Shown here: positions 1 through 64,000 of the stretch, piece by piece
Layout of the letters: every line of letters begins with the position of its first letter
Position numbering within the stretch: position 1 is the stretch's first letter
NCBI RefSeq assembly: GCF_949774925.1
Contig: NZ_OX458932.1
Coordinates: forward strand, 1,426,001-1,490,000
Direction: 5' to 3'
Origin: Candidatus Methylacidiphilum fumarolicum
GTDB taxonomy: Bacteria; Verrucomicrobiota; Verrucomicrobiia; Methylacidiphilales; Methylacidiphilaceae
DNA length: 64,000 bases
The notes under the pieces: model-generated
Databases searched by the model: none
What the model was told of the DNA's origin: nothing
What the model saw: the letters and a program-made list of their open reading frames with translations, nothing else
Program-made: the position numbers and the translations under genes

Positions 1-63
1 GGACCGGAAAGCTTGCTTCCCCAGTCTGGAAATCTAAGGTTTTTTAAAAATGGGAACCTAAAA

Positions 64-972
64 ATGGGCACTAAAGAGAGATTACCAAAGCAGGAAATGT
101 GTCAACATCCCCTTTTGCCTGCTGAGATAAAATCTAGACTTGTCGGAGCGCATGTTTCGATCGCCGGTGGATTTCGATTTGCAGTTTTACGTGCAAAAGC
201 TTGCGGTTTTAGTGCTGCGCAAATTTTTTTGAAAAACTGTCGAAGATGGGAAGATCCAATAGTAGATCCAGAAGATATAGCTCAATTTTTAAGTTTAAAA
301 GAAAAATATAGGATCTTTTTTTTTGGTCATTTCAGCTATTTAATCAACCTTTGCGCTTCGACAGAACAGACAGCGGAAAAATCCATCCACGCATTGCTCC
401 AAGAAATGGCTATAGCCTCAAAGCTCACTCTGCCATTTGTCGTTTTGCATCCTGGCAGTTCTGCAGTAGAGAAAACAATAGAAGCAATTGAAGTTCTCTC
501 TACTCGATTAAATCTAGTGATGGAGATGACCGAAGCAGAAGAGGTAAAAATTGCCCTTGAAACAATGGCGGGTCAAGGCGGCCAGATTGGAAGAAATATT
601 GAACAACTAAAAGCGATCTTTGAGAGACTAAACAAGCCGGAACGTTTTTGTTTTTGTTTAGATACTGCCCATCTTTGGGAAGCAGGATACGACGTAAAAA
701 GCAAGGAAGGGTATGAAGAATTGATTGAAAAAATTTCAGCTGCTTTAGGCCTCTCTAGAATTGCTGCGTTTCATCTCAATGATTCAAGTAGCCCTTTTGG
801 CTCAAACGTTGATCGGCACGCCCATATTGGAGAAGGGACTATTGGCCTTGAACCATTCCGAAGGATAATGGAAGATAGTCGATTTGCTAGCTTGCCTATG
901 GTTTTGGAAACTCCTAAAGAAAATGGCGTAGAGGCGGATTGTCAGAATCTAAGAAAAATTTTAGTTTATTAA
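64..972 (+). CDS. nfo: Deoxyribonuclease IV (AP endonuclease)
   Basis: Cuts DNA 5' to abasic sites in base-excision repair, using a three-metal TIM-barrel centre. The N-terminal GAHVSIAGG block, ETMAGQGG, CLDTAHLWEAGYD, FHLNDS, RHAHIGEG and the closing LETPKENG blocks appear in family order and supply the His, Glu and Asp metal ligands. The reading frame is open from a TTG at 13, but ATG 64 or ATG 97 is a better start: family members begin only a few residues before the GAHVS block, and the sequence upstream of ATG 64 is low-complexity. The final Y-H step of the usual HAPYLINL motif reads FGHFSYLINL here. It is followed 44 bases on by a glutaredoxin gene on the same strand. Confidence 0.9.
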   Translation: MGTKERLPKQEMCQHPLLPAEIKSRLVGAHVSIAGGFRFAVLRAKACGFSAAQIFLKNCRRWEDPIVDPEDIAQFLSLKEKYRIFFFGHFSYLINLCASTEQTAEKSIHALLQEMAIASKLTLPFVVLHPGSSAVEKTIEAIEVLSTRLNLVMEMTEAEEVKIALETMAGQGGQIGRNIEQLKAIFERLNKPERFCFCLDTAHLWEAGYDVKSKEGYEELIEKISAALGLSRIAAFHLNDSSSPFGSNVDRHAHIGEGTIGLEPFRRIMEDSRFASLPMVLETPKENGVEADCQNLRKILVY

Positions 973-1016
973 AAAAATTTCTAGTCAAAAAGTGTAATCT
1001 AGATATAGTAATTGCC

Positions 1017-1361
1017 ATGAGTAATCTACGTATTGTTGCCTATTTAAAACCATCTTGTGGTTGGAGTAACGGGGTAAGAGCTATTTTGAAGAAATACAAC
1101 CTTCCTTACGAAGATAAAGACATCATTAATTATCCTGAAAACATGGAGGAGATGATTATGAAAAGTGGGCAGCCTTTTTCTCCATGCGTTGAAGTCAATG
1201 GCGAAATGCTTGCTGATATCAGTGGTCAGGAACTTGAAGAATGGCTCATTGCCAAAAATTATGTCCAAAGGATAGACAAGCCAGTCGATATACCTATTGA
1301 TCAAGCCTGCTCAGGGGAGCATCACCAGAGTCAGCCTATAAGAATAAATTTTGAACTTTAA
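1017..1361 (+). CDS. Glutaredoxin-like protein with CGWS active site
   Basis: A small thioredoxin-fold protein of 114 residues. Its active-site loop is PSCGWS near residue 13, so it has one cysteine, as in the CGFS monothiol glutaredoxins; those act in Fe-S cluster handling or glutathione-linked reduction. A cis-Pro region (QPFSPCVEVNGEML) and the C-terminal glutaredoxin helix (GQELEEWL) are visible. The frame is open further upstream to 939, but ATG 1017 starts directly on the beta-strand NLRIVAYLKP and avoids overlap with the previous gene. The C-terminal 25 residues are an unassigned extension. The function class is clear; the exact role is inferred. Confidence 0.82.
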   Translation: MSNLRIVAYLKPSCGWSNGVRAILKKYNLPYEDKDIINYPENMEEMIMKSGQPFSPCVEVNGEMLADISGQELEEWLIAKNYVQRIDKPVDIPIDQACSGEHHQSQPIRINFEL

Positions 1362-1541
1362 AACCGTTTGGATTGCTAGTATCTCAACTTACTTTTTAAG
1401 ATAAAATAGAAAGACTTTACGAAGCTATAAAGAAAGCATTCAGTTACACCGCTGAAAAAGGTCGAGAACAAAGTCATAAATGTTTTTTGACTCCCTTTGT
1501 GTCCTTATTTTGCTTGTTTTTTCTCAGGTAGGCTGGGCAGC

Positions 1542-1578
1542 GCAGTGAGCAAGGTTGGTGCACAACCTTGCCCACTGC
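1542..1578 (+). terminator. Strong GC-rich hairpin followed by T-run
   Basis: Bases 1542-1557 pair with 1563-1578 over 16 positions with a single A-C mismatch around a 5-base loop. A run of T starts about 6 bases later (1586-1591). It could end transcription of the nfo/glutaredoxin pair, though it lies 180 bases past the last stop codon. A structured RNA or a repeat is also possible. Confidence 0.5.
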
Positions 1579-2383
1579 TAAGCTAATTTTTTGTGTAAAC
1601 TCAAGTAGTTTTGTGTCCACCTGCCGTGAGAATCACAGACTCCAGTGGGCCCATCCACAAATAAATCGCCAGGGCTTCTAATCGAACGGATTGTCATGAC
1701 GGGATAAGAATTGATCCCGAAAAATCATCTTTATTGGATAAATTGACCTTTAACACACCGATCTAAGAATCGTCTATGCCCCATTTCATTGGGCAAGAAG
1801 AAGGTGTTTTTGAGTGACGCTCCGCACAGCTTTCATAAATGCAGCAGCGCAGAATTTCTCTCTTTATTGCATCTGGCCATATATGTTGATATTGTATTTC
1901 CAGAAGCTCAATAGGTTACTAATAAATCGTGAAAAACAAACTAATACTAATTAAATAGAAATTATTACAATTATAACATGCTTATTGTAATTGTGTTTTT
2001 CATTGGCATTATCGGTTCCCTTTTCTACGCAATCCAGTTTTTATGACTCACAGAATTAGACTATAGGTGAAGCTTTTTGGCAACGATTTCTATTGTTTTT
2101 TTAGGTAATAAAGCAGGATTTTTCTCATTCATCTGACCGTAAGCAATCCAAAAAACTTTCTTTTATCTTTCTCTTTTATTATCTTCCTTAATTGTCCCAT
2201 TGTCATTTCTACATCCTTTAGTAAATAACTCCTATTTGATACCAAATAGCTGCATTCAAGTAAAAATTAATGATGTAATTAGAATATACACATTTTCCAT
2301 TCTATCGTCACATTGTGAAATAAAAAAAATAATACTCTCATATTACCAGATACGATTTTGCGCAATATTGTCGTTGCTTTGTC
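1579..2383. other. Gene-poor intergenic stretch
   Basis: I see no convincing gene here. A 50-codon open stretch around 1760-1910 on the plus strand lacks a good start and resembles no family I know. The second half is very AT-rich and leads into the promoter region of the TonB-dependent receptor. A 69-residue reading frame at 2200-2409 has the composition of AT-rich noise. Confidence 0.5.
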
Positions 2384-2403
2384 ATAATGTAAAATATCAT
2401 TAT
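2384..2403 (+). promoter_or_regulatory. Fur-like palindrome upstream of TonB receptor
   Basis: ATAATG (2384-2389) and CATTAT (2398-2403) form a perfect inverted repeat with an 8-base AT-only centre, inside a TTGTCA / TATGAT-like promoter context. The half-sites match those of the classical Fur box, but the spacer is 3 bases longer. Iron control of the downstream outer-membrane receptor is an inference. Confidence 0.35.
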
Positions 2404-2455
2404 ATATGATACTTAATAATTGTATTTATATATGAATCATGAAATCATATATATA

Positions 2456-4654
2456 ATGAAATATTGTAACTATTCTTTAGTAAGAAAGCTATTTATATTA
2501 TGTATAATAAATAATAGTATAAATTTTGGTTCATTAAATGGTCAGCAATCTCAGGAATCACCTAATCCAAATACCAGAGTGGTTATGCCGGAAGTGGAGG
2601 TCTCTGAATCTGAGCCTTCTTTAACTGTTCCATCCGCACAAAAAATGCAAGAATTATTAAATGAACTTCCAGCAAGTTCCAATCTTATAGAAGCTAAGCG
2701 AGTCCGTCAGGGCAGAGCAGCAACTTTGCAAGATCTTTTTTTGTTTCAACCTGGCATATGGACCCAACCTGGATTTACCGGTCCTAATGCCTTCCGAATA
2801 TCAATTAGGGGATCTGGCCTATCGACTGGAGCAGGGACTGAAAGAGGAATATGGTTTTTGCAAGATGGGCTTCCCTTAAACCCTCCAGATGGAGTGCTGT
2901 TTAATCAAGGGGAGTTTGATCCATTGGCTTATCAGTATTCTGTGATATCTCGTGGAGCCGAGGCTTTTAATTATGGATTTGCAACACTTTTTGGAGCCGT
3001 AAACTTCGTCACATACACTGGCTATACTGCCCCTCCCTATTCAGCTTATTTTACAGCTGGTAGTTTTGGCTGGCTACAAGGTTCCATTGAAGCAGCTGGT
3101 GTGGAGTCCAAGACAGATTATTTTGCAGTTCTATCCGATGCTTCAGCAGAAGGCTATCGTTTTCACAACAGCTTTAACAATGCTTGGTTGAACACAAACA
3201 TAGGCTATAAGATCACACCAAATGCTGAAAATCGGATCTATTTTACCTATTCTAACCAGCAATGGCAAGTTCCTGGGCCTCTTGCTCTTGAGGAAGTCTT
3301 AACGGATCCTACCACAGCTAATCCAGCCTATGTGGAGGGAGACTATCGGCAATTTTGGGACACCACCCGACTAGCCGACAAAGCAACCTATACTATTGAT
3401 CAACATCAAACCGTAAACATGGGAATTTCTTGGACCAATCTCCATCAGATAACTTTTTATGGTCTTTTTTTCCAAAGCTCCAATAATTTCTTCTCTCTAC
3501 CCTGCAACTATACAAATACCATGGACCTTTATGGACATCGGAACTTGATTGTTGCTGGGGCCATGCCAATGGGTGAGTTCTATCAAGAGAATTGGAATAA
3601 GCTTTTGGGAACTATTCAGGGAGCTCCAATGGCCACATATAATATGACTGTCGTAAATATACCCATCTACGCTTATGATCAATTCTGGGTTAACGAAAAA
3701 TTTTCTATTAATCTAGCTTTACAAGCTGTTTACGATCGGTTGACGAACGAAGCTTATAAAGATCTCATTCATCGAAGTGTCGATACCACACTGACGTTTA
3801 GTCAATTCAATCCTAAACTGGGGCTTCTGTATCAAGTGGACCCTCATAATCAAGTCTATACCAGCGTAGCAAGAAGCTTTGAACCCCCTTCTCTTTATGA
3901 AACGGCAATCTCCCCTAACGCTTTACCACCCAACCTTGCGTTATACCCTAATAGAGCTCAAAATGCCATCACAGCTGAGATTGGAACCAGAGGCCAATGG
4001 GATAGATTTAATTGGAGTTTTGCTTTTTTTCAATCATGGGTTACAAACGAACTGCTTGAAGTCTCTTTAAATCCTCCACTTAATACTCTAATTTATACAA
4101 TTAATGCTCCTCCAACCACTCATCGTGGAATTGAAATCAGTCTCAATACCACCCTGGCTAGGGGTTTAATGGTTAGCGATTCCGACCCACAAAATCAGGA
4201 TCAAATTGTGCTCTATCAGATTTTTGATTGGTATCGGTTTTATTTAAATGGGAATTTTTTTTCACCTACAACGCATCAAGAGATACATCTAAGTGGTAAT
4301 CAACTTTTTGGCGTGCCTGAATATTCCTATATGGCACAATTGTTATATATGCATCCTTCTGGATTTTATATTGGACCCAATGTTATGGCATGGTCCACTT
4401 ATCCAGTGGATCTGGTTAACACAACATTTGCTCCTGGAACTGCTTTGCTTGGTTTTCGGATTGGATATCAAAATCCCAAAAAACATCTATCCATTTATTT
4501 AGACGGAAGGAACTTAACCAACGAGCATTATGTAGCAATGGTGAGTGATGTTTTTGATGCCTCTAATGGAGGAAAGATTCCGTTGTCAAAACAAACGTAC
4601 TTTTGGCCTGGAGATGGTTGGGCTATTTACGGAGGAATTTCATGGAACTTTTGA
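2456..4654 (+). CDS. TonB-dependent outer-membrane receptor
   Basis: An outer-membrane gated barrel that takes up siderophores or other scarce ligands using TonB energy. A hydrophobic N-terminal segment (VRKLFILCIINN) acts as a signal peptide. The plug domain follows with ATLQDLFLFQPGIW, RISIRGSG, WFLQDGLPLNPPDG and a GAVNFVTY strand. The remainder is a beta-barrel of alternating aromatic strands ending GISWNF, with the C-terminal Phe expected of an outer-membrane protein. In-frame starts exist at 2420 (TTG), 2432 and 2456; none has a clear Shine-Dalgarno sequence, and 2456 gives the most normal signal peptide. The plug resembles the FecA-like branch; the ligand cannot be read from the sequence. 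Confidence 0.85.
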   Translation: MKYCNYSLVRKLFILCIINNSINFGSLNGQQSQESPNPNTRVVMPEVEVSESEPSLTVPSAQKMQELLNELPASSNLIEAKRVRQGRAATLQDLFLFQPGIWTQPGFTGPNAFRISIRGSGLSTGAGTERGIWFLQDGLPLNPPDGVLFNQGEFDPLAYQYSVISRGAEAFNYGFATLFGAVNFVTYTGYTAPPYSAYFTAGSFGWLQGSIEAAGVESKTDYFAVLSDASAEGYRFHNSFNNAWLNTNIGYKITPNAENRIYFTYSNQQWQVPGPLALEEVLTDPTTANPAYVEGDYRQFWDTTRLADKATYTIDQHQTVNMGISWTNLHQITFYGLFFQSSNNFFSLPCNYTNTMDLYGHRNLIVAGAMPMGEFYQENWNKLLGTIQGAPMATYNMTVVNIPIYAYDQFWVNEKFSINLALQAVYDRLTNEAYKDLIHRSVDTTLTFSQFNPKLGLLYQVDPHNQVYTSVARSFEPPSLYETAISPNALPPNLALYPNRAQNAITAEIGTRGQWDRFNWSFAFFQSWVTNELLEVSLNPPLNTLIYTINAPPTTHRGIEISLNTTLARGLMVSDSDPQNQDQIVLYQIFDWYRFYLNGNFFSPTTHQEIHLSGNQLFGVPEYSYMAQLLYMHPSGFYIGPNVMAWSTYPVDLVNTTFAPGTALLGFRIGYQNPKKHLSIYLDGRNLTNEHYVAMVSDVFDASNGGKIPLSKQTYFWPGDGWAIYGGISWNF

Positions 4655-4983
4655 TATTCACTGAAAGATTTGAATTTTTTTTATAATTATATAGCAATTT
4701 AAAATTCCTCTTCTTTTCTTAAGGATGACCCCCTGTTCGAGAAATTTGACAAAACCCTCCTCCCATGGCTTAAAAAAACTAAATAACTTAAGACCATCAA
4801 AGCAGCTAGCTTCTCAGTTGCAAAGAGTTTGAAGAGCTGACCTGACCATAGACTCAGATAATATACGTGAAAGAGACATAAGCAGGTGGTCTAACCCTTT
4901 TCCTATTATCCCTCTCCAGCCTTCTTATACCCTTTTTCTATAGCATGGAAAGGCGTTCCGTTAGACTTTCTCATTTCGGCTCG

Positions 4984-5950
4984 TCAGCAGAAACAAAGCT
5001 GATTTCTTGCTTCCTCGAGGCCAGTTTCACACCGCCTTCTTGTGGCGACGACGGCCAGAGCTTTCCTTTCCCCATACTTCACATCTGACAGCACTTGCCA
5101 TAGAGCCGCCAATACTGCCAAGCCATACCCCAGGTGATTGCTGGTCGCATTCACCTCCCAGTCCTGGAGGCTTCCACAGTCCAGGCAGGTCCACAGGCGA
5201 ACAGTCAGCGGTATTTTCTTCTGACCCTTCCCACCAAGCCAAAGAGGTATTGCTGGACGCAAACCAGCGATCGGCCACCCCCACCATTCCGCCTTGTATT
5301 CTAGTTGCCGCCAGAACTCGAAAACACTCCCGTCGGCAATGGACCGAGCCAGGGGATGGCTTTTCAGTATCCCCTCCCCATTCAAGTCTTTGATGACAAT
5401 CGAATGAAGCCGTCGGGTGAGGTTGGACGTGAACTGGCGACAGGCGTCCTGCCCGATTTTGTCAATGCGGGCGTGGAGGCTGGACATCTTGGCTATTACC
5501 TTTCTCGCATTCTCTGTCGCCGGCAACCGTGTGCTTTTGGGAATCGGAGCATTGTCCGCTAACCCGAGCTCTCTAGTCAGGGGAAAACAGTCAGGCCCGC
5601 CTGTCTTGCGGTACTTCGGGTACTTTGCGCGTCCTGCCCAGAAGTTCTTGCAGGCGACTCCCAACTGCCCAATTGCCATCTGTGATGCGTTTTTGGTGAC
5701 TTCGAGCATACAGGGGAATTGCTCGCGTTTCATGGCGTTGAGCTGGTGACGGAAGGAAGGCTGCGAGAGCTTGGGCAGGCAGGTGCTTGGCTTTCCCCCC
5801 CCCGCATAAAGTCTCTACCACTTGGTCAGCACCCAGTTGTATCTGAACCGTGTGGTCCCCGCTGCCTTGGCGAAGGAGGTGACCTAAATACTGTGTGAGA
5901 CCAGCGCGATTATGTAGCGATGATCCCGACTGAGATTCCTCCACAGCTTT
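4984..5950 (-). pseudogene. tnpB: TnpB (IS607-associated RNA-guided nuclease), broken
   Basis: TnpB is the RuvC-type nuclease carried by IS200/IS605 and IS607 elements. Recognisable parts in order: TTRFRYNWVLTKW near the start (5' of which lies an in-frame stop), QLNAMKREQFPCMLEVTKNA, AKYPKYRKTGGPDCF, IVIKDLNGEGILK, ADRWFASSNTS and the zinc-finger tail CLDCGSLQDWEVNAT. The pieces lie in different frames. The run of nine C at 5796-5804 shifts the frame relative to copy 2. The normal HDRDVNAA RuvC block reads QDWEVNAT, so a catalytic Asp is lost, and only part of the zinc-finger cysteines remain. It cannot encode an active nuclease. Confidence 0.8.
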
Positions 5951-6546
5951 TTTGACATCATCCAATAGCTTCTGGTTCTTGCGCAAGCGACTCCCCCGCA
6001 TAGCCAAGCGCTAAACATTGCAATGATTTCCAACACGCCCTTGGCCCAATCTTCCTCGAAGGTCGTCTCTTTGTCTTGGTTGAGAAGGACCACTTCCACG
6101 TTTTTCGCCCTGTAGGTGGCAAATACCAGTTCTGTACCAAAGCACAACAGCCGGTTCTTGTGGAGGACGACCAGCCACTTAATCTTGCCACTGATGCCAG
6201 CATCGAGCAGCCGCTTGAGACCCCTCGTGTGAGATTTCATGCCAGACCCTACGTTCGCGATGGCCTCAAACGTTCAGCCCTGGCAGGCACAGAACAGCTC
6301 AAGCATCTGTTTCTGCCCTTCCAGCTCGTCCTTCTAATCGGGGCTGGAAACACGGGCATAGGCAATGGTACGCCAGTTAGCTTCGGCTTCGGCACGGAAT
6401 AGCTCTGGGGCAACCGCACAAGAGCGTAGCGCTGGCGTCCGCCCGCCGTGCGGGCTTGCGGCAAAAGCTTGCCCTCGCGTTCCCATCACCGCAGCGTTGG
6501 GGCAGAACCCCTCAGGAATTCTGGCGGCCTTTTGAAGGCTGACCAT
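5925..6546 (-). pseudogene. tnpA: IS607 serine recombinase TnpA, broken
   Basis: IS607 transposase made of a MerR-type DNA-binding head and a serine-recombinase domain. The head starts at MVSLQKAARIP and continues in another frame with KLLPQARTAGGRQRYALV. The catalytic part shows RTIAYARVSS, the serine motif, followed directly by an in-frame stop where DQKDELEGQ is expected. Further fragments are GLKRLLDA, WLVVLHKNRL, VEVVLLNQDKETTFEEDW and RKNQKLLDDVKKAVEES. At least three frame or stop lesions are present, so no transposase can be made from this copy. Confidence 0.8.
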
Positions 6547-6719
6547 CTTACGCGACAGGTTCAAGCTATGCATTACTGAGCAACAAAGTGCCAGTGTTAT
6601 GGAAACTGTTCCAACCCTTTTGTCTCTCAAATTATCTGAAAGAACAATCATACAAATTGCTATAGTTTGCTCCGTAGAAGACAGATCACGCAGTCCTGGC
6701 AGTATGATGAACTAAGCGC

Positions 6720-7427
6720 CTAGCTATTTAAAAGTTGATCAATCCGCTTTAAAACAGCATCGAACATGCTCTTGGTGAGTCTACCTGTAAAGGTGTTTTG
6801 TTGGCTTGGATGAAAGGAAGCCACAAGAATTTTGCCATCCGGGAGGGTTAGTTCGATTCCATGGCTAAAGGAGGGCTTTTTGACTGGAAAAAGTTCTCCT
6901 TTTTCTTTGGCCATAATTTTAAGTGTTTTAAAGATACCATCAAAGGCAATGCGGCCCAAAGCCAAAATGACATGGATGTTTTTTAGAATGTTTAATTCTT
7001 CTATCAAATACGGTCTGCAATTGATAATTTCTTCTAAAAGCGGTTTATTATTAGGAGGCGCACACCGAACCGTAGCCGTAATGTAGACTTTATTAAGGAC
7101 CAAAGAATCGTTTTTTCCAATAGATAATGGACTGTTGGAATAGCCAAAGCGGTAGAGGGCATCGAACAGAAAATCTCCGCTCCGGTCGCCCGTAAAGATT
7201 CTACCAGTACGGTTTCCCCCATGAGCTGCTGGTGCAAGCCCAACAATGAGTAGCTTGGCAGAACTATCTCCAAATCCAGGAACGGGTTTGGACCAATAAG
7301 TTTCTTTGGCAAATCTTTTTGGTTTATGCTTTGATATTTCTTCCCTCCAGGCTACAAGCCTCGGACAGAGACGGCAAGCAACCACTCTTTCTTCTAGATC
7401 GGAAAGTGCTCGATCTTTTGGATGCAT
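6720..7427 (-). CDS. Uracil-DNA glycosylase, family 5 (UdgB type)
   Basis: Removes uracil (and often other deaminated bases) from DNA, a repair need that grows with heat and acid. Family 5 signatures are plain: VACRLCPRLVAWREEI supplies the N-terminal Fe-S cysteines, GLAPAAHGGNRTGRIFTGD is the catalytic block in which the usual polar catalytic residue is replaced by Ala, and FHPSQQNTFTGRLT is the second motif. The length of 235 residues is normal. It lies 8 bases after the cytosine deaminase gene on the same strand, so the two are probably co-transcribed. Confidence 0.9.
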   Translation of the reverse strand: MHPKDRALSDLEERVVACRLCPRLVAWREEISKHKPKRFAKETYWSKPVPGFGDSSAKLLIVGLAPAAHGGNRTGRIFTGDRSGDFLFDALYRFGYSNSPLSIGKNDSLVLNKVYITATVRCAPPNNKPLLEEIINCRPYLIEELNILKNIHVILALGRIAFDGIFKTLKIMAKEKGELFPVKKPSFSHGIELTLPDGKILVASFHPSQQNTFTGRLTKSMFDAVLKRIDQLLNS

Positions 7428-7435
7428 CTAAGGCC

Positions 7436-7903
7436 CTAGTCAGTGATTTTTCCTATATCTTCAAACCATAGCTCAGGATTTGATTCAATAAAGGAAGTTA
7501 ATAATCTTTTGCATTCTTCATCATCGAGGTGAATAATTTCTACCCCATGCTGTACAAGGACTTCTTCAGGTCCTTTAAAGTTATGATTTTCTCCAATGAC
7601 GACTTTTTTTATTCCATAGAGGAGAATAGCTCCCGTGCACATCCAACATGGAGAAAGGGTCGTATAGAGTATGGCGTTGTGATAAACTTTTGGTGGGTAG
7701 CGTCCCGAATTTTCTAAGCAATCCATTTCGCCATGCCTTATAACGCTACCCAATTGGACCCTACGGTTTCTTCCCCTTCCAAGCACTCTATCTTTGTAGA
7801 CAAGGCAGGCACCGATAGGTATTCCTCCTTCTTCAAATCCAATTTTTGCTTCCTCTAGAGCGATTTTCCAAAAAGGATCTGATTGATGCCGTGGACAGTT
7901 CAT
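7436..7903 (-). CDS. Cytosine deaminase, yeast Fcy1 type
   Basis: A zinc-dependent deaminase that likely converts cytosine to uracil. HGEMD (His57, Glu59) and SPCWMC (Cys86, Cys89) are the zinc and catalytic residues. The sequence follows yeast cytosine deaminase closely from the EEGGIPIGACLVYKD block through LGRGRNRRVQLGS, YTTLSPCWMCTGAI, NFKGPEEVL and the C-terminal ELWFEDIG, which tRNA adenosine deaminases and guanine deaminases do not share. It is first in a two-gene unit with uracil-DNA glycosylase. The substrate is inferred from the family. Confidence 0.82.
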   Translation of the reverse strand: MNCPRHQSDPFWKIALEEAKIGFEEGGIPIGACLVYKDRVLGRGRNRRVQLGSVIRHGEMDCLENSGRYPPKVYHNAILYTTLSPCWMCTGAILLYGIKKVVIGENHNFKGPEEVLVQHGVEIIHLDDEECKRLLTSFIESNPELWFEDIGKITD

Positions 7904-8056
7904 GAATTTTTTTTCCTATGATATTCGCTTTGAAGAAAGACGATTGCAAGCATAGTTTGATGATAAACTAATGGATCGAAAAATTTACAAAGATTACTAT
8001 ATTAAGCTTTTACTTTATTCCCGCTCTTTTTCTTTGCCTTATTGCTTTTATTTTTA

Positions 8057-8084
8057 TTGACAACTTAACGAAGGCCTTTATGCT
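8057..8084 (+). promoter_or_regulatory. Sigma70-like promoter of SAM-riboswitch operon
   Basis: TTGACA at 8057-8062 and TATGCT at 8079-8084 are separated by 16 bases. Transcription would start near 8091, a few bases before the first stem of the SAM riboswitch, so the position fits. Confidence 0.65.
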
Positions 8085-8097
8085 TAATAGTCAAAAA

Positions 8098-8210
8098 CTC
8101 TTATCGAGAGCGGTGGAGGGACTGGCCCTGTGAAGCCGCGGCAACCGGAAAAGAACTCTTTTCGTCTAGGTGCCAAGCCCAGCCCTTTGAAGTTAAGGGG
8201 AGGATGAGAG
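8098..8210 (+). ncRNA. SAM-I (S-box) riboswitch
   Basis: S-adenosylmethionine-sensing leader. The P1 strands are CTCTTATC (8098-8105) and GATGAGAG (8203-8210). The conserved core GAGAGCGGTGGAGGGACTGG, then CCCTGTGAAGCCGCGGCAACC-type P3 segment, and GGTGCCAAGCCC follow in the order of the family. Past P1 a weak GAGAGG / CTTTCTC hairpin with a TTTATTTTT tail (8206-8235) may be the expression switch. The controlled gene is the threonine-synthase homologue at 8286, which is not a usual S-box target and suggests a methionine-related role. Confidence 0.92.
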
Positions 8211-8285
8211 GAAGTTTCTTTCTCTTTATTTTTGCCTTTTCTTCCTTCAAAGCAAGCCTCGGTAAGCATCACAAAGGAATAAATC

Positions 8286-9524
8286 GTGAAAGAATTTTTT
8301 GATCGTTTGAAGTGTAAGGAATGCGGCAGAAGTTATCCTAAAGAAGCGCTTCATGTGTGTGAATTCGATTTTGGCCCTCTGGAGGCAACCTACCATTATC
8401 ATAAAATTAAAAAATATGTTTCCAGGCAAATGATCGAATCTGGGCCCTATTCGATGTGGAGATATGAACCCTTTCTTCCTTTGGAAGAGGAACCCACAGT
8501 TGGACTCCATACGGGAATGACACCGCTACTGGAAGCTAAAAGACTAGCCAAGATACTAGGGATCAAAGAACTCTATATTAAGAATGACACAGTCAACTTT
8601 CCTAGTCTTTCTTTCAAAGACAGAGTTGTTTCTGTTGCCCTTTCTCGAGCTAAAGAGCTTCATTATGAAGTCGTTTCCTGTGCTTCCACAGGAAATCTTG
8701 CCAACAGTCTGGCTGCCCACGCTGCTGCCAATGGATTTAAAAGTTACGTTCTTATTCCTGCCGATCTTGAGCCAGCAAAAGTCATTGGGAGTTTGGTCTA
8801 TAACACAAGGGTTATCGGTATCAAAGGCTCCTATGATAAAGTTAATAGGCTTTGTTCAGAAATTGCTGGCAAATATCGCTGGGCCTTTGTCAACGTCAAT
8901 TTTAGACCTTATTACGCTGAAGGTTCGAAAACGATGGGCTTTGAAATCTTAGAACAAATGGGATGGAAAATTCCTGATCACACTGTAATCTGTATGGCCA
9001 GCGGCTCTCTATTGACCAAAATCGATAAAGCTTATCAAGAAGCCATTCTCTGTGGGCTAGTGGAAGAAAAACCCTATGCTATTCACGGGGCCCAAGCCTC
9101 TGGTTGTAATCCCATTACGGCGGCCTTTAAAAAGGGAACGGATTTAATCAGGCCTATAGCCAATCCAAACACGATTGCAAAGTCTTTGGCTATTGGAACG
9201 CCTGCCGATGGTTATTATGCGATTCAGACGATTCGGCGAACTGGTGGATATGCTGAAGATGTTACTGATCAAGAAATTATTGAAGGCATAAAAATTTTGG
9301 CTGAAACTGAGGGTGTATTTGCTGAAACTGCTGGAGGTGTTACGGTAGGATGTGCAAAAAAATTGATCCAAAAAGGATACATACCCTTAGAAAGCCAGGT
9401 AGTTTTGTGTATTACAGGTAATGGTTTAAAAACTGCAGAAGTCCTCAAAGATCATTTAAATTCCATTGATGTGATTGACCCGCATATTCAAGATTTTGAC
9501 AAAGTAGTTGACTTTGAAAAGTAA
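8286..9524 (+). CDS. Threonine-synthase-like PLP enzyme under SAM riboswitch
   Basis: A fold-type II PLP enzyme of 412 residues, similar over its full length to threonine synthase, which turns O-phosphohomoserine into threonine. It has a short N-terminal zinc-ribbon-like head (CKECGRSYP ... HVCEF), the PLP lysine motif PSLSFKDR, ASTGNLANSLAAHAA for phosphate/carboxylate binding and GVTVGC near the end. GTG 8286 has AAAGGA 6 bases ahead. It is the first gene of an operon with a ThiS/MoaD-like sulfur carrier and a NIL-domain protein, behind a SAM riboswitch. That context suggests it may use O-phosphohomoserine and carrier-bound sulfur to make homocysteine. Ordinary threonine synthase remains possible. 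Confidence 0.85.
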   Translation: MKEFFDRLKCKECGRSYPKEALHVCEFDFGPLEATYHYHKIKKYVSRQMIESGPYSMWRYEPFLPLEEEPTVGLHTGMTPLLEAKRLAKILGIKELYIKNDTVNFPSLSFKDRVVSVALSRAKELHYEVVSCASTGNLANSLAAHAAANGFKSYVLIPADLEPAKVIGSLVYNTRVIGIKGSYDKVNRLCSEIAGKYRWAFVNVNFRPYYAEGSKTMGFEILEQMGWKIPDHTVICMASGSLLTKIDKAYQEAILCGLVEEKPYAIHGAQASGCNPITAAFKKGTDLIRPIANPNTIAKSLAIGTPADGYYAIQTIRRTGGYAEDVTDQEIIEGIKILAETEGVFAETAGGVTVGCAKKLIQKGYIPLESQVVLCITGNGLKTAEVLKDHLNSIDVIDPHIQDFDKVVDFEK

Positions 9525-9550
9525 AAAAAGCAAAGGAGTAATGAATAATT

Positions 9551-9841
9551 ATGAATACAACGCTAAACGACATCACTGTTAGGATTCCCACTCCACTTCG
9601 TGGACTAACTCAGAATAAAGAAGTTGTCTATGTTTCTGGAAAGACGATCAAAGAACTGCTGCTTAATTTAGAAACTCAATGTCCAGGGATTTTGAACCGC
9701 ATATGCAATGAAAAAGGGGAGATTAGGCGTTTTGTAAATGTTTATCTTAATGGGGAAGACATTCGATTTTTAAACGGTTTGGACACCCCACTCCAACAGA
9801 GGGATGAAGTAAGCATTGTCCCCGCTATTGCTGGGGGATAA
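9551..9841 (+). CDS. MoaD/ThiS-family sulfur carrier protein
   Basis: A ubiquitin-fold protein of 96 residues ending in Gly-Gly (VPAIAGG), the tail that an E1-like enzyme adenylates and converts to a thiocarboxylate. The central VYLNGEDIRFLNGLDTPL and DEVSIVPAIAGG blocks are typical of the MoaD/CysO group rather than of short ThiS. It has a GGAG Shine-Dalgarno before ATG 9551 and lies 26 bases after the threonine-synthase-like gene. No E1 or Mec-type peptidase gene lies in this window; the exposed GG means no trimming is needed. A role as sulfur donor for the operon's PLP enzyme is inferred. Confidence 0.85.
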   Translation: MNTTLNDITVRIPTPLRGLTQNKEVVYVSGKTIKELLLNLETQCPGILNRICNEKGEIRRFVNVYLNGEDIRFLNGLDTPLQQRDEVSIVPAIAGG

Positions 9842-9843
9842 AG

Positions 9844-10086
9844 ATGATCAAACAACGCTATTGGCTCAGTTTGGATGGACATCTCTGTAAGAGGCCTTTG
9901 ATATGGGAGTTGAGTAGGAATTTTGATCTCATTTTCAACATCCGAAATGCAAGTATCACTGGAGAAATTGGCATTATAGGTATTGAACTGGAAGGCAATC
10001 CAGAAGTTATTAAAGAGGCAGTTTCTTGGCTAGAGTCACAAGGGGTGCATGTAGAGCCTGTGGAGATCAGCACCATCGAAGGATAA
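9844..10086 (+). CDS. NIL-domain protein
   Basis: An 80-residue protein that is essentially a single NIL domain, the ferredoxin-like fold found at the end of the MetN methionine transporter ATPase and in small proteins linked to methionine and homocysteine formation. It shows the alternating beta-alpha pattern with NIRNASITGEIGIIGIELEG and a C-terminal strand VHVEPVEI. ATG 9844 begins 2 bases after the sulfur-carrier stop, so translation is probably coupled. As the last gene of a SAM-riboswitch operon it may bind methionine or SAM, or may help in sulfur transfer. Confidence 0.8.
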   Translation: MIKQRYWLSLDGHLCKRPLIWELSRNFDLIFNIRNASITGEIGIIGIELEGNPEVIKEAVSWLESQGVHVEPVEISTIEG

Positions 10087-10135
10087 GTTCAATGGAGATG
10101 GTATCGCTGAAGACTGTTTGAATAAAGCAAGCGAT

Positions 10136-10459
10136 TTACTCCACCCCAGCTTTAGGTTTGGCTGAAGTACTATTCGAGGCGCTGCTATCTCCACCAGTTG
10201 TTTTAGTTGTAGATGAAGCTTCCTTTTCTGCTTTGGCAGCTTTCATATAACTAGGGCTACGATAATCAGTAATATAGAAACCAGAACCTTTGAATAAGAG
10301 GCCCATCCCACCAGAGATAATTCGTTTAACTTCACCTTTTGCCCAGGGTTTCAAAACACAGCATTCTTCTGGGCAACAGAGCAAAGGTGGTTCGGTAATC
10401 GATTGGAAAATTTCAAATTCCTTACCACATTTACTACATTCGTATAAATAGGTTGGCAT
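10136..10459 (-). CDS. FmdB-family zinc-ribbon protein
   Basis: A small regulatory-type protein of 107 residues. The N-terminal MPTYLYECSKCGKEFEIFQ with a second Cys pair (LLCCPEECCVL) is the FmdB zinc-ribbon domain, first noted in a putative regulator of formamidase genes in methylotrophs. VKRIISGGMGLLFKGSGFYITDY is the conserved second half. The last 35 residues are a low-complexity Ser/Thr/Ala tail. It converges on the NIL-domain gene with a 49-base gap and follows the GreA fusion gene on the same strand. Its exact function is unknown. Confidence 0.85.
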   Translation of the reverse strand: MPTYLYECSKCGKEFEIFQSITEPPLLCCPEECCVLKPWAKGEVKRIISGGMGLLFKGSGFYITDYRSPSYMKAAKAEKEASSTTKTTGGDSSASNSTSAKPKAGVE

Positions 10460-10500
10460 CTGGATCCTTTCTTTGAGAAAAAATTGCTGTTAGTTAAGTT

Positions 10501-12340
10501 TCAAACAGAAGGGGCGTCGATCCATCGCGTTATTTTGTCAATCCTGATCTCTTTTGTGCTGCCATCCTCCATTGATACCTGAACCACATCCCCTGGTTTA
10601 TGACCCAGTAAAGACTGACCAAATGCCGCTAAATAAGAAATAATCCCCTTGCTTGGATTGCTATCCCATGCCCCTAGAATGGCTATAGAACTAGGAGTAT
10701 TAGTTTTCACATTCGTATAATGAACAACCGTTCCAATATTTACCACTGAAGTATCCACATCAGAAAAGTCCGTAGCCCTAGCCTTACTAATCATAGATTC
10801 TAGTTCGGCTTTCCTTCGCATTAACACTGCTTGCATTTCTTTAGCTGCTTTGTATTCATGATTCTCTCTGAGATCCCCATAGGACCTGGCATGCGCTATT
10901 TCCTTGCTATTTTCTGGAATCTTTTTCCTCACTAGCTCATCCAGCTCCCTTTTCTTTTCTTCCAAGCTACTCCAAGACACAATTAAGGTGTTTTCCCCTT
11001 CGATCCCACGATTTCCGCTAATCAATTCCTGAACTTCTGGTCTTACCTTTACAATAGCTCCTAGCAATGATCTCTTATCAAGTTCTCTAAAAACAGGGCT
11101 AAGGAGTACCGTACGGGTGATATCCTTGACATCATCCAGAGAAGAGGTAGACAGTAGCCCCTGGATCAGTCCTGTACCAGTAGTTAAAAGATCGTACAAT
11201 TTTTCAGCTTTCTTTCCAACCGAACCAAGTTCTCTTTCAAGAACATAAAGGATGCAATAAAAAAGATCAGAATTTAAAAGAGGCTGAAGCAGATTATTTC
11301 TATTTTTACAAAGCCAGTACAATAATTCAACGGATAGGGCTCTTTCTCTGATCAATCTATTAAATTTTTCAAGCAAAAGATCAGTCAACCCCGACTGCTC
11401 AAAAATCTTAACGATATTATCTGCCAATTTCCCATCCGCATTGATCAAAAGATCGAAAAACAGCTCAACAGGTTTATTCTTCCTCTCCCAAAGTAACCAT
11501 AAAACTCTCTCTTGGTTTATTGACGATAATCGTAAAAGGGAAGATAAAAGAAGATCATATTTTTCGGGAATATAAAAAAATAGATCTTCTTCCTTTTCAG
11601 AAGGCAGAGGAATTTTAGCTTTTTGGATAATTTCTTCTTTCAATAAAACAAAATCCAACGTAGGAAAAGAATCCTCCTTAGGCTGTTGCAATAGGCTTTC
11701 TATGCTTGTAACCACTTTCAAAGCTCGATCCTGATCATTCCAATTATCTATTTCTTTGAGTATTTTGTATAACGCATCAATCTTTTTTCGTGGAGGTAGT
11801 GCTGACTGAAGGGTTCCAATAAATAGGGAATAGTTATCGGGAGCTTTATCTAAAATAATAATAGGTTCAGATTTTTTAGAAGGAATACGGATCGAGGCAG
11901 ATTTTTTAATTATTTTTTTTGAATTTTCCCACCATTTCTTCCATTGGTCAGCAGAGATAACCTCAGGACAAAGAACAGCCTGTAAACGCTCTGGGGTAGC
12001 CTTTTGCCGAAAAGAAAGAACAAAAATCTTAATTATCTCTTCAGGATTCTCAAGAGAAAGTTTCTGTAAATAAGATAGCTTTTCTTCTTTCAAAACCAAC
12101 AAATGGTTAGAAGAAAGGACTGTGAGAGAAGTATAAGCAAAATCAAGAGCCAATTGATGCGAGGGCTTGCCTTTAAAATCAATGATCACACAATCATTAC
12201 TCTCATCTATCTTCTTGATCTTGCCTAATCCCCAACTCCGATGAATGCAAAAGACCCCTTCTTTAAAATTATTTGAATTAATAGTTTGTTCCCATTCGTC
12301 ATCCTCTTTACTAGAAATAATATCAATTAGTTCGGTTGTC
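10501..12340 (-). CDS. greA: GreA-type transcription elongation factor with long N-terminal extension
   Basis: The last 160 residues are a GreA/GreB factor: the coiled-coil finger with the conserved acidic tip (HARSYGDLRENHEYKAAKEMQ) followed by the FKBP-like domain (GTVVHYTNV ... SLLGHKPGDVVQVSMEDG). The factor rescues backtracked RNA polymerase by stimulating transcript cleavage. Ahead of it are about 450 residues unlike normal GreA (about 160 residues in total); similarly elongated GreA proteins are known from chlamydiae, which are in the same superphylum. The first 100 residues contain a tudor-like segment (GVFCIHRSWGLGKIKKID). ATG 12342 is preferred to the TTG at 12372; no clear Shine-Dalgarno. 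Confidence 0.85.
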
Positions 12341-12433
12341 ATATGATAATTAAATTTAATACATAGGAACAATTTAACAATAATAAAGAAGTTTAATTAA
12401 AATCAATCCAAGAAATTTTATTTTTCTCATTTT

Positions 12434-13120
12434 TTATTCCAAAGGAGAAGAGGGTTCAGAAAATAGGAAGCTACAGCAATAGCTCCCATAAGATCTATCC
12501 TCGATACGTCGCACAGGCACGCCTAAAACCTTTTCAAACATTCTTCTTTCGAATTTTTTTATTACTGGATACTTATCCAACAGGGCTAAAAGAGGATGAT
12601 GATATTCTATGATTTTTAACTCTTCCCCTTCCTCAATAACAAGCTTACCCATATATCCCCTTTCTTCTCTAAAACTCAGTAATTCTTTAGCTTTATCAAC
12701 TAAGCTCAACGCACTGACAGCCTGACTAAGACTTTCCCCATCCGTTCTATATATCCAATGGATCAGCCGATCAACCGCTAGGGACCCATAAATGGATTCT
12801 ATAGCTCTTAGCAGCTGCTCAGTAAAAGAAGAACAGTCTTTAGGAAAAAAAACCTCCGCTTTCTCCGTTAAGCAATAAACGATCTCCGGTCTTCCTACAG
12901 ATTTCTGCCTTTTACGGGTTTCTAAAAATCCTTCCTTTTCTAGTGATGCACAATGTTGTTTGACTCCCATGTACGAAAGATTGATTTTTTTAGTCAGTTC
13001 CCCTATGGAAAGTCCCGGGTTTATCTTTAATTCAAAAAGAATATTATAACGAGAATCTTTTATCAAATTGGATAAAAGGCTATTCATACTGTTTAAAGCT
13101 ACATTGGAATTGCATTGCAA
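12434..13120 (-). CDS. SufR-like winged-helix transcriptional regulator
   Basis: A 228-residue ArsR/DeoR-type regulator. The winged-helix head reads NILFELKINPGLSIGELTKKINLSYMGVKQHCASLEKEGFLETR, then a wing (KSVGRPEIVYCLTEKAE). The C-terminal half has ERGYMGKLV, LKIIEYHHPLLALLDKYPVIKKFE and a YCCSF block, the pattern of SufR and related proteins in which cysteines can hold an Fe-S cluster. It is divergent from serA across a 164-base AT-rich region, so it may control itself or serA; the ligand and target are not readable. Confidence 0.7.
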   Translation of the reverse strand: MQCNSNVALNSMNSLLSNLIKDSRYNILFELKINPGLSIGELTKKINLSYMGVKQHCASLEKEGFLETRKRQKSVGRPEIVYCLTEKAEVFFPKDCSSFTEQLLRAIESIYGSLAVDRLIHWIYRTDGESLSQAVSALSLVDKAKELLSFREERGYMGKLVIEEGEELKIIEYHHPLLALLDKYPVIKKFERRMFEKVLGVPVRRIEDRSYGSYCCSFLFSEPSSPLE

Positions 13121-13284
13121 AAATATTTGCTTAATAAAGCGATCTTTTTTTTATTGAAAAAATTTCAAAAAAAAGAAATGCTTTTATTCTTCTTTCCTTT
13201 TCAATGAATTTTTCTATGAAAAAGTGCAACTAACTTTTTAACAAATTCAATGTATTCGTAATGAATTTCAATGAGTAAATTATT

Positions 13285-14880
13285 ATGACTATTCCATATC
13301 ATATCCTTATCGCTGACCCTATTTCCAAAAAAGGGATTCTTGAATTAGAAACTTCTGGGCAAATTAGAATAGACGAAAAATATGGCTTAAAAGAACCCGA
13401 TCTTCTTTCCATCATTTCTGAATACGATGGTGTGATTGTCCGCAGTCAGACGAAAATATCTCGAAAGGTTATCGAAGCAGGAAAAAAGCTAAAGGTCATT
13501 GGGAGAGCGGGTGTGGGTATTGATAATGTTGATGTCGAAGCAGCAACAGAAAATGGGATAGTAGTGATGAACACCCCCGGAGGCAATACAATTGCCACAG
13601 CCGAACATACCTTTTCCCTGCTTCTTGCTCTTGCCAGAAATGTTCCCCAAGCCCATGTATCCATGCAACGTGGAGAATGGAAACGAAAAAATTTTGAAGG
13701 CGTAGAGCTTTTTGGAAAAGTCCTAGGTATTATTGGGCTTGGGAGAGTTGGAATGGAAGTAGCCAAACGAGCACTTGCCTTTGGCATGAAAGTTAAATGC
13801 TTCGATCCCTACCTCTCGCCCACGAAGGTGAAAAACCTCCAAGTGGAACTTGTCAACAATTTGGAAGAGCTCTTTTTTGATTTGGATTTTCTTTCCCTTC
13901 ATGTCCCTCTTACCTCTGAAACCGAAGGGATTATCAACAAGGAAAACTTAAAAAAATGCAAACAGGGAATCAGGCTTGTCAATTGTGCCCGTGGCGGGTT
14001 AATCCGGATTGAAGATTTGCTGGAGCTGCTTAAATCAGGGTGGGTAGCAGGAGCCGCACTCGATGTCTATGATCCTGAACCTCCGCCTGCTGACTTTCCT
14101 CTACGCGGACTGCCTAATGTTATTCTCACCCCTCATTTGGCTGCATCCACAGTCGAAGCACAGGAAAATGTTGGGACCGAAATCGCAGGCATGATCATAG
14201 ACTTCTTTTGCCATGGCATAATCCGGAATGCTGTTAATGTTCCGAGTGTTGATCCGAAAGTACTTTCCATTCTTAGTCCTTACATGGCTCTAGGCGAAAA
14301 GCTGGGAATTTTTATGAGCCAGTGGATTCCCAACCGAATTGACGAGCTGGTTATCTATTTCTCAGGAAAAATCAATGAATATGATACAAGTCCACTGACT
14401 CGTGCTGTTTTAAAGGGATATTTGCGAAAAGTCGCTGGCAAAGAAGTCAACGAGGTCAATGTCATGTTCTTAATTAACACCCTCGGCATCAATGTCAAAG
14501 AAGTCAAAATGAGTAGTGCCGGAGAGTTCACCGAGATTATTGGCATTGAAGCCAAAACTGATGGACTTGTCTTTCAAGCTGCCTCAACTTTCTATGGGAA
14601 GTCACACAGACTCGTGCAACTCAATTTCAATCCCATTGAAGCCTCTATGGAGGGAATTCTTCTATTGCTCGAAAACAAAGACAGGCCAGGAATCGTTGGC
14701 AAAGTTGGGACTATCCTTGGAGAACACGCCGTCAATATTGCAGCGATGTCTCTTGCCCGAGCAAAGGCCCAAGAAAAGGCAATTAGCATACTCAACTTGG
14801 ACAACATCCCAAGTCCTGAAGTCTTAGCTCAGATACGCAATACGGAAGATATTTATAATGTGAGGTTAATTTCTCTATGA
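13285..14880 (+). CDS. serA: D-3-phosphoglycerate dehydrogenase
   Basis: First step of serine synthesis: oxidation of 3-phosphoglycerate, which the Calvin cycle encoded downstream supplies. At 531 residues it is the long form, with a substrate/NAD domain (GRAGVGIDNVDVEAAT, the Rossmann GKVLGIIGLGRVGMEVAKRA, NCARGGLI, TPHLAASTVEAQ), an intervening ASB domain and a C-terminal ACT domain (LLLLENKDRPGIVGKVGTIL) for serine feedback. ATG 13285 is clear although no strong ribosome site is visible. The gene diverges from the SufR-like regulator. Confidence 0.93.
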   Translation: MTIPYHILIADPISKKGILELETSGQIRIDEKYGLKEPDLLSIISEYDGVIVRSQTKISRKVIEAGKKLKVIGRAGVGIDNVDVEAATENGIVVMNTPGGNTIATAEHTFSLLLALARNVPQAHVSMQRGEWKRKNFEGVELFGKVLGIIGLGRVGMEVAKRALAFGMKVKCFDPYLSPTKVKNLQVELVNNLEELFFDLDFLSLHVPLTSETEGIINKENLKKCKQGIRLVNCARGGLIRIEDLLELLKSGWVAGAALDVYDPEPPPADFPLRGLPNVILTPHLAASTVEAQENVGTEIAGMIIDFFCHGIIRNAVNVPSVDPKVLSILSPYMALGEKLGIFMSQWIPNRIDELVIYFSGKINEYDTSPLTRAVLKGYLRKVAGKEVNEVNVMFLINTLGINVKEVKMSSAGEFTEIIGIEAKTDGLVFQAASTFYGKSHRLVQLNFNPIEASMEGILLLLENKDRPGIVGKVGTILGEHAVNIAAMSLARAKAQEKAISILNLDNIPSPEVLAQIRNTEDIYNVRLISL

Positions 14881-14920
14881 TTTTCTTTGTTTTTAAAAGG
14901 AAAAATGCTAAAGTTTTCTT

Positions 14921-15304
14921 GTGAAACGTATTGCAGGATCATTATTCTTCCTTTTTTTTGTAAGCTTTCCCTTTTTGCTTCCTGCAGCCAATACACAGAA
15001 AAGTGATCCTGAAATTTCACAAGCTAAAAAAATTGAAAAGAAACCAAAACCTATTCCTATCAAGCCCGCACCAGAAAAGGCAAAAAAAGCCCCTACCCTT
15101 CTCCCTCCTCGGGCTACGGGCATTATTCCCGAAGGGATAAGACAAGGGCCTCAAATTATTAATCCATTGGCTCCAAAAGAAATGGGATATGGGCAAAAGT
15201 TCATGGCAAAGGATCCAAGACAGCCTCATCCTACGTGGACGATCAATAGTACAGAGGTCATGACTCCTGGAGGAGGCCTGGAACTATTTACATGGGAGTG
15301 GTAA
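14921..15304 (+). CDS. Exported Lys/Pro-rich protein of unknown function
   Basis: A 127-residue protein with a standard signal peptide (MKRIAGSLFFLFFVSFPFLLPAA), then a positively charged Lys/Pro-rich linker (KKIEKKPKPIPIKPAPEKAKK) and a short conserved-looking tail. GTG 14921 is the only start that gives the signal peptide; the nearby ATG 14905 is in another frame that soon closes. It follows serA by 40 bases and overlaps the next gene by 13 bases, so it is probably part of one transcript. I do not recognise the family. Confidence 0.6.
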   Translation: MKRIAGSLFFLFFVSFPFLLPAANTQKSDPEISQAKKIEKKPKPIPIKPAPEKAKKAPTLLPPRATGIIPEGIRQGPQIINPLAPKEMGYGQKFMAKDPRQPHPTWTINSTEVMTPGGGLELFTWEW

Positions 15305-15666
15305 AAAAAATCTGCATTAAGCGCGTTTACGAAGAGCCTTCTGCACAAGATGGGTACAGGATCCTTGTTGATAGGTTGTGGCCCAGAGGAGTGCACAAAG
15401 AACAATTAAAAATCGATTTTTGGGCAAAAGATTGGGCCCCTTCGGATGAATTGAGAAAATGGTTTGCTCATGATCCTCAAAAATGGGAGGCATTTTCGAA
15501 AAAGTATATAGAAGAACTTATCAGTAAAGAAAATGCTATCAAAGAGCACTTAAGCAATTGTCCTTCTCCAACTGTTACTCTCCTCTACAGTGCTAAAGAC
15601 ACGGTGCATAATCAGGCAGTCGTTTTAAAATCTTTTATTGAAACAAAACTCAAAGATATTGCCTAG
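15292..15666 (+). CDS. DUF488 family protein
   Basis: A 124-residue protein of the DUF488/YeaO family. The diagnostic start is IKRVYEEPSAQDGYRILVDRLWPRGVHKE, followed by DFWAKDWAPSDELRKWFAHDPQKWEAF and a TLLYSAKD block near the end. No biochemical function is established for the family. Its start lies inside the last codons of the exported-protein gene, and its stop overlaps the end of the convergent HAD phosphatase gene by a few bases. Confidence 0.85.
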   Translation: MGVVKKICIKRVYEEPSAQDGYRILVDRLWPRGVHKEQLKIDFWAKDWAPSDELRKWFAHDPQKWEAFSKKYIEELISKENAIKEHLSNCPSPTVTLLYSAKDTVHNQAVVLKSFIETKLKDIA

Positions 15667-16367
15667 GCAGGATTAAGGAGCGAATCGAGCAAGGAAACAT
15701 TAAGCCTAGATATGTCAGCTGTTACAAAGACCGCTCCTTTGAAATCTGCACATGATGTATAATCATTAGGAACGGCAACACATTTTATCCCTGCTTTCAA
15801 TGCGCAACGTAATCCGTTCATAGAATCTTCTATGGCAATAACCTGTTCTGCTCCTAAGCCCAGCTCTTCTAGACATTTCCTATAAAGGGGGGAGTCTGAA
15901 GCTGTTTTCGTTCCAGCTCTTTTCCCTAGAATAGGATGAATATGAGGCCTTAATTCAGGCAGATGGCGAATAAGAAAGGCTTCTATTTGTTCTTCAATTG
16001 AGATAGAAACAATAGCAATAGCTATTCTCTCCTGCAAGGCTTGCTCAATTAATTCCTTTATACCTTCTCTTAATCGTGCCTTATGGACATGTTTTTCAAT
16101 ATAAAGTTTTTTTTTCGTTTCAGCCCAAAGATTCGATATTTTTTTTAATTCTTCCTCCGCTACCGAAGGATACAATTGTCTATAAGCGTGCTCCATCCTT
16201 GCTTGATTACCAGGCAATTCAAGCAGAGCTATAAATTCTTCCCAAGACCATTGGATAGGTATACCGAGTGTTCTAAATGCTTCATTACATGCAGGCAGAT
16301 GCGCTTCCTTTTCGCTGAAGGCTATCGTTCCATCAAAATCAAGAATGATTGCTTTTAGCCTGCGCAT
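15663..16367 (-). CDS. HAD-superfamily sugar-phosphate phosphatase, CbbY-like
   Basis: HAD hydrolase of 234 residues with motif I DFDGTIAFSE, motif II region IAIVSIS, a Lys in GKRAGTKTAS and motif IV IEDSMNGLRCALKAG. The helical cap starts HLPACNEAFRTLGIPIQWSWEEF, the pattern of CbbY and beta-phosphoglucomutase relatives. CbbY destroys xylulose-1,5-bisphosphate, a RuBisCO inhibitor made by misfire, and the gene lies just past the Calvin cycle operon on the same strand with only the phosphoglycerate-mutase-like gene between. That role is inferred from family and neighbourhood. Confidence 0.75.
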   Translation of the reverse strand: MRRLKAIILDFDGTIAFSEKEAHLPACNEAFRTLGIPIQWSWEEFIALLELPGNQARMEHAYRQLYPSVAEEELKKISNLWAETKKKLYIEKHVHKARLREGIKELIEQALQERIAIAIVSISIEEQIEAFLIRHLPELRPHIHPILGKRAGTKTASDSPLYRKCLEELGLGAEQVIAIEDSMNGLRCALKAGIKCVAVPNDYTSCADFKGAVFVTADISRLNVSLLDSLLNPA

Positions 16368-16382
16368 GCACTTACTACTCTT

Positions 16383-16985
16383 TTAGCAATTCGAGAGGCA
16401 CTTTTCAATGACCTGTGAAGATACAATGGATAGGTTTTGGGGCAATGTTGTTTCGATAATTTCTTTTTTGAAATGATTTAGCTCTAACCCTTGAAGCGCG
16501 CACCGTAAAAGGGAGCATATATATTTATGGATAATGACCAGAACATTCTTCTCCTCGTCATTTTCTTTATAAATAGCAAGGATGGTGCTAAGAATCCTCC
16601 TTTGTGCTGTAAACACATCTTCTTTACTGCCAGGAACCAGAGGCACATTCCTTGGATCTTCAATCCATTGCAGATATAAAGAAGGTTTTAGAGCAGAAAG
16701 TTCTAGAGCTGTTTTCCCTTCCCACTCCCCCATATCCATTTCCAATAGACCATCTCTTGTTTCGTAGGGTACTTCCAGAGCGGTGGCATAAATTGTAGCT
16801 GTCTGCCTTCCTCTTGTCAAAGGACTCGAATAAATTTTACTAATCTTCAATGCTTCCAGGAAGCCAACATTCATTTTTGCTTCCTCAATCCCAATTTCAC
16901 ATAAAGGAATATCCGTACGACCCTGAATTCTGTGCTCTAGATTCCAAGCGGTCTTACAATGCCGCGCCAAATAGAGATTACCCAT
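16383..16985 (-). CDS. Histidine phosphatase (phosphoglycerate-mutase-like)
   Basis: A 200-residue member of the histidine phosphatase superfamily. The catalytic motif near the N-terminus is ARHCKTAWN (family form RHGET), followed by RIQGRTDIPLCEIG, YSSPLTRGRQTA and EMDMGEWEGKTALE. The second catalytic His sits in VLVIIHKYICSLLRC, where VSHG is usual. The two departures, Cys-Lys for Gly-Glu and Lys for Gly after His, may change substrate or rate. It lies between cbbT and the CbbY-like gene and could act on a sugar phosphate; the substrate is unknown. Confidence 0.75.
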   Translation of the reverse strand: MGNLYLARHCKTAWNLEHRIQGRTDIPLCEIGIEEAKMNVGFLEALKISKIYSSPLTRGRQTATIYATALEVPYETRDGLLEMDMGEWEGKTALELSALKPSLYLQWIEDPRNVPLVPGSKEDVFTAQRRILSTILAIYKENDEEKNVLVIIHKYICSLLRCALQGLELNHFKKEIIETTLPQNLSIVSSQVIEKCLSNC

Positions 16986-17037
16986 CTTATTAAAAAAGAA
17001 TATAGGCCTCTAGAAATCAAGGACTTGTCCAGTAACC

Positions 17038-19077
17038 CTATTGTAGTTTTCCTAAGGATCGAATGGCAGCTTCCATAACCTTCTCAGCAGTAATACCAAA
17101 CTGCTGATAGATCACTTTATAGGGTGCCGAGGCTCCGAAATGATCTAAGCCTACTACTTCTCCATCGAGTCCAATCCATTTGTTCCATGCGAGCGTCGCT
17201 CCAGCTTCCACCGCTACCCTAGCCCGAATCCGTGATGGAATCACCTCTTCGATATACTGCGCAGGTTGTTGAAGGAATAGATCCCAAGAAGGCATAGAAA
17301 CGACCCTTGTTGGTATTTGTTTTTGCGCCAGTAATTTTTGGGCTTCCAAAGCAATATGAACCTCTGAACCAGTCCCAATCAAAATGACCTGAAAGTCAGC
17401 CATATCAGAAAGTACATAGGCTCCATATCTAGCTCCAGAACTAGAGGCATACTTGGATCGATCAAGTACAGGCAACGCTTGCCGAGTCAGGATCAAGGCA
17501 GTTGGCCCATCTGTTTTTTCTAAAGCTACTTTCCAACCTTCCACTGTTTCTGCGGCATCACAAGGTCTGAATACCGTCATATTCGGTATGGCTCGAAGAG
17601 CAGTAAGCTGCTCGACAGGCTGATGGGTTGGCCCATCCTCCCCTAACCCAATGCTATCATGAGTGAAAATGTAAATTACAGGCAGTTTCATCATCGCAGC
17701 TAATCTCATGGTAGGCCTCATGTAATCCGAAAAGATAAGGAAGGTCCCTCCATAAGGCCTTATTCCCTTATGCAAAGCCATCCCACTCATTATTGCTGCC
17801 ATCCCATGTTCTCTGACTCCATAGTGGATATATCTGCCTGCATAATTCCCTTTTGTAATATCCTTTGCTTCTTTCGGTTTGGTGTTGTTTGAAGGAGTCA
17901 AATCAGCGGAACCACCTATAAGGGAGTCAACTTTAGAGAAAATAGCATTAATAACACTTCCAGAAGCAGCCCGTGTAGCAATCGGTTTATCTAAGGGGAA
18001 AGTTGGCAAATCTTTATCCCACCCTTCCGGTAGCTCATTCTTTAATGCTTTCTCTAACTCTAAAGCCTCTTTTGGATACTTTTTGGAATAGCTTTCATAG
18101 AGCTCTAGCCACTGTTTTCTTCTTTGCTTACCTTTTTGAGCAAAAACACGAAAATACTCTTTTACTTCCTCGGGGACATAGAACGAAACGTTAGGAGGCA
18201 AACCTAGTCTTTCCTTGGCTAATCTCACCTCTTCCTCCCCTAAAGGTTCTCCATGCGCTTTTTCCGAATCCTGCTTATGTGGGCTGCCATAACCTATATG
18301 AGTTTTGGCAATAATCAGATGAGGCTTATCCATGCTCATCTTCGCCCTTAAAAATGCCGCTTCCACCTGTTTGCGGTCATTACCATTGATCTGTTGGACC
18401 TCCCATCCATATCCAAGGAACCTTTCTTGCACATTGTCGCTGTAGGCAAGCGAGGTATGCCCATCGATTGTAATGCCATTGTCATCATACAACACAATAA
18501 GCTTGCCCAGCCCCAGATGGCCAGCTAAGGAACAACTTTCATGAGAAATCCCCTCCATTAGATCTCCATCGCTGGCAAATACATAGGTCCAATGGTTAAA
18601 AAGCTCTATATCAGCTTTATTATACCGGCTTGCCAAAATTCTTTCTGCCAAAGCCATCCCTACAGCATTGGATATCCCTTGCCCTAAGGGACCAGTCGTT
18701 GTCTCTACTCCAGGAGTATGTCCATATTCGGGATGTCCCGCTGTTTTTGAACCAAACTGTCTGAAATTTTTTAAATCCTCTAAAGTCAGACCGTACCCAC
18801 TTAAGAAAAGCAAGCTATAAAGCAGCATAGATGCATGTCCGCAGGATAGAACGAACCGATCCCGATCTGGCCAATCGGGTGCTTCAGGATCAAAAGATAA
18901 AAACCTAGTCCAAAGCACTACAGCCGCATCAGCCAGACCCATAGGCGTTCCTGGATGCCCTGAATTTGCCTTCTGAACGGCATCCATAGACAACCCCCTA
19001 ATCACATTGACAGCCAGTTGCTCTAGTACTTCATCTTGAAGTAAATCCTTTATTGTGCGATCCATGATCTTATCCAT
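17038..19077 (-). CDS. tkt: Transketolase
   Basis: Thiamine-diphosphate enzyme that moves two-carbon units between sugar phosphates in the regeneration part of the Calvin cycle. Diagnostic blocks: NSGHPGTPMGLADAAVVLW, GPLGQGISNAVGMALAE, the TPP motif SDGDLMEGISHESCSLAGHLGLGKLIVLYDDN, HDSIGLGEDGPTHQPVEQL and RYGAYVL. Length 679 is normal. ATG 19077 lies inside the last codons of cbbP (8-base overlap); ATG 19065 (MDRTIKDLL) is also possible. It is the last gene of the cbb operon read here. Confidence 0.95.
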   Translation of the reverse strand: MDKIMDRTIKDLLQDEVLEQLAVNVIRGLSMDAVQKANSGHPGTPMGLADAAVVLWTRFLSFDPEAPDWPDRDRFVLSCGHASMLLYSLLFLSGYGLTLEDLKNFRQFGSKTAGHPEYGHTPGVETTTGPLGQGISNAVGMALAERILASRYNKADIELFNHWTYVFASDGDLMEGISHESCSLAGHLGLGKLIVLYDDNGITIDGHTSLAYSDNVQERFLGYGWEVQQINGNDRKQVEAAFLRAKMSMDKPHLIIAKTHIGYGSPHKQDSEKAHGEPLGEEEVRLAKERLGLPPNVSFYVPEEVKEYFRVFAQKGKQRRKQWLELYESYSKKYPKEALELEKALKNELPEGWDKDLPTFPLDKPIATRAASGSVINAIFSKVDSLIGGSADLTPSNNTKPKEAKDITKGNYAGRYIHYGVREHGMAAIMSGMALHKGIRPYGGTFLIFSDYMRPTMRLAAMMKLPVIYIFTHDSIGLGEDGPTHQPVEQLTALRAIPNMTVFRPCDAAETVEGWKVALEKTDGPTALILTRQALPVLDRSKYASSSGARYGAYVLSDMADFQVILIGTGSEVHIALEAQKLLAQKQIPTRVVSMPSWDLFLQQPAQYIEEVIPSRIRARVAVEAGATLAWNKWIGLDGEVVGLDHFGASAPYKVIYQQFGITAEKVMEAAIRSLGKLQ

Positions 19078-20092
19078 TGCGTTTGATCTCCGTGTTAATT
19101 TCCTTGAGGCTTAACTCTCTTTGTCTTCTAATCCTAGAAAGCGCATCTACTGGGGGAGCAAAAGGAATAGTAGCATTCTCATCATACGCTCTCAACAGAT
19201 GATAAGCAAGAAGCAATTGAGTTAAAGCTAAAGGATGGCTATGTTTAATCTCATTTCTATCCAGATATCTACCTAATCGATCCAGATTGAGTGGTGGCAC
19301 TCCTTTAGGAAGATGATTCCAGATCGTTTTTTCTAATCTTAAAGCCTCTTCTTCTGGAACATTCCCATCAATCTCAAGAATATCCACCGGCTTTCCCATG
19401 TCTCTACCCAGTTCAAGCCGTATTCCTGAATTTTCAGCCCGATTATCAATAAGATACGAAAAATCGGGATGAGGGATGGTAGGCCGCAAAACAAGTCTTG
19501 TATTCAAATGCCCATCTATTTTTGCAGGATCTACCCCTTTGGGAGGATAAAATGTAACGATAATATCTGCAAACTCTCGTTGCGGTCGAATATAAGCTTC
19601 TGAATCAGGTTCTCTTTTGACTAACTCTTCGAGCACCTGCTCTGCTGTGTAGCCCCTTTTGGTCGTATCCCTCTTTATTTTCCAAATTCTGCGAAGTTCT
19701 TCAGGAGGATTCAAGTAGACCTTGACGTCATAAAATTGACGCATGACTCGAGTATAGAAGCCGAGCAACCCTTCCACAATGATGAATTCTTTGGGCATAA
19801 TGTATTCAGGGCGAACAAGGGTGCCATTAGAATGATCGTACACTGGCTTTAAAATGGGCAATCCATAATGGAGTCTTTCTAGGTGTTGCTCCATGATGTC
19901 CAAATAATTACAATCAGGATGTAAAGCGGTGATGCCAATCTGAGCTCTTTCTTTCCGATCATACTTATGGTAATCATCCGTACAGATATGGGTCACTCGA
20001 TCGGCACCTAATAGGTTCACTAATCCACCTGTCAACGTGGATTTCCCCGCCGCACTGTCTCCAACGATTCCAAGCATTATTGGCCGTCGCAT
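19070..20092 (-). CDS. cbbP: Phosphoribulokinase
   Basis: Phosphorylates ribulose 5-phosphate to ribulose 1,5-bisphosphate, the RuBisCO substrate; with cbbL it proves a Calvin cycle. GIVGDSAAGKSTLTGGLVNLL is the Walker A site, ICTDDYHKYDRKERA the substrate block, LKPVYDHSNGT and FIIVEGLLGFYT the Walker B region. At 340 residues it is longer than the short proteobacterial form (about 290) and lacks the usual N-terminal cysteine pair of plant enzymes in the P-loop neighbourhood. It lies 17 bases after cbbX and overlaps tkt. Confidence 0.93.
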   Translation of the reverse strand: MRRPIMLGIVGDSAAGKSTLTGGLVNLLGADRVTHICTDDYHKYDRKERAQIGITALHPDCNYLDIMEQHLERLHYGLPILKPVYDHSNGTLVRPEYIMPKEFIIVEGLLGFYTRVMRQFYDVKVYLNPPEELRRIWKIKRDTTKRGYTAEQVLEELVKREPDSEAYIRPQREFADIIVTFYPPKGVDPAKIDGHLNTRLVLRPTIPHPDFSYLIDNRAENSGIRLELGRDMGKPVDILEIDGNVPEEEALRLEKTIWNHLPKGVPPLNLDRLGRYLDRNEIKHSHPLALTQLLLAYHLLRAYDENATIPFAPPVDALSRIRRQRELSLKEINTEIKRNG

Positions 20093-20109
20093 AGGATTAT
20101 AGGATTAGA

Positions 20110-21063
20110 TCAACACTTGGTTATTTCTTTTTCTTCTTTTGGTTGATTTTCCTGAAAGACTCGACTCTGTCGAATATCGGAAACATCGATTCGCATCAGT
20201 TCGGTCGCAGGGATTTTCCCCCCTTTTTCGATCAGACGAGCCGCTTGACGAAGTTTAAATCGATCTATGGCATTTCTAACGCTTCGGGCGTTAGCAAAGA
20301 GGGGTTGTTGCATTCGTAGTCTCAAATATTCCTCGAAAGCCTTTCTCGATGCATCATCAAAAGTATACATCTGCTGCTTTAGCATAAGTTCAGCAATTGC
20401 TATCAGCTCTTCAAAAGTATAACTTGGAAATTGGATATGATGCGTGATCCTAGATCTTAATCCGGGATTCATCTGGAAAAAAAGCTCCATCCTGTCCTGA
20501 TAACCAGCAAAGATCACCACAAGATCTTTCCGGTTATTCTCCATGGCCTGCAAAAGAATTTCTATTGCCTCTTGACCATAATCCCTTTCGCTTTCAGGAC
20601 GGTATAAAGCATAGGCTTCATCAATAAAAAGAACCCCACCCATGGCCCGCTTAATCACTTCTTTTGTCTTGGGGGCCGTATGACCAACATATTGACCGAC
20701 AAGATCTTCTCGTGTTGCCGATACTAAATGCCCTTTTCTAACATAGCCAAGTCTATGTAAAATCTTACCCATTTTCATCGCAACAGTCGTTTTCCCAGTA
20801 CCAGGAGGACCCGTAAAAGACATATGTAAGGAAGGAGGTTCAGTAATGACTCCCGCTAATTCTCGAAGTCTTTGGACCATCAGAAAAGAAGCAATCTCTT
20901 TGACCCTTTGTTTAACTGGCTTTAAACCAATCAACTCCTTTTCAAGATCATTCAACACATCCTCGATCCGAAACTGAGTTAATTGTTCATCCACATCGAC
21001 GATTTCAGCCCTCTCAACACTCTCCGTAGAAACAAACCCTTCTTTTTGCTGAACCTCCATCAC
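20110..21063 (-). CDS. cbbX: Red-type RuBisCO activase CbbX
   Basis: AAA+ ATPase that remodels inhibited red-type RuBisCO by pulling on the C-terminal tail of CbbL. Visible: LVGLKPVKQRVKEIASFL-type helix (reads LIGLKPVKQRVKEIASFL), Walker A GPPGTGKTTVAMKMG, the pore-loop region GYVRKGHLVSATREDLVGQYVGHTAPKTKE, Walker B GGVLFIDEAYALYRP and a sensor arginine in NPGLRSRITHHIQFP. Gene order cbbL-cbbS-cbbX-cbbP is typical of red-type clusters. Its presence predicts an activase-dependent enzyme. Confidence 0.94.
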   Translation of the reverse strand: MMEVQQKEGFVSTESVERAEIVDVDEQLTQFRIEDVLNDLEKELIGLKPVKQRVKEIASFLMVQRLRELAGVITEPPSLHMSFTGPPGTGKTTVAMKMGKILHRLGYVRKGHLVSATREDLVGQYVGHTAPKTKEVIKRAMGGVLFIDEAYALYRPESERDYGQEAIEILLQAMENNRKDLVVIFAGYQDRMELFFQMNPGLRSRITHHIQFPSYTFEELIAIAELMLKQQMYTFDDASRKAFEEYLRLRMQQPLFANARSVRNAIDRFKLRQAARLIEKGGKIPATELMRIDVSDIRQSRVFQENQPKEEKEITKC

Positions 21064-21112
21064 TTACCTCATTTTGGATTGATTTTAGGAGCTGACGATA
21101 AAACGCAAAGGT

Positions 21113-21529
21113 TCAATACCGTTGACCTTTTGGCTTATCCAAAGCATAAGGCTTAAGCCTGTACTTCTGCTGCCTATCTTCCCATTCCGTTCTATCTAGT
21201 TCAAAACCAGGCTCTTCTTTCGGCCGGTTACAAATAAAACTGATCATGGTCGATTGATAGCCCTGCTGCCTGTTATAGCCACTAATCCTAATATAATGGT
21301 TTGGAAAGGCCTTTCGGCATTGGTTTAACTCCTGCATGACCGCCGCCGAATCTTTTATATCAAAAAGAGGCAATCCCCACATATCCCAATAAGTATTCCG
21401 CGGATGAGGATCATCGGTATATTCAATCATGACCGACCATCCCTGATCTATAATATATTGAACCTGAGCAGCTATTTCTTCATCAGTAAAGTCAGGCAGA
21501 TAAGAAAACGTACCCTGGGTAATTCTCAT
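21113..21529 (-). CDS. cbbS: RuBisCO small subunit
   Basis: Small subunit of form I RuBisCO, 138 residues. MRITQGTFSYLPDFTDEEIAAQ is the characteristic start, followed by EYTDDPHPRNTYWDMWGLPLFD and the tail beyond ISFICNRP, which is the extended C-terminal hairpin found in red-type enzymes. It lies 27 bases after cbbL and 49 bases before cbbX on the same strand. GGATAACG sits ahead of the start as a plausible ribosome site. Confidence 0.94.
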   Translation of the reverse strand: MRITQGTFSYLPDFTDEEIAAQVQYIIDQGWSVMIEYTDDPHPRNTYWDMWGLPLFDIKDSAAVMQELNQCRKAFPNHYIRISGYNRQQGYQSTMISFICNRPKEEPGFELDRTEWEDRQQKYRLKPYALDKPKGQRY

Positions 21530-21556
21530 AATCGTTATCCTTTTGTTATTAAGTTT

Positions 21557-23023
<1,467 letters not shown>

Positions 23024-23092
23024 TTACTCCTTTTTTTGCTTCTTTTATATTTTAAGAATAAATTACCAAAAGAAAAATCCAAAAAAAATGAT

Positions 23093-24436
23093 TTAAAAAG
23101 ATTTTTCTATCTTTTTAATGATATCTGCATCCATTTTTTCCTGAAAGTTGGAAAAATCACCAAAAGCTAAAATGCTATAGAGTGTATCCATTGCGATATT
23201 CTTTGTCAATGTCGAATTTAAATCTGGCAGTTTCGATTTTCTCAACTCTTTCCACTCTAGTGCGCTAGGTGCATAAAAGAAATCCCCAAATCCAGCTTGA
23301 TCAAATTTTTTCTGTAAACCTTCTCCATCGATCTCCTCAAATTCAGGAGTCTTTCGTAACTCTAGAAGAAATTCAATAAACTGGGGCTCAACCACAAAAA
23401 GACGCTCAAGCTGTTTTCTGCCAACTTTATTCAACACCTCTTCTTTTAAATGTAGCTCTTCCAGATAACTCTTCTGCTCCTGAGAAGTGATATTTCCGGG
23501 AAGCACTTCTTTTTGTTCCAAGAAATCTTTGAGAGCTTTGTATGGAGCCGTATAGACATCACAGCCAGCTGTAATGGGAAAAGTTTGCCACCGGCGCATA
23601 CTAGCCACAATATTTAAAGTTTGCACTCCGTAAGCACTTCTTATTTTTCGAAGTTGTCTTTGAGCCTCCAATACTACATGCTCTCCTAATAATTCTGACT
23701 CTAGCCCTTGACTAAGTCTACCGATAAACACGTTACTGCGGTGTGGATTTGCCAGTAGAGCCGCCGCAACAACTTGCCTTGCCGAAAAGGTTGCCGTAAA
23801 ATTAACAGCAATACCCGCTTTCTCTAGCTCCCTAGCAATCACAAAACAGTGGGGGAAGTGCGGTGTAAAAGGAACTTTGACAAAACAATTGGGATTGCTA
23901 GCATGTAGACACCACCCCGCTCTAAAGGATTCCTCCATGCTTGCAGCTAGTCCTGTATGCAATTCAAGGCTAATTTCCCATTTTCTCCCCACTCCATATT
24001 TCTCGGTGGCTTCTATCCCTATTCTTCCATTAATGATAGTATAAAGAATGCTAGCAGCTTTAGAAAGACTCAAGGAAGGAGTAGCCTTTTTTAGCTCTTT
24101 TGTCCATGCTTCGAGGCTTTCCTGTGAACCTTCTCTGTAGAAGTTTTCGAAAATTTTTGCTACAAGCGGCTGATTGGTAGTATTGCCATCGATTTCCTCG
24201 TTGTAAACAAATTGGTCTTGGTCTTCAGAAAAAACGATAAGGTCTGAAAGTTCATTAAAATCAGCAGTATCAACATAAATATGGATGGTGCCCACTTTTT
24301 TAAGTGCCTGCAGTAGTGGATGCGAAATATACCTGACTGCTTTTTTTAATCTGTTTTTACCTCGCACCCGTTTGATAATTTCAAGAGCCGTATTTTCTAA
24401 AGGTGTAAGGTAATCCGTAATATTTTTTGTTTTCAT
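23093..24436 (-). CDS. tal: Transaldolase
   Basis: Class I transaldolase of 447 residues that moves a dihydroxyacetone unit between sugar phosphates; in methanotrophs it links formaldehyde or Calvin cycle carbon with the pentose phosphate pathway. The start has HIYVDTADFNELSD and DGNTTNQP, the Schiff-base Lys is in CFVKVPFTPHFP, and VNFTATFSARQVVAAALL and NVFIGRLSQGL follow. The extra 80 residues at the C-terminus are typical of the longer family. It is the first gene of the cbb operon, 72 bases before cbbL, with AAAAGGAG ahead of its ATG. Confidence 0.9.
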   Translation of the reverse strand: MKTKNITDYLTPLENTALEIIKRVRGKNRLKKAVRYISHPLLQALKKVGTIHIYVDTADFNELSDLIVFSEDQDQFVYNEEIDGNTTNQPLVAKIFENFYREGSQESLEAWTKELKKATPSLSLSKAASILYTIINGRIGIEATEKYGVGRKWEISLELHTGLAASMEESFRAGWCLHASNPNCFVKVPFTPHFPHCFVIARELEKAGIAVNFTATFSARQVVAAALLANPHRSNVFIGRLSQGLESELLGEHVVLEAQRQLRKIRSAYGVQTLNIVASMRRWQTFPITAGCDVYTAPYKALKDFLEQKEVLPGNITSQEQKSYLEELHLKEEVLNKVGRKQLERLFVVEPQFIEFLLELRKTPEFEEIDGEGLQKKFDQAGFGDFFYAPSALEWKELRKSKLPDLNSTLTKNIAMDTLYSILAFGDFSNFQEKMDADIIKKIEKSF

Positions 24437-24631
24437 AGTTCTCCTTTTTAGGGATAAGCAAATTGAATAGAAGTGGGTTAGGAAACACCCTTAAAAGAAG
24501 ATACCCAGACAGAGCGACTAGAAAAGTAAATATTTCTATTTTTCTTTATAGATTTCGAAGAGATATTGTATAAATTTTCAGTTGCATTTTTAACGATTTT
24601 CCATTTTAGTTAGGTTCTTTAATTTGGACTT

Positions 24632-24964
24632 ATGAAAGCAATCATACAAACAGGAGGAAAGCAATACTGGGTGAGTGAAGGAGAACAACTCTCAATCGAA
24701 TTACCCAGTCAGCAACCTACCCAAGAGAATACGATTAAAATAGAGGAAGTTCTCTACGTGGAGGATGGGCAAACGAAGCATGTCGGTACTTCCTTTGTTC
24801 CAGGAGCTGCGGTTGAATTAGAATGTATCTCTGAAATAAAGGCACCTAAGGTTGTGGCCTTTAAATTCCGTCGCAGAAAAGGCTACCACCGAACCGTGGG
24901 TCATAGACAAAAACTTTTACTTGTCAAAGTTAAAAAGATCCATTATCCAGCTGACAATCAATAA
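24632..24964 (+). CDS. rplU: Ribosomal protein bL21
   Basis: Component of the large ribosomal subunit, 110 residues. MKAIIQTGGKQYWVSEGEQLSIE, VLYVED and the basic tail KVVAFKFRRRKGYHRTVGHRQ are diagnostic. It heads the rplU-rpmA-obgE unit found in most bacteria. It diverges from the transaldolase gene across a 195-base region that must hold promoters for both. Confidence 0.96.
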   Translation: MKAIIQTGGKQYWVSEGEQLSIELPSQQPTQENTIKIEEVLYVEDGQTKHVGTSFVPGAAVELECISEIKAPKVVAFKFRRRKGYHRTVGHRQKLLLVKVKKIHYPADNQ

Positions 24965-24988
24965 CTTTTTACACCGGGAGAGATCTTT

Positions 24989-25246
24989 ATGGCTCACAAA
25001 AAAGGTCAAGGCAGTACAAGAAACGGTAGAGATAGTCATAGTAAAAGACTAGGCATAAAAGAATACAGCGGAGAAATTGTCAAAGCTGGCCATATTCTTT
25101 TACGACAGCGGGGAACAAAATTTCATCCAGGAAAAAACGTTGGCATGGGAAGAGATTTTACCCTCTATTCCCTTGTTGACGGCAAGGTTTTTTGGGATGG
25201 ACAAAGAAGAGTGGTTCATGTTAGACCTCTGCCGGAACTCACTTGA
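24989..25246 (+). CDS. rpmA: Ribosomal protein bL27
   Basis: Large-subunit protein whose N-terminus reaches towards the peptidyl transferase centre. [31 protein letters not shown] and [21 protein letters not shown] are diagnostic. Here the protein starts directly with MAHKKG, so it has no cleavable N-terminal leader like that of Firmicutes. GGGAGAG lies before the ATG, 24 bases after rplU. Confidence 0.96.
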
Positions 25247-25318
25247 TCCCATCCTCCCTACCTTCTTTTTCCTCTCTTTTCTGCTATAGTATTATAAAAC
25301 CTCATTAATTGATTAAAA

Positions 25319-26413
25319 ATGTTTACAGATTATGTGCGGATTTTAGCCAAAGCGGGAAAAGGAGGTAATGGTTGCGTTAGCTTTTGTCGAGAAGCCTTTC
25401 GTCCTCATGGAGGGCCCGATGGCGGAGATGGCGGTAAAGGAGGTGATGTTATCTTAAAAGTCAACCCTCAGGTTTCGGATTTGACCCCATTCTTCTTTTC
25501 CCCACACCAGTTTGCAGAAGATGGGCAAGCAGGCAAAGGCAAAAAAAGAAAGGGGAGGGATGGGAAAAACCTCGAGCTAGAGATACCTCCAGGAGTGGTC
25601 GTTTACCGGCTGACAGCAGGCCATCTGCTCCATTCCTCCACTGACCTTTTGCCTATTCCCAAACCCGGGGAGCCAATGGATAAAATGGTCGAACTGCTGG
25701 AACCTGGAATGCGTTTTATCCTTTGCAAAGGGGGAAGAGGCGGAAGAGGTAATTTTCAGTTTCGAAGTCCTATCAATCAAGCTCCACGATATGCCGAGGA
25801 AGGAGAGGAAGGAGAATCAGGGCAGTTTCTTCTAGAACTAAAAACTATTGCTGATATCGGGTTTTTGGGAATGCCTAATGCAGGCAAATCGACGTTGCTT
25901 TCTAAGATTTCGAGTGCAAAACCAAAAATAGCGCCCTATCCTTTTACTACAATCAGGCCTCATGTAGGCATCGTTAGTTATGAGGATGGTTTAAGAATTT
26001 CCTTTGCTGATATTCCAGGACTTATCCAAGGAGCGCATTTAGGAAAGGGTCTTGGATTTTACTTTCTTAGACACATAGAAAGATCTCGTATTCTCGTCTA
26101 TGTGCTTGACCTTGCTGATCAGATGACAGACTCAATAGCTGTCTTCTACATGCTGCAGGAAGAAATACAAAAATATAATAAAAAACTGTTAGAAAAGCCT
26201 TTTATTGTTGTGGGAAACAAGATAGATCTTCTGCCTATTGAAAATACCAAACAACAAGCCTATGAGTTTGAACAAAAAACTGGCTATCCATTATTGCCCC
26301 TTTCGGCTCGCGAAGGCAGTGGGATCCATCATTTTCTACAACAATGTCGAGAAATGGTCTTATTAGCAAGAAAATCATTTCCTTCTTCAAAAATCGAGCT
26401 TTCTAAGTTATAA
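25319..26413 (+). CDS. obgE: GTPase Obg
   Basis: Ribosome-assembly GTPase. The glycine-rich Obg domain (AKAGKGGNGCVSFCREAFRPHGGPDGGDGGKGGDVIL) fills the first 160 residues. The G domain has the P-loop GMPNAGKSTLLS, a G2 Thr in PYPFTTIRP, DIPGLIQGAHLGKGLG and GNKIDLLP. At 364 residues there is no long C-terminal OCT domain. It follows rpmA in the usual order, 72 bases on. Confidence 0.95.
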   Translation: MFTDYVRILAKAGKGGNGCVSFCREAFRPHGGPDGGDGGKGGDVILKVNPQVSDLTPFFFSPHQFAEDGQAGKGKKRKGRDGKNLELEIPPGVVVYRLTAGHLLHSSTDLLPIPKPGEPMDKMVELLEPGMRFILCKGGRGGRGNFQFRSPINQAPRYAEEGEEGESGQFLLELKTIADIGFLGMPNAGKSTLLSKISSAKPKIAPYPFTTIRPHVGIVSYEDGLRISFADIPGLIQGAHLGKGLGFYFLRHIERSRILVYVLDLADQMTDSIAVFYMLQEEIQKYNKKLLEKPFIVVGNKIDLLPIENTKQQAYEFEQKTGYPLLPLSAREGSGIHHFLQQCREMVLLARKSFPSSKIELSKL

Positions 26414-26435
26414 TAAAGCGGTTGCGCTTTCAAAT

Positions 26436-26786
26436 ATGATAGAAAGAATCTCTACCGGCTTAATCCTTTATGGACTAACCCTTCTCATTCTTGGGTTCGT
26501 AGGGTATTTATCTAATCCTCAAAAAGCCAAAACTTCTCTTTTCAGTGGAGGAGGCATGGGGGTTCTTTCCATAGTCCTTGGCTACTTTTCTAAACTGCCT
26601 TTCGTATTACCTGTTTCCTTTATCCTTATTATCCTCTTTAGCCTTATGTTATTGTGGAGAGCAGTCATAACTTGGAAATTGGTACGAGCTGGAAACAAAA
26701 ACAAACTCTTTGCTGCTTCTCTTCTTTCCATAATGCTCTTCTTGTCCCTGTTAACACTCGGTTACCTATACATAGCCCAAAAATAA
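26436..26786 (+). CDS. TMEM14-family small membrane protein
   Basis: A 116-residue inner-membrane protein with three to four hydrophobic helices. The start, ISTGLILYGLTLLILGFVGYLSNPQKAKTSLFSGGGMG, matches the TMEM14 pattern, with a glycine-rich turn after the first helix. Family members in bacteria have no settled function. It lies 22 bases after obgE and may share its transcript. Confidence 0.65.
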   Translation: MIERISTGLILYGLTLLILGFVGYLSNPQKAKTSLFSGGGMGVLSIVLGYFSKLPFVLPVSFILIILFSLMLLWRAVITWKLVRAGNKNKLFAASLLSIMLFLSLLTLGYLYIAQK

Positions 26787-26818
26787 AAATGGTTTTTTAT
26801 CTTATTTTTTCATCTTAG

Positions 26819-28741
26819 CCCATGTTTGGTGAAAATTTCGTAATTTGTTGATTATCAATGATCCTTTTTTCAATGTGTCACTGTGTGGGAGTTTTAGAGG
26901 TTCTTTTTTTGGATTTCCAAGGCTCTAAGGAGCTGATTTTCAGAGCGGAAAGGATCTGACGCGCCTGTCGGTTTCCTGCTGTGACCCCGCGGTGTTTGGT
27001 GCCTCCAACATCTGCCTCGACGACGTGGACGGTACGGAGGTGAGTCCAGGCCACTTCGGTGGAAAAGGGGAGCTTGGCTAGCTTTAGCTTTTTCTCCAAG
27101 AGTCGGTCAAGCAAGAAGGCCAAGGCGGCAACAAAGACATGGGCCTGGACCCGCTGGGGATCATGATGATAGATCGGACGCATCTCTAGGACATCCTTTA
27201 GCTTCCGAAAGGCCCGTTCCACTTGGCTAAGCTCCTTGTAGGCACCCACGGCCTCCACCGCGGAGAGATGTTTTTCTTCTGTCAAAATGAGGTACTTGCC
27301 TTCCAAAAGCTTCTCCTCTTCCAAAGGCTCTTGAGAAAACTCGAAGCGACCGGAAGAAAGACTCCAGCAAAAGTAGCGATGCCCATGATGGGCCGAGAGG
27401 ATACGCCCGGCAGCAGCCCTGATTTTCTCAGGATCTCGAAGCTCTCCTTGTTCCACCTGCTTGGCCAGCTTCTCCAGCTCTTCCCGAATCTTCGAGACCG
27501 CTGCCTCCCGCATCGCTTGCTCGTAGGCGAGCCGCTCGGCACTCTCCACCACAAAAATCCGCTGTCCCGGAAGACGTCCCGGAACTTCGCAAACCCGGTC
27601 ATTACTTCCCGGAGCACAAGGCTGCCAGCAGCCCGCTTGCGCCTGGCAAAGATACTCTAGGACCTCCGAGCTTCTCCGCCGCCGAAGTCCCACCAAAAAC
27701 CCATGGCCCTGACTCCAGAGAAAACCCAAGTTGGCCGTGCTCACCATCCCCCGGTCCCCCACAAAAACCACCCGACGAAGCCCAAAACGCTTCTCTAAAT
27801 CCTCCACCACCCTCTGTACCGTCTCTCCATCCTTGAGATTGCCTCGAAACACATGGTGGGCAATCGGCCAACCATTCACCATCACCACCCCCAAAAGAAT
27901 CTGGCGATTGCCTCCCCGTCGGTCCCGACTGTACCCAAATTGAGCTAGCTCCTCTGGCCCTTCCCCTTCAAAATAGGTGGAAGTCAAGTCGTAGAAGACC
28001 CTCTCAGGCTGGAGGGAAAAAAGATCTCGCAGCCGACTAAAAAGCCCCTCTTCCAGCTCTTCCTTCCGTTGAATCAGCTCATCCAGCGTTCGATACCAAG
28101 GCCAAAGAAACCGATGGTCCACCCGCACCCGACCATTTTCCTTCCATATCGGCAGAATCCGTTCTCCCCTCCGATCGGCTCCATAATCCGTCTCTAACCA
28201 CTGGGCTAAGGCATGTTCGCTTCCTGGACAAATCAGCCGATGAGCCACCAAAACAAACGCTCTCTCCTCAAGAGAAACAGCTTGCGGCCTCTTACCAGAT
28301 GCCTCCAAAAGCTCCGGAAACCCTAACTCCTCCCAAAGCAACCTCGCCACCAAGGTCGGCCCCCAAACTGCCGCCGATTTTGCCTCCCAGCTTCCCGTCG
28401 TCTTCGGCGGCTCTCCTCTCAGAAGCTCCACAAGCCGGTCCACATGCGGAGCCAAAAGCTCCTTCCGCCCCAGATTGGCAATCGTCCGCTGCCTAATCTT
28501 CCCTCGATCGTAATAGCTCTCCACCAGCCGAACATACTGGTCCACCTTCCCGCTTGGCCGCCGAATCGGCACGATCCGTAAAAACATAAAGAGACATTAT
28601 TTCAAAACGCCAATAAATGCAATAATAATCGAGCAATAACTTAAGAAAAGTTATTCACAATGTAGCACTATGTTTTTTGCAAAAATCGCTTCCTCTCCCC
28701 TGGAGCACCTCCAAAATCAGCTCATTTTCACCAAACATGAG
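26819..28741 (-). mobile_element. IS1634-type insertion sequence, complete copy
   Basis: A 1.92-kb element bounded by 18-base inverted repeats beginning C(C/T)CATGTTTGGTGAAAAT (26819-26836 and 28724-28741), with one mismatch. A direct repeat TTAG flanks it at 26815-26818 and 28742-28745 and is the likely target duplication. It carries one transposase gene and sits between the TMEM14-like gene and yraN. The remnant at 58249-59189 has the same ends. Confidence 0.85.
26878..28587 (-). CDS. IS1634-type DDE transposase
   Basis: Full-length transposase of 569 residues that moves the surrounding element. The N-terminus MFLRIVPIRRPSGKVDQYVRLVESYYDRGK is a small DNA-contact domain. The catalytic residues lie in VFYDLTSTYFEGEGPEELAQFGYSRD (first Asp), VVFVGDRGM (second Asp) and YKELSQVERAFRKLKDVLEMRPIYHH (Glu, IS4-like Y-x-x-x-x-x-E helix). 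Between the second Asp and the Glu is a long insertion, as in the IS4/IS1634 group. The gene is uninterrupted and GC-richer than the flanking chromosome, which suggests recent arrival. Confidence 0.9.
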   Translation of the reverse strand: MFLRIVPIRRPSGKVDQYVRLVESYYDRGKIRQRTIANLGRKELLAPHVDRLVELLRGEPPKTTGSWEAKSAAVWGPTLVARLLWEELGFPELLEASGKRPQAVSLEERAFVLVAHRLICPGSEHALAQWLETDYGADRRGERILPIWKENGRVRVDHRFLWPWYRTLDELIQRKEELEEGLFSRLRDLFSLQPERVFYDLTSTYFEGEGPEELAQFGYSRDRRGGNRQILLGVVMVNGWPIAHHVFRGNLKDGETVQRVVEDLEKRFGLRRVVFVGDRGMVSTANLGFLWSQGHGFLVGLRRRRSSEVLEYLCQAQAGCWQPCAPGSNDRVCEVPGRLPGQRIFVVESAERLAYEQAMREAAVSKIREELEKLAKQVEQGELRDPEKIRAAAGRILSAHHGHRYFCWSLSSGRFEFSQEPLEEEKLLEGKYLILTEEKHLSAVEAVGAYKELSQVERAFRKLKDVLEMRPIYHHDPQRVQAHVFVAALAFLLDRLLEKKLKLAKLPFSTEVAWTHLRTVHVVEADVGGTKHRGVTAGNRQARQILSALKISSLEPWKSKKRTSKTPTQ

Positions 28742-28778
28742 TTAGAGACTGAAGTTAAGAACTTTTTTATCGTTTCTC

Positions 28779-29015
28779 TCAAAATATCATTTGAATAAAA
28801 AAACCACTTATAGCTATTTTTTCAGCCAGCAGGGCTAATGCCACATTGTAGCCATTTCCTAAAGCTTCCAATTCAGCTGTTCTCCTTTTGATCAACTCTT
28901 TGCAAAAGAGTTTCTTTTGAAATGTTTTTAATCTGCTAAAGCTCTTGGTCCACTCCAGAAAAGATTTTTTGGATTGGAATGAGAAAGTGCTGCTATTAAG
29001 AGAATCCTCTATCAT
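28779..29015 (-). CDS. Small hypothetical protein next to IS element
   Basis: A 78-residue reading frame with a helical, charged middle (FLEWTKSFSRLKTFQKKLFCKELIKRRTAELEALG) and a short hydrophobic end. I recognise no family. It has an acceptable ATG but no clear ribosome site, and it begins 34 bases past the IS target duplication; it could be a fragment of a gene cut by the insertion. Confidence 0.3.
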   Translation of the reverse strand: MIEDSLNSSTFSFQSKKSFLEWTKSFSRLKTFQKKLFCKELIKRRTAELEALGNGYNVALALLAEKIAISGFFIQMIF

Positions 29016-29216
29016 ACAAATGAGGTCCTTTTTAAAGAGGCTTGAAGGCCAAGGCTATTTTTTTTTTCTTACTATTCTAGTCTAGCTCCAGAAGCTAAAA
29101 GTATGTAGGAATATCTTCTTTTTTGCCGCTTCGACAGGCTTTTGCAATGCGAAACTAACGCGCCCCTACCAGAAGGTCCATGGAAGTGTTATTATTCCTA
29201 TATAAAATAGATTTAT

Positions 29217-29660
29217 TTATAGTTCATTTTCTTTTCCAAAAACGTTCCGAGTATGAATGACCTTTGGAAAACTCTTTTCTAAAAATAAAATTTCAACTGT
29301 GTCAAAACGAAAAGGTACAGAAGCTTTCTTTAAAAGTTTCAAATAGCCATAGGCAGCAGCAATCAGGCGGCTCTTTTCTTTTTGATCTATCCGTATGTGC
29401 CATTCTTCGAATATGGCCAAATAACGGCCTTTCACTACTACAAACACGAGGGTTTGTTTCTCTCGGCATACAAGATCAAGTTTGTATCCTTCAATCGTTA
29501 TATTTCTTAGAAGGATAATAAATCCTATTTTTCGAAGAAAACTTGTTGCAAGTTTTGCGGCTCTTTTCTCCACCCAAAGCTGAACACTCAGTGGATCTTG
29601 CTTTAAGAGAAGAAGTCGAAGCAGAGGCAGCAAAAAGATCCTTTCCATGGATACAATCAT
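29217..29660 (-). CDS. YraN/UPF0102-family protein with altered active site
   Basis: Belongs to the UPF0102 group of restriction-endonuclease-like folds, usually next to rnhB, as here (an IS607 copy separates them). The blocks KLATSFLRKIGFIILLRNIT, LDLVCREKQTLVFVVVKGR and IDQKEKSRLIAAAYGYL match the family. The usual GEIDL reads YKLDL and the catalytic-looking EVK reads VVK, so the PD-(D/E)XK acid is missing. The first 20 residues are hydrophobic. It may be inactive or a divergent structural version. Confidence 0.7.
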   Translation of the reverse strand: MIVSMERIFLLPLLRLLLLKQDPLSVQLWVEKRAAKLATSFLRKIGFIILLRNITIEGYKLDLVCREKQTLVFVVVKGRYLAIFEEWHIRIDQKEKSRLIAAAYGYLKLLKKASVPFRFDTVEILFLEKSFPKVIHTRNVFGKENEL

Positions 29661-29844
29661 TTCTTAGTATTAAACAGTAGGCCGATCATAGTTTGAATTT
29701 TATGAGTTGTTTTTAAGTATAACGACACTTCTAATTTCCAAGACACCCTACTATAAAAAGCATTAGGATGAGGGTTAGAACAGTTTCCATAATAATTACT
29801 CTTTCTTGTGCAGTAACGTGTATATTTTGAACCTGTTGCGCAAG

Positions 29845-30470
29845 ATGGTCAGCCTTCAAAAGACCGCCAGAATTCCTGAGGGGTTTTGTCCCAACGCTGC
29901 GGTGATGGGAACGCGAGGGCAAGCTTTTGCCGCAAGCCCGCACGGCGGGCGGACGCCAGCGCTACGCTCTTGTGCGGTTGCCCCAGAGCTATTCCGTGCC
30001 GAAGCCGAAGCTAACTGGCGTACCATTGCCTATGCCCGTGTTTCCAGCCCCGATTAGAAGGACGAGCTGGAAGGGCAGAAACAGATGCTTGAGCTGTTCT
30101 GTGCCTGCCAGGGCTGAACGTTTGAGGCCATCGCGAACGTAGGGTCTGGCATGAAATCTCACACGAGGGGTCTCAAGCGGCTGCTCGATGCTGGCATCAG
30201 TGGCAAGATTAAGTGGCTGGTCGTCCTCCACAAGAACCGGCTGTTGTGCTTTGGTACAGAACTGGTATTTGCCACCTACAGGGCGAAAAACGTGGAAGTG
30301 GTCCTTCTCAACCAAGACAAAGAGACGACCTTCGAGGAAGATTGGGCCAAGGGCGTGTTGGAAATCATTGCAATGTTTAGCGCTTGGCTATGCGGGGGAG
30401 TCGCTTGCGCAAGAACCAGAAGCTATTGGATGATGTCAAAAAAGCTGTGGAGGAATCTCAGTCGGGATCA
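29845..30470 (+). pseudogene. tnpA: IS607 serine recombinase TnpA, broken (copy 2)
   Basis: Carries the same lesions as copy 1: the MerR-like head split between two frames (MVSLQKTARIP, then KLLPQARTAGGRQRYALV), a TAG directly after YARVSSPD, a TGA after CACQG, then the catalytic tail GLKRLLDA, WLVVLHKNRL, VEVVLLNQDKETTF, DDVKKAVEES. The predicted fragments of 118, 108 and 81 residues are the same in both copies. Confidence 0.8.
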
Positions 30471-31405
30471 TCGCTACATAATCGCGCTGGTCTCACACAG
30501 TATTTAGGTCACCTCCTTCGCCAAGGCAGCGGGGACCACACGGTTCAGATACAACTGGGTGCTGACCAAGTGGTAGAGACTTTATGCGGGGGGGGAAAGC
30601 CAAGCACCTGCCTGCCCAAGCTCTCGCAGCCTTCCTTCCGTCACCAGCTCAACGCCATGAAACGCGAGCAATTCCCCTGTATGCTCGAAGTCACCAAAAA
30701 CGCATCACAGATGGCAATTGGGCAGTTGGGAGTCGCCTGCAAGAACTTCTGGGCAGGACGCGCAAAGTACCCGAAGTACCGCAAGACAGGCGGGCCTGAC
30801 TGTTTTCCCCTGACTAGAGAGCTCGGGTTAGCGGACAATGCTCCGATTCCCAAAAGCACACGGTTGCCGGTGACAGAGAATGCGAAAAAGGTAATAGCCA
30901 AGCTGTCCAGCCTTCACGCCTGCATCGCCAATATCCGGCAGGACGCCTGTCGCCAGTTCACGTCCAACCTCACCCGACGGTTTCATTCGATTGTCATCAA
31001 AGACTTGCATGGGGAGGGGATACTGAAAAGCCATCCCCTGGCTTGGTCCATTGCCGACGGGAGTGTTTTCGAGTTCTGGCGGCAACTAGAATACAAGGCG
31101 GAATGGTGGGGGTGGCCGATCGCTGGTTTGCGTCCAGCAATACCTCTTTGGCTTGTGGGAGGGGTCAGAAGAAAATTCCGCTGGCTGTTCGACAGTGGAC
31201 CTGCCTGGACTGTGGAAGCCTCCAGGACTGGGAGGTGAATGCGACCAGTAATCACCTGGCGTATGGCTTGGCAGTATTGGCGGCTCTATGGCAAGTGCTG
31301 TCAGATGTGAAGTATGGGGAAAGGAAAGCTCTGGCCGTCGTCACCACAAGAAGGCGGTGTGAAACTGGCCTTGAGGAAGCAGGAAGACAGCTTTGTTTCT
31401 GCTGA
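30440..31405 (+). pseudogene. tnpB: TnpB, broken (copy 2)
   Basis: Same TnpB as copy 1 but with eight G instead of nine in the run at 30588-30595, which here joins the tnpA-tail frame to the tnpB body into one 284-codon frame (30384-31238). Stops remain after SHSI and NWVLTKW in the true tnpB frame, and the end is shifted into a second frame (ADRWFASSNTSLACGRG, then CLDCGSLQDWEVNAT). The RuvC Asp of HDRDVNAA is Glu in DWEVNAT. No active protein is expected. Confidence 0.8.
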
Positions 31406-31455
31406 CGAGTAGAAATGAGTAAGTCCGATGGAGCGTTCTAAAAGGCTGTCTTTTC

Positions 31456-32094
31456 TTACCAATAACCCTCATATTGACCAAAGAATTCTCTTTTTCTAAA
31501 AAAAGATTTTCTGTGAAAAGGACTAAATCCATTTGTTTTTATTGCTGCAAAATGAGAAGGAGTACCATATCCTTTGTTTTTATCCCATCCATAATTTCTA
31601 TAGAGAGATCCAAGCTTAGTCATCCACAGGTCTCGGTTTACTTTAGCAACAAGCGATGCAGCAGCAATAGATGCCACTTTAGCATCTCCTTGAGCAATGG
31701 GTATAGATGTAATTTCAATCCCGGGCAACTTCCATATCCCATCTATTAGAAGAAGATCAGGCTCAACATCAAGGCAACAGACGGCTCTTCTCATGGCCAA
31801 TAAGCTTGCCTTATGAACATTGCATTTTTCTATCTCTTCGACCGAGGAAAAACCAAGACCATACTTTATTTCGATTTCTTTGATCAGCCACCGAACAACC
31901 GATTCTCTTTTTTTCTCTCCTACGCACTTGGAATCTTTCAAAGATTGATGAAAAGGTAGCTCCAGTGGTAAAATCACAGCCGCCGCAACAATTGGTCCAG
32001 CCAAAGCACCCCTTCCAACTTCATCAATTCCCGCTATAAGCCTATACCCATCATTAGAGAGTCTTTTTTCGAAAGTCAGATCGAGGGGAGTCAT
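31456..32094 (-). CDS. rnhB: Ribonuclease HII
   Basis: Cleaves RNA in RNA-DNA hybrids and at single ribonucleotides in DNA. YRLIAGIDEVGRGALAGPIVAAAVIL holds the catalytic Asp-Glu pair, PDLLLIDGIWKLPG the third Asp, and GDAKVASIAAASLVAKVNRD the fourth acidic block; YGWDKNKGYGTPSHFAAI is the C-terminal substrate motif. 212 residues is normal. It follows rplS by 43 bases on the same strand, the common order. Confidence 0.94.
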   Translation of the reverse strand: MTPLDLTFEKRLSNDGYRLIAGIDEVGRGALAGPIVAAAVILPLELPFHQSLKDSKCVGEKKRESVVRWLIKEIEIKYGLGFSSVEEIEKCNVHKASLLAMRRAVCCLDVEPDLLLIDGIWKLPGIEITSIPIAQGDAKVASIAAASLVAKVNRDLWMTKLGSLYRNYGWDKNKGYGTPSHFAAIKTNGFSPFHRKSFFRKREFFGQYEGYW

Positions 32095-32137
32095 ATAGAG
32101 CCAAAGAACGACCTTTTTTCCCCTTTATTCCCCTATT

Positions 32138-32482
32138 TCACTTTTTCATCCCAAGCATCGCTTCTTTGCCCTTTTGTTTCCGTAAATAATAGAGTCTTGC
32201 TCTTCTTATCTTAGGAGCCTTCTTTTCAATAATGATCTTTTCGATAGCAGGAGAATGCAATTTAAAATTCCGCTCGATCCCTTCTCCATAACTAATTTTT
32301 CTGACAATAAAAGACTCGTTTATTCCTCTGCCTTTTCGACTAATGACAATACCAGAAAAAGATTGGATTCTTTCCTTTTCTCCCTCCACTACCTTGGTCA
32401 TCACCGTAACAAAATCACCACGAGAAAATGAAGGGATGTCTTTTCTTAGCTGACTTGATTCAATTTTTTCAATCAGATTCAT
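32138..32482 (-). CDS. rplS: Ribosomal protein bL19
   Basis: Large-subunit protein at the 30S-50S interface, 114 residues. FSRGDFVTVMTKVVEGEKERIQSFSGIVISRKGRG, ESFIVRKISYGEGIERNFKLHSPAIEKI and RRARLYYLRKQKGKEA are diagnostic. It overlaps trmD by 14 bases, and AAGGAGACT ahead of the ATG lies within the trmD end. Confidence 0.96.
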   Translation of the reverse strand: MNLIEKIESSQLRKDIPSFSRGDFVTVMTKVVEGEKERIQSFSGIVISRKGRGINESFIVRKISYGEGIERNFKLHSPAIEKIIIEKKAPKIRRARLYYLRKQKGKEAMLGMKK

Positions 32483-33176
32483 ATTGAGTCTCCTTTTTCT
32501 TAGCTTCCCAAAGATCTTTTCGAAATTTTTCAGTTTTTTCTTCCGCTAACCGCTTTCTCCATAGATTGATTGCTTTGTGATTTCCCGACAGAAGCACCTC
32601 TGGAACCTCCCAATCCCTAAATTTTCTTGGCCGGGTATACTGGGGAGCTTCAAGTAACATATCTTTAAAAGATTCGTCAATAACCGAATTTTCGTTGCCT
32701 AAAACCCCTGGGATCAACCTCACCACACTATCTATAATAACAAGGGTGGCGATTGTCCCGTTACTGAGTATATAGTCTCCAACACAAATTTCAAAGTCTA
32801 CAAGCTGATCTATCACCCGCTGATCCACCCCTTCATACTGTCCGCAAATAAAAATCAACCGTTGTTGGCTTGCTAAGTTGGCAGCCATTTTTTGGCTAAA
32901 CTGAAAGCCGGAAGGAGAAGGAAATACAACCGTATCTTTTTCCTTATCATATCCAATGGCTTCCATAGCATCAAATATTGGCTCACATTTCAAGACCATT
33001 CCAGGACCCCCTCCATAGGGCCTATCGTCTACCGTCCTATGCTTATCCCTTGCATAATCTCTCAACTGATGGATAAAAAGACGTAACAATCCCTTTTTGA
33101 TCGCTTGTTTTAAAATTCCTTCTTCCGATGCAGCCTCAATAATTTTAGGACACAGGGTGATTACGTCAATTCTCAC
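32469..33176 (-). CDS. trmD: tRNA (guanine37-N1)-methyltransferase
   Basis: Methylates G37 next to the anticodon to prevent frameshifting. The knot fold motifs are clear: MRIDVITLCPKII, QLRDYARDKHRTVDDRPYGGGPGMVLKCEPIF, FICGQYEGVDQRVID, and FEICVGDYILSNGTIATLVIIDSVVRLIPGVLGN, then PQYTRPRKFRDWEVPEVLLSGNH. It sits in the standard rpsP-trmD-rplS row. Confidence 0.96.
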   Translation of the reverse strand: MRIDVITLCPKIIEAASEEGILKQAIKKGLLRLFIHQLRDYARDKHRTVDDRPYGGGPGMVLKCEPIFDAMEAIGYDKEKDTVVFPSPSGFQFSQKMAANLASQQRLIFICGQYEGVDQRVIDQLVDFEICVGDYILSNGTIATLVIIDSVVRLIPGVLGNENSVIDESFKDMLLEAPQYTRPRKFRDWEVPEVLLSGNHKAINLWRKRLAEEKTEKFRKDLWEAKKKETQYESD

Positions 33177-33276
33177 TTTAGCAGAGAAAAGAATGGGACT
33201 TTTCTCGATTGCTTATTTCTTTATGTACGGATCAGTCCATTTTAACCACAAAAAATCCCCAGTTTGCAAATCTCAT

Positions 33277-33534
33277 TCAATGAACGGCAACGTTCTTTGA
33301 TGCTTTCTTTATAAGGTGATTGACTGTTTCCGTTGGCTTTGCTCCTTTCTCAAGCCAATATTCCACTCGATCCATCTTAAGTCTGTAAAAATTTGGTTCC
33401 TCAGCCATTGGATTATAAAATCCAACTTCTTCTAAATACTTGCCATTAGCAGGCCACCTCTTTTCTGCAACAACAATTCTATAAACAGGCCTACCTTTCT
33501 TCCCTTCCCGACGTAATCTAATTACTACAGCCAT
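33277..33534 (-). CDS. rpsP: Ribosomal protein bS16
   Basis: Small-subunit protein of 85 residues. VVIRLRREGKKGRPVYRIVVAEKRWPANGKYLEEVGFYNP and the MDRVEYWLEKGAKPTETVNHLIKKA end are diagnostic. It lies 108 bases after ffh and 100 bases before trmD; no rimM gene lies between, although one often does in other bacteria. Confidence 0.95.
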   Translation of the reverse strand: MAVVIRLRREGKKGRPVYRIVVAEKRWPANGKYLEEVGFYNPMAEEPNFYRLKMDRVEYWLEKGAKPTETVNHLIKKASKNVAVH

Positions 33535-33641
33535 AACAATCGTTCCTTATGAAATTATTGATAAAAACTCTATTTATTCGTACCAAATCATCAATCTAAA
33601 GAAAAAATAAACTATATAACTGAAAAGATAAAAAACAAGCT

Positions 33642-34955
33642 TTAGTTTTTAAAAAAAGGAAACTTGAAGCCTTCTTTAGAAGAAGAAAACTTTTTGATTA
33701 GTTTTCGGACAGAATCAAATCGTCTTAAAAACTCATTGATCTCCGGAACAGTGGTCCCACTGCCTTTAGCTATTCTTAATTTTCTTTTACCATTGATTAA
33801 ATCAGGATTTTTTCTTTCTTCTGGAGTCATGGAAAGGACTATGGCTTCAATCCTTTTGAGTTTTTTGTCATCAATCTCAATCTGTCCTTTTCCTGGGAAT
33901 CCAGGCAGATAAGACAACAGTTGGTCCAATGGTCCCAGCTTTTTAAGCATTCGCATTTGGACAAGAAAGTCATCTAATCCGAATTGCTTGGAACGGATTT
34001 TCTTTTCGATTTCGGCAAGCGACTGTTCTTTTATCTGAGCTTCCACTTTTTCAACAAAAGAAACAATATCTCCAAATCCAAAGAGCCGATCGACCAATCG
34101 TTCCGCACGGAACAACTCAAAAGCCTCCACCTTTTCTCCTGTCCCTAAAAACAAAACGGACAGTCCTGTTACTTTCTTAACAGAAAATGCAGCTCCCCCT
34201 CTGGCATCCCCATCAAATTTTGAAAGGATCAACCCTGAAACAGGAATTTTTTCAATGAAAGCCTTTACAATGTCGACCCCCTTTTGACCGGTTGCTGAAT
34301 CAATCACAAGAAGGACTTCCTGAGGAAGCACCACAGAATAGGCAAGCTGTAATTCTTTAAGAAGCTCTTCGTCTAAATCTAGCCTTCCTGCCGTATCATA
34401 AATGACGACCGATAGCCGATCTTGCTTTGTTTGCTCTAGGGCTCTGGAAAGGAAAGCCTCTATTTTTTCCTCTTTTTCTGGAGCATACACTGGAACATCA
34501 ATCTGCGAAGCAAGCTTGGTTAGCTGTTCTATAGCAGCTGGCCGCATCAAATCCGCTGCCACAAGTCCTACCCTTTCCTTGTTCTTTTTGCACCATAAAG
34601 CAAGTTTAGCGGCAGTGGTCGTTTTTCCAGACCCGTTTAACCCACACAGCAATATTCTTAAAGGCCGTTCACTCAATAATCCCTGCTTTTCTGATGCAAG
34701 ATACTCAATGAGAGCATCATGAAAAATCTTGATGAATTGATCCCCAGGCCGAATGCTTTCCAAGACCTTTGTACCTAGAGCCTTTTGTTTGACTTCTTCA
34801 CAAATATCTCTAACGACCTGATAATGAACATCAGCAGCTAAAAGAGCCAGCCTAATTTCCCTTATAGCTCCAGAAATATTTTCTTCACTGAGTTTTCCAT
34901 AGCCCCTCAGATTCTTAAACAGTGCCTGCAGTTTTTGCTGTAAAAGCTCCAACAT
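33642..34955 (-). CDS. ffh: Signal recognition particle protein Ffh
   Basis: GTPase that delivers signal-peptide-bearing ribosomes to the membrane. N domain (LQALFKNLRGYGKLSEENI), P-loop GLNGSGKTTTAAKLAL, the guanine-binding TAGRLDLDEELLKEL and SKFDGDARGGAAFSV, then the methionine-rich M domain (QMRMLKKLGPLDQLLSYLPGFPGKG, SMTPEERKNPDLI, RIAKGSGTTVPEINEFLRRF). ATG 34955 is preferred to TTG 34970, which would overlap the pafA stop. It lies directly after the proteasome genes. Confidence 0.95.
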   Translation of the reverse strand: MLELLQQKLQALFKNLRGYGKLSEENISGAIREIRLALLAADVHYQVVRDICEEVKQKALGTKVLESIRPGDQFIKIFHDALIEYLASEKQGLLSERPLRILLCGLNGSGKTTTAAKLALWCKKNKERVGLVAADLMRPAAIEQLTKLASQIDVPVYAPEKEEKIEAFLSRALEQTKQDRLSVVIYDTAGRLDLDEELLKELQLAYSVVLPQEVLLVIDSATGQKGVDIVKAFIEKIPVSGLILSKFDGDARGGAAFSVKKVTGLSVLFLGTGEKVEAFELFRAERLVDRLFGFGDIVSFVEKVEAQIKEQSLAEIEKKIRSKQFGLDDFLVQMRMLKKLGPLDQLLSYLPGFPGKGQIEIDDKKLKRIEAIVLSMTPEERKNPDLINGKRKLRIAKGSGTTVPEINEFLRRFDSVRKLIKKFSSSKEGFKFPFFKN

Positions 34956-34963
34956 AAAATCAT

Positions 34964-36355
34964 CTACCAATGGATTGTATCAAAATAAGGCCGTTTTGTA
35001 GTCTTTGGCATAACGCAGATAAAAGGATCATCTAACGAATAATATTTCGAATTACCTATTTGAACATAATCCCAATCGATCACATAGGAAACATTTTCTT
35101 TGGCCAACTGTCTCATGAGCAGGCTCCGAACATAGGCCCTTGTATTTCTTGGAGGTTCCGCAAGATAGTTATTCTGTGGCCATGCAGGTAAAGCAAGATC
35201 CTCATAACTAGTATTGGGAAGAAGCCATACAAAATTCTTTTTCCTATCGATCTGATGGTATTCTAAATCCAAACTATCGAGCCAGGGATCATCCCAAGCT
35301 ATCTTTTCTTGCATACAAAAAGATTCGAGCAAATAGCGCTTAGTGATCCAGTCCACTTTCCCAATAAGCTTTTCCTGATTCCCAGATAGTCCTTCCAGCA
35401 CCTCTTTCCAAGCTTTTAAAATCCACAGGGCATCTTCATCTTTTTCATCCAGTTTTTCAGCCTGAAGATAATACTCAGAGAGCACATCCACAGGCGTCCA
35501 CTTTCTCCCATCAGCCAATTCAATCAAACAATCCGCAGTCGCCGCATGAGAAACCGTTTGCATCGTTTTTACGGGATCGACAAAAGCGATCTTCGGCATC
35601 ATTCGGCATTCTAAAAGATCCAAAACAAGCGAGGTGGTTCCTACTTTTAAAGCCTGAGAAAAGGGAAGAATGTTGGAATCACCCAATAGCAGGTGTAGTC
35701 TGCGAAATCTACATGGATCGCTCAAAGGTTCGTCACGGGCATTGATCAGCGCTCTGTTAAATTGAACCCATTCATAAATTTCGGTTTGTATGTAATCTGC
35801 CCGCTGCATGATTTGAAAATGAACAGTTTTGCCATCCTTCTTATTGTATTTTTTTGCAGGCAACACACTCCCCACTCGACCACTTCCAACCATCAGTCCT
35901 CTAATCGCAAGAAATGCCAACAGGGATTCCACGTTTTGCTGGGTCAAAGGCGCATTACGCCGAATTAGATAATTTTCATGGCAACCAAATGTCGCCCCTG
36001 TATAATGATCGATGTTATTCTTAATAAAAGAAACGCTCTCACTCAACCCCAATTCATCCAAAGCCGTTTGCAACAATCGCTCCCCTGCATAATCAGATGC
36101 CACAAGATCGGCAAGATTTTTGCACTCCGAAGTACAATACTCCACATGACCCATATCAATATAGAGCCTACCCCCATTGAACAAAAACCCTCCATTTCCT
36201 GCAGGCTCATCATAGTCCCTATCATGAATATCAATTAAACCAATTTTTTTTTCTAAAATAAGATAATCTTTTACCTGTTCTGGAACCGATAGTGGATCAG
36301 CCCCCTGATTGAACAGACACCCATATTCGGTTTCGATGCCTACGATTCGCTTCAT
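34964..36355 (-). CDS. pafA: Pup-protein ligase PafA
   Basis: Glutamine-synthetase-like ligase that attaches Pup through its C-terminal Glu to lysines of target proteins. MKRIVGIETEYGCLF holds the catalytic ETE block, GGRLYIDMGHVEYCTSEC the second acidic motif and NNIDHYTGATFGCHENYLIRR the nucleotide/metal block, followed by the C-terminal domain (RAYVRSLLMRQLAKE). It lies last in the order ATPase-dop-pup-prcB-prcA-pafA. At 463 residues it lacks the extra N-terminal loop of its Dop paralogue. Confidence 0.93.
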   Translation of the reverse strand: MKRIVGIETEYGCLFNQGADPLSVPEQVKDYLILEKKIGLIDIHDRDYDEPAGNGGFLFNGGRLYIDMGHVEYCTSECKNLADLVASDYAGERLLQTALDELGLSESVSFIKNNIDHYTGATFGCHENYLIRRNAPLTQQNVESLLAFLAIRGLMVGSGRVGSVLPAKKYNKKDGKTVHFQIMQRADYIQTEIYEWVQFNRALINARDEPLSDPCRFRRLHLLLGDSNILPFSQALKVGTTSLVLDLLECRMMPKIAFVDPVKTMQTVSHAATADCLIELADGRKWTPVDVLSEYYLQAEKLDEKDEDALWILKAWKEVLEGLSGNQEKLIGKVDWITKRYLLESFCMQEKIAWDDPWLDSLDLEYHQIDRKKNFVWLLPNTSYEDLALPAWPQNNYLAEPPRNTRAYVRSLLMRQLAKENVSYVIDWDYVQIGNSKYYSLDDPFICVMPKTTKRPYFDTIHW

Positions 36356-36396
36356 TGAAAAATCATCCTTTTTAAAATAAGATCCAAAACTACCTC

Positions 36397-37164
36397 CTAT
36401 GAAGATGAGGAGAAGCCCAACAAAGTATCATTCCCTACCGTAAAACTCTGCTGGCCATAATAGTTTCTATCCATGAGCACAATTTCATAGTCTGCAAGCG
36501 TAGTTAGCTCCATCCTTTCTTCAACCGATCGCATTCCTTCTATCAAAGAGTTCTTTAAAGATGCCGTATCAGATGCCCACAATATTAGCTTTATAGCATA
36601 TAGAACCATTTCCTTCATGCTCTTATATTCCAACAGGCCAAGGCTTTCTCTTTCTACTCGGAACTTTTCCATTATTTCCTTTTTGCCACTGATCAAGAGT
36701 CCCTTACTCATGTCTCTGCCAAAACTGGTCCAGTAGCTTCCGTCATAGTCGACAATCCATCCTTCGTCCTTTTCGAGCTTTTCTCCAAGTTCGACAAACA
36801 AGCATCTAAAAAGAAAAGGCGCTGAAAAAATCTGCTCAAATGCATTTTTAAGGCCTACCGCCAGATTGTAGGTCACAATCCGCCGAGCCGAAACATCTTC
36901 TCTAGATCTCGTAAAGCCTTCCAGATGAGCCAACTCAATGGCTGATTGCCTAATCTTTTCCATATCCGCCGGATGGCCTATACACCCCATAGCTAGATGA
37001 TCATAAATTTCATATATTTTAGGGGTACCTGCTCTTTTCGTCGCAATGATTATCCCTGGCTCACCATTAACAACAGCCAGTGGCAGCGCAGCCTGCAGTT
37101 GATCTTCAATATATTCTCTTCTGTTGGCAATGGCTTCAAGCCATCTATAAGGCTCCTCTATCAC
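36397..37164 (-). CDS. prcA: Proteasome alpha subunit
   Basis: Outer-ring subunit of the bacterial 20S proteasome, 255 residues. Family features: the N-terminal region with YRWLEAIANRREYIEDQL (helix H0 region), GIIIATKRAGTPKIYEIYDHLAMGCIGHPADMEKIRQSAIELAHLEGFTRSREDVSARRIV, and a C-terminal Ser-rich tail (LLGFSSSS) lacking the catalytic Thr of beta subunits. The first 10 residues would form the gate. It is separated from prcB by 164 bases, an unusually large gap for this operon, which may hold its own promoter. Confidence 0.92.
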   Translation of the reverse strand: MIEEPYRWLEAIANRREYIEDQLQAALPLAVVNGEPGIIIATKRAGTPKIYEIYDHLAMGCIGHPADMEKIRQSAIELAHLEGFTRSREDVSARRIVTYNLAVGLKNAFEQIFSAPFLFRCLFVELGEKLEKDEGWIVDYDGSYWTSFGRDMSKGLLISGKKEIMEKFRVERESLGLLEYKSMKEMVLYAIKLILWASDTASLKNSLIEGMRSVEERMELTTLADYEIVLMDRNYYGQQSFTVGNDTLLGFSSSS

Positions 37165-37328
37165 AACATTATCTCCTTCTACTTTATATAAAGTTTTTAT
37201 AGATTAAAAATAAAACCTTCTATTGTCGATGTTCAAAAGAAAGCATAATGATTAAAAGTTGGTGATGGAAAAAAAGATAGTGAAAGCACAACGCTAAAAA
37301 AGGCAAAAGAATAAAGGAACTGTTTAAG

Positions 37329-38165
37329 CTAACCGACTTCAGCAAACAATTCTGCTAGCCTTTCTTCAGCTATTTCAACCACGCCACTTTTTTTCAAGAG
37401 TTTTACCTGCGGAAAGATTCTATTCCTTCGATTGACTCCCCCAGTAGCCGTATCCGACTCGGCAGCAATATCTAACAACTGTAAGGCAAGCCTAATAGCT
37501 TCTTCCTCATTCCTTTCTATACTTGGCTTTCCACTCCATCTGTTAATATACTGCAGAATGCTTCGAACAGCAGGAGAGCCAGATCCAGAGGCTGCAAAAT
37601 CCACGGTCTGAAACTGAGCTCCCAAAGCATCGTAAAAATAAATAGTCGGTCCCTCCTTACCAAAAGGATCTGCCAAGGCAAGCAGTGGCACCACAATTCC
37701 AATGCCTTGCAAGGATAAAGCCATGTTATCCTTCAGTAACTTGCTAACCATTCTTACCTTGGCAGCAACACTAAGAGGCTGAAGCTGGCTTCTTCGATAA
37801 AATTCAAAGGAATGCTGAAGGACTCTGGCAATCTCAAAAGCCGTTGCCGGCGTACCTGCTATCGCTAAAATCGTATTTCGATCAATCGAAATCACTTTTT
37901 CAGCGCGTTCATGAATCACAAGATTGCCCGCCGTTGCCCTCCGATCCCCTGCTACAATCACTCCCTCCTTATAATAAAAGGCTAAGATTGTTGTTGATTC
38001 TACCCATAACCTTTCCGAAATCGGCTTTGTGGGAAGCTCAGCCGGAGCAGAGAAAGGAAAGACTATGCCACTTTCTTTCAATAACGACACAAAATCCCCT
38101 TTCAGTCTTTCCTTTCTGCCCGCTTCAACAGGCAAAGAAAACCTTGGATGTGGGTTTTGATTCAC
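37329..38165 (-). CDS. prcB: Proteasome beta subunit
   Basis: Catalytic inner-ring subunit. Self-cleavage after Ser57 exposes Thr58 in VESTTILAFYYKEGVIVAGDRRATAGN; the 57-residue propeptide matches the mycobacterial length. The catalytic Asp (GDRRAT) and Lys (HERAEKVISID) are present. ILAIAGTPATAFEIARVLQ and AASGSGSPAVRSIL follow. GTG 38165 overlaps the pup stop (GTGA), so translation is coupled, with GGAGA as ribosome site inside pup. Confidence 0.94.
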   Translation of the reverse strand: MNQNPHPRFSLPVEAGRKERLKGDFVSLLKESGIVFPFSAPAELPTKPISERLWVESTTILAFYYKEGVIVAGDRRATAGNLVIHERAEKVISIDRNTILAIAGTPATAFEIARVLQHSFEFYRRSQLQPLSVAAKVRMVSKLLKDNMALSLQGIGIVVPLLALADPFGKEGPTIYFYDALGAQFQTVDFAASGSGSPAVRSILQYINRWSGKPSIERNEEEAIRLALQLLDIAAESDTATGGVNRRNRIFPQVKLLKKSGVVEIAEERLAELFAEVG

Positions 38166-38347
38166 TCTCCAGTCCTCTGCCTGTAGCGGCGCGCCTGGTC
38201 AGGATCGACTTTGCGCATGCGCTTAAGAATTTCTTCTGTATTCGGTTTTTCTACTTGTGGAGCCTGTGGCCCAGGACCACTGCCTCCTCCTGGTCCTGGA
38301 GTCGGAATCATCTGTTTGTTTTTCTGTCCTTGCTCAGGCATGAGCAT
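38162..38347 (-). CDS. pup: Prokaryotic ubiquitin-like protein Pup
   Basis: A small disordered modifier attached to doomed proteins. The open frame starts at 38371, but GGAGGT lies 6 bases before ATG 38347, giving about 61 residues starting MLMPEQGQ. The Pro/Gly-rich start is followed by the helical C-terminal half NTEEILKRMRKVDPDQARRYRQ that docks to the ATPase coiled coil. The last residues are Thr-Gly-Glu, so Pup is made in its active Glu form and needs no deamidation, unlike the Gln form of mycobacteria. Confidence 0.92.
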   Translation of the reverse strand: MLMPEQGQKNKQMIPTPGPGGGSGPGPQAPQVEKPNTEEILKRMRKVDPDQARRYRQRTGE

Positions 38348-38387
38348 GATTACCTCCATGTTGTGTTTCATCGATTGTACAATTTAA

Positions 38388-39935
38388 TCAATTCCCCATG
38401 GGCTTCAAATTCAAGTTCTTTACGATGTCTCCCACACTTTTAGCATTATCGATAACTTCGCAATAGACCTCCAGATCCACTCCTGGAAAAGCAGATGCTA
38501 AATCCAGTCTATAGGTCTGCCCATTGAACCGAAAAGCAATATAATCCCATTGGACGTTAATAAGATCCTTTGAAAATCTCTGGATACATTTACCTCGAAC
38601 AAAGGCTCGAGAAGACGAAGGAGGCTGTTGTATAGCCTGGCAGATATCTTCATCAGTCGTTAATCGGATAATATCCCCTGCGGATTCCAGAGCGTAAAAC
38701 AGGCCTCGGCTCCGATCAACCAGATGATATTCTAGATCAAGACTTTGAAGCCAAGGATCTTCCCAAGAAAGGTTTTGATCCTCTCTAAATGTCTGCAGTA
38801 ACCAGAACTTAGCCATCCAATCCAATCGGTCCTTCAACGCATAGGGATTGGATGACAAAGTATGAAGGGTCTCTTTCCATGCCTTCCATACTTTTTCTTT
38901 TTCTGGATGATCTAAATCCACATAACGGGCAACCCAATCCGCATAGTCATTCTGCAGTTCAATGGCCGTGGCCCTCCCTCCATGCGCTAGTTCTATTTCC
39001 CAGCGGAATTTCGGATCACGCGATATGCTACGGTGCGCATAAAGCGGATCAGCCAAAAAGAATCTTTTAGGGATACGCTCATACTGCAACGCTTCCAAGA
39101 CTAAGGCTGTAGTCCCTACCTTGAGCCAAGTTGAAAATTCTGAAAGATTGGCATCGCCAAGAATCACATGGAATCTTCGATATAGCTTCGGATTGGCATG
39201 GGGTTCATCCCGAGTATTAATGATCGGTCGGCGATTCATCGTATCAATGCCCACAAGCTCTGTGAAAAAATCGGCTCTCTGTGAGATCTGATAGCCACCC
39301 GGCATACCATGATCTTCTCTTTCCCATCCAAGTTTTCCTGCTCCCGCATAGATCTGTCGGGTAATCAAAAAGGGAAGCATGCCTTCGACCAGCCTATCCC
39401 AGGGAATGAGACGGGGAATCAAATAATTTTCATGGCATCCATAACTGTGCCCAGCAAAATCCGTATTGTTTTTGTACATGCAAACGGTATGGCGTCTTTT
39501 TTTACTGGAGGCCTTGGCACACTCTTCCAATATTCTTTCTCCGGCTTTGTCTTGAGCAATCAGTTCGATCAGCGTCGAACATTCCGCTGTGGAATATTCT
39601 GGATGGGTATGATCGTTATAGAGTCTAGCTCCGTTGCGTAGGACAAAATCACTTTTTATTTCTTCAAAACTGTAGGGTCTTTGTCGATCTTGAGAAAAAA
39701 AGTTGGCTTCATCCGCATCCTGCCGCAATTCCCTTGCCCGAAACCCTCTAGCATCTTGATGGGGATCTTCTTTGGTATAATCCCAAAGGTTTGGACTGCC
39801 AAGCTGAGAAGCAGAACGGACTAGATGAATCGACTCTTCGACAACATCAATATCGGCATTTTCTAAAACAGAAATCCCAAATTCAGTTTCCAACCCAAAA
39901 TACACCGACCAGGGCACAAGCCGCTTTTTTTCCAT
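38388..39935 (-). CDS. dop: Depupylase Dop
   Basis: PafA paralogue that removes Pup from substrates. YFGLETEFGIS carries the catalytic Glu, FVLRNGARLYNDHTHPEYSTAEC the Asp nucleophile region, and YKNNTDFAGHSYGCHENYLIPR the nucleotide block. The stretch between the two first motifs (WDYTKEDPHQDARGFRARELRQD) is the Dop-specific loop absent from PafA. As Pup ends in Glu, Dop is needed here for depupylation and recycling, not activation. It lies 20 bases after the ATPase gene and 40 bases before pup. Confidence 0.9.
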   Translation of the reverse strand: MEKKRLVPWSVYFGLETEFGISVLENADIDVVEESIHLVRSASQLGSPNLWDYTKEDPHQDARGFRARELRQDADEANFFSQDRQRPYSFEEIKSDFVLRNGARLYNDHTHPEYSTAECSTLIELIAQDKAGERILEECAKASSKKRRHTVCMYKNNTDFAGHSYGCHENYLIPRLIPWDRLVEGMLPFLITRQIYAGAGKLGWEREDHGMPGGYQISQRADFFTELVGIDTMNRRPIINTRDEPHANPKLYRRFHVILGDANLSEFSTWLKVGTTALVLEALQYERIPKRFFLADPLYAHRSISRDPKFRWEIELAHGGRATAIELQNDYADWVARYVDLDHPEKEKVWKAWKETLHTLSSNPYALKDRLDWMAKFWLLQTFREDQNLSWEDPWLQSLDLEYHLVDRSRGLFYALESAGDIIRLTTDEDICQAIQQPPSSSRAFVRGKCIQRFSKDLINVQWDYIAFRFNGQTYRLDLASAFPGVDLEVYCEVIDNAKSVGDIVKNLNLKPMGN

Positions 39936-39955
39936 AAAACTTCACTTCTTTTTTA

Positions 39956-41644
39956 CTATACTACTCCAGAAACCATCTTTTTTCTAGGCATAATCGGCGA
40001 TAGTTTTACAACATTCTGTGGATCATAATCCACAAGCTTCAACCAATCCTCAGTAATATCTGAAGGAGGGAATATGTCATTTTCGATGTATTCTTCATCT
40101 AAGGCACAAAGGAGATCTTCCAGTCGTATCCCTCCCTGAAGAGGATCAATAATGGTTCTTTTTATGGCCATACCCTTTGCTCTTTCTACAATGGAAGCAA
40201 TAATAGCCCCACTATTCAGATCGCCCCTGTAGAGATATTCTTTTTTGCCGCTTCTTAAAGTCACTTCCAAAAATTGGTTGCGATCCGTTCGAGCGTATTG
40301 TTCTTCGACTACCTTTTCGATAAGAAAATCGATCACTTTCTTCAGATCCCCTTCAAACCTTTCCATAAGGCTCGCATCGTAAGGAAGATCTTCAGTGAGA
40401 TAGATCCTAAAAATTTCCTTTGCTTCTTCTTTGCCTGGCCTATTGACTTTGATCTTCCTGTCAATTCTTCCAGGCCTTAAGATCGCCGGATCAATGAGAT
40501 CAGCCCTATTGGAAGCAAGAATAATAACTGCCTGTCGCATCGACTCAATCCCATCCATTTCGGCACAAAACATCGGAACGAGTGTATTCAAAATGCTATT
40601 AAATCTTCCCGCTCTTCGAGTCCCAAGGATCGATTCAGCTTCATCAATGAAAATAAAAGGAAGATAATCTTCCTTGGCTAGCTCTCTGGCCTGTTCAAAA
40701 ATCTCTCTAACCTGTCTTTCAGATTCACCAACCCACATGTTGAGGATTTCAGGGCCTTTAATATGCATAAAATATTCTCGCTTCTCCTCCCCAGTCTTTT
40801 CTCGAAGCTTTTTTGTTAGATTATACGCCGTAGCTTTGCCAATAAGTGTCTTACCGCATCCGGGCGGCCCATACAACAAAAATCCTTTAGGCACATTGTG
40901 CTTGTACTTGGCAAAAATATCAGCATAGAGGAAAGGAAGCTCAACAGCATCCTTAATCGCTTCGATCGCCTGCTTCTGTCCACCGACTTTCTCCCATGGC
41001 AATTCTGGTACTCTCTCTAAAAGCTTCGATGAAGTCTTCGTCGACTTTACCACTTCGATCGCCACTCGATGAGAGGGGTCTAATCGAATTTCTAATCCCG
41101 GCTTCAACCGCTCCTTCATCAGTGGGGAAGAGCGAATGACAATGAACGTACCAAAACTGCCTTCATGACTAATCCTTAATCGATTGTCTGGTAAAACGTC
41201 TAAAATCTTTACAATCAGTCCTGAAGCATCAAAACCCAAGTCCCCTACAATAGCATAGGCTTCATTTAAAAGCACCCTTGTACCAATAAGCAATGTTTCC
41301 CCTTTTAAACGCGGATCAATAAGACAATAGAATTCAGAGCCTCCTTGAGCCACAAGCCCTACGTCACTTTTAGGAAGATCCAAAAGCGTCCCTACTCGAT
41401 TGGCTGGAGAGGAAAGCTTTTCCACAGCTTCATTTAGCTTTTCAATTGCGTCTCTAGCCTTATCACAGGTCTCTTCTAGATCCCCCACCCGCTTTCTCAG
41501 ATAAAAAAAGGCTTCCCTACTGAAAGCATCATTGACCAGAGACTGCCCAAGCAGATCAACTATTTGGAGGGTCGACAGCGAATCAAGTTTTTCGAATGTC
41601 ATAGAGGTGTCCTTCATTCCAGTGTCTTTAACTTTTTTTGCCAT
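39956..41644 (-). CDS. arc: Proteasomal AAA ATPase (ARC/Mpa)
   Basis: Ring ATPase that unfolds pupylated proteins and feeds the 20S core. N-terminal coiled coil (KRVGDLEETCDKARDAIEKLNEAVEKL), tandem OB domains, Walker A GPPGCGKTLIGKA, Walker B FIFIDEAESILG, the arginine motif RPGRIDRKIKV and a C-terminal extension. Its last residues are SGVV; the GQYL tail that docks actinobacterial Mpa onto PrcA is absent in all three frames around the stop. The coupling to PrcA may therefore differ. It is the first gene of the proteasome row. Confidence 0.93.
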   Translation of the reverse strand: MAKKVKDTGMKDTSMTFEKLDSLSTLQIVDLLGQSLVNDAFSREAFFYLRKRVGDLEETCDKARDAIEKLNEAVEKLSSPANRVGTLLDLPKSDVGLVAQGGSEFYCLIDPRLKGETLLIGTRVLLNEAYAIVGDLGFDASGLIVKILDVLPDNRLRISHEGSFGTFIVIRSSPLMKERLKPGLEIRLDPSHRVAIEVVKSTKTSSKLLERVPELPWEKVGGQKQAIEAIKDAVELPFLYADIFAKYKHNVPKGFLLYGPPGCGKTLIGKATAYNLTKKLREKTGEEKREYFMHIKGPEILNMWVGESERQVREIFEQARELAKEDYLPFIFIDEAESILGTRRAGRFNSILNTLVPMFCAEMDGIESMRQAVIILASNRADLIDPAILRPGRIDRKIKVNRPGKEEAKEIFRIYLTEDLPYDASLMERFEGDLKKVIDFLIEKVVEEQYARTDRNQFLEVTLRSGKKEYLYRGDLNSGAIIASIVERAKGMAIKRTIIDPLQGGIRLEDLLCALDEEYIENDIFPPSDITEDWLKLVDYDPQNVVKLSPIMPRKKMVSGVV

Positions 41645-41672
41645 GTTTCAAACAATACCAATGGTTTTGTTT

Positions 41673-42407
41673 TCATGCAAAAAAGTTATTTTTTTCTTCA
41701 TTAAGCTTTTCCTGTAATTTATCCTTTTTAAGTTCACTAAGCAATTTTCGCACCAACCCTAGTTTATCATAAGCTTGCAGTATGGACCTACCGACGACAA
41801 TGTGTGTTGCCCCCAGGGTTGCAGCTTCTTGCGGACCTATGGTCCGTTTCTGATCGTCTCCAGTTAGTTTTTCCCACCTAATCCCAGGCACTACGATATA
41901 ATCAGGCTGTTTTTCCAGTTTTCGAACAGTCACTAGCTCTCTGCCCGAACAGACTATTCCTTTGAGCCCAGCCTCCAGTGCCAATCTAGTCAATAACCGA
42001 ACTTCTTCTTCAACCGGCCGATCAATGCCAACTCTTTCCAGTGTTTTTTGCTCAGCACTCGTTAGCACAGTCACTCCAATGATTTCTGTGTAACTTCCGG
42101 CAGCTGCCGCAACCGCTTCCCTGAGCATTTCTTCCCCTCCTAGAACATGAACCGTAGTAAACTTTACTTTGAGCTTGACAGCTTCAGAAACTGCTCTAAA
42201 AACAGTCTTAGGAATATCATGAAATTTTAGATCAAGGAAGACGTCGGCACCGCTATCAATAATTTTCTTGATAATATCAGCTCCTCCAGCCATAAAAAGC
42301 TGACTGCCTACTTTAAAAAAATCGATCAGCGGCCTTAACAAATGAACCAAATTCAAAGCCTCAGACACATCGGATAAATCCAAAGCAACAATTGGTTTTA
42401 ATTCCAT
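41673..42407 (-). CDS. pyrF: Orotidine 5'-phosphate decarboxylase
   Basis: Last step of UMP synthesis. PIVALDLSD, FFKVGSQLFMAGG and the catalytic FLDLKFHDIPKTV block (Asp-Lys-Asp) are diagnostic, followed by VVPGIRWEK and ATHIVVGRSIL. The ATG at 42407 is in the palindrome CCATGG, whose other strand holds the ispE start; a GTG at 42413 would overlap ispE more. It points away from ispE and is followed by the ATPase gene of the proteasome row. Confidence 0.94.
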   Translation of the reverse strand: MELKPIVALDLSDVSEALNLVHLLRPLIDFFKVGSQLFMAGGADIIKKIIDSGADVFLDLKFHDIPKTVFRAVSEAVKLKVKFTTVHVLGGEEMLREAVAAAAGSYTEIIGVTVLTSAEQKTLERVGIDRPVEEEVRLLTRLALEAGLKGIVCSGRELVTVRKLEKQPDYIVVPGIRWEKLTGDDQKRTIGPQEAATLGATHIVVGRSILQAYDKLGLVRKLLSELKKDKLQEKLNEEKNNFFA

Positions 42408-43266
42408 GGACACTTTATCTTATATTAATAGCTTTGCTCCGGCAAAAATCAATCTTGGACTACGTATTCTTGGAAAAAGACTGGATGGCTACCATGAGAT
42501 TCGAACCCTCATGGCACCGATATCTCTTGGTGATAATATCTATATCGAACGGACAGAGAGTGGCATAGAATTGGAGACTAGCGGCCATTTCGATGTTCCT
42601 AAAGATGCGAACAATCTAGCATTCAAAGCGGCCCTGCTTTTTTTATCTCATTATTCCATACGAACAGGCCTAAAGATAAAACTGACCAAAGTGATTCCTC
42701 CCGGTGCTGGGCTTGGAGGCGGTAGCAGTGATGCGGCTACAGTTCTTTCTTCCCTAAAAGAACTTTTTGGAATAAAAGATTCTATTGACACTCTTTTCCG
42801 ATTAGCTGCCCAGCTGGGCAGTGACGTGCCTTTCTTTCTATTAAAAAAACCAGCCCTTTGTACAGGCCGAGGAGAAAAGCTCCAGCCGGCGACCATTCAT
42901 TATCCACGCAAAGGCATACTTTTTTATCCAGGTTTTCCAATACAAACTCCCTGGGCATATAGGAAATATAGAGAGCTGCTGGACCAAGGCGTCGTGCATC
43001 CACCAGACCCAGAAACGATTGATCACCCCCTCAATGACCTTGAACAAGTCGTCTTTTCAAAATATCTTTGGCTAGGAACTCTTAAAAACTGGCTCATCCG
43101 TAGATTCCACCCAGAACTTTGCTTGATGAGCGGCAGTGGTAGCTCTCTCTTTGCCCTTTGGCGTCAAGAAGATCCTCAATTTTTTGAGTCACTCATCCAA
43201 GAGGCTAAAAACTACTTGGGATGCTGTTGCTGGATCCGTTCTTTTGAAATCCTCGAGTCGTTTTAG
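42406..43266 (+). CDS. ispE: 4-diphosphocytidyl-2-C-methyl-D-erythritol kinase
   Basis: Phosphorylates CDP-methylerythritol in the non-mevalonate isoprenoid pathway. SFAPAKINLGLRILGKRLDGYHEI, KVIPPGAGLGGGSSDAATVL (ATP-binding GHMP loop) and LMSGSGSSLFALW are diagnostic. The usual protein starts close to the APAKINL block, so ATG 42406 is the only practical start even though it shares two bases with the pyrF start on the other strand. Confidence 0.94.
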   Translation: MDTLSYINSFAPAKINLGLRILGKRLDGYHEIRTLMAPISLGDNIYIERTESGIELETSGHFDVPKDANNLAFKAALLFLSHYSIRTGLKIKLTKVIPPGAGLGGGSSDAATVLSSLKELFGIKDSIDTLFRLAAQLGSDVPFFLLKKPALCTGRGEKLQPATIHYPRKGILFYPGFPIQTPWAYRKYRELLDQGVVHPPDPETIDHPLNDLEQVVFSKYLWLGTLKNWLIRRFHPELCLMSGSGSSLFALWRQEDPQFFESLIQEAKNYLGCCCWIRSFEILESF

Positions 43267-43329
43267 CTTCTTCTTAAGTAAAAAAAATTATGTTTTGATC
43301 TTTTCGGTGTTTCTTTTCACAATACTGCT

Positions 43330-44514
43330 ATGATATCCCATTATCCATATCTTATTGTCGGCGGGGGGATGACTGCGGATGCTGCTGTTCGTGCCATTCG
43401 TTCAATCGACGAGAATAAAGCCATCGGTATTATCTCTCAGGAGCCCTATCCACCCTATCTCCGTCCTCCTCTTTCCAAGGGGTTGTGGAAAGGAAGGCCG
43501 GTCCAAAGGATATGGTGTCGAACCGAGTCAAAAAAAGTGGATCTTTTTCTTGGAGAAACAGCCCTAGCTCTTGATCTTTCCAATCGCAGGCTGTATACAG
43601 ATAAGGAAAAGACTTATAGTTTTGAAAAGCTTCTTATAGCAACGGGGGGAAGACCAAGAACGCTGCCTTTTAAAGATCAATCCATTATCTATTACCGTAA
43701 TCTTGCTGATTATTACAAGCTTAGAGAAATAACAGAAAGAGCAGAACATTTTGGGATTATTGGCGGTGGATTTATTGGAACTGAAATTGCCTCCTGTTTG
43801 TGCGAGCTTGGGAAAAAAGTCAGCATGATCTTTTTGGAAGAAGGAATAGGCCGCCGGATATTTCCTTTAGAGCTTTCTCTTCGGCTCAACGCCTTTTTTG
43901 AACAAAAGGGAGTTCGCCTCTACCCTAATCAATCCGTTAAAGACTATAGGAAAGAGGGGGGCAAAGAAATAATTGTCAGTTCCACAGGACAAGAACTTGT
44001 TTTTGATTGTGTTGTGGCAGGTCTTGGGATTATTCCTAATGTTGATTTAGCCAAAGAGGCGGGCATCAAAGTAGAAAACGGTATTGTTGTTAACGAATAT
44101 CTACAAACGAGCTGTGAAGGGGTGTACGCAGCCGGAGATGTAGCTAATTTTTATTGTCCATTACTTGGGAAGCGACTGAGGGTAGAACATGAAGATAATG
44201 CAAGAAAAATGGGAGAATGTGTAGGCAAAGCCATGGCTGGAAACCCTCTCGTTTATGATCATATTCCTTCCTTCTATTCCGATTTTTTTAATTGCTCTTA
44301 CGAAAGTGTGGGCATAGCCGATGGGACCCTTCCTGTAATCTCTTTTTGGAACGCGGACCATTCCAAGGGTGTGCTTTACTATCATGATTCCTCGAAACTC
44401 ATGGGAGTGCTACTATGGAATATCCCAGGGAAGGTGCCCGAAGCAAGAGCCATTTTAAGCGAAGGAGTGGCAGTTGATCCTCAGGTGCTTTCTCATAGGA
44501 TTTCCTTCAATTAG
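43330..44514 (+). CDS. FAD/NAD(P)-dependent oxidoreductase, AIF-like
   Basis: A 394-residue pyridine-nucleotide oxidoreductase. YPYLIVGGGMTADAAVRAI binds FAD, FEKLLIATGGRP is the second flavin contact, FGIIGGGFIGTEIASCLCELGKKV binds NAD(P), and EGVYAAGDVANF is the closing flavin motif. No redox-active cysteine pair is seen, so it belongs to the ferredoxin/rubredoxin reductase or AIF-like group. Residues YLRPPLSKGLWKG near position 40 are typical of reductases of the BphA4/AIF type. The electron acceptor is unknown. Confidence 0.82.
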   Translation: MISHYPYLIVGGGMTADAAVRAIRSIDENKAIGIISQEPYPPYLRPPLSKGLWKGRPVQRIWCRTESKKVDLFLGETALALDLSNRRLYTDKEKTYSFEKLLIATGGRPRTLPFKDQSIIYYRNLADYYKLREITERAEHFGIIGGGFIGTEIASCLCELGKKVSMIFLEEGIGRRIFPLELSLRLNAFFEQKGVRLYPNQSVKDYRKEGGKEIIVSSTGQELVFDCVVAGLGIIPNVDLAKEAGIKVENGIVVNEYLQTSCEGVYAAGDVANFYCPLLGKRLRVEHEDNARKMGECVGKAMAGNPLVYDHIPSFYSDFFNCSYESVGIADGTLPVISFWNADHSKGVLYYHDSSKLMGVLLWNIPGKVPEARAILSEGVAVDPQVLSHRISFN

Positions 44515-44572
44515 TCTCTTTTTCTTATAGGCTTTTGTTGCTAAAATTGCTTCTGGATTTATTTTTTTCTGG

Positions 44573-45262
44573 ATGGATGACATTACGTTCCTACCGAGGG
44601 AAGAGGTTTTTAAGCTGAAACTTGTGGTAAACGAATTGTTTTTAAGCATTCAGGGAGAAAGTACCTTTGCTGGCTACCCTTGTGCTTTTATAAGACTAAC
44701 GGGATGTAATTTGAGATGCCGGTGGTGCGACACAACGTATGCTTTTTCAGAAGGCAAACTACTCCCTATTGAAGCCATCATCAATCAGATTCAAAAATTT
44801 AACATTCCACTTGTAGAAGTGACTGGAGGAGAGCCACTCCTTCAAAAAAACACTCTGCATCTGCTCCGCTTGCTCTGCGATCTTGGCTATCAAGTACTAT
44901 TGGAAACCAGCGGCGCTTTGTCCATCCGCCAAGTAGATCCAAGGGTCCATCGGATAGTTGATTTGAAATGCCCATCAAGTGGAGAAAGCGAAAAGAACTT
45001 GCTAGCCAATCTTGATTGGCTTAGGGAAAAAGACGAACTGAAGTTTGTCATTGGGAATAACGAAGATTATCAATGGGCAAAGACCAAACTAAAAGAAGAA
45101 AAAGAACGGCTCACTAAAGTTAAAGCAATCACTTTTTCTCCTGTTTTCGGTGAACTAGAGCCAAGTATCCTCTCTGAATGGATTTTAGCCGATAGGTTAA
45201 ATGTTAGACTAGGACTTCAAATCCATAAATACATATGGCATCCGGAAGCACGCGGAGTGTAA
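44573..45262 (+). CDS. queE: 7-carboxy-7-deazaguanine synthase
   Basis: Radical-SAM enzyme of queuosine biosynthesis. Cys45, Cys49 and Cys52 in TGCNLRCRWCDT bind the 4Fe-4S cluster. ELFLSIQGESTFAGYPCAFIRL at the start, VEVTGGEPLLQ (SAM binding) and DLKCPSSGES are QueE signatures. It works after QueD, which is encoded 3.5 kb away at 48765. The AIF-like oxidoreductase precedes it by 58 bases. Confidence 0.93.
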   Translation: MDDITFLPREEVFKLKLVVNELFLSIQGESTFAGYPCAFIRLTGCNLRCRWCDTTYAFSEGKLLPIEAIINQIQKFNIPLVEVTGGEPLLQKNTLHLLRLLCDLGYQVLLETSGALSIRQVDPRVHRIVDLKCPSSGESEKNLLANLDWLREKDELKFVIGNNEDYQWAKTKLKEEKERLTKVKAITFSPVFGELEPSILSEWILADRLNVRLGLQIHKYIWHPEARGV

Positions 45263-45297
45263 TAAATAACTTCTTAATTGGCAGTCCCTCCAGCTCT

Positions 45298-45543
45298 TTA
45301 GAATCCAGCCCCTGGCATTCCTCCCATATACGAGCCAGCCTGTCCATTTTGTTGCCATGAAGGAGGGGTATTCCAAGGCATGGAAGTGACATTTTCCTGC
45401 TTCTGCTTCTTCTTTTTGGATTTAGAAGAATCCTGGCTAGCTTGTTGGGTAGTAGAATTTGAAGTTGATGCGCAGCCTCCCACAACGCTCATGATGACAC
45501 ACAGAGACAAGACCCAAAGTATATTCAACATTTTCGCTTTCAT
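45298..45543 (-). CDS. Small lipoprotein of unknown function
   Basis: An 81-residue precursor. The hydrophobic start LNILWVLSLCVIMSVVGGC ends in a lipobox with the modified Cys, then ASTSNSTTQQ, a lysine cluster (SKKKKQKQ) and a Gly/Met-rich tail (GSYMGGMPGAGF). I do not recognise a family. It converges on queE with a 35-base gap. Confidence 0.65.
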   Translation of the reverse strand: MKAKMLNILWVLSLCVIMSVVGGCASTSNSTTQQASQDSSKSKKKKQKQENVTSMPWNTPPSWQQNGQAGSYMGGMPGAGF

Positions 45544-45599
45544 AACAAACCAGTTTTGCTTTTTTTAAAAAAGAAATCAAAAATATTTTTTTCTTTTTT

Positions 45600-46346
45600 C
45601 TAATTTAAAACATCATCTCCGGGCTGAATGTTTCCTTTAAGCGAATCCATTACAATATCAGCAACAGCTGTAGAAGGTTCTGTTGAAACAATCTTTATCT
45701 TTCCTAGAAATTGTTTGTTGCGGAAGACTTCAAGCTCTCCATTTTCAACTAATCCATCTTTTTCTCCAATATTCAATACGACGAAATTCCAATTCCGGTT
45801 GACAGAAACTACCTTACCATGAATACCAGTCCTCATGGAGACAGCTCGTGCAACCGCAGGAGAGGCCTGCTTGAACTTGTTTAATTCATTGGTCAGCCGA
45901 GCTATACTATCTTCCAAAGCAAGTTTTTCTTTGACTAAGTTTTCTATTTTTTCTGAGGCTTCCTGATTGGCTTTCTTTTCCTCTTCAAGCTTAGCTGTCA
46001 GAGCATCCAATTCGGATTTATGCTGATTGGCCATCGAAGAACTGCTCTCCGATTTCTGTTGGAGATCAGCAAGTTGACTTTGGGTTTCTTTAAGATCGTT
46101 ATCAAGCTTTTGAGCCCTTTCCCTTTCCTGAGCAAGTTCAGCCTTGACCTCCTCTAAGTGTTTTGAAGTCCTCTCTAGCAAGACCTTCGATTCTTCTAGC
46201 TGTTCGCTCGTTTTTTTCAACTCTTCAGAGGTGCGTGCATATTCAGCCTTGAACTGATTTTTTTGTTTGACAATAAGAAGTCCAAAAACTGCCGATACAA
46301 CCACGCCTACAAAAACAACAACGGATAAAAATCTACCGATAAACAT
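45600..46346 (-). CDS. Membrane-anchored coiled-coil protein
   Basis: 248 residues. An N-terminal membrane helix (FLSVVVFVGVVVSAVFGLLIV) is followed by about 120 residues of continuous heptad pattern (KAEYARTSEELKKTSEQLEE and on to NELNKFKQ), then a beta-rich C-terminal domain (GIHGKVVSVNRNWNFVVLNIGEKDGLVENGELEVFR) similar to small barrel modules common in envelope proteins of Verrucomicrobia and Planctomycetes. A periplasmic scaffold role is a guess; the function is unknown. Confidence 0.65.
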   Translation of the reverse strand: MFIGRFLSVVVFVGVVVSAVFGLLIVKQKNQFKAEYARTSEELKKTSEQLEESKVLLERTSKHLEEVKAELAQERERAQKLDNDLKETQSQLADLQQKSESSSSMANQHKSELDALTAKLEEEKKANQEASEKIENLVKEKLALEDSIARLTNELNKFKQASPAVARAVSMRTGIHGKVVSVNRNWNFVVLNIGEKDGLVENGELEVFRNKQFLGKIKIVSTEPSTAVADIVMDSLKGNIQPGDDVLN

Positions 46347-46523
46347 GGAAAAATGATTGCCAAAGTTTAATTATAAAAAGATATGTTCTCTTTTTCGCAT
46401 GTTTTCTCCTCTTCTAGAATGTGCACGCATTTTATGCCATGAATTCTGAAGAGTGTCAATAATGCAATTTCAATAGTAGTATCTGGTAGAAAAAAAATAT
46501 TAATTTTTTAAACAGAAAAAATA

Positions 46524-47378
46524 TCACTTTCTTTTTTTAACTGGCTCAGTCACAAAAGGTTCATCTAGAATGCTTCCTTGAAGCGATGGAGGCAGTGGTA
46601 TAGACACAACCAACGGGTTGCTTTCCCCTTGTCTTGCCACAAGAAAACGGATCGATTTTTTAGCTCCAGTAAGCCCAAATTTCTCTTTTCTATATATAGA
46701 CAAAAAATCAGAAAGACCGCCATTAATCCCTACATCGTTGATAGCCAGGATCTGATCCCCAGATTTCATGCCGTATTCGTAGCCTTTTCCACCCACTTCT
46801 AGAGCTACCACAAAGATCTTCGAATCGATCTGGGCAAGAATCATGCCTTCAGGAAAGCTAATCGGTTCATCCTTAAAAGACTTTTTGTCTTTTTCTTGAA
46901 AGATAATTCTTAAATCATCCGCATCAAGAAAATCAAAAGCCTGGCAAAACGCTAATCCCGTCTTCCATACTGTTTGGTGGATCATTTTCATCTCTTTTTC
47001 TTCAGGGCTATCCGTATGGAATGCTCCATCTGATTCTATGGCCGGAGTAGACCGAGAAGCGGCTGCAGCTAATCCCCCTTTTTCTCCGCCTTCTCCTTCA
47101 GCTGTTTGAGGGTTACCGGAAAGAAGATCCATCTGCGGCTTTACATAAATTACTCGTAGCAGAGCATCCGGAGGAATGATCGTGTACGCATTGATCACGA
47201 AGGGGTATTTTGGATGCACCCCCTCTTCATCTTCTATAAAAAGCTGGCAATCCTTCAGCTCTGGCGTAAATTTTAGTGGAGAGGAAACTAACGAAAAAGG
47301 AAAGACTAAAAAGAGAAGAAGAAAGGAGCAGGAAATTCTCTTTTGACTTAGAACAAAACATCTAAAACAAACACTCAT
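46524..47378 (-). CDS. Exported PDZ-domain protein
   Basis: 284 residues with a signal peptide (RISCSFLLLFLVFPFSLVSSP). The C-terminal third is a PDZ domain: KIFVVALEVGGKGYEYGMKSGDQILAINDVGINGGLSDFLSIY contains the peptide-binding loop and the GDQILAIND core. No protease residues are seen, so it is probably an adaptor or inspection protein in the envelope. It overlaps the DUF167 gene by 4 bases (ATGA), indicating coupled translation. Confidence 0.65.
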   Translation of the reverse strand: MSVCFRCFVLSQKRISCSFLLLFLVFPFSLVSSPLKFTPELKDCQLFIEDEEGVHPKYPFVINAYTIIPPDALLRVIYVKPQMDLLSGNPQTAEGEGGEKGGLAAAASRSTPAIESDGAFHTDSPEEKEMKMIHQTVWKTGLAFCQAFDFLDADDLRIIFQEKDKKSFKDEPISFPEGMILAQIDSKIFVVALEVGGKGYEYGMKSGDQILAINDVGINGGLSDFLSIYRKEKFGLTGAKKSIRFLVARQGESNPLVVSIPLPPSLQGSILDEPFVTEPVKKRK

Positions 47379-47674
47379 CGTTCTTCTTCCTGTTTCTTAA
47401 CCTTTGTTTTCAGGAGAAAGTCTTGCGGGCTATCTTTCTCTAACCATTCATTGATGACAATTGTTTTAAGCCTGCTTTTTTCTCCTTTTTCAATACGCAA
47501 CAACCCCTTGGGTACTTCCAAGCGGTCAGAAAGAAAAGAAAGAAGCAGTTCATTCGCTTTCCCCTCCACAGGTGGAGCCGAAAGTTTGATTTTAATCGCT
47601 TCTCCATGCATGCCAACCAGCTCAGTTTTTTTTGCGTTGGCTAACACTTTAATCAACAGTCGTGCCGAAGCCAT
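47375..47674 (-). CDS. DUF167/YggU family protein
   Basis: A small alpha-beta protein of 99 residues. LLIKVLANAKKTELVGMHGEAIKIKLSAPPVEGKANELLLSFLSDRLEVPKGLLRIEKGEKSRLKTI follows the UPF0235 pattern throughout. The function of the family is not known. It lies between the aldo/keto reductase and PDZ genes on the same strand. Confidence 0.85.
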   Translation of the reverse strand: MASARLLIKVLANAKKTELVGMHGEAIKIKLSAPPVEGKANELLLSFLSDRLEVPKGLLRIEKGEKSRLKTIVINEWLEKDSPQDFLLKTKVKKQEEER

Positions 47675-47703
47675 AAAAAGACGCCTCTCTCTCTTCTCCT
47701 CTC

Positions 47704-48636
47704 TTATCCTTGCGCAAGCCAGGGGCTTGCTGAGTTTTGTTCGGCTTTCCGAAAAGCCTCTTTTACTTTCTGGAGTATAGACTCCTCCAGAGGGCCTTCC
47801 TGTAACGTTTCGATATTCTCAAAGAGATGCTCTAGCTTTGTTGTACCAACAATAACCGAATGCACTTCCGGAAAAGAAAGTACAAAACTTAAGAAAAACT
47901 TGGGCCAATCCTTTTTTTCTATGCCAAAATCTTCCGGTTTTAGCTGCATTTGCTCAAACCGTTTCCTGTATTCAGCTCCATACTCCTTAGCATAGGAAGG
48001 GCTCAATTCCGTAGGATCTTTCCAGGGACAATTGGCCAAGGGTCTTTTTGCTAAAACACCCACATTTTTAGCTTTAGCTTCCAGTAAAACTTTTTCGAGA
48101 TTCTTCTGATCGGTCACATTCAAACTCATCTCTAATACATCTATTTCAGGAAGGCTCAACGCGTAGATGGCCTCCTCATTGTCTCCAGAATAACCAATAA
48201 ACCTTATTTTCCCTTTTTCTTTGGCTACGATTAAAGCTTCCAGAGCTTCTCCTTGCTCCAGAATTTCTTTTGAACAAGTATGCAGAAGCATAATGTCGAT
48301 ATGATCGGTACGCAGTTTTTTTAAAGACTGATCCACTGAAGCCGCAATTTTTTCTTTAGACCAAGGGGGTAAAAACTCTTTGCCTTCCACCTCGCCATAG
48401 CCACACTTTGTGACAAGGATAAAATCTCTTCTTCGATGAGCAACCGTTTTGCCAATCAGCTCTTCAGATTGTTCATAGCCTCGGGCCGTATCGATGAGAT
48501 TGATACCATGATCCAAAGCAAAGAGCAGCAACTCAGAAACGGCTGCTGTTTGCATATGTTCCAAGCCTATTTCAGCGGTTCCAATTCCTAGCCTTGAAAC
48601 TTTGAAACCTGTTTTGCCAAGAACTGTATATTCCAT
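47704..48636 (-). CDS. Aldo/keto reductase
   Basis: NADPH-dependent oxidoreductase with a TIM barrel, 310 residues. The catalytic tetrad shows as Asp and Tyr in GINLIDTARGYEQSEELIGK, Lys in ILVTKCGYG and His in DIMLLHTC. VHSVIVGTTKLEHLFEN near the end binds the cofactor. The nearest relatives are ferredoxin-like or general aldo/keto reductases of bacteria; the substrate cannot be deduced. Confidence 0.88.
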   Translation of the reverse strand: MEYTVLGKTGFKVSRLGIGTAEIGLEHMQTAAVSELLLFALDHGINLIDTARGYEQSEELIGKTVAHRRRDFILVTKCGYGEVEGKEFLPPWSKEKIAASVDQSLKKLRTDHIDIMLLHTCSKEILEQGEALEALIVAKEKGKIRFIGYSGDNEEAIYALSLPEIDVLEMSLNVTDQKNLEKVLLEAKAKNVGVLAKRPLANCPWKDPTELSPSYAKEYGAEYRKRFEQMQLKPEDFGIEKKDWPKFFLSFVLSFPEVHSVIVGTTKLEHLFENIETLQEGPLEESILQKVKEAFRKAEQNSASPWLAQG

Positions 48637-48764
48637 AGACGTTTCTTTTTGAACTCCACCCGTTTATAGATACACTTTGCACAAAAAGCTTTTAAAAATC
48701 GATTACTTTCTATTTTATTGATTGTTTGCGCATTTGTCCAAAATGAACCAAGCATAAAATTTGC

Positions 48765-49127
48765 ATGCAAGTAATATTATCTAAAGATTTTGATTTTGAA
48801 GCCGCTCAGGCTTTACCTTCTTTTCCCGAAGGCCACAAATGCCGTAGGGTTCATGGCCATAGCTTTAAGCTTACTGTGGCCGTACGAGGAGAAGTCGACC
48901 CTATTCGAGGCATCCTGTATGATCATGCCAAAATTTCCGAGGCTGTTATTCCTTTGATCGAGCAGCTCGATCACAGCTATTTAAATGATATTGAAGGACT
49001 CCAAAATCCAACCATAGAAAATATGGCTGGCTGGTTTTGGAAAAAGCTTCAGGATAAATTGCCTGGACTTTATGAGATCACCGTTCAGGAAACAGCCAGA
49101 ACACGGTGCATATACAGAGGAGAATAG
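48765..49127 (+). CDS. queD: 6-carboxytetrahydropterin synthase
   Basis: Queuosine pathway enzyme, also called QueD, 120 residues. The zinc ligands are in VHGHSFKL (His30, His32) with another His further upstream/downstream, and the catalytic Cys is Cys26 in EGHKCRRVHGH. The tail ITVQETARTRCIYRGE with the Glu that anchors the pterin is typical. The unusual two-gene spread of queE and queD in this window fits a full queuosine pathway elsewhere. It is 39 bases before lysS. Confidence 0.92.
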   Translation: MQVILSKDFDFEAAQALPSFPEGHKCRRVHGHSFKLTVAVRGEVDPIRGILYDHAKISEAVIPLIEQLDHSYLNDIEGLQNPTIENMAGWFWKKLQDKLPGLYEITVQETARTRCIYRGE

Positions 49128-49166
49128 ATTGTAGAAGAACTTTTCAGAAAAGAGGAATTAACCATT

Positions 49167-50627
49167 ATGTCTTTAACTCAAGAATCAGAACTTCTAAGAC
49201 TGCGGAAGGAAAAACTGAACTATTGGAAATCCCAAGCAATCGATCCATTCGGAGGGCCTTATCCCGACACCCAACCTATTGAAGCAATTATTACTACTTT
49301 CGTCGAAAACGTGTCCGTTCGGATCGCTGGCCGCATCCTCTCCATCAGGGATATGGGGAAAAGCTTTTTTGCCCATATGCAGGATCAAAGTGCAAAAATG
49401 CAGATTTATGCCAATCCGCAATCGGTTGGCCAAGAAGCATTCAATCAGCTAAAACATTTGGACATCGGAGATATTATTGGAGTAGAAGGAGAGTGTTTTC
49501 TTACAAAAACAAAGGAAAAGACCGTCAGAGTTAAAAGCTGGCAGCTTCTTTCAAAGTCGCTACGTCCTCTCCCATCAAAGTGGCATGGGCTGCATGATGT
49601 TGAAGCCAGGTACCGACAAAGATATCTGGATTTAATAATGAATCCTGAAGTCAAAAAAGTGTTCTTTAATCGTAGCCAGATCATTAAAGAAATCCGTCAT
49701 TTCCTTCACCAAAAAGGCTTTATAGAAGTCGAAACCCCTATGATGCAAACAGTAGCCGGAGGGGCAGCAGCCAATCCATTCAAAACTTTTCACGAGGCCC
49801 TTGGTATTCCCCTTTATTTAAGAATCGCACCTGAGCTTTATCTGAAAAGACTTTTAGTCGGAGGATTCGAAAAAGTATTCGAACTAAACCGGAATTTTCG
49901 GAACGAGGGCATTTCTAGAAAACACAATCCTGAGTTTACGATGCTAGAGGCGTATTGTGCATATGGAGATTACCGCTCGATGGCAAAGCTGCTCGAAGAG
50001 CTGATTGTACACGTGGCCCAATGCGTCTTTGGTACCTTGCAGTTTCCAGCCTCTAAGCACTTAGCAGAAAACAAAATGGTAGATCTGACCCCTCCGTGGC
50101 CACAAAAACCGTTCAGAGAGGTTCTTAATGAAGCCATTGGCAAAGATTGGTTTGCTTTAGATGAGGCAGAAAAGAGAAAGGTTGCTATGGAGTTTGAGAT
50201 CGAAGTCGAAGAAGAATTTACAGAAAGTGATATTGCTAGACATCTTTTTGAAAAACTAGTCGAAGCTCGAACAATCGGCCCACTTTTTGTTACAGAACTG
50301 CCTACAGATCTAGTACCACTAGCCAAACAAAATAAGGTGAAGGCAGAGTTCGTTGATGTCTTTGAGTTGATCGTCAACGGTCAAGAACTGGCTCCAGGCT
50401 ATAGCGAACTAAATGATCCAATTGTGCAGAGAGAACGACTTGAAAAACAGGCGGGAGAAGAAAAGCAGAAAATTGATGAAGAATTTCTTCTGGCCTTAGA
50501 GTACGGTATGCCTCCCGCAGGAGGAATCGGAATGGGGATCGATCGATTGACTATGCTTTTAACCGGTCAAGAATCAATTCGTGATGTCATTCTTTTTCCA
50601 CTCCTTCGACCAAAAGAGGAAAAATAA
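49167..50627 (+). CDS. lysS: Lysyl-tRNA synthetase, class II
   Basis: Charges tRNA-Lys. The OB-fold anticodon-binding domain (VSVRIAGRILSIRDMGKSFFAHMQD) is followed by class II motif 1 (FLHQKGFIEVETPMMQ), motif 2 (LNRNFRNEGISRKHNPEFTMLE) and motif 3 (GGIGMGIDRLTMLLTG). 486 residues is normal. AGAGGAA precedes the ATG. A tRNA-Ala gene follows 83 bases downstream. Confidence 0.96.
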   Translation: MSLTQESELLRLRKEKLNYWKSQAIDPFGGPYPDTQPIEAIITTFVENVSVRIAGRILSIRDMGKSFFAHMQDQSAKMQIYANPQSVGQEAFNQLKHLDIGDIIGVEGECFLTKTKEKTVRVKSWQLLSKSLRPLPSKWHGLHDVEARYRQRYLDLIMNPEVKKVFFNRSQIIKEIRHFLHQKGFIEVETPMMQTVAGGAAANPFKTFHEALGIPLYLRIAPELYLKRLLVGGFEKVFELNRNFRNEGISRKHNPEFTMLEAYCAYGDYRSMAKLLEELIVHVAQCVFGTLQFPASKHLAENKMVDLTPPWPQKPFREVLNEAIGKDWFALDEAEKRKVAMEFEIEVEEEFTESDIARHLFEKLVEARTIGPLFVTELPTDLVPLAKQNKVKAEFVDVFELIVNGQELAPGYSELNDPIVQRERLEKQAGEEKQKIDEEFLLALEYGMPPAGGIGMGIDRLTMLLTGQESIRDVILFPLLRPKEEK

Positions 50628-50710
50628 GAATCAGGTTGCTTCTACTTTAACTGTTCTATTTTGCTTGCATTTTTCACTAATGACAAGATTGTATTGAATA
50701 TATAGAAAGA

Positions 50711-50783
50711 GGGGGTTTAGCTCAGTTGGTAGAGCGTCTCGTTCGCAATGAGAAGGTCAGGGGTTCGAATCCCCTAACCTCCA
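50711..50783 (+). tRNA. tRNA-Ala (anticodon CGC)
   Basis: A complete 73-base cloverleaf. The acceptor stem GGGGGTT pairs with AACCTCC and contains the G3-U70 wobble pair, the identity mark of alanine tRNA. The anticodon loop TTCGCAA gives anticodon CGC, and the T loop is TTCGAAT in a 5-base AGGGG/CCCCT stem. The discriminator base is A; CCA is not encoded. It reads GCG codons. Confidence 0.96.
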
Positions 50784-50787
50784 GAGT

Positions 50788-51363
50788 TTAACGTCTTATA
50801 GCCCTATCCAGGCGAAATAAAGAGAAACTTAAAACCATGGCTACACTCGTGGCCCATAGCAAAATACCCATTTTGCTTTCCACAAAGTAATAATTCCAAG
50901 GTTTTATTGCTACCGTAATGGGAAAATCAAAAGCGAGCTGATTGTTTGTTGCCTTATCCTTTAGAATCACTTCCAACCGGTACCTGCCTTTCCCTAAATA
51001 AACAGGCATAGAGATGGTACCACTCGGACAGGACTGAAAGGCCAGTGACTTCAGCAGCTTGTTATTCTCCGAAAAGAGCTTCACAGCAACTAAAGCCGTT
51101 CTTGCCTTATCACTGATTAAGTCAACAACAATAGTGGCTTGACCTGAATCAGGCACATTATCACAGAAGGTTTGGCCCTGATAAATGGATTTTTGCGTAT
51201 AAAGATCCATATGCACCGAATACCCTTCTTTTTCCATTACAGGACATTTAAAACGGCCCGCGTTTTTATTGCACACATGCCCACAATCAGCAAAAGAAGG
51301 AGAAGTTAACCCAAAGATCCATCCGAAAATCCATATGAGAAAAGGATAAAAGAATAGCCTCAT
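50788..51363 (-). CDS. Exported membrane-anchored protein of unknown function
   Basis: 191 residues with an N-terminal signal peptide (MRLFFYPFLIWIFGWIFGLTSPSFA), six cysteines in the exported part (CGHVCNKNAGRFKC among them), a beta-rich middle and a C-terminal membrane helix (MGILLWATSVAMVLSFSLF) followed by a short positive tail. This topology fits a protein with a periplasmic domain attached to the inner membrane. I do not recognise the family. It starts 4 bases beyond the tRNA on the opposite strand. Confidence 0.6.
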   Translation of the reverse strand: MRLFFYPFLIWIFGWIFGLTSPSFADCGHVCNKNAGRFKCPVMEKEGYSVHMDLYTQKSIYQGQTFCDNVPDSGQATIVVDLISDKARTALVAVKLFSENNKLLKSLAFQSCPSGTISMPVYLGKGRYRLEVILKDKATNNQLAFDFPITVAIKPWNYYFVESKMGILLWATSVAMVLSFSLFRLDRAIRR

Positions 51364-51479
51364 GTTGTCATAAGAAGTATTTGATGTAATGACGTTTTTA
51401 GTTTTCTACAATCCACTCGTAAAGAAAAAAATTGATTTTATAAAAATATTTTTATAATCTGTTGATGATTAAAGAGCTA

Positions 51480-51576
51480 GTTAAGCTTACCTATTAGGGA
51501 TTGAAACTAAGTTTTGCGAATTCCGTTGATAACAAACTGTTCGTCAGTGTTAAACCTACCTATGAGGGAGTATACT
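51480..51576 (+). CRISPR. CRISPR relic: one repeat, one spacer, one decayed repeat
   Basis: The 28-base unit 51480-51507 ends AGGGATTGAAAC, the 3' end shared by many type I and III CRISPR repeats. A second 28-base unit at 51549-51576 (starts GTTAAACCTACCTATGAGGG) matches it at about 20 positions, mainly in the first 20, with the 3' end changed, as is common for the last repeat of an array. The two enclose a 41-base spacer (51508-51548). No cas gene adjoins; a cmr1 ruin lies at 59.2 kb. Confidence 0.55.
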
Positions 51577-51642
51577 GGTAAACAGTTAAACCGTGAATTT
51601 TTCTAGGTCTACAAATTAATTTACCTTCCTCATTTTCATAGT

Positions 51643-52041
51643 TCACATATTTTGGATTAGCGCAATAATCCGTTCGTCAAAGGCTTCAGCCTTAGGAATC
51701 ATGTCCGTAAGTTTATGATATTGACAAAGGTGAGATAGGCGATGAAAAAACACATCAACGGTTTTATCAAGATTTTGGCGAATAAGAAGTTTACTAGGCA
51801 AATCGATGGCAAGGGTGGAAGATTGGAGCATTAGTTCTGTTCCCGCTAAAGGATTCCCAAAGACAATGACAACAGTCGGTGGTAGTTCTAAACCCACCTC
51901 TTTTGCAGCTTGACTATGATCATACGTGGCAAAAAGCCAAAAACCTTCAGTCATCAATGCGCTTTTCAACCGTAAAATTGTATCTAAAAATTTATACGGT
52001 GAAGAATATCGTACTATTCCTTCAGGCAAGGATTCAGGCAT
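51643..52041 (-). CDS. DUF302 domain protein
   Basis: 132 residues that match the DUF302 family over most of their length: FLDTILRLKSALMTEGFWLFATYDHSQAAKEVGLELPPTVVIVFGNPLAGTELMLQSSTLAIDLPSKLLI. The family forms small homodimers with no confirmed activity and occurs in many acidophiles. The expected tail after a YND-like turn is replaced by LDKTVDVFFHRLSHLCQYH. No signal peptide is seen. Confidence 0.8.
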   Translation of the reverse strand: MPESLPEGIVRYSSPYKFLDTILRLKSALMTEGFWLFATYDHSQAAKEVGLELPPTVVIVFGNPLAGTELMLQSSTLAIDLPSKLLIRQNLDKTVDVFFHRLSHLCQYHKLTDMIPKAEAFDERIIALIQNM

Positions 52042-52302
52042 ACCTTCTCCATCTATTTATTAGAATTTCGAAAATTATTGGTAGCCATGTATAATGCACT
52101 CTTAATCTAATTCTGTGGATATTGTCAAATCCGAAGCCGTCACGAAATAACTACCAAACCTTTCTTTATCTTTTGTTTCTTTTATTTCTGATACATTCAG
52201 TCTGAACCAGTAAAAAGTTCCATACTCAATAACCATCCTGGCTTTTTTCGATTTGTTCTCTTTCTTTCAACATCCGTAAAGACAAGGATAGAATAATGCT
52301 AG

Positions 52303-54119
52303 CCCATCTTCCGCAACGTTGCGTCATAAGTGATTGCAACAGAACGAAATAGATTTTTCGTTCTGCCTACATTGCCCACTTGGGCGGAGAAGCGAAGAGG
52401 GAGAGTAGATCGATCTTTTGAAGCAAGGCATTCAACTCGGGAGGAATCTGAGAGAAGAGCCCAATCAGCGGTTGTCCTTTTAGAGAGAGGTTGACCAAGC
52501 GGATCGTCTGAAGACGCCGAAGCACCTTGGGCACCTCTTCGGTAAAGCCCTTGGCCACCCATTCGGCTCCGAGCCGCGCACTTATCCAGAAGGCAAGGAA
52601 GCAGATCCTTACATGGTTGCGGACCCGGTCCGGTCGCCAGTGATAGACGGGACGGACTTCCAGGTAGCTCTTGAGCTCCGAGAAAGCGGCTTCGACCACA
52701 GCTAGCTGCTTATAGTGGGTGAGCACCGCCTGGCCCGAAGCCTTGGTCGCCGGGAGATTGGTCTCCAAGAGATACCAGCCGTCAGTCGCCTCTTCTTCCT
52801 TGACCCGCTCCTGATCCAGTTTCCACCAGAACCGGCCGCTTGCGTCGACGCCGTACTGGAAGTATTTGTGCGCTTGAAGCCTCTGCAGCGCTCGGCCAAC
52901 CCGGCTGCCGAGATTCACGGGATTCACCTGCCGGCGTGCCGCCTTCGTGATCTGGCAGAGCACCTCTTCTGCTTGGGCAATGCGGCTTTGCCTCCGTTCG
53001 CGGTCCCGCTGAGCCCGCCACTCTCCTCCCGCAATGACATAGCGCACTCCCTCCTGTTCAATCTCCAGTACCCGCGTCCGGTCCGTTAGCCAAAGCTGCC
53101 GGTCTTCAGGCAGACGACTGAGAATCTCCAAAAGCTTGGCCCGAGTCGACCGGGTCACGTACTCCAGCTCCATGCCAGTCAGGATCTCCAAGTTCCACCA
53201 ACTCCTCATCCCCCCGTCGAAGACGAAGGTCGCCTCTTGGATCCCAAACCTCCGTCTGAGCGTGACCAAGAGCCCCGTCAAGGTCGTGCGGTCCGCCCGA
53301 TTCCCTCTCAGCACTTCCACATGGAACGGAATCCCCCGACCATCCGTAGCCACCGCCAGAAGAACTTGGCGCCGATCCTGCCGGTGATCCCGGCTATAGC
53401 CATATTGCGCTAGTCCCTCAGGGCCCTCCCCTTCGAAGTAAACACTCGAAATATCGTAGAGCACCAGGCTCGCCCCCTGCGGCTGACTTCCTTGGTAAAG
53501 CTTCTTCTCAATCCCACTCCAACAGCCGTTCAACTCATCCATCGCCCGGTAGAGCTCGTCTTCATCCAGATCCTTCTCCTCAAGCCCACAAGCCTTAGCC
53601 AGAAGAGTCCCCCGCGCTTCCTCCCGAAGGGCCAGCTTCGAGGAAGGAAAGAGAATCCGGCCAAAAATCATCGCCTTCAAAAGCCTTCGTTTCCGCTCCG
53701 AGCCAACATTGGCAAAGACTTCATCGAGGCCAAAGCGACCCCAGGCTTCTTCGAGAACGGCCAATCCGCCGTAATCAAGTGCCTCCTGCACTTCGAGCCC
53801 CTCTACAGGGACAAGACGCTTCTTTTGCAAGGCCGCCGCTAGCACTTCTCGAGCCTCTTCCGGCAACCGGGTCACGTTGGCAATCCGGCGTGTCTTCACC
53901 TGCTTCCCCACCCGGTAGGACTCTCGGACAATATAGGATCGATAGATCTTCCCTTTGTGGCGGGTGCGGACCTCCTGCAAGTACATGCCTACCTAACTAA
54001 CATATTTTCTACACGATGCCAACATAATAATAAAAGATAAATAAATTATTGAGGCCTACACAAATATACATAAGTCATTGATACATCAACAAAATGGTCA
54101 AAAACTTGCGGAAGATGGG
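52303..54119 (-). mobile_element. IS1634-type insertion sequence, second kind, complete
   Basis: An 1.82-kb element with perfect 14-base inverted repeats CCCATCTTCCGCAA (52303-52316) and its complement (54106-54119). A 4-base direct repeat CTAG flanks it (52299-52302 and 54120-54123). Its single transposase is intact. It belongs to the same broad family as the element at 26819-28741 but shares only the CCCAT start of the repeats. Confidence 0.88.
52367..53986 (-). CDS. IS1634-type DDE transposase (second kind)
   Basis: Uninterrupted 539-residue transposase. N-terminal MYLQEVRTRHKGKIYRSYIVRESYR is a DNA-contact domain; the catalytic Asp residues lie in VLYDISSVYFEGEGPEGLAQYGYSRDHR and EATFVFDGGMRS, the Glu in YKQLAVVEAAFSELKSYLEVRPVYHW. 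It shares the YFEGEGPE(G/E)LAQ(Y/F)GYSRD block with the other IS1634-type transposase here. GC-rich relative to its surroundings, suggesting recent acquisition. Confidence 0.9.
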   Translation of the reverse strand: MYLQEVRTRHKGKIYRSYIVRESYRVGKQVKTRRIANVTRLPEEAREVLAAALQKKRLVPVEGLEVQEALDYGGLAVLEEAWGRFGLDEVFANVGSERKRRLLKAMIFGRILFPSSKLALREEARGTLLAKACGLEEKDLDEDELYRAMDELNGCWSGIEKKLYQGSQPQGASLVLYDISSVYFEGEGPEGLAQYGYSRDHRQDRRQVLLAVATDGRGIPFHVEVLRGNRADRTTLTGLLVTLRRRFGIQEATFVFDGGMRSWWNLEILTGMELEYVTRSTRAKLLEILSRLPEDRQLWLTDRTRVLEIEQEGVRYVIAGGEWRAQRDRERRQSRIAQAEEVLCQITKAARRQVNPVNLGSRVGRALQRLQAHKYFQYGVDASGRFWWKLDQERVKEEEATDGWYLLETNLPATKASGQAVLTHYKQLAVVEAAFSELKSYLEVRPVYHWRPDRVRNHVRICFLAFWISARLGAEWVAKGFTEEVPKVLRRLQTIRLVNLSLKGQPLIGLFSQIPPELNALLQKIDLLSLFASPPKWAM

Positions 54120-54123
54120 CTAG

Positions 54124-54817
54124 CAACTCCATCATATCCTAAACCTGGCCATTTTGATCTCTCCAGAATAGGAGACTACCACCATCCAACATTTCTGAAC
54201 CGCTAAAGCCGCTTCCAGATTCTAGAACTTAAGCTCATCTACAAACACCATTGCCCCACATCAATGGCCTTAAAATCTGGACTCAATAACAGGAGCAGAA
54301 GCTTCGACTTGGGGGTCATGTAGTTCGGAATTGAACTTGGTAATGAGTTTCAAAACTGCCAAAACCCAATAGATCGCATGTTTCACAAGTCTAGCAATTA
54401 GCAATCCATTTCCACTCTCGAAGTGGCTTGGATACGCGGCGATGTATGGTCCAAAGCACTTAAGTTTTCCTCTGACTCCTCAAATAAGGACTTACTGAGA
54501 CATCTATTCGAAGAGAACTGGTAGTGTCGTGTCTTCTCCAGCCAATTTGTTTTAGGTCAATTTTTAACCATTCTTTCTTAAGCAATACCTTAAACAGAGG
54601 ATAGAAGTTGGGAAAAAAATCTTTCTATTTATCTTCATTTTCATAAGAAAAATGACATGGATAAAAAATGACAGATCCAATAATGCAGTAGATATGACTT
54701 CTTTTAAAGAAGTTTGTTAAAAAGGAAGAAGAAGCAAAGAATAAACCTTTTTTGACTTCTTTATTTCAAGTAAACTCTTTAAGAGTTTATTAATTGAAAA
54801 GATAAAATATCCCTTCG
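54124..54817. other. Gene debris between IS element and methyltransferase
   Basis: No intact gene is visible. On the minus strand an open stretch of about 70 codons without a start (roughly 54290-54500) reads GPYIAAYPSHFESGNGLL, IARLVKHAIYWVLAVL and LHDPQVEASAPVIESRF; its composition looks coding, so it is probably a fragment of an unrecognised gene. From 54560 on the DNA is AT-rich and should contain the promoter of the gene at 54818. Confidence 0.4.
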
Positions 54818-55711
54818 GTGCAAAAAAAAGCTTTTTTCTTTTTTATCGTACTTATTTTATTAATCAACCTAACCCCAGATTTCTTTGGTGCTACAGTTGA
54901 TGTATCTCGTGATTCTCCTGCTCTTGCTTTATCTTACCAACGGCTAAGCCAACCGCAATTTCAGCAAGGTAAAAAATTGATCCATTTATTAAAGATTAAA
55001 GCCGGAGAGAAAGTATTAGACATTGGATGTGGTTCTGGAGAATTAACCGCATATACAGCCCAGTTTGTTAAGCCAAAAGGATGGGTGCTCGGGATAGATC
55101 CCTCACCGTATCGAATCGAATTAGCAAACCAAAAAAGGAATAAAAATCTTTCCTTTAGGATTGGTGGTTCAGATGATTTATCCAGTCTTCCCTCCAATTT
55201 CTATGATGTCGTTTATCTCAATTATGTCTTCCACTGGATATTTGATAAAAATCGGGCATTAGAAGAAATTTTTCGGATTCTTAAGCCTGGAGGTAGATTA
55301 GGCTTATGTTCTGGAGATAAGGAACAACATTCTAAAAATTTCAAAATTCTTAGTGAATCAATTCAAGCAGTGCTTGGTTCAACGGCATCCAAAGACCTTG
55401 TCGTGCCTTATCATATAAATAAGGAAGAACTCCATAATTTAGTCATCAAAAGTGGCTTTATCATCGACTCCCTAATGGTTGAGGAGAAAACCAATTATGT
55501 AAAATCTCCAAAAGAAGTTATCGAATTTCTGGAAGCAAGCGATTTCGGCAATTTTTTAGCTGGAATTACTGAAGAGAAAAGACAGCGAATTTTGTCTTTG
55601 TTTAAACAGAAGCTATCAGCAACAATGACTTCTCAGGGAATACCAATGAAATATAGAACACTCATTCTAATTGGACATAAGCCTAAAACAGTTGCCTTAA
55701 AAGTTTTTTAA
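54818..55711 (+). CDS. SAM-dependent methyltransferase-like protein with signal peptide
   Basis: 297 residues. A class I methyltransferase core is clear: KVLDIGCGSGELTAYTAQFV binds SAM, GIDPSPYRIELA is the acidic loop, FYDVVYLNYVFHWI and RILKPGGRLGLC follow in order. Unusually the protein begins with a strong signal-like hydrophobic segment (AFFFFIVLILLINLTPDFFGA), which would export or anchor it, where SAM is not expected. The start is GTG 54818, with no better internal start. It stands alone in an accessory region; the substrate is unknown. Confidence 0.78.
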   Translation: MQKKAFFFFIVLILLINLTPDFFGATVDVSRDSPALALSYQRLSQPQFQQGKKLIHLLKIKAGEKVLDIGCGSGELTAYTAQFVKPKGWVLGIDPSPYRIELANQKRNKNLSFRIGGSDDLSSLPSNFYDVVYLNYVFHWIFDKNRALEEIFRILKPGGRLGLCSGDKEQHSKNFKILSESIQAVLGSTASKDLVVPYHINKEELHNLVIKSGFIIDSLMVEEKTNYVKSPKEVIEFLEASDFGNFLAGITEEKRQRILSLFKQKLSATMTSQGIPMKYRTLILIGHKPKTVALKVF

Positions 55712-56608
55712 AAAAAGATTTAAAGAGCCAATAACTTTTGTAAGAGTCAACCATATTCTTGAAAAGACATATCTTACTCATGAAATAGATGAATGTTTTT
55801 CTATTTAGCCGTGCCATCAAAGATGCCATAAAGATAGGCATTAAATCCGACGGGTTTTTAGGTTTTAAAATCCCTTCTTAGTTAGCTTCCTTTAATAATA
55901 ATCCGATAATCCCTCTTGATCCTTCTTGCTTTTGAAGGGAAGAAAATCAGTCTCTTTAAAATCAATTAAAAGCCTACCCTTCTTTGGATATTTAAGAAAA
56001 TGGTTCCAATAAGGAATGGGATTTTTTAAAATCAGCTTTTCACATTTTCATCAGGAAAAGGGATGGGAACAATCATCGGTTAGATCATCTTCAACAAATA
56101 ATGGTCTTGCTTGCCACATGAAAAATAACTTCTCTCCATTTGTCCTTGCTTTTCTGATGCATATTCGATTTCTCTTTCATTATCTCCTAGAATCAATAGT
56201 TTTTCATCTTATTGGAATCAACTAAAAATGCGATTTTGATGATTGCATGGAATGGTCCTGTCTTTCATCTCATAAATTGCCTTTCTTAGAGTTCATTCTA
56301 GAAATATATATTAAAAAAATTACAAAATTTTATTGTACTCAATACACTAAAACCCAATGTCCTTATTTTCAAGCACTTTCAGAGTATATTAGATCATTAG
56401 AACCTTTTTATAAAGCGAAATTAGCAGATTGTTATTTTTAATTAGATAAAAACATCATCTTGCTCGTAGTGCAATGGAATTTTTTACAATTGCACAATAA
56501 GCAATCAGTAGAAGTTGATTTTATAATCCATGGTTCTACAAAATACTCATATGCATACTGATTAGATTAAGTGTGTTAAAAAAATGAAATATTAAAAGGA
56601 GAATAAGC
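55712..56608. other. AT-rich intergenic stretch
   Basis: About 900 bases without a gene I can support. Two short frames (56016-56225 and 56247-56441) lack ribosome sites and resemble no family, though the second has a fairly protein-like C-terminal half (QALSEYIRSLEPFYKAKLADC). The last 100 bases are the promoter region of the orphan gene at 56609. Confidence 0.5.
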
Positions 56609-57292
56609 ATGGATATATATAGAATATATGTAGTAAACAATGGAGCGGATGCACAGAATTTTTGGTGCTTTCTAGCTCCTCCACAGGAACTTGTCAATGA
56701 TCAACGCGTTTTTGCTAATTCTAATGTGAGATTGAGGATTAGAAATAACGCAAATGGCCATAACTATTTTGAAGTCCCTGTTCAATATGTTATAGGAGCA
56801 GGAGCGAGTAATAACGCTGTTGGTCTTGGAGTCAAGATCGTATCAAATGTTGTAGAAGACGCCAACATTGGTGAAATGTGGGAAGCAAATTATTCAACCG
56901 TACCTCCTAATGAAGGGCCGACGTTGACAAAATTGCCAAAAGTTTCTCCAGGCAATACGATTTCCATTGTGTCTAACAGGTTCGATAAAGTCAAGAATCA
57001 AGACAATGATTGGTTTAGCAACCAATCTTTTGGGATAAAGACAACATCGGGATTTATGGGAATGACTTGGTCTCCTGAACCTCAAGAAACAAGAATATTG
57101 ACTCCAAAATTGCGGTTCTACATAAGCATCGGTGAATATGGAAGTAATGTACTCGCAAATTGGGATCAGTTCACCAATCGGGCTGCAGTCGTACATGTAC
57201 CTACTTCATTCGCATTTGAAAAGTGCACCGTGATTTATACCTCAACGGGGGATTGGAAAGTAATAAAAGGAGAGCCAGAATCAGTAGCGTGA
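56609..57292 (+). CDS. Orphan 227-residue protein, well-expressed type
   Basis: I do not recognise this protein. It has no signal peptide, no membrane helix and a beta-sandwich-like pattern rich in Asn, Val and Thr (MDIYRIYVVNNGADAQNFWC, RLRIRNNANGHNYFEVPV, VSPGNTISIVSNRFDKV). A very good AAAAGGAG lies 9 bases before the ATG, and a long perfect hairpin follows 80 bases after the stop, so the gene looks maintained and efficiently expressed as a single-gene transcript amid debris. An effector, structural or phage-derived protein is possible. Confidence 0.7.
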   Translation: MDIYRIYVVNNGADAQNFWCFLAPPQELVNDQRVFANSNVRLRIRNNANGHNYFEVPVQYVIGAGASNNAVGLGVKIVSNVVEDANIGEMWEANYSTVPPNEGPTLTKLPKVSPGNTISIVSNRFDKVKNQDNDWFSNQSFGIKTTSGFMGMTWSPEPQETRILTPKLRFYISIGEYGSNVLANWDQFTNRAAVVHVPTSFAFEKCTVIYTSTGDWKVIKGEPESVA

Positions 57293-57371
57293 TTTATAAT
57301 GATTATTGGGATGAAATTCAAATCAACTCATAAATCATTATAATGATTGTGGAGATTGATTATTCTTAATT

Positions 57372-57416
57372 GAAAGAGAAGGCAAATCGTAACAATAGAA
57401 ATTTGCCTTCTCTTTC
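57372..57416 (+). terminator. Rho-independent-like terminator after orphan gene
   Basis: Bases 57372-57387 and 57401-57416 form a perfect 16-base stem with a 13-base loop; TCTTTCTATG follows as a partial T-run. Because the stem begins with an A/G run and ends in T-rich sequence on the other side, it could work in both directions. Confidence 0.65.
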
Positions 57417-57555
57417 TATGTGATTAAAAGATAAGGAGCTGTCTGATCTTAAATTTAATAAAAAAATTAAAGACAATGGATAAATAATATGAGAATATAA
57501 TCATAACTTATTAAATATCAAATACATGCATATAATCACAATGTTTTCATAATGC

Positions 57556-57921
57556 ATGAAAACATACAAGAATCATGATCCAAATAGAGGAAAGAGAATC
57601 AAAGAAGCATTAAGCGCTCGATTATGTAATAAACAGCTCGCTCTAGCTAAAGAACTAGGAATACACGAATGCACAATATGTCGGTGGCAACAGGGAAAAA
57701 GTATTTCTTTAAAACATGCTGCACTGTTATGCGAAAAATTAGACATTTCTATGGATTGGTTAATACTTGGCAGAGGAGAAATGAATTTTCACCACAACGG
57801 CAAGAACGGTTATAACTTCCAGAAGGTTGACTTAAAGGACGTTGATGAGTTTCGTAAATTGCCAGAAGACATTTATCAGGCTTTGATGAGCCTATTAAAA
57901 GAAATAGCTAAAAGACTATAA
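57556..57921 (+). CDS. XRE-family helix-turn-helix regulator
   Basis: 121 residues. The N-terminal 70 form a Cro/CI-type domain: NRGKRIKEALSARLCNKQLALAKELGIHECTICRWQQGKSISLKHAALLCEKLDISMDWLILGRGE, with recognition helix ECTICRWQQG. The second half is a short helical tail (DVDEFRKLPEDIYQALMSLLKEI), perhaps for pairing. The next reading frame begins with GTG directly after its stop and is broken, so it looks like the first gene of a two-gene unit such as an antitoxin or phage-type control module. Confidence 0.75.
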   Translation: MKTYKNHDPNRGKRIKEALSARLCNKQLALAKELGIHECTICRWQQGKSISLKHAALLCEKLDISMDWLILGRGEMNFHHNGKNGYNFQKVDLKDVDEFRKLPEDIYQALMSLLKEIAKRL

Positions 57922-58143
57922 GTGGAGTTAGAACTTATTGATGTAGCCCAAATCCAATATCGATTGTCTGATGAGGGAAAAAAACAAGCTACTAGTAAAG
58001 GATGGTTTTAGAAGGAAAACAAAAAACAGAATTTTGATCCTATTCTTCTATTCCATAGAATCCCTACGATTAAATGCATTCAAGGCTATTTGGCCAGATA
58101 TCATCAAATTGAAAAAAAACTATCATTACTATTAAGAGAGTAA
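57922..58143 (+). pseudogene. Broken partner gene of the HTH regulator
   Basis: A 73-codon frame starts with GTG at the base after the HTH stop and ends at TAA 58141-58143. It has one in-frame TAG at 58009-58011; on both sides it reads like protein (ELIDVAQIQYRLSDEGKKQA, then DPILLFHRIPTIKC and GYLARYHQIEKKLSLLLRE). Either a recent nonsense mutation has split it or the first 29 codons alone are the product. No family recognised. Confidence 0.4.
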
Positions 58144-58248
58144 GGGGATCGATTCGATCAGAAAAGACCCTAAAAAGACATCTTTTTTTTCTTTGATAAC
58201 AAAGCGATCGATGCAACTTTTTTGTTGCACATTTGAAGAAACAGTTAG

Positions 58249-59189
58249 CCCATGTTTGGTGAAAATGGGATGATTTTGGGGGTGCTCCAGAGGAGAGGAA
58301 GCGATTTTTGCAAAAAACATAGTGCTACACTATGAATAACTTTTCTTAAGTTATTGATCGATTAAACTTGCATGTGTTGGCGTTTCGAAATAATGTCTCT
58401 TCATGTTTTTGCGGATTGTGCCGATTCGGCGACCAAGCGGGAAGGTGGTCCACTATGTTCAGCTGGTGGAGAGCTACTACGATCGAGGGAAGATTAAGCA
58501 GCGGACGATTGCCAATCTTGAGCGGTGGGAGCTTTTGGCTCCGCATGTGGACCGGCTCGTGGAGCTTTTAAAAGGGGAGCAGCGGAAGATAACTGAGAGG
58601 AATAAGATAGTATCAGCGGTGGTTTGGGAATTCTTCCTGCCTTGAGAATTGGCTGCTTTGAGCCTTGGAAACCCAAAAAAAGAACCTCTAAAACCCCCAC
58701 ATAGTGACACATTGAAAAATAGTCTATTGATAATCAATAACTTACGAAATTTTCACCAAACATGGGCTATAAGGAGCTTAGCCAAGTGGAATGGGTCTTT
58801 CGGAAGCTAAAGGATGTCCTAGAGACGCGTCCGATCTATCACCATGATCCGAGAGCCGTCCCAGGCCCATGTCTTTGTTGTTGCCTTGGCCTTCTTGCTC
58901 GACCGACTCTTGGAGAAAAAGCTAAAGCTAGCCAAGCTCCCCTTTTCCACCGAAGAGGCCTTGACTCACCTCCTACCGTCCACGTCGTCGAGGCAGATGT
59001 TGGAGGCACCAAACACCGCGGGGTCACGGCAGGAAACCGACAGGCGCGTCAGATCCTTTCCGCCCTGAAAATCAGCTCCTTAGAGCCTTGGAAATCCAAA
59101 AAAAGAACCTCTAAAACTCCCACATAGTGACACATTGAAAAAAGGACCATTGATAATCAATAACTTACGAAATTTTCACCAAACATGGG
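58249..59189 (+). mobile_element. Rearranged IS1634-type remnant with three terminal repeats
   Basis: Relative of the element at 26819-28741, lying in the opposite orientation. Part 1 (58249-58766) has both terminal repeats and joins the first 80 transposase codons (from 58403) to a short 3' tail, a miniature internally deleted derivative. Directly after its right end, part 2 (58767-59189) carries the last 120 transposase codons (YKELSQVEWVFRKLKD on) with two frameshifts and a third terminal repeat. The outer flanks are TTAG on the left and CTAA on the right, so no direct repeat remains. Confidence 0.8.
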
Positions 59190-59193
59190 CTAA

Positions 59194-59972
59194 ACTAAAG
59201 CAGAAGTAAGATCTCCTTCTATTCGAGGAAAACTCAGAGGGTGGTTTTGGGTTCTTAGTGGAATTAAAACAGAAGAAAGAGAAGTTTTTGGAGGAATCAC
59301 AAAGGAGGAGCCTTTGAGCAGTTCTTTTCTTCTTCAACCTATTCTTCCTCAATCAATTACGATAGAGAAGGATAAAAATGACTGACATAAGTATACTCAG
59401 TATATTTGGTATTTTATCGAACTTCCAATCGACGGAATGCAGCTATTCCTCCTGGAACAAAGCTCGAATCGAAATTTTATGGAGAAAGAATCTTCCGAAG
59501 GATTTGTATAACAAATTTCAGAAGGCAATCGAAGCTTTTTTCTTTTTGGTCTAATTGGCTTTCGATCAACGCGTTGCGCCAGTGCCTTTCCTCCACAATG
59601 TTTGTCACAAAGCAAAAAGCAACCCCAAAATCTCAAAGGGTGTCGAAAGATCTTGAAGACATATGATGGTTTTGGGGATTTTGTCATAAATCATTTATAA
59701 CGTGCAAATGTCTTGTAACGGCTCAAAAAACCTTAAAAAGTAAATTTAGAAAAGAATATCTTGCAAAAAAGAATAGTTCTCATCTAGGTTCAGCTGATCC
59801 TAGACAAGCAAGCGTTATTTGCTTTAGACCTATCTTAATCCAGAATCAGTATCATCTTTTACTTTTCGAAGTACCACATGATAAGATTCTAAATGAAAAA
59901 ATAAACAAGGAATATCCAAAATTTATATTAAAAAATTATATCGACGAGAAAAATCGCATCCTTTGTCAATGA
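59194..59972 (+). pseudogene. cmr1: cmr1 (type III-B CRISPR RAMP protein), decayed
   Basis: Cmr1 is a RAMP subunit of the type III-B (Cmr) RNA-targeting complex. Directly after the IS remnant the plus strand reads KAEVRSPSIRGKLRGWFWVL, the Cmr1 signature (family form ELRPPSIRGxLRWWFRAL), then EEREVFGG. In shifted frames follow NAAIPPGTKLESKFYGERIF, LYNKFQKAIEAFF, LFGLIGFRSTRCASAF, and after a further shift LGSADPRQASVICFRPILIQ and NQYHLLLFEVPHD up to a TGA near 59970. At least three frame breaks and loss of the N-terminus make it non-functional. The next frame starts within its stop (ATGA), as in an operon. Confidence 0.75.
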
Positions 59973-60545
59973 GTATTCCTTCAGTGGCTAAACTCAATAG
60001 CAATCCATCCTCGTTCAGTAAGAAAGCCTTCTCACCTCTTTCTTTTTATCAAAGAATTTTGAGAACTATCTAGAATATTCGAATTCCTCCAAAGGAAACG
60101 AAGTATGCACTGCTGATAAATAAAGATCCTTATGCACCTATGCAAAGAAAGGTTTATTAAAAGAAATTTCTATTCAGAGATCTGCCTATTATCTTTTGAT
60201 TCAGAAGATGAAGCTTTATGTAGGATCACTATTAAGACTATATTTGAGCATTCTACAAGAATATAGCAAAGTGAGAATACCAAGGATTCACAGATTGTAG
60301 CAAAGATAAAAGTTGGAATGATGCAGAACAACTGCTATAATGTTGACAATTCCGACTTGTCTTTTGGAGAATACAAGTAATTGAATGGAATAGAGAAATA
60401 GAAGATGAAATTTGGAAATTTCATCCGAACAAGCCATGCTTGTGTTCATTTGAAACGTGTGATTTGAGAATAAATGCCTTAAAAAAAGACATGCAAGTAT
60501 GTCTAAAAAGAAGAGATTAATCTTTTTCATTATAAAGGTATTTGT

Positions 60546-60967
60546 ATGAAAATAATTTCTTTTTCCTTATCGTTGTGCATTCTTTTTTATCTTTAATCTT
60601 AAATCCTCTCAAAGCTCATTTTTTAAAAGGAACAACTAATAATACATCCAGTTTATTCTCTCCCTCATCTGGACCAACTTTCACTAATGGCTTAACAACT
60701 GGAAATTCTTATTTCTTTAATTCCCCTCTTTTTCAACGGAATCTTCCACATAGATCAATCCCAGAAATAGTTCTGGATACTTTAAAGAAAATAATGATAG
60801 TCATTATTATAGGCAACGATTCATTACTCCTCGATTTAATCGGCCTATCACCTATTTAAATCTTATTCCTGGCACGATAGAGAGGACTCCTTCAACTTAT
60901 CCTCAAGTTCAGATGATGATGATGGATTTTTGGAAAATGATGATAAAGAAGAATGAAATTTACTAAC
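60546..60967 (+). pseudogene. Frameshifted exported protein
   Basis: ATG 60546 starts a signal peptide (MKIISFSLSLCILFYL) that runs into a stop; the next frame continues SLILNPLKAHFLKG, GPTFTNGLTTGNSYFFNSPL and RSIPEIVLDTLKK, then a second shift gives RQRFITPRFNRPITYLNLIP and TIERTPSTYPQV before TAA. The continuity across shifts suggests one former exported protein. I do not recognise the family. Confidence 0.4.
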
Positions 60968-61125
60968 TTCCCTTACTGCAGCTTTAAGAATTATTCTCTC
61001 TTTTCTGTAATACGCATAAAAGAACCGTTGGTAATCTTCTATAGATAATTTCACTAACGTCATCTATTGCCTTTTAGGAAATCAAGGTGTTGTATCAAGC
61101 CCTTAAACTCAATTTAGAGACGAAG

Positions 61126-61302
61126 CTAAAAGGCACTTGAGATGACTTGGTTATTTTCCTTCGTCAGCCAAACAAATAAATAATCAGGACTAGAAACGAC
61201 TTCAAAAGACAAATCGAAGCATCTTTTGAAAGTGTCTAGATGCAAAGAACATTGACGAGGAAGGCAAGGATGTAGAGCGCTTTCAGGATCAATGTGGCTC
61301 AT
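61126..61302 (-). CDS. Short conserved-looking frame or gene fragment
   Basis: A 58-codon minus-strand frame from ATG 61302 that reads like a soluble protein end: MSHIDPESALHPCLPRQCSL, DTFKRCFDLSFEVVSSPDYL, FVWLTKENNQVISSAF. The frame stays open for several codons before the ATG (LEKGIHVFIDL), so it is more likely the tail of a longer lost gene. No family recognised and no ribosome site. Confidence 0.3.
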   Translation of the reverse strand: MSHIDPESALHPCLPRQCSLHLDTFKRCFDLSFEVVSSPDYLFVWLTKENNQVISSAF

Positions 61303-61623
61303 AAGATCAATAAATACATGAATACCCTTTTCTAATCTCTATTATAACCCAGCCTAAAAAATTATGAAAATGATTCGTTACTAAGCATTAATAGCTTACA
61401 CAAATTCAAGTTTTAGAACAAAAGTGCAGATGAAAGAAACAGTCCTGCAGATTTCCATTCGAGGATTATATGCTAGTAATTCGAAACAATTATTCTTTTT
61501 TTGATCTCATATCCAAGATTCATGTTTTTCCTGAAAAACGAGACAAGTATGAATATCGATACTCTTCGGCAGAATAAAAACCATGGACTTTATAAGGCAT
61601 GTTTATGGGTTTTTTAATCATTC

Positions 61624-61990
61624 CTACTTTAAAAACACTTTGTATAAAAACATTCTTCGCAGTATTCGTATTGTATTCATCAATTTGTTTAGATCTTGAA
61701 TTTCATTAACACCATCGCATTGGTTGTACCATTCCCTTAGTTTATCAAGACCTGTGACGATAGTAACTATGTCGAATTCCATTTCTTCAGCTGCAAGATT
61801 CTTACTGACCTCCCATGACCAATTTCTAAGTTTTGTTTCACATCATTTCGAAAAATGGACATAGTACGGCTGACTTATAATCGTGTGTTCTACAGACTCT
61901 TTGGGTAAGATGCACTTACAAGCTCCTCATGTTTCCGTACGAAAGCCACTAACTCAGTTCAATTCAAGGAAATCTTTTTCTTTTACTACG
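61624..61990 (-). pseudogene. Decayed minus-strand gene, unidentified
   Basis: Protein-like blocks in order, in two frames with in-frame stops: ELVAFVRKHEELVSASYPKS, then VEHTIISQPYYVHFSK, a stop, KLRNWSWEVSKNLAAEEMEF, DIVTIVTGLDKLREWYNQCD and QDLNKLMNTIRILRRMFLYK, ending at TAG 61624-61626. The order and codon texture argue for a former gene of at least 130 codons. Its family is not clear to me. Confidence 0.4.
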
Positions 61991-62374
61991 TTGGTTTTTA
62001 AGACCTACAGTCAGCAAAAACCGTTTTGATTTTTTAATTAAGTAGTCCTCCATCATAATCAACTTGATCAATATTTTTGCCCTCACATTTTTGAAATTGC
62101 ATTCATATCACTAGCTTTTCCTCAGGTCTTCTAAGCTCTGGTATTCCTTAAGGTTGAGCTGAGCTGTGTATGGTAAGATTTTTCTCTGCTTCAAATAGCC
62201 CAATCAATAATTTCAGACTACTAATCAGCCAACTTCATCAATAGTGTTGGGAACTTTATCGGTCTAATCAAACGAACATCATACTGCACCACTTAGCCAC
62301 TTTAAAGGAGGTTTGAAATTCGTCTCTTTTCTCTTCTTCGTTTAAGAAGTTCGTTTTATATTTTTTTATTCCTT

Positions 62375-62965
62375 ATGAAAGAAAAACTTGAAGATCGCGA
62401 TTTGGAAAGGAACGAGCTTTGTGACAAGCAGCTTGAAGCTTTCCCCACTGCCAAGCTTTCTTCTTATCCTCTTGAAGGGCTATCGACTGAGAATCAACCA
62501 GCCTTGGCTTTCCTATCGGAAGAAAAAGTCGCTGTGTTTTACAGATTAAAAAAAGAAGAAAGGCCTTGGGAATATCCTCTTTATGGTAGCCTGGTTGCTG
62601 CCGGCTTTCCCAATCCGGGTGACGATTATCTAGAAAAAAGTTTGAGTCTAGACGAACTTCTGGTTAAAAGGCCCTCGTCCACTTTTTTTGTCAGAACCAG
62701 CGGACACTCGATGGAAGGAGAAGGAATTCGAAACGGCGACATTCTGGTAGTCGACAGAGCTGAAACACCGAAAAACGGATCGATTGTGGTAGCAGCTATC
62801 AATGGAGAGCTAGCAGTTAAAAAGCTGCGGATAGAAGGAGGTAGAGCTTGGCTACTATCGGTGCCGCACCATCGAGAAAGCAAAACTTTTTCTATGGAAA
62901 TAAAAGAGGAAATAGAGTTAGTGATCTGGGGAGTGGTTACCGCCGTCATTCACAAGGTTGGTTAG
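62375..62965 (+). CDS. umuD: UmuD-like S24 self-cleaving protein
   Basis: LexA-superfamily peptidase that trims itself to activate the partner polymerase. Ser112 ([24 protein letters not shown]) and Lys149 ([12 protein letters not shown]) form the dyad, and the expected cleavage site is Ala76-Gly77 in [13 protein letters not shown]. About 50 residues precede the usual UmuD start, so the protein is longer than the E. coli form. It lies 1 base before umuC. No classical SOS box is visible upstream. Confidence 0.88.
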
Positions 62966-62966
62966 C

Positions 62967-64000
62967 ATGAATAAGCAGAAAAGATTTGGCCTCATCGACT
63001 GCGATAACTTTTATGTTTCCTGCGAGCGGTTGTTTAATCCTTCTCTGGAAGGCAAACCGGTGGTGGTGCTTTCAAATAACGACGGTTGTGTTGTCTCCAG
63101 ATCTAAAGAAGCTAAGGCCCTGGGGATTCCGATGGGAGCTCCTTTTTTTCAGTGGAAAGAGTTTTTTCAATCCCATAAGTTGATAGCTCTTTCGAGCAAC
63201 TACACTCTCTATGGGGACATCAGTAGCAGGGTCATGGAGCTTGTCGAAGCCTCCGCTCCTTTGGTAGAAGTGTACAGTATCGACGAGACCTGGGTGGACC
63301 TAACGGATAGCCCTTCACCCTATGAATATGCAAGGGAATTAAGAAAAAAAATCTGGAGGTGGACTGGCATTCCCGTAACCATAGGCATTGGGCCTACGAA
63401 AACGCTAGCGAAAGTCGCTTCAAAAATTGCGAAAAAAATGGATAATCTGCGGGGAGTCAATTTTCTTTCTAACGAGGATCAAATAATCGCAGCGTTGAGC
63501 ATCATAGATGTAGAAGATGTCTGGGGGATAGGCCACAGGCTAGCTGCAAAACTAAAAGAACTTAAGATCCACAGTGGCCTTGACTTGAGGAATGCGGATC
63601 CTTTCCATATAAGAAAACTATTCTCCGTGATGCTAGAACGAACGGTATGGGAACTAAGAGGGATAAGTTGTTTTGATTTCGAAGAAAACGCCAAACCGCC
63701 AAAGCAGATCCTTTCATCGCAGACTTTTGGAAAAGCTCTTTTTCAACTGGACGAGCTAAAAGCAGCTATGGCTAATTTTGTGAATGAAGCCGGAGGAAAG
63801 CTCAGACGCTTCGGTCTGGCCGCTGGAAGCATGACAGTATTCGTCAGGCATGGGTCTTTTCCCGGGCAAGTAACCTCAGCAACTCTCCGGTTTATAGAGC
63901 CAGTGGAAGATACGATCACTCTGTTGGACAAAGGAGAAAGTCTTCTCCAGTCCGTTTACAAACCCAACAGAACCTATACAAAATCAGGAGTACTTCTTTT
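62967..64000 (+). CDS. umuC: UmuC-like translesion DNA polymerase (cut by window end)
   Basis: Y-family DNA polymerase V catalytic subunit, open for 344 codons to the last base. [21 protein letters not shown] holds the first metal Asp, [26 protein letters not shown] the fingers, [14 protein letters not shown] the Asp-Glu pair, and [20 protein letters not shown] the DNA-binding thumb. ATG 62967 is one base after the umuD stop, the usual operon order. About 70 to 80 C-terminal residues should lie beyond the window. Confidence 0.93.

Follow-up and report, generated by a model that had tools for sequence, protein, structure and literature searches.

Positions 59194-59975 of the window (the whole stretch analysed, 64,000 nucleotides of forward strand) hold the ruin of a cmr1 gene, and this dead gene very probably marks the left border of what was once a CRISPR locus. 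The host is a methane-eating bacterium of hot springs, and the cmr1 product is a backbone RAMP subunit of the type III-B (Cmr) CRISPR effector. The window genome (G000) is probably that of M. fumariolicum SolV, and G004, from a sister species of the same genus, probably that of 'Ca. M. kamchatkense' Kam1; a published comparison covers these two strains (PMC6688271). The ancestor of both sister species would have carried a lineage-B cmr6-cmr1 pair beside a complete III-B operon and a CRISPR array. Selection on the pair would have ceased at about the time the species parted, and each lineage's copy would have decayed on its own. In the window lineage, IS1634-family copies and a deletion would then have replaced cmr6 and the start of cmr1, and a separate deletion would have taken the neighbouring operon and array, about 17.8 kb, leaving two worn repeats. 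Immunity of the window genome, if any, would come from the other III-B locus, at 435-454 kb. The case is one of ordinary gene decay, unusually clear, with nothing new in kind.

Identification of the cmr1 ruin

The gene and its lesions are as follows.

59194-59975, forward strand: cmr1 ruin (type III-B RAMP, Verrucomicrobial 'lineage B' Cmr1), identified by frame-aware alignment, tblastn, TIGR01894 and the broken orthologue in G004
59381-59383, forward strand: premature TGA, TGG in the G004 copy
59415-59670, forward strand: frameshift lesions near 59417-59423, about 59458, 59541 and 59666, none of them common to the G004 copy

The initial annotation placed a ruined cmr1 at 59194-59972, visible only across three frames, and both points hold. 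Reading 59.1-60.1 kb showed the quoted Cmr1 blocks across three forward frames between 59194 and 59975, and the alignment consists of five segments over these frames, beginning at 59194/59197 and ending with the natural stop at 59975, a TGA common to the G004 copy. About 20 N-terminal residues are absent and the rest is present. The blocks SPSIRGKLRGWFW, LFGLIGF and the tail LGSADPRQA...YHLLLFEVPHD had been read correctly. Of the block AIPPGTKLESKFYGERIF only AIPPG is in frame; one base is missing at about 59457, the true continuation after AIPPG is ARIEILWRKNLPKDLYNKFQKAIEAF, and the rest of the block is an out-of-frame reading of a former ARIEILWRKNLPKD.

The search against Cmr1 profiles that had been proposed gave a match, but one below the curated cut-off. 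With TIGR01894 (NCBIfam Cmr1, cut-off 28.65 bits) the whole-genome search found three places; those at 452 kb and 440 kb are above the cut-off, and 59197-59268 is the third, with E 0.046 and 14.5 bits. This first block of the ruin gave E 0.0073 by hmmscan and 14.5-16.5 bits in all. Such scores are expected because the gene is broken by lesions and only fragments are scored, and because even the intact relative L016 reaches only 24.4 bits (L019, 35.7). Scanned against Pfam, the pieces showed no match to RAMP; the single weak match there, Staphostatin_B (E 0.074), is noise.

Since the single-frame profile scores are weak, proteins of intact relatives were compared back to the window. The E values obtained with tblastn were 9e-22 (L019) and 8e-16 (L016). 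A custom-written frame-aware alignment, with the intact Cmr1 proteins L016, L019 and L012 as queries, scored 263-275. With L016 the ruin scored 263; the maximum was 45 for 60 other window stretches and 40 for 40 shuffles, so that the joined frames match Cmr1 well above background. Together, the tblastn and frame-aware results make the identification as a broken cmr1 certain.

In the phylogenetic tree the ruin pairs with the G004 ruin (support 100/100). Both fall inside a Cmr1 lineage of Methylacidimicrobium, G002 and other Verrucomicrobiota (support 96/95); the Cmr1 proteins of the two resident operons stand outside it. The closest intact relatives in both tree and alignment are the lineage-B proteins of M. 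cyclopophantes (L065), M. tartarophylax (L066) and G002 (L016). Their genes share the cmr6-cmr1 order with the locus of the ruin where the order can be seen, but have intact frames. With Cmr1 in general (TIGR01894 / PF03787 RAMP) the ruin shares the N-terminal AE.R..SIRG.LRWWFR region, the mid-protein FGSIGYRATRCAGAF, the C-terminal PRQxSAVYFRP...LLLFEAPH and a position after cmr6. It differs in being dead, with the N-terminus lost, one internal stop, at least four frameshifts and a score below the cut-off.

The ruin has presumably no function now. The open frame of a functional III-B subunit is interrupted by the TGA at 59381 and the frameshifts, and its start region has been replaced by insertion sequence. 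There is no adjacent cas10/cmr2-cmr6 set, the only cas10/cmr2 of the genome being at 445-447 kb.

The orthologue in G004 and the time of decay

Comparison with related genomes, also proposed by the initial annotation, placed the same gene at the same site in G004 (1279687-1280481, 84% identical, same flanks), beside an intact III-B operon. The G004 copy is broken too: a TGA lies at 1279731, and there are several frameshifts. A founding lesion common to both copies was sought by frame-aware alignment and none was found. Directly upstream, at about 1278600-1279580, is a cmr6 ruin, the C-terminal half of which still matches TIGR01898 (E 7e-15).

Between the window and G004 the substitutions per site in the ruin are 0.169, 0.110 and 0.104 for codon positions 1, 2 and 3. 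Four intact, constrained neighbours differ mainly at position 3, with values from about 0.03/0.03/0.10 to 0.04/0.01/0.15; the fifth neighbour, a umuD-like gene, has a less clear pattern (0.086/0.061/0.102). The lack of a third-position excess in the ruin indicates that cmr1 has been free of constraint since roughly the time of the species split. Death before the split is not proved, because no lesion is common to both copies, and selection may have persisted until shortly after the split in each lineage. One RAMP gene would have died in parallel in both species.

The IS1634-family mosaic

Upstream of the ruin lie parts of two insertion elements.

58246-58769, unstranded: internal-deletion derivative of about 525 bp, IS1634 family, with both terminal inverted repeats (TAGCCCATGTTTGGTGAAAAT), 88% identical to G000:842770-843295 over its whole length
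58767-59193, unstranded: right-hand 427 bp of a full-length IS1634-family element (C-terminus of the transposase and terminal repeat), abutting the ruin

The second part is 95% identical to G000:484497-484922 and 98% identical to G000:907345-907771. A full-length copy at another place in the genome encodes a transposase that matches NF033559 with E 3.6e-100, and this match and the identical 21-bp ends place the elements in the IS1634 family, confirming the IS1634-type remnant that had been noted against the 5' end of the gene. Derivatives like the first part, about 525-530 bp long and with both ends, are found at G000:842770-843295 and 817880-818408, and possibly form a non-autonomous (MITE-like) family.

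No target-site duplication was seen flanking the mosaic as a whole (58246-59193), and the window lacks at its site about 1.7 kb that G004 has. The simplest reading is that two insertions occurred and that the sequence between them was then deleted.

It had been suggested that the insertion probably started or accompanied the loss of the system. The remnant directly abuts the cmr1 fragment and stands in place of cmr6 and the start of cmr1, as would be expected if an IS1634 insertion into cmr1 had killed the system in the window lineage, the decay in G004 being an unrelated coincidence. Such a course of events is highly improbable. The genomic copy at 907 kb shares 98-99% identity with parts of the mosaic, so that the mosaic is young compared with the ruin, itself about 16% different from its orthologue. 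G004 has no such element, yet its cmr1 and cmr6 are ruined, with cmr1 lesions different from those in the window, and the insertion sequence is therefore not the general starter of decay. The absence of a third-position excess likewise points to drift over about the whole time since the split. The part of the suggestion that stands is that the insertion may have sped decay in the window lineage, since together with the deletion it replaced cmr6 and the 5' end of cmr1.

The probable deletion scar

A second and larger difference from G004 lies 1.1 kb downstream of the ruin.

61112-61117, unstranded: deletion junction, where about 17.8 kb of G004 (1281687-1299493) is absent, located by homology to G004
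61107-61143, forward strand: decayed CRISPR repeat at the scar, 26/31 to the G004-type repeat from about 61113, syntenic with the degenerate terminal repeat at G004:1299484
61183-61219, forward strand: second decayed CRISPR repeat, 22/37, alone not above chance, supported by spacing and by synteny with G004:1299560

Homology to G004 runs to window position 61112 and resumes at 61117, corresponding to the G004 points 1281686 and 1299494. The sequence between these points holds an intact III-B operon with cas10/cmr2 (994 aa), cmr3, cmr4, cmr5, cmr6 and cmr1 (356 aa), together with an NE0113/Csm6-type CARF gene, pieces of a CARF-adenosine deaminase, cas1 and an 18-unit CRISPR array with the repeat GTCAGATTTAGAGATGAAGCCGAAAGGCAATTGAGAC. 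This locus of Kam1 occupies the site of the window between the same flanks and beside the same cmr1 ruin; the complete operon and array are kept in Kam1 but absent from the window. The CARF-adenosine deaminase of the G004 island (L038:8033-10334, G004:1292933-1295234) appears broken over several frames, and the gene is intact in G002 and in the window genome.

The junction in the window reads ...AAACTCAA|TTTAGAGACGAAGCTAAAAGGCACTTGAGAT, and 26 of the 31 bases after the breakpoint match the G004 repeat. Over its full length the repeat at 61107 has 27 of 37 matches, the best in the 64 kb on both strands, where the next best has 22 and the best of 20 shuffles 24. The repeats at 61107 and 61183 are 76 bp apart, one repeat-spacer unit, and the pitch of the G004 array is 74-78 bp. 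The putative array remnant at 61107-61219 comprises two decayed units, the first clearly above chance and the second not so when taken alone. The first repeat is closer to the G004 repeat (27 matches) than to the window genome's own repeat (23), a difference that lies in the first 14 bases (9 against 5).

CRISPR loci are often carried by mobile islands, and a 17.8-kb III-B island might have been inserted into G004, the window being the ancestral empty state. The resident operons of the two species are moreover in different places (PMC6688271). Against a gain in G004 stand the worn G004-type repeat at the exact junction in the window and the second relic one unit further on, both syntenic with the terminal repeats of G004, and these make the insertion quite improbable. 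The relic repeats, one strong and one weak, speak for loss of about 17.8 kb by the window lineage rather than insertion into G004, and the direction is read from these two. None of the outgroups compared shows the locus in synteny. G002 and G003 lack DNA synteny here, and G001 (93%), a closer relative of the window genome than G004, was rejected as an arbiter since its contig has been rearranged here and matches only from window position 61325, beyond the relic repeats.

The CRISPR regions of SolV and Kam1 were placed differently in the published comparison, and the scar is not mentioned in its treatment of these regions (PMC6688271). The scar suggests that the different positions reflect more than a relocation. 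Probably the window genome, like G004, formerly carried a locus here, which was then lost, and retained a different operon at another site. The site gives a clear illustration of CRISPR turnover, and decayed repeats of this kind can help to tell gain from loss.

Two further decayed sequences lie between the ruin and the scar. A fragment at 60142-60470, also found in G004, resembles at 68% DNA identity the 3' end of an aldehyde dehydrogenase gene (G000:2374666-2374952); it was considered as a candidate cas gene and dismissed after a check. Positions 60542-60959 are a decayed orthologue of a short, secreted-looking repeat protein, frameshifted in the window and 201 codons long in G004 (L020:2776-3378).

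The resident III-B locus and lineage-B pairs in other genomes

The view that the system itself had been lost has to be qualified for the genome, where a III-B operon with Cas10 remains at 435-449 kb; what was probably lost here is the larger, separate piece of about 17.8 kb at 61112/61117. The whole resident locus, 435-454 kb, contains one Cas10/Cmr2 (445-447 kb), further cmr genes, csx3, a CARF-HEPN gene, cas1 and a 30-unit CRISPR array with the repeat GTCGGAATAATGGATGAAGCCGAAAGGCAATTGAGAC. Type III-B immunity is therefore not lost as such, although the operon's own cmr1 is interrupted (L021:5094-5591, G000:C1:440093-440590), with its start in another frame and its C-terminal part outside the 166-codon frame. 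The only full-length Cmr1 reading frame (438-440 aa) is at 452 kb, beside a CARF-adenosine deaminase. The resident operon was also considered as the G004 operon moved to a new place. Identity along the operon is mostly 65-80%, compared with about 88-93% in the flanks of the site, and this makes a simple recent move unlikely on sequence divergence.

Between the shared left flank and the cmr6 ruin, G004 has just a few hundred bases of unassigned sequence. The pair may thus have stood here without a cas10-cmr3-cmr4-cmr5 set of its own, as a detachable cassette that served the neighbouring operon in trans and died as redundant, which is possible if doubtful. G002 (L040:3559-11444 and L053:4431-15827) offers a parallel, being a split type III-B system: an intact lineage-B cmr6-cmr1 pair, with a helicase-nuclease and csx3, lies about 100 kb from a cas10-cmr3-cmr4-cmr6-like operon in which no cmr1 was found. 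In G006 and G007, however, lineage-B cmr1 sits in a normal, contiguous cmr2-to-cmr1 III-B operon, with cmr6 before cmr1, judging by the order of the reading frames, and an ancestral full operon that lost cmr2-5 would account for these facts as well. That lineage-B cmr6-cmr1 is in general a detachable cassette, serving a cas10 operon in trans and decaying or moving independently of the core operon, is unlikely; if true, the window and G004 would show its parallel death beside an operon that owns its cmr1. The helicase-nuclease that adjoins the pair in G002 is ProA/Mokosh-like and 1496 aa long.
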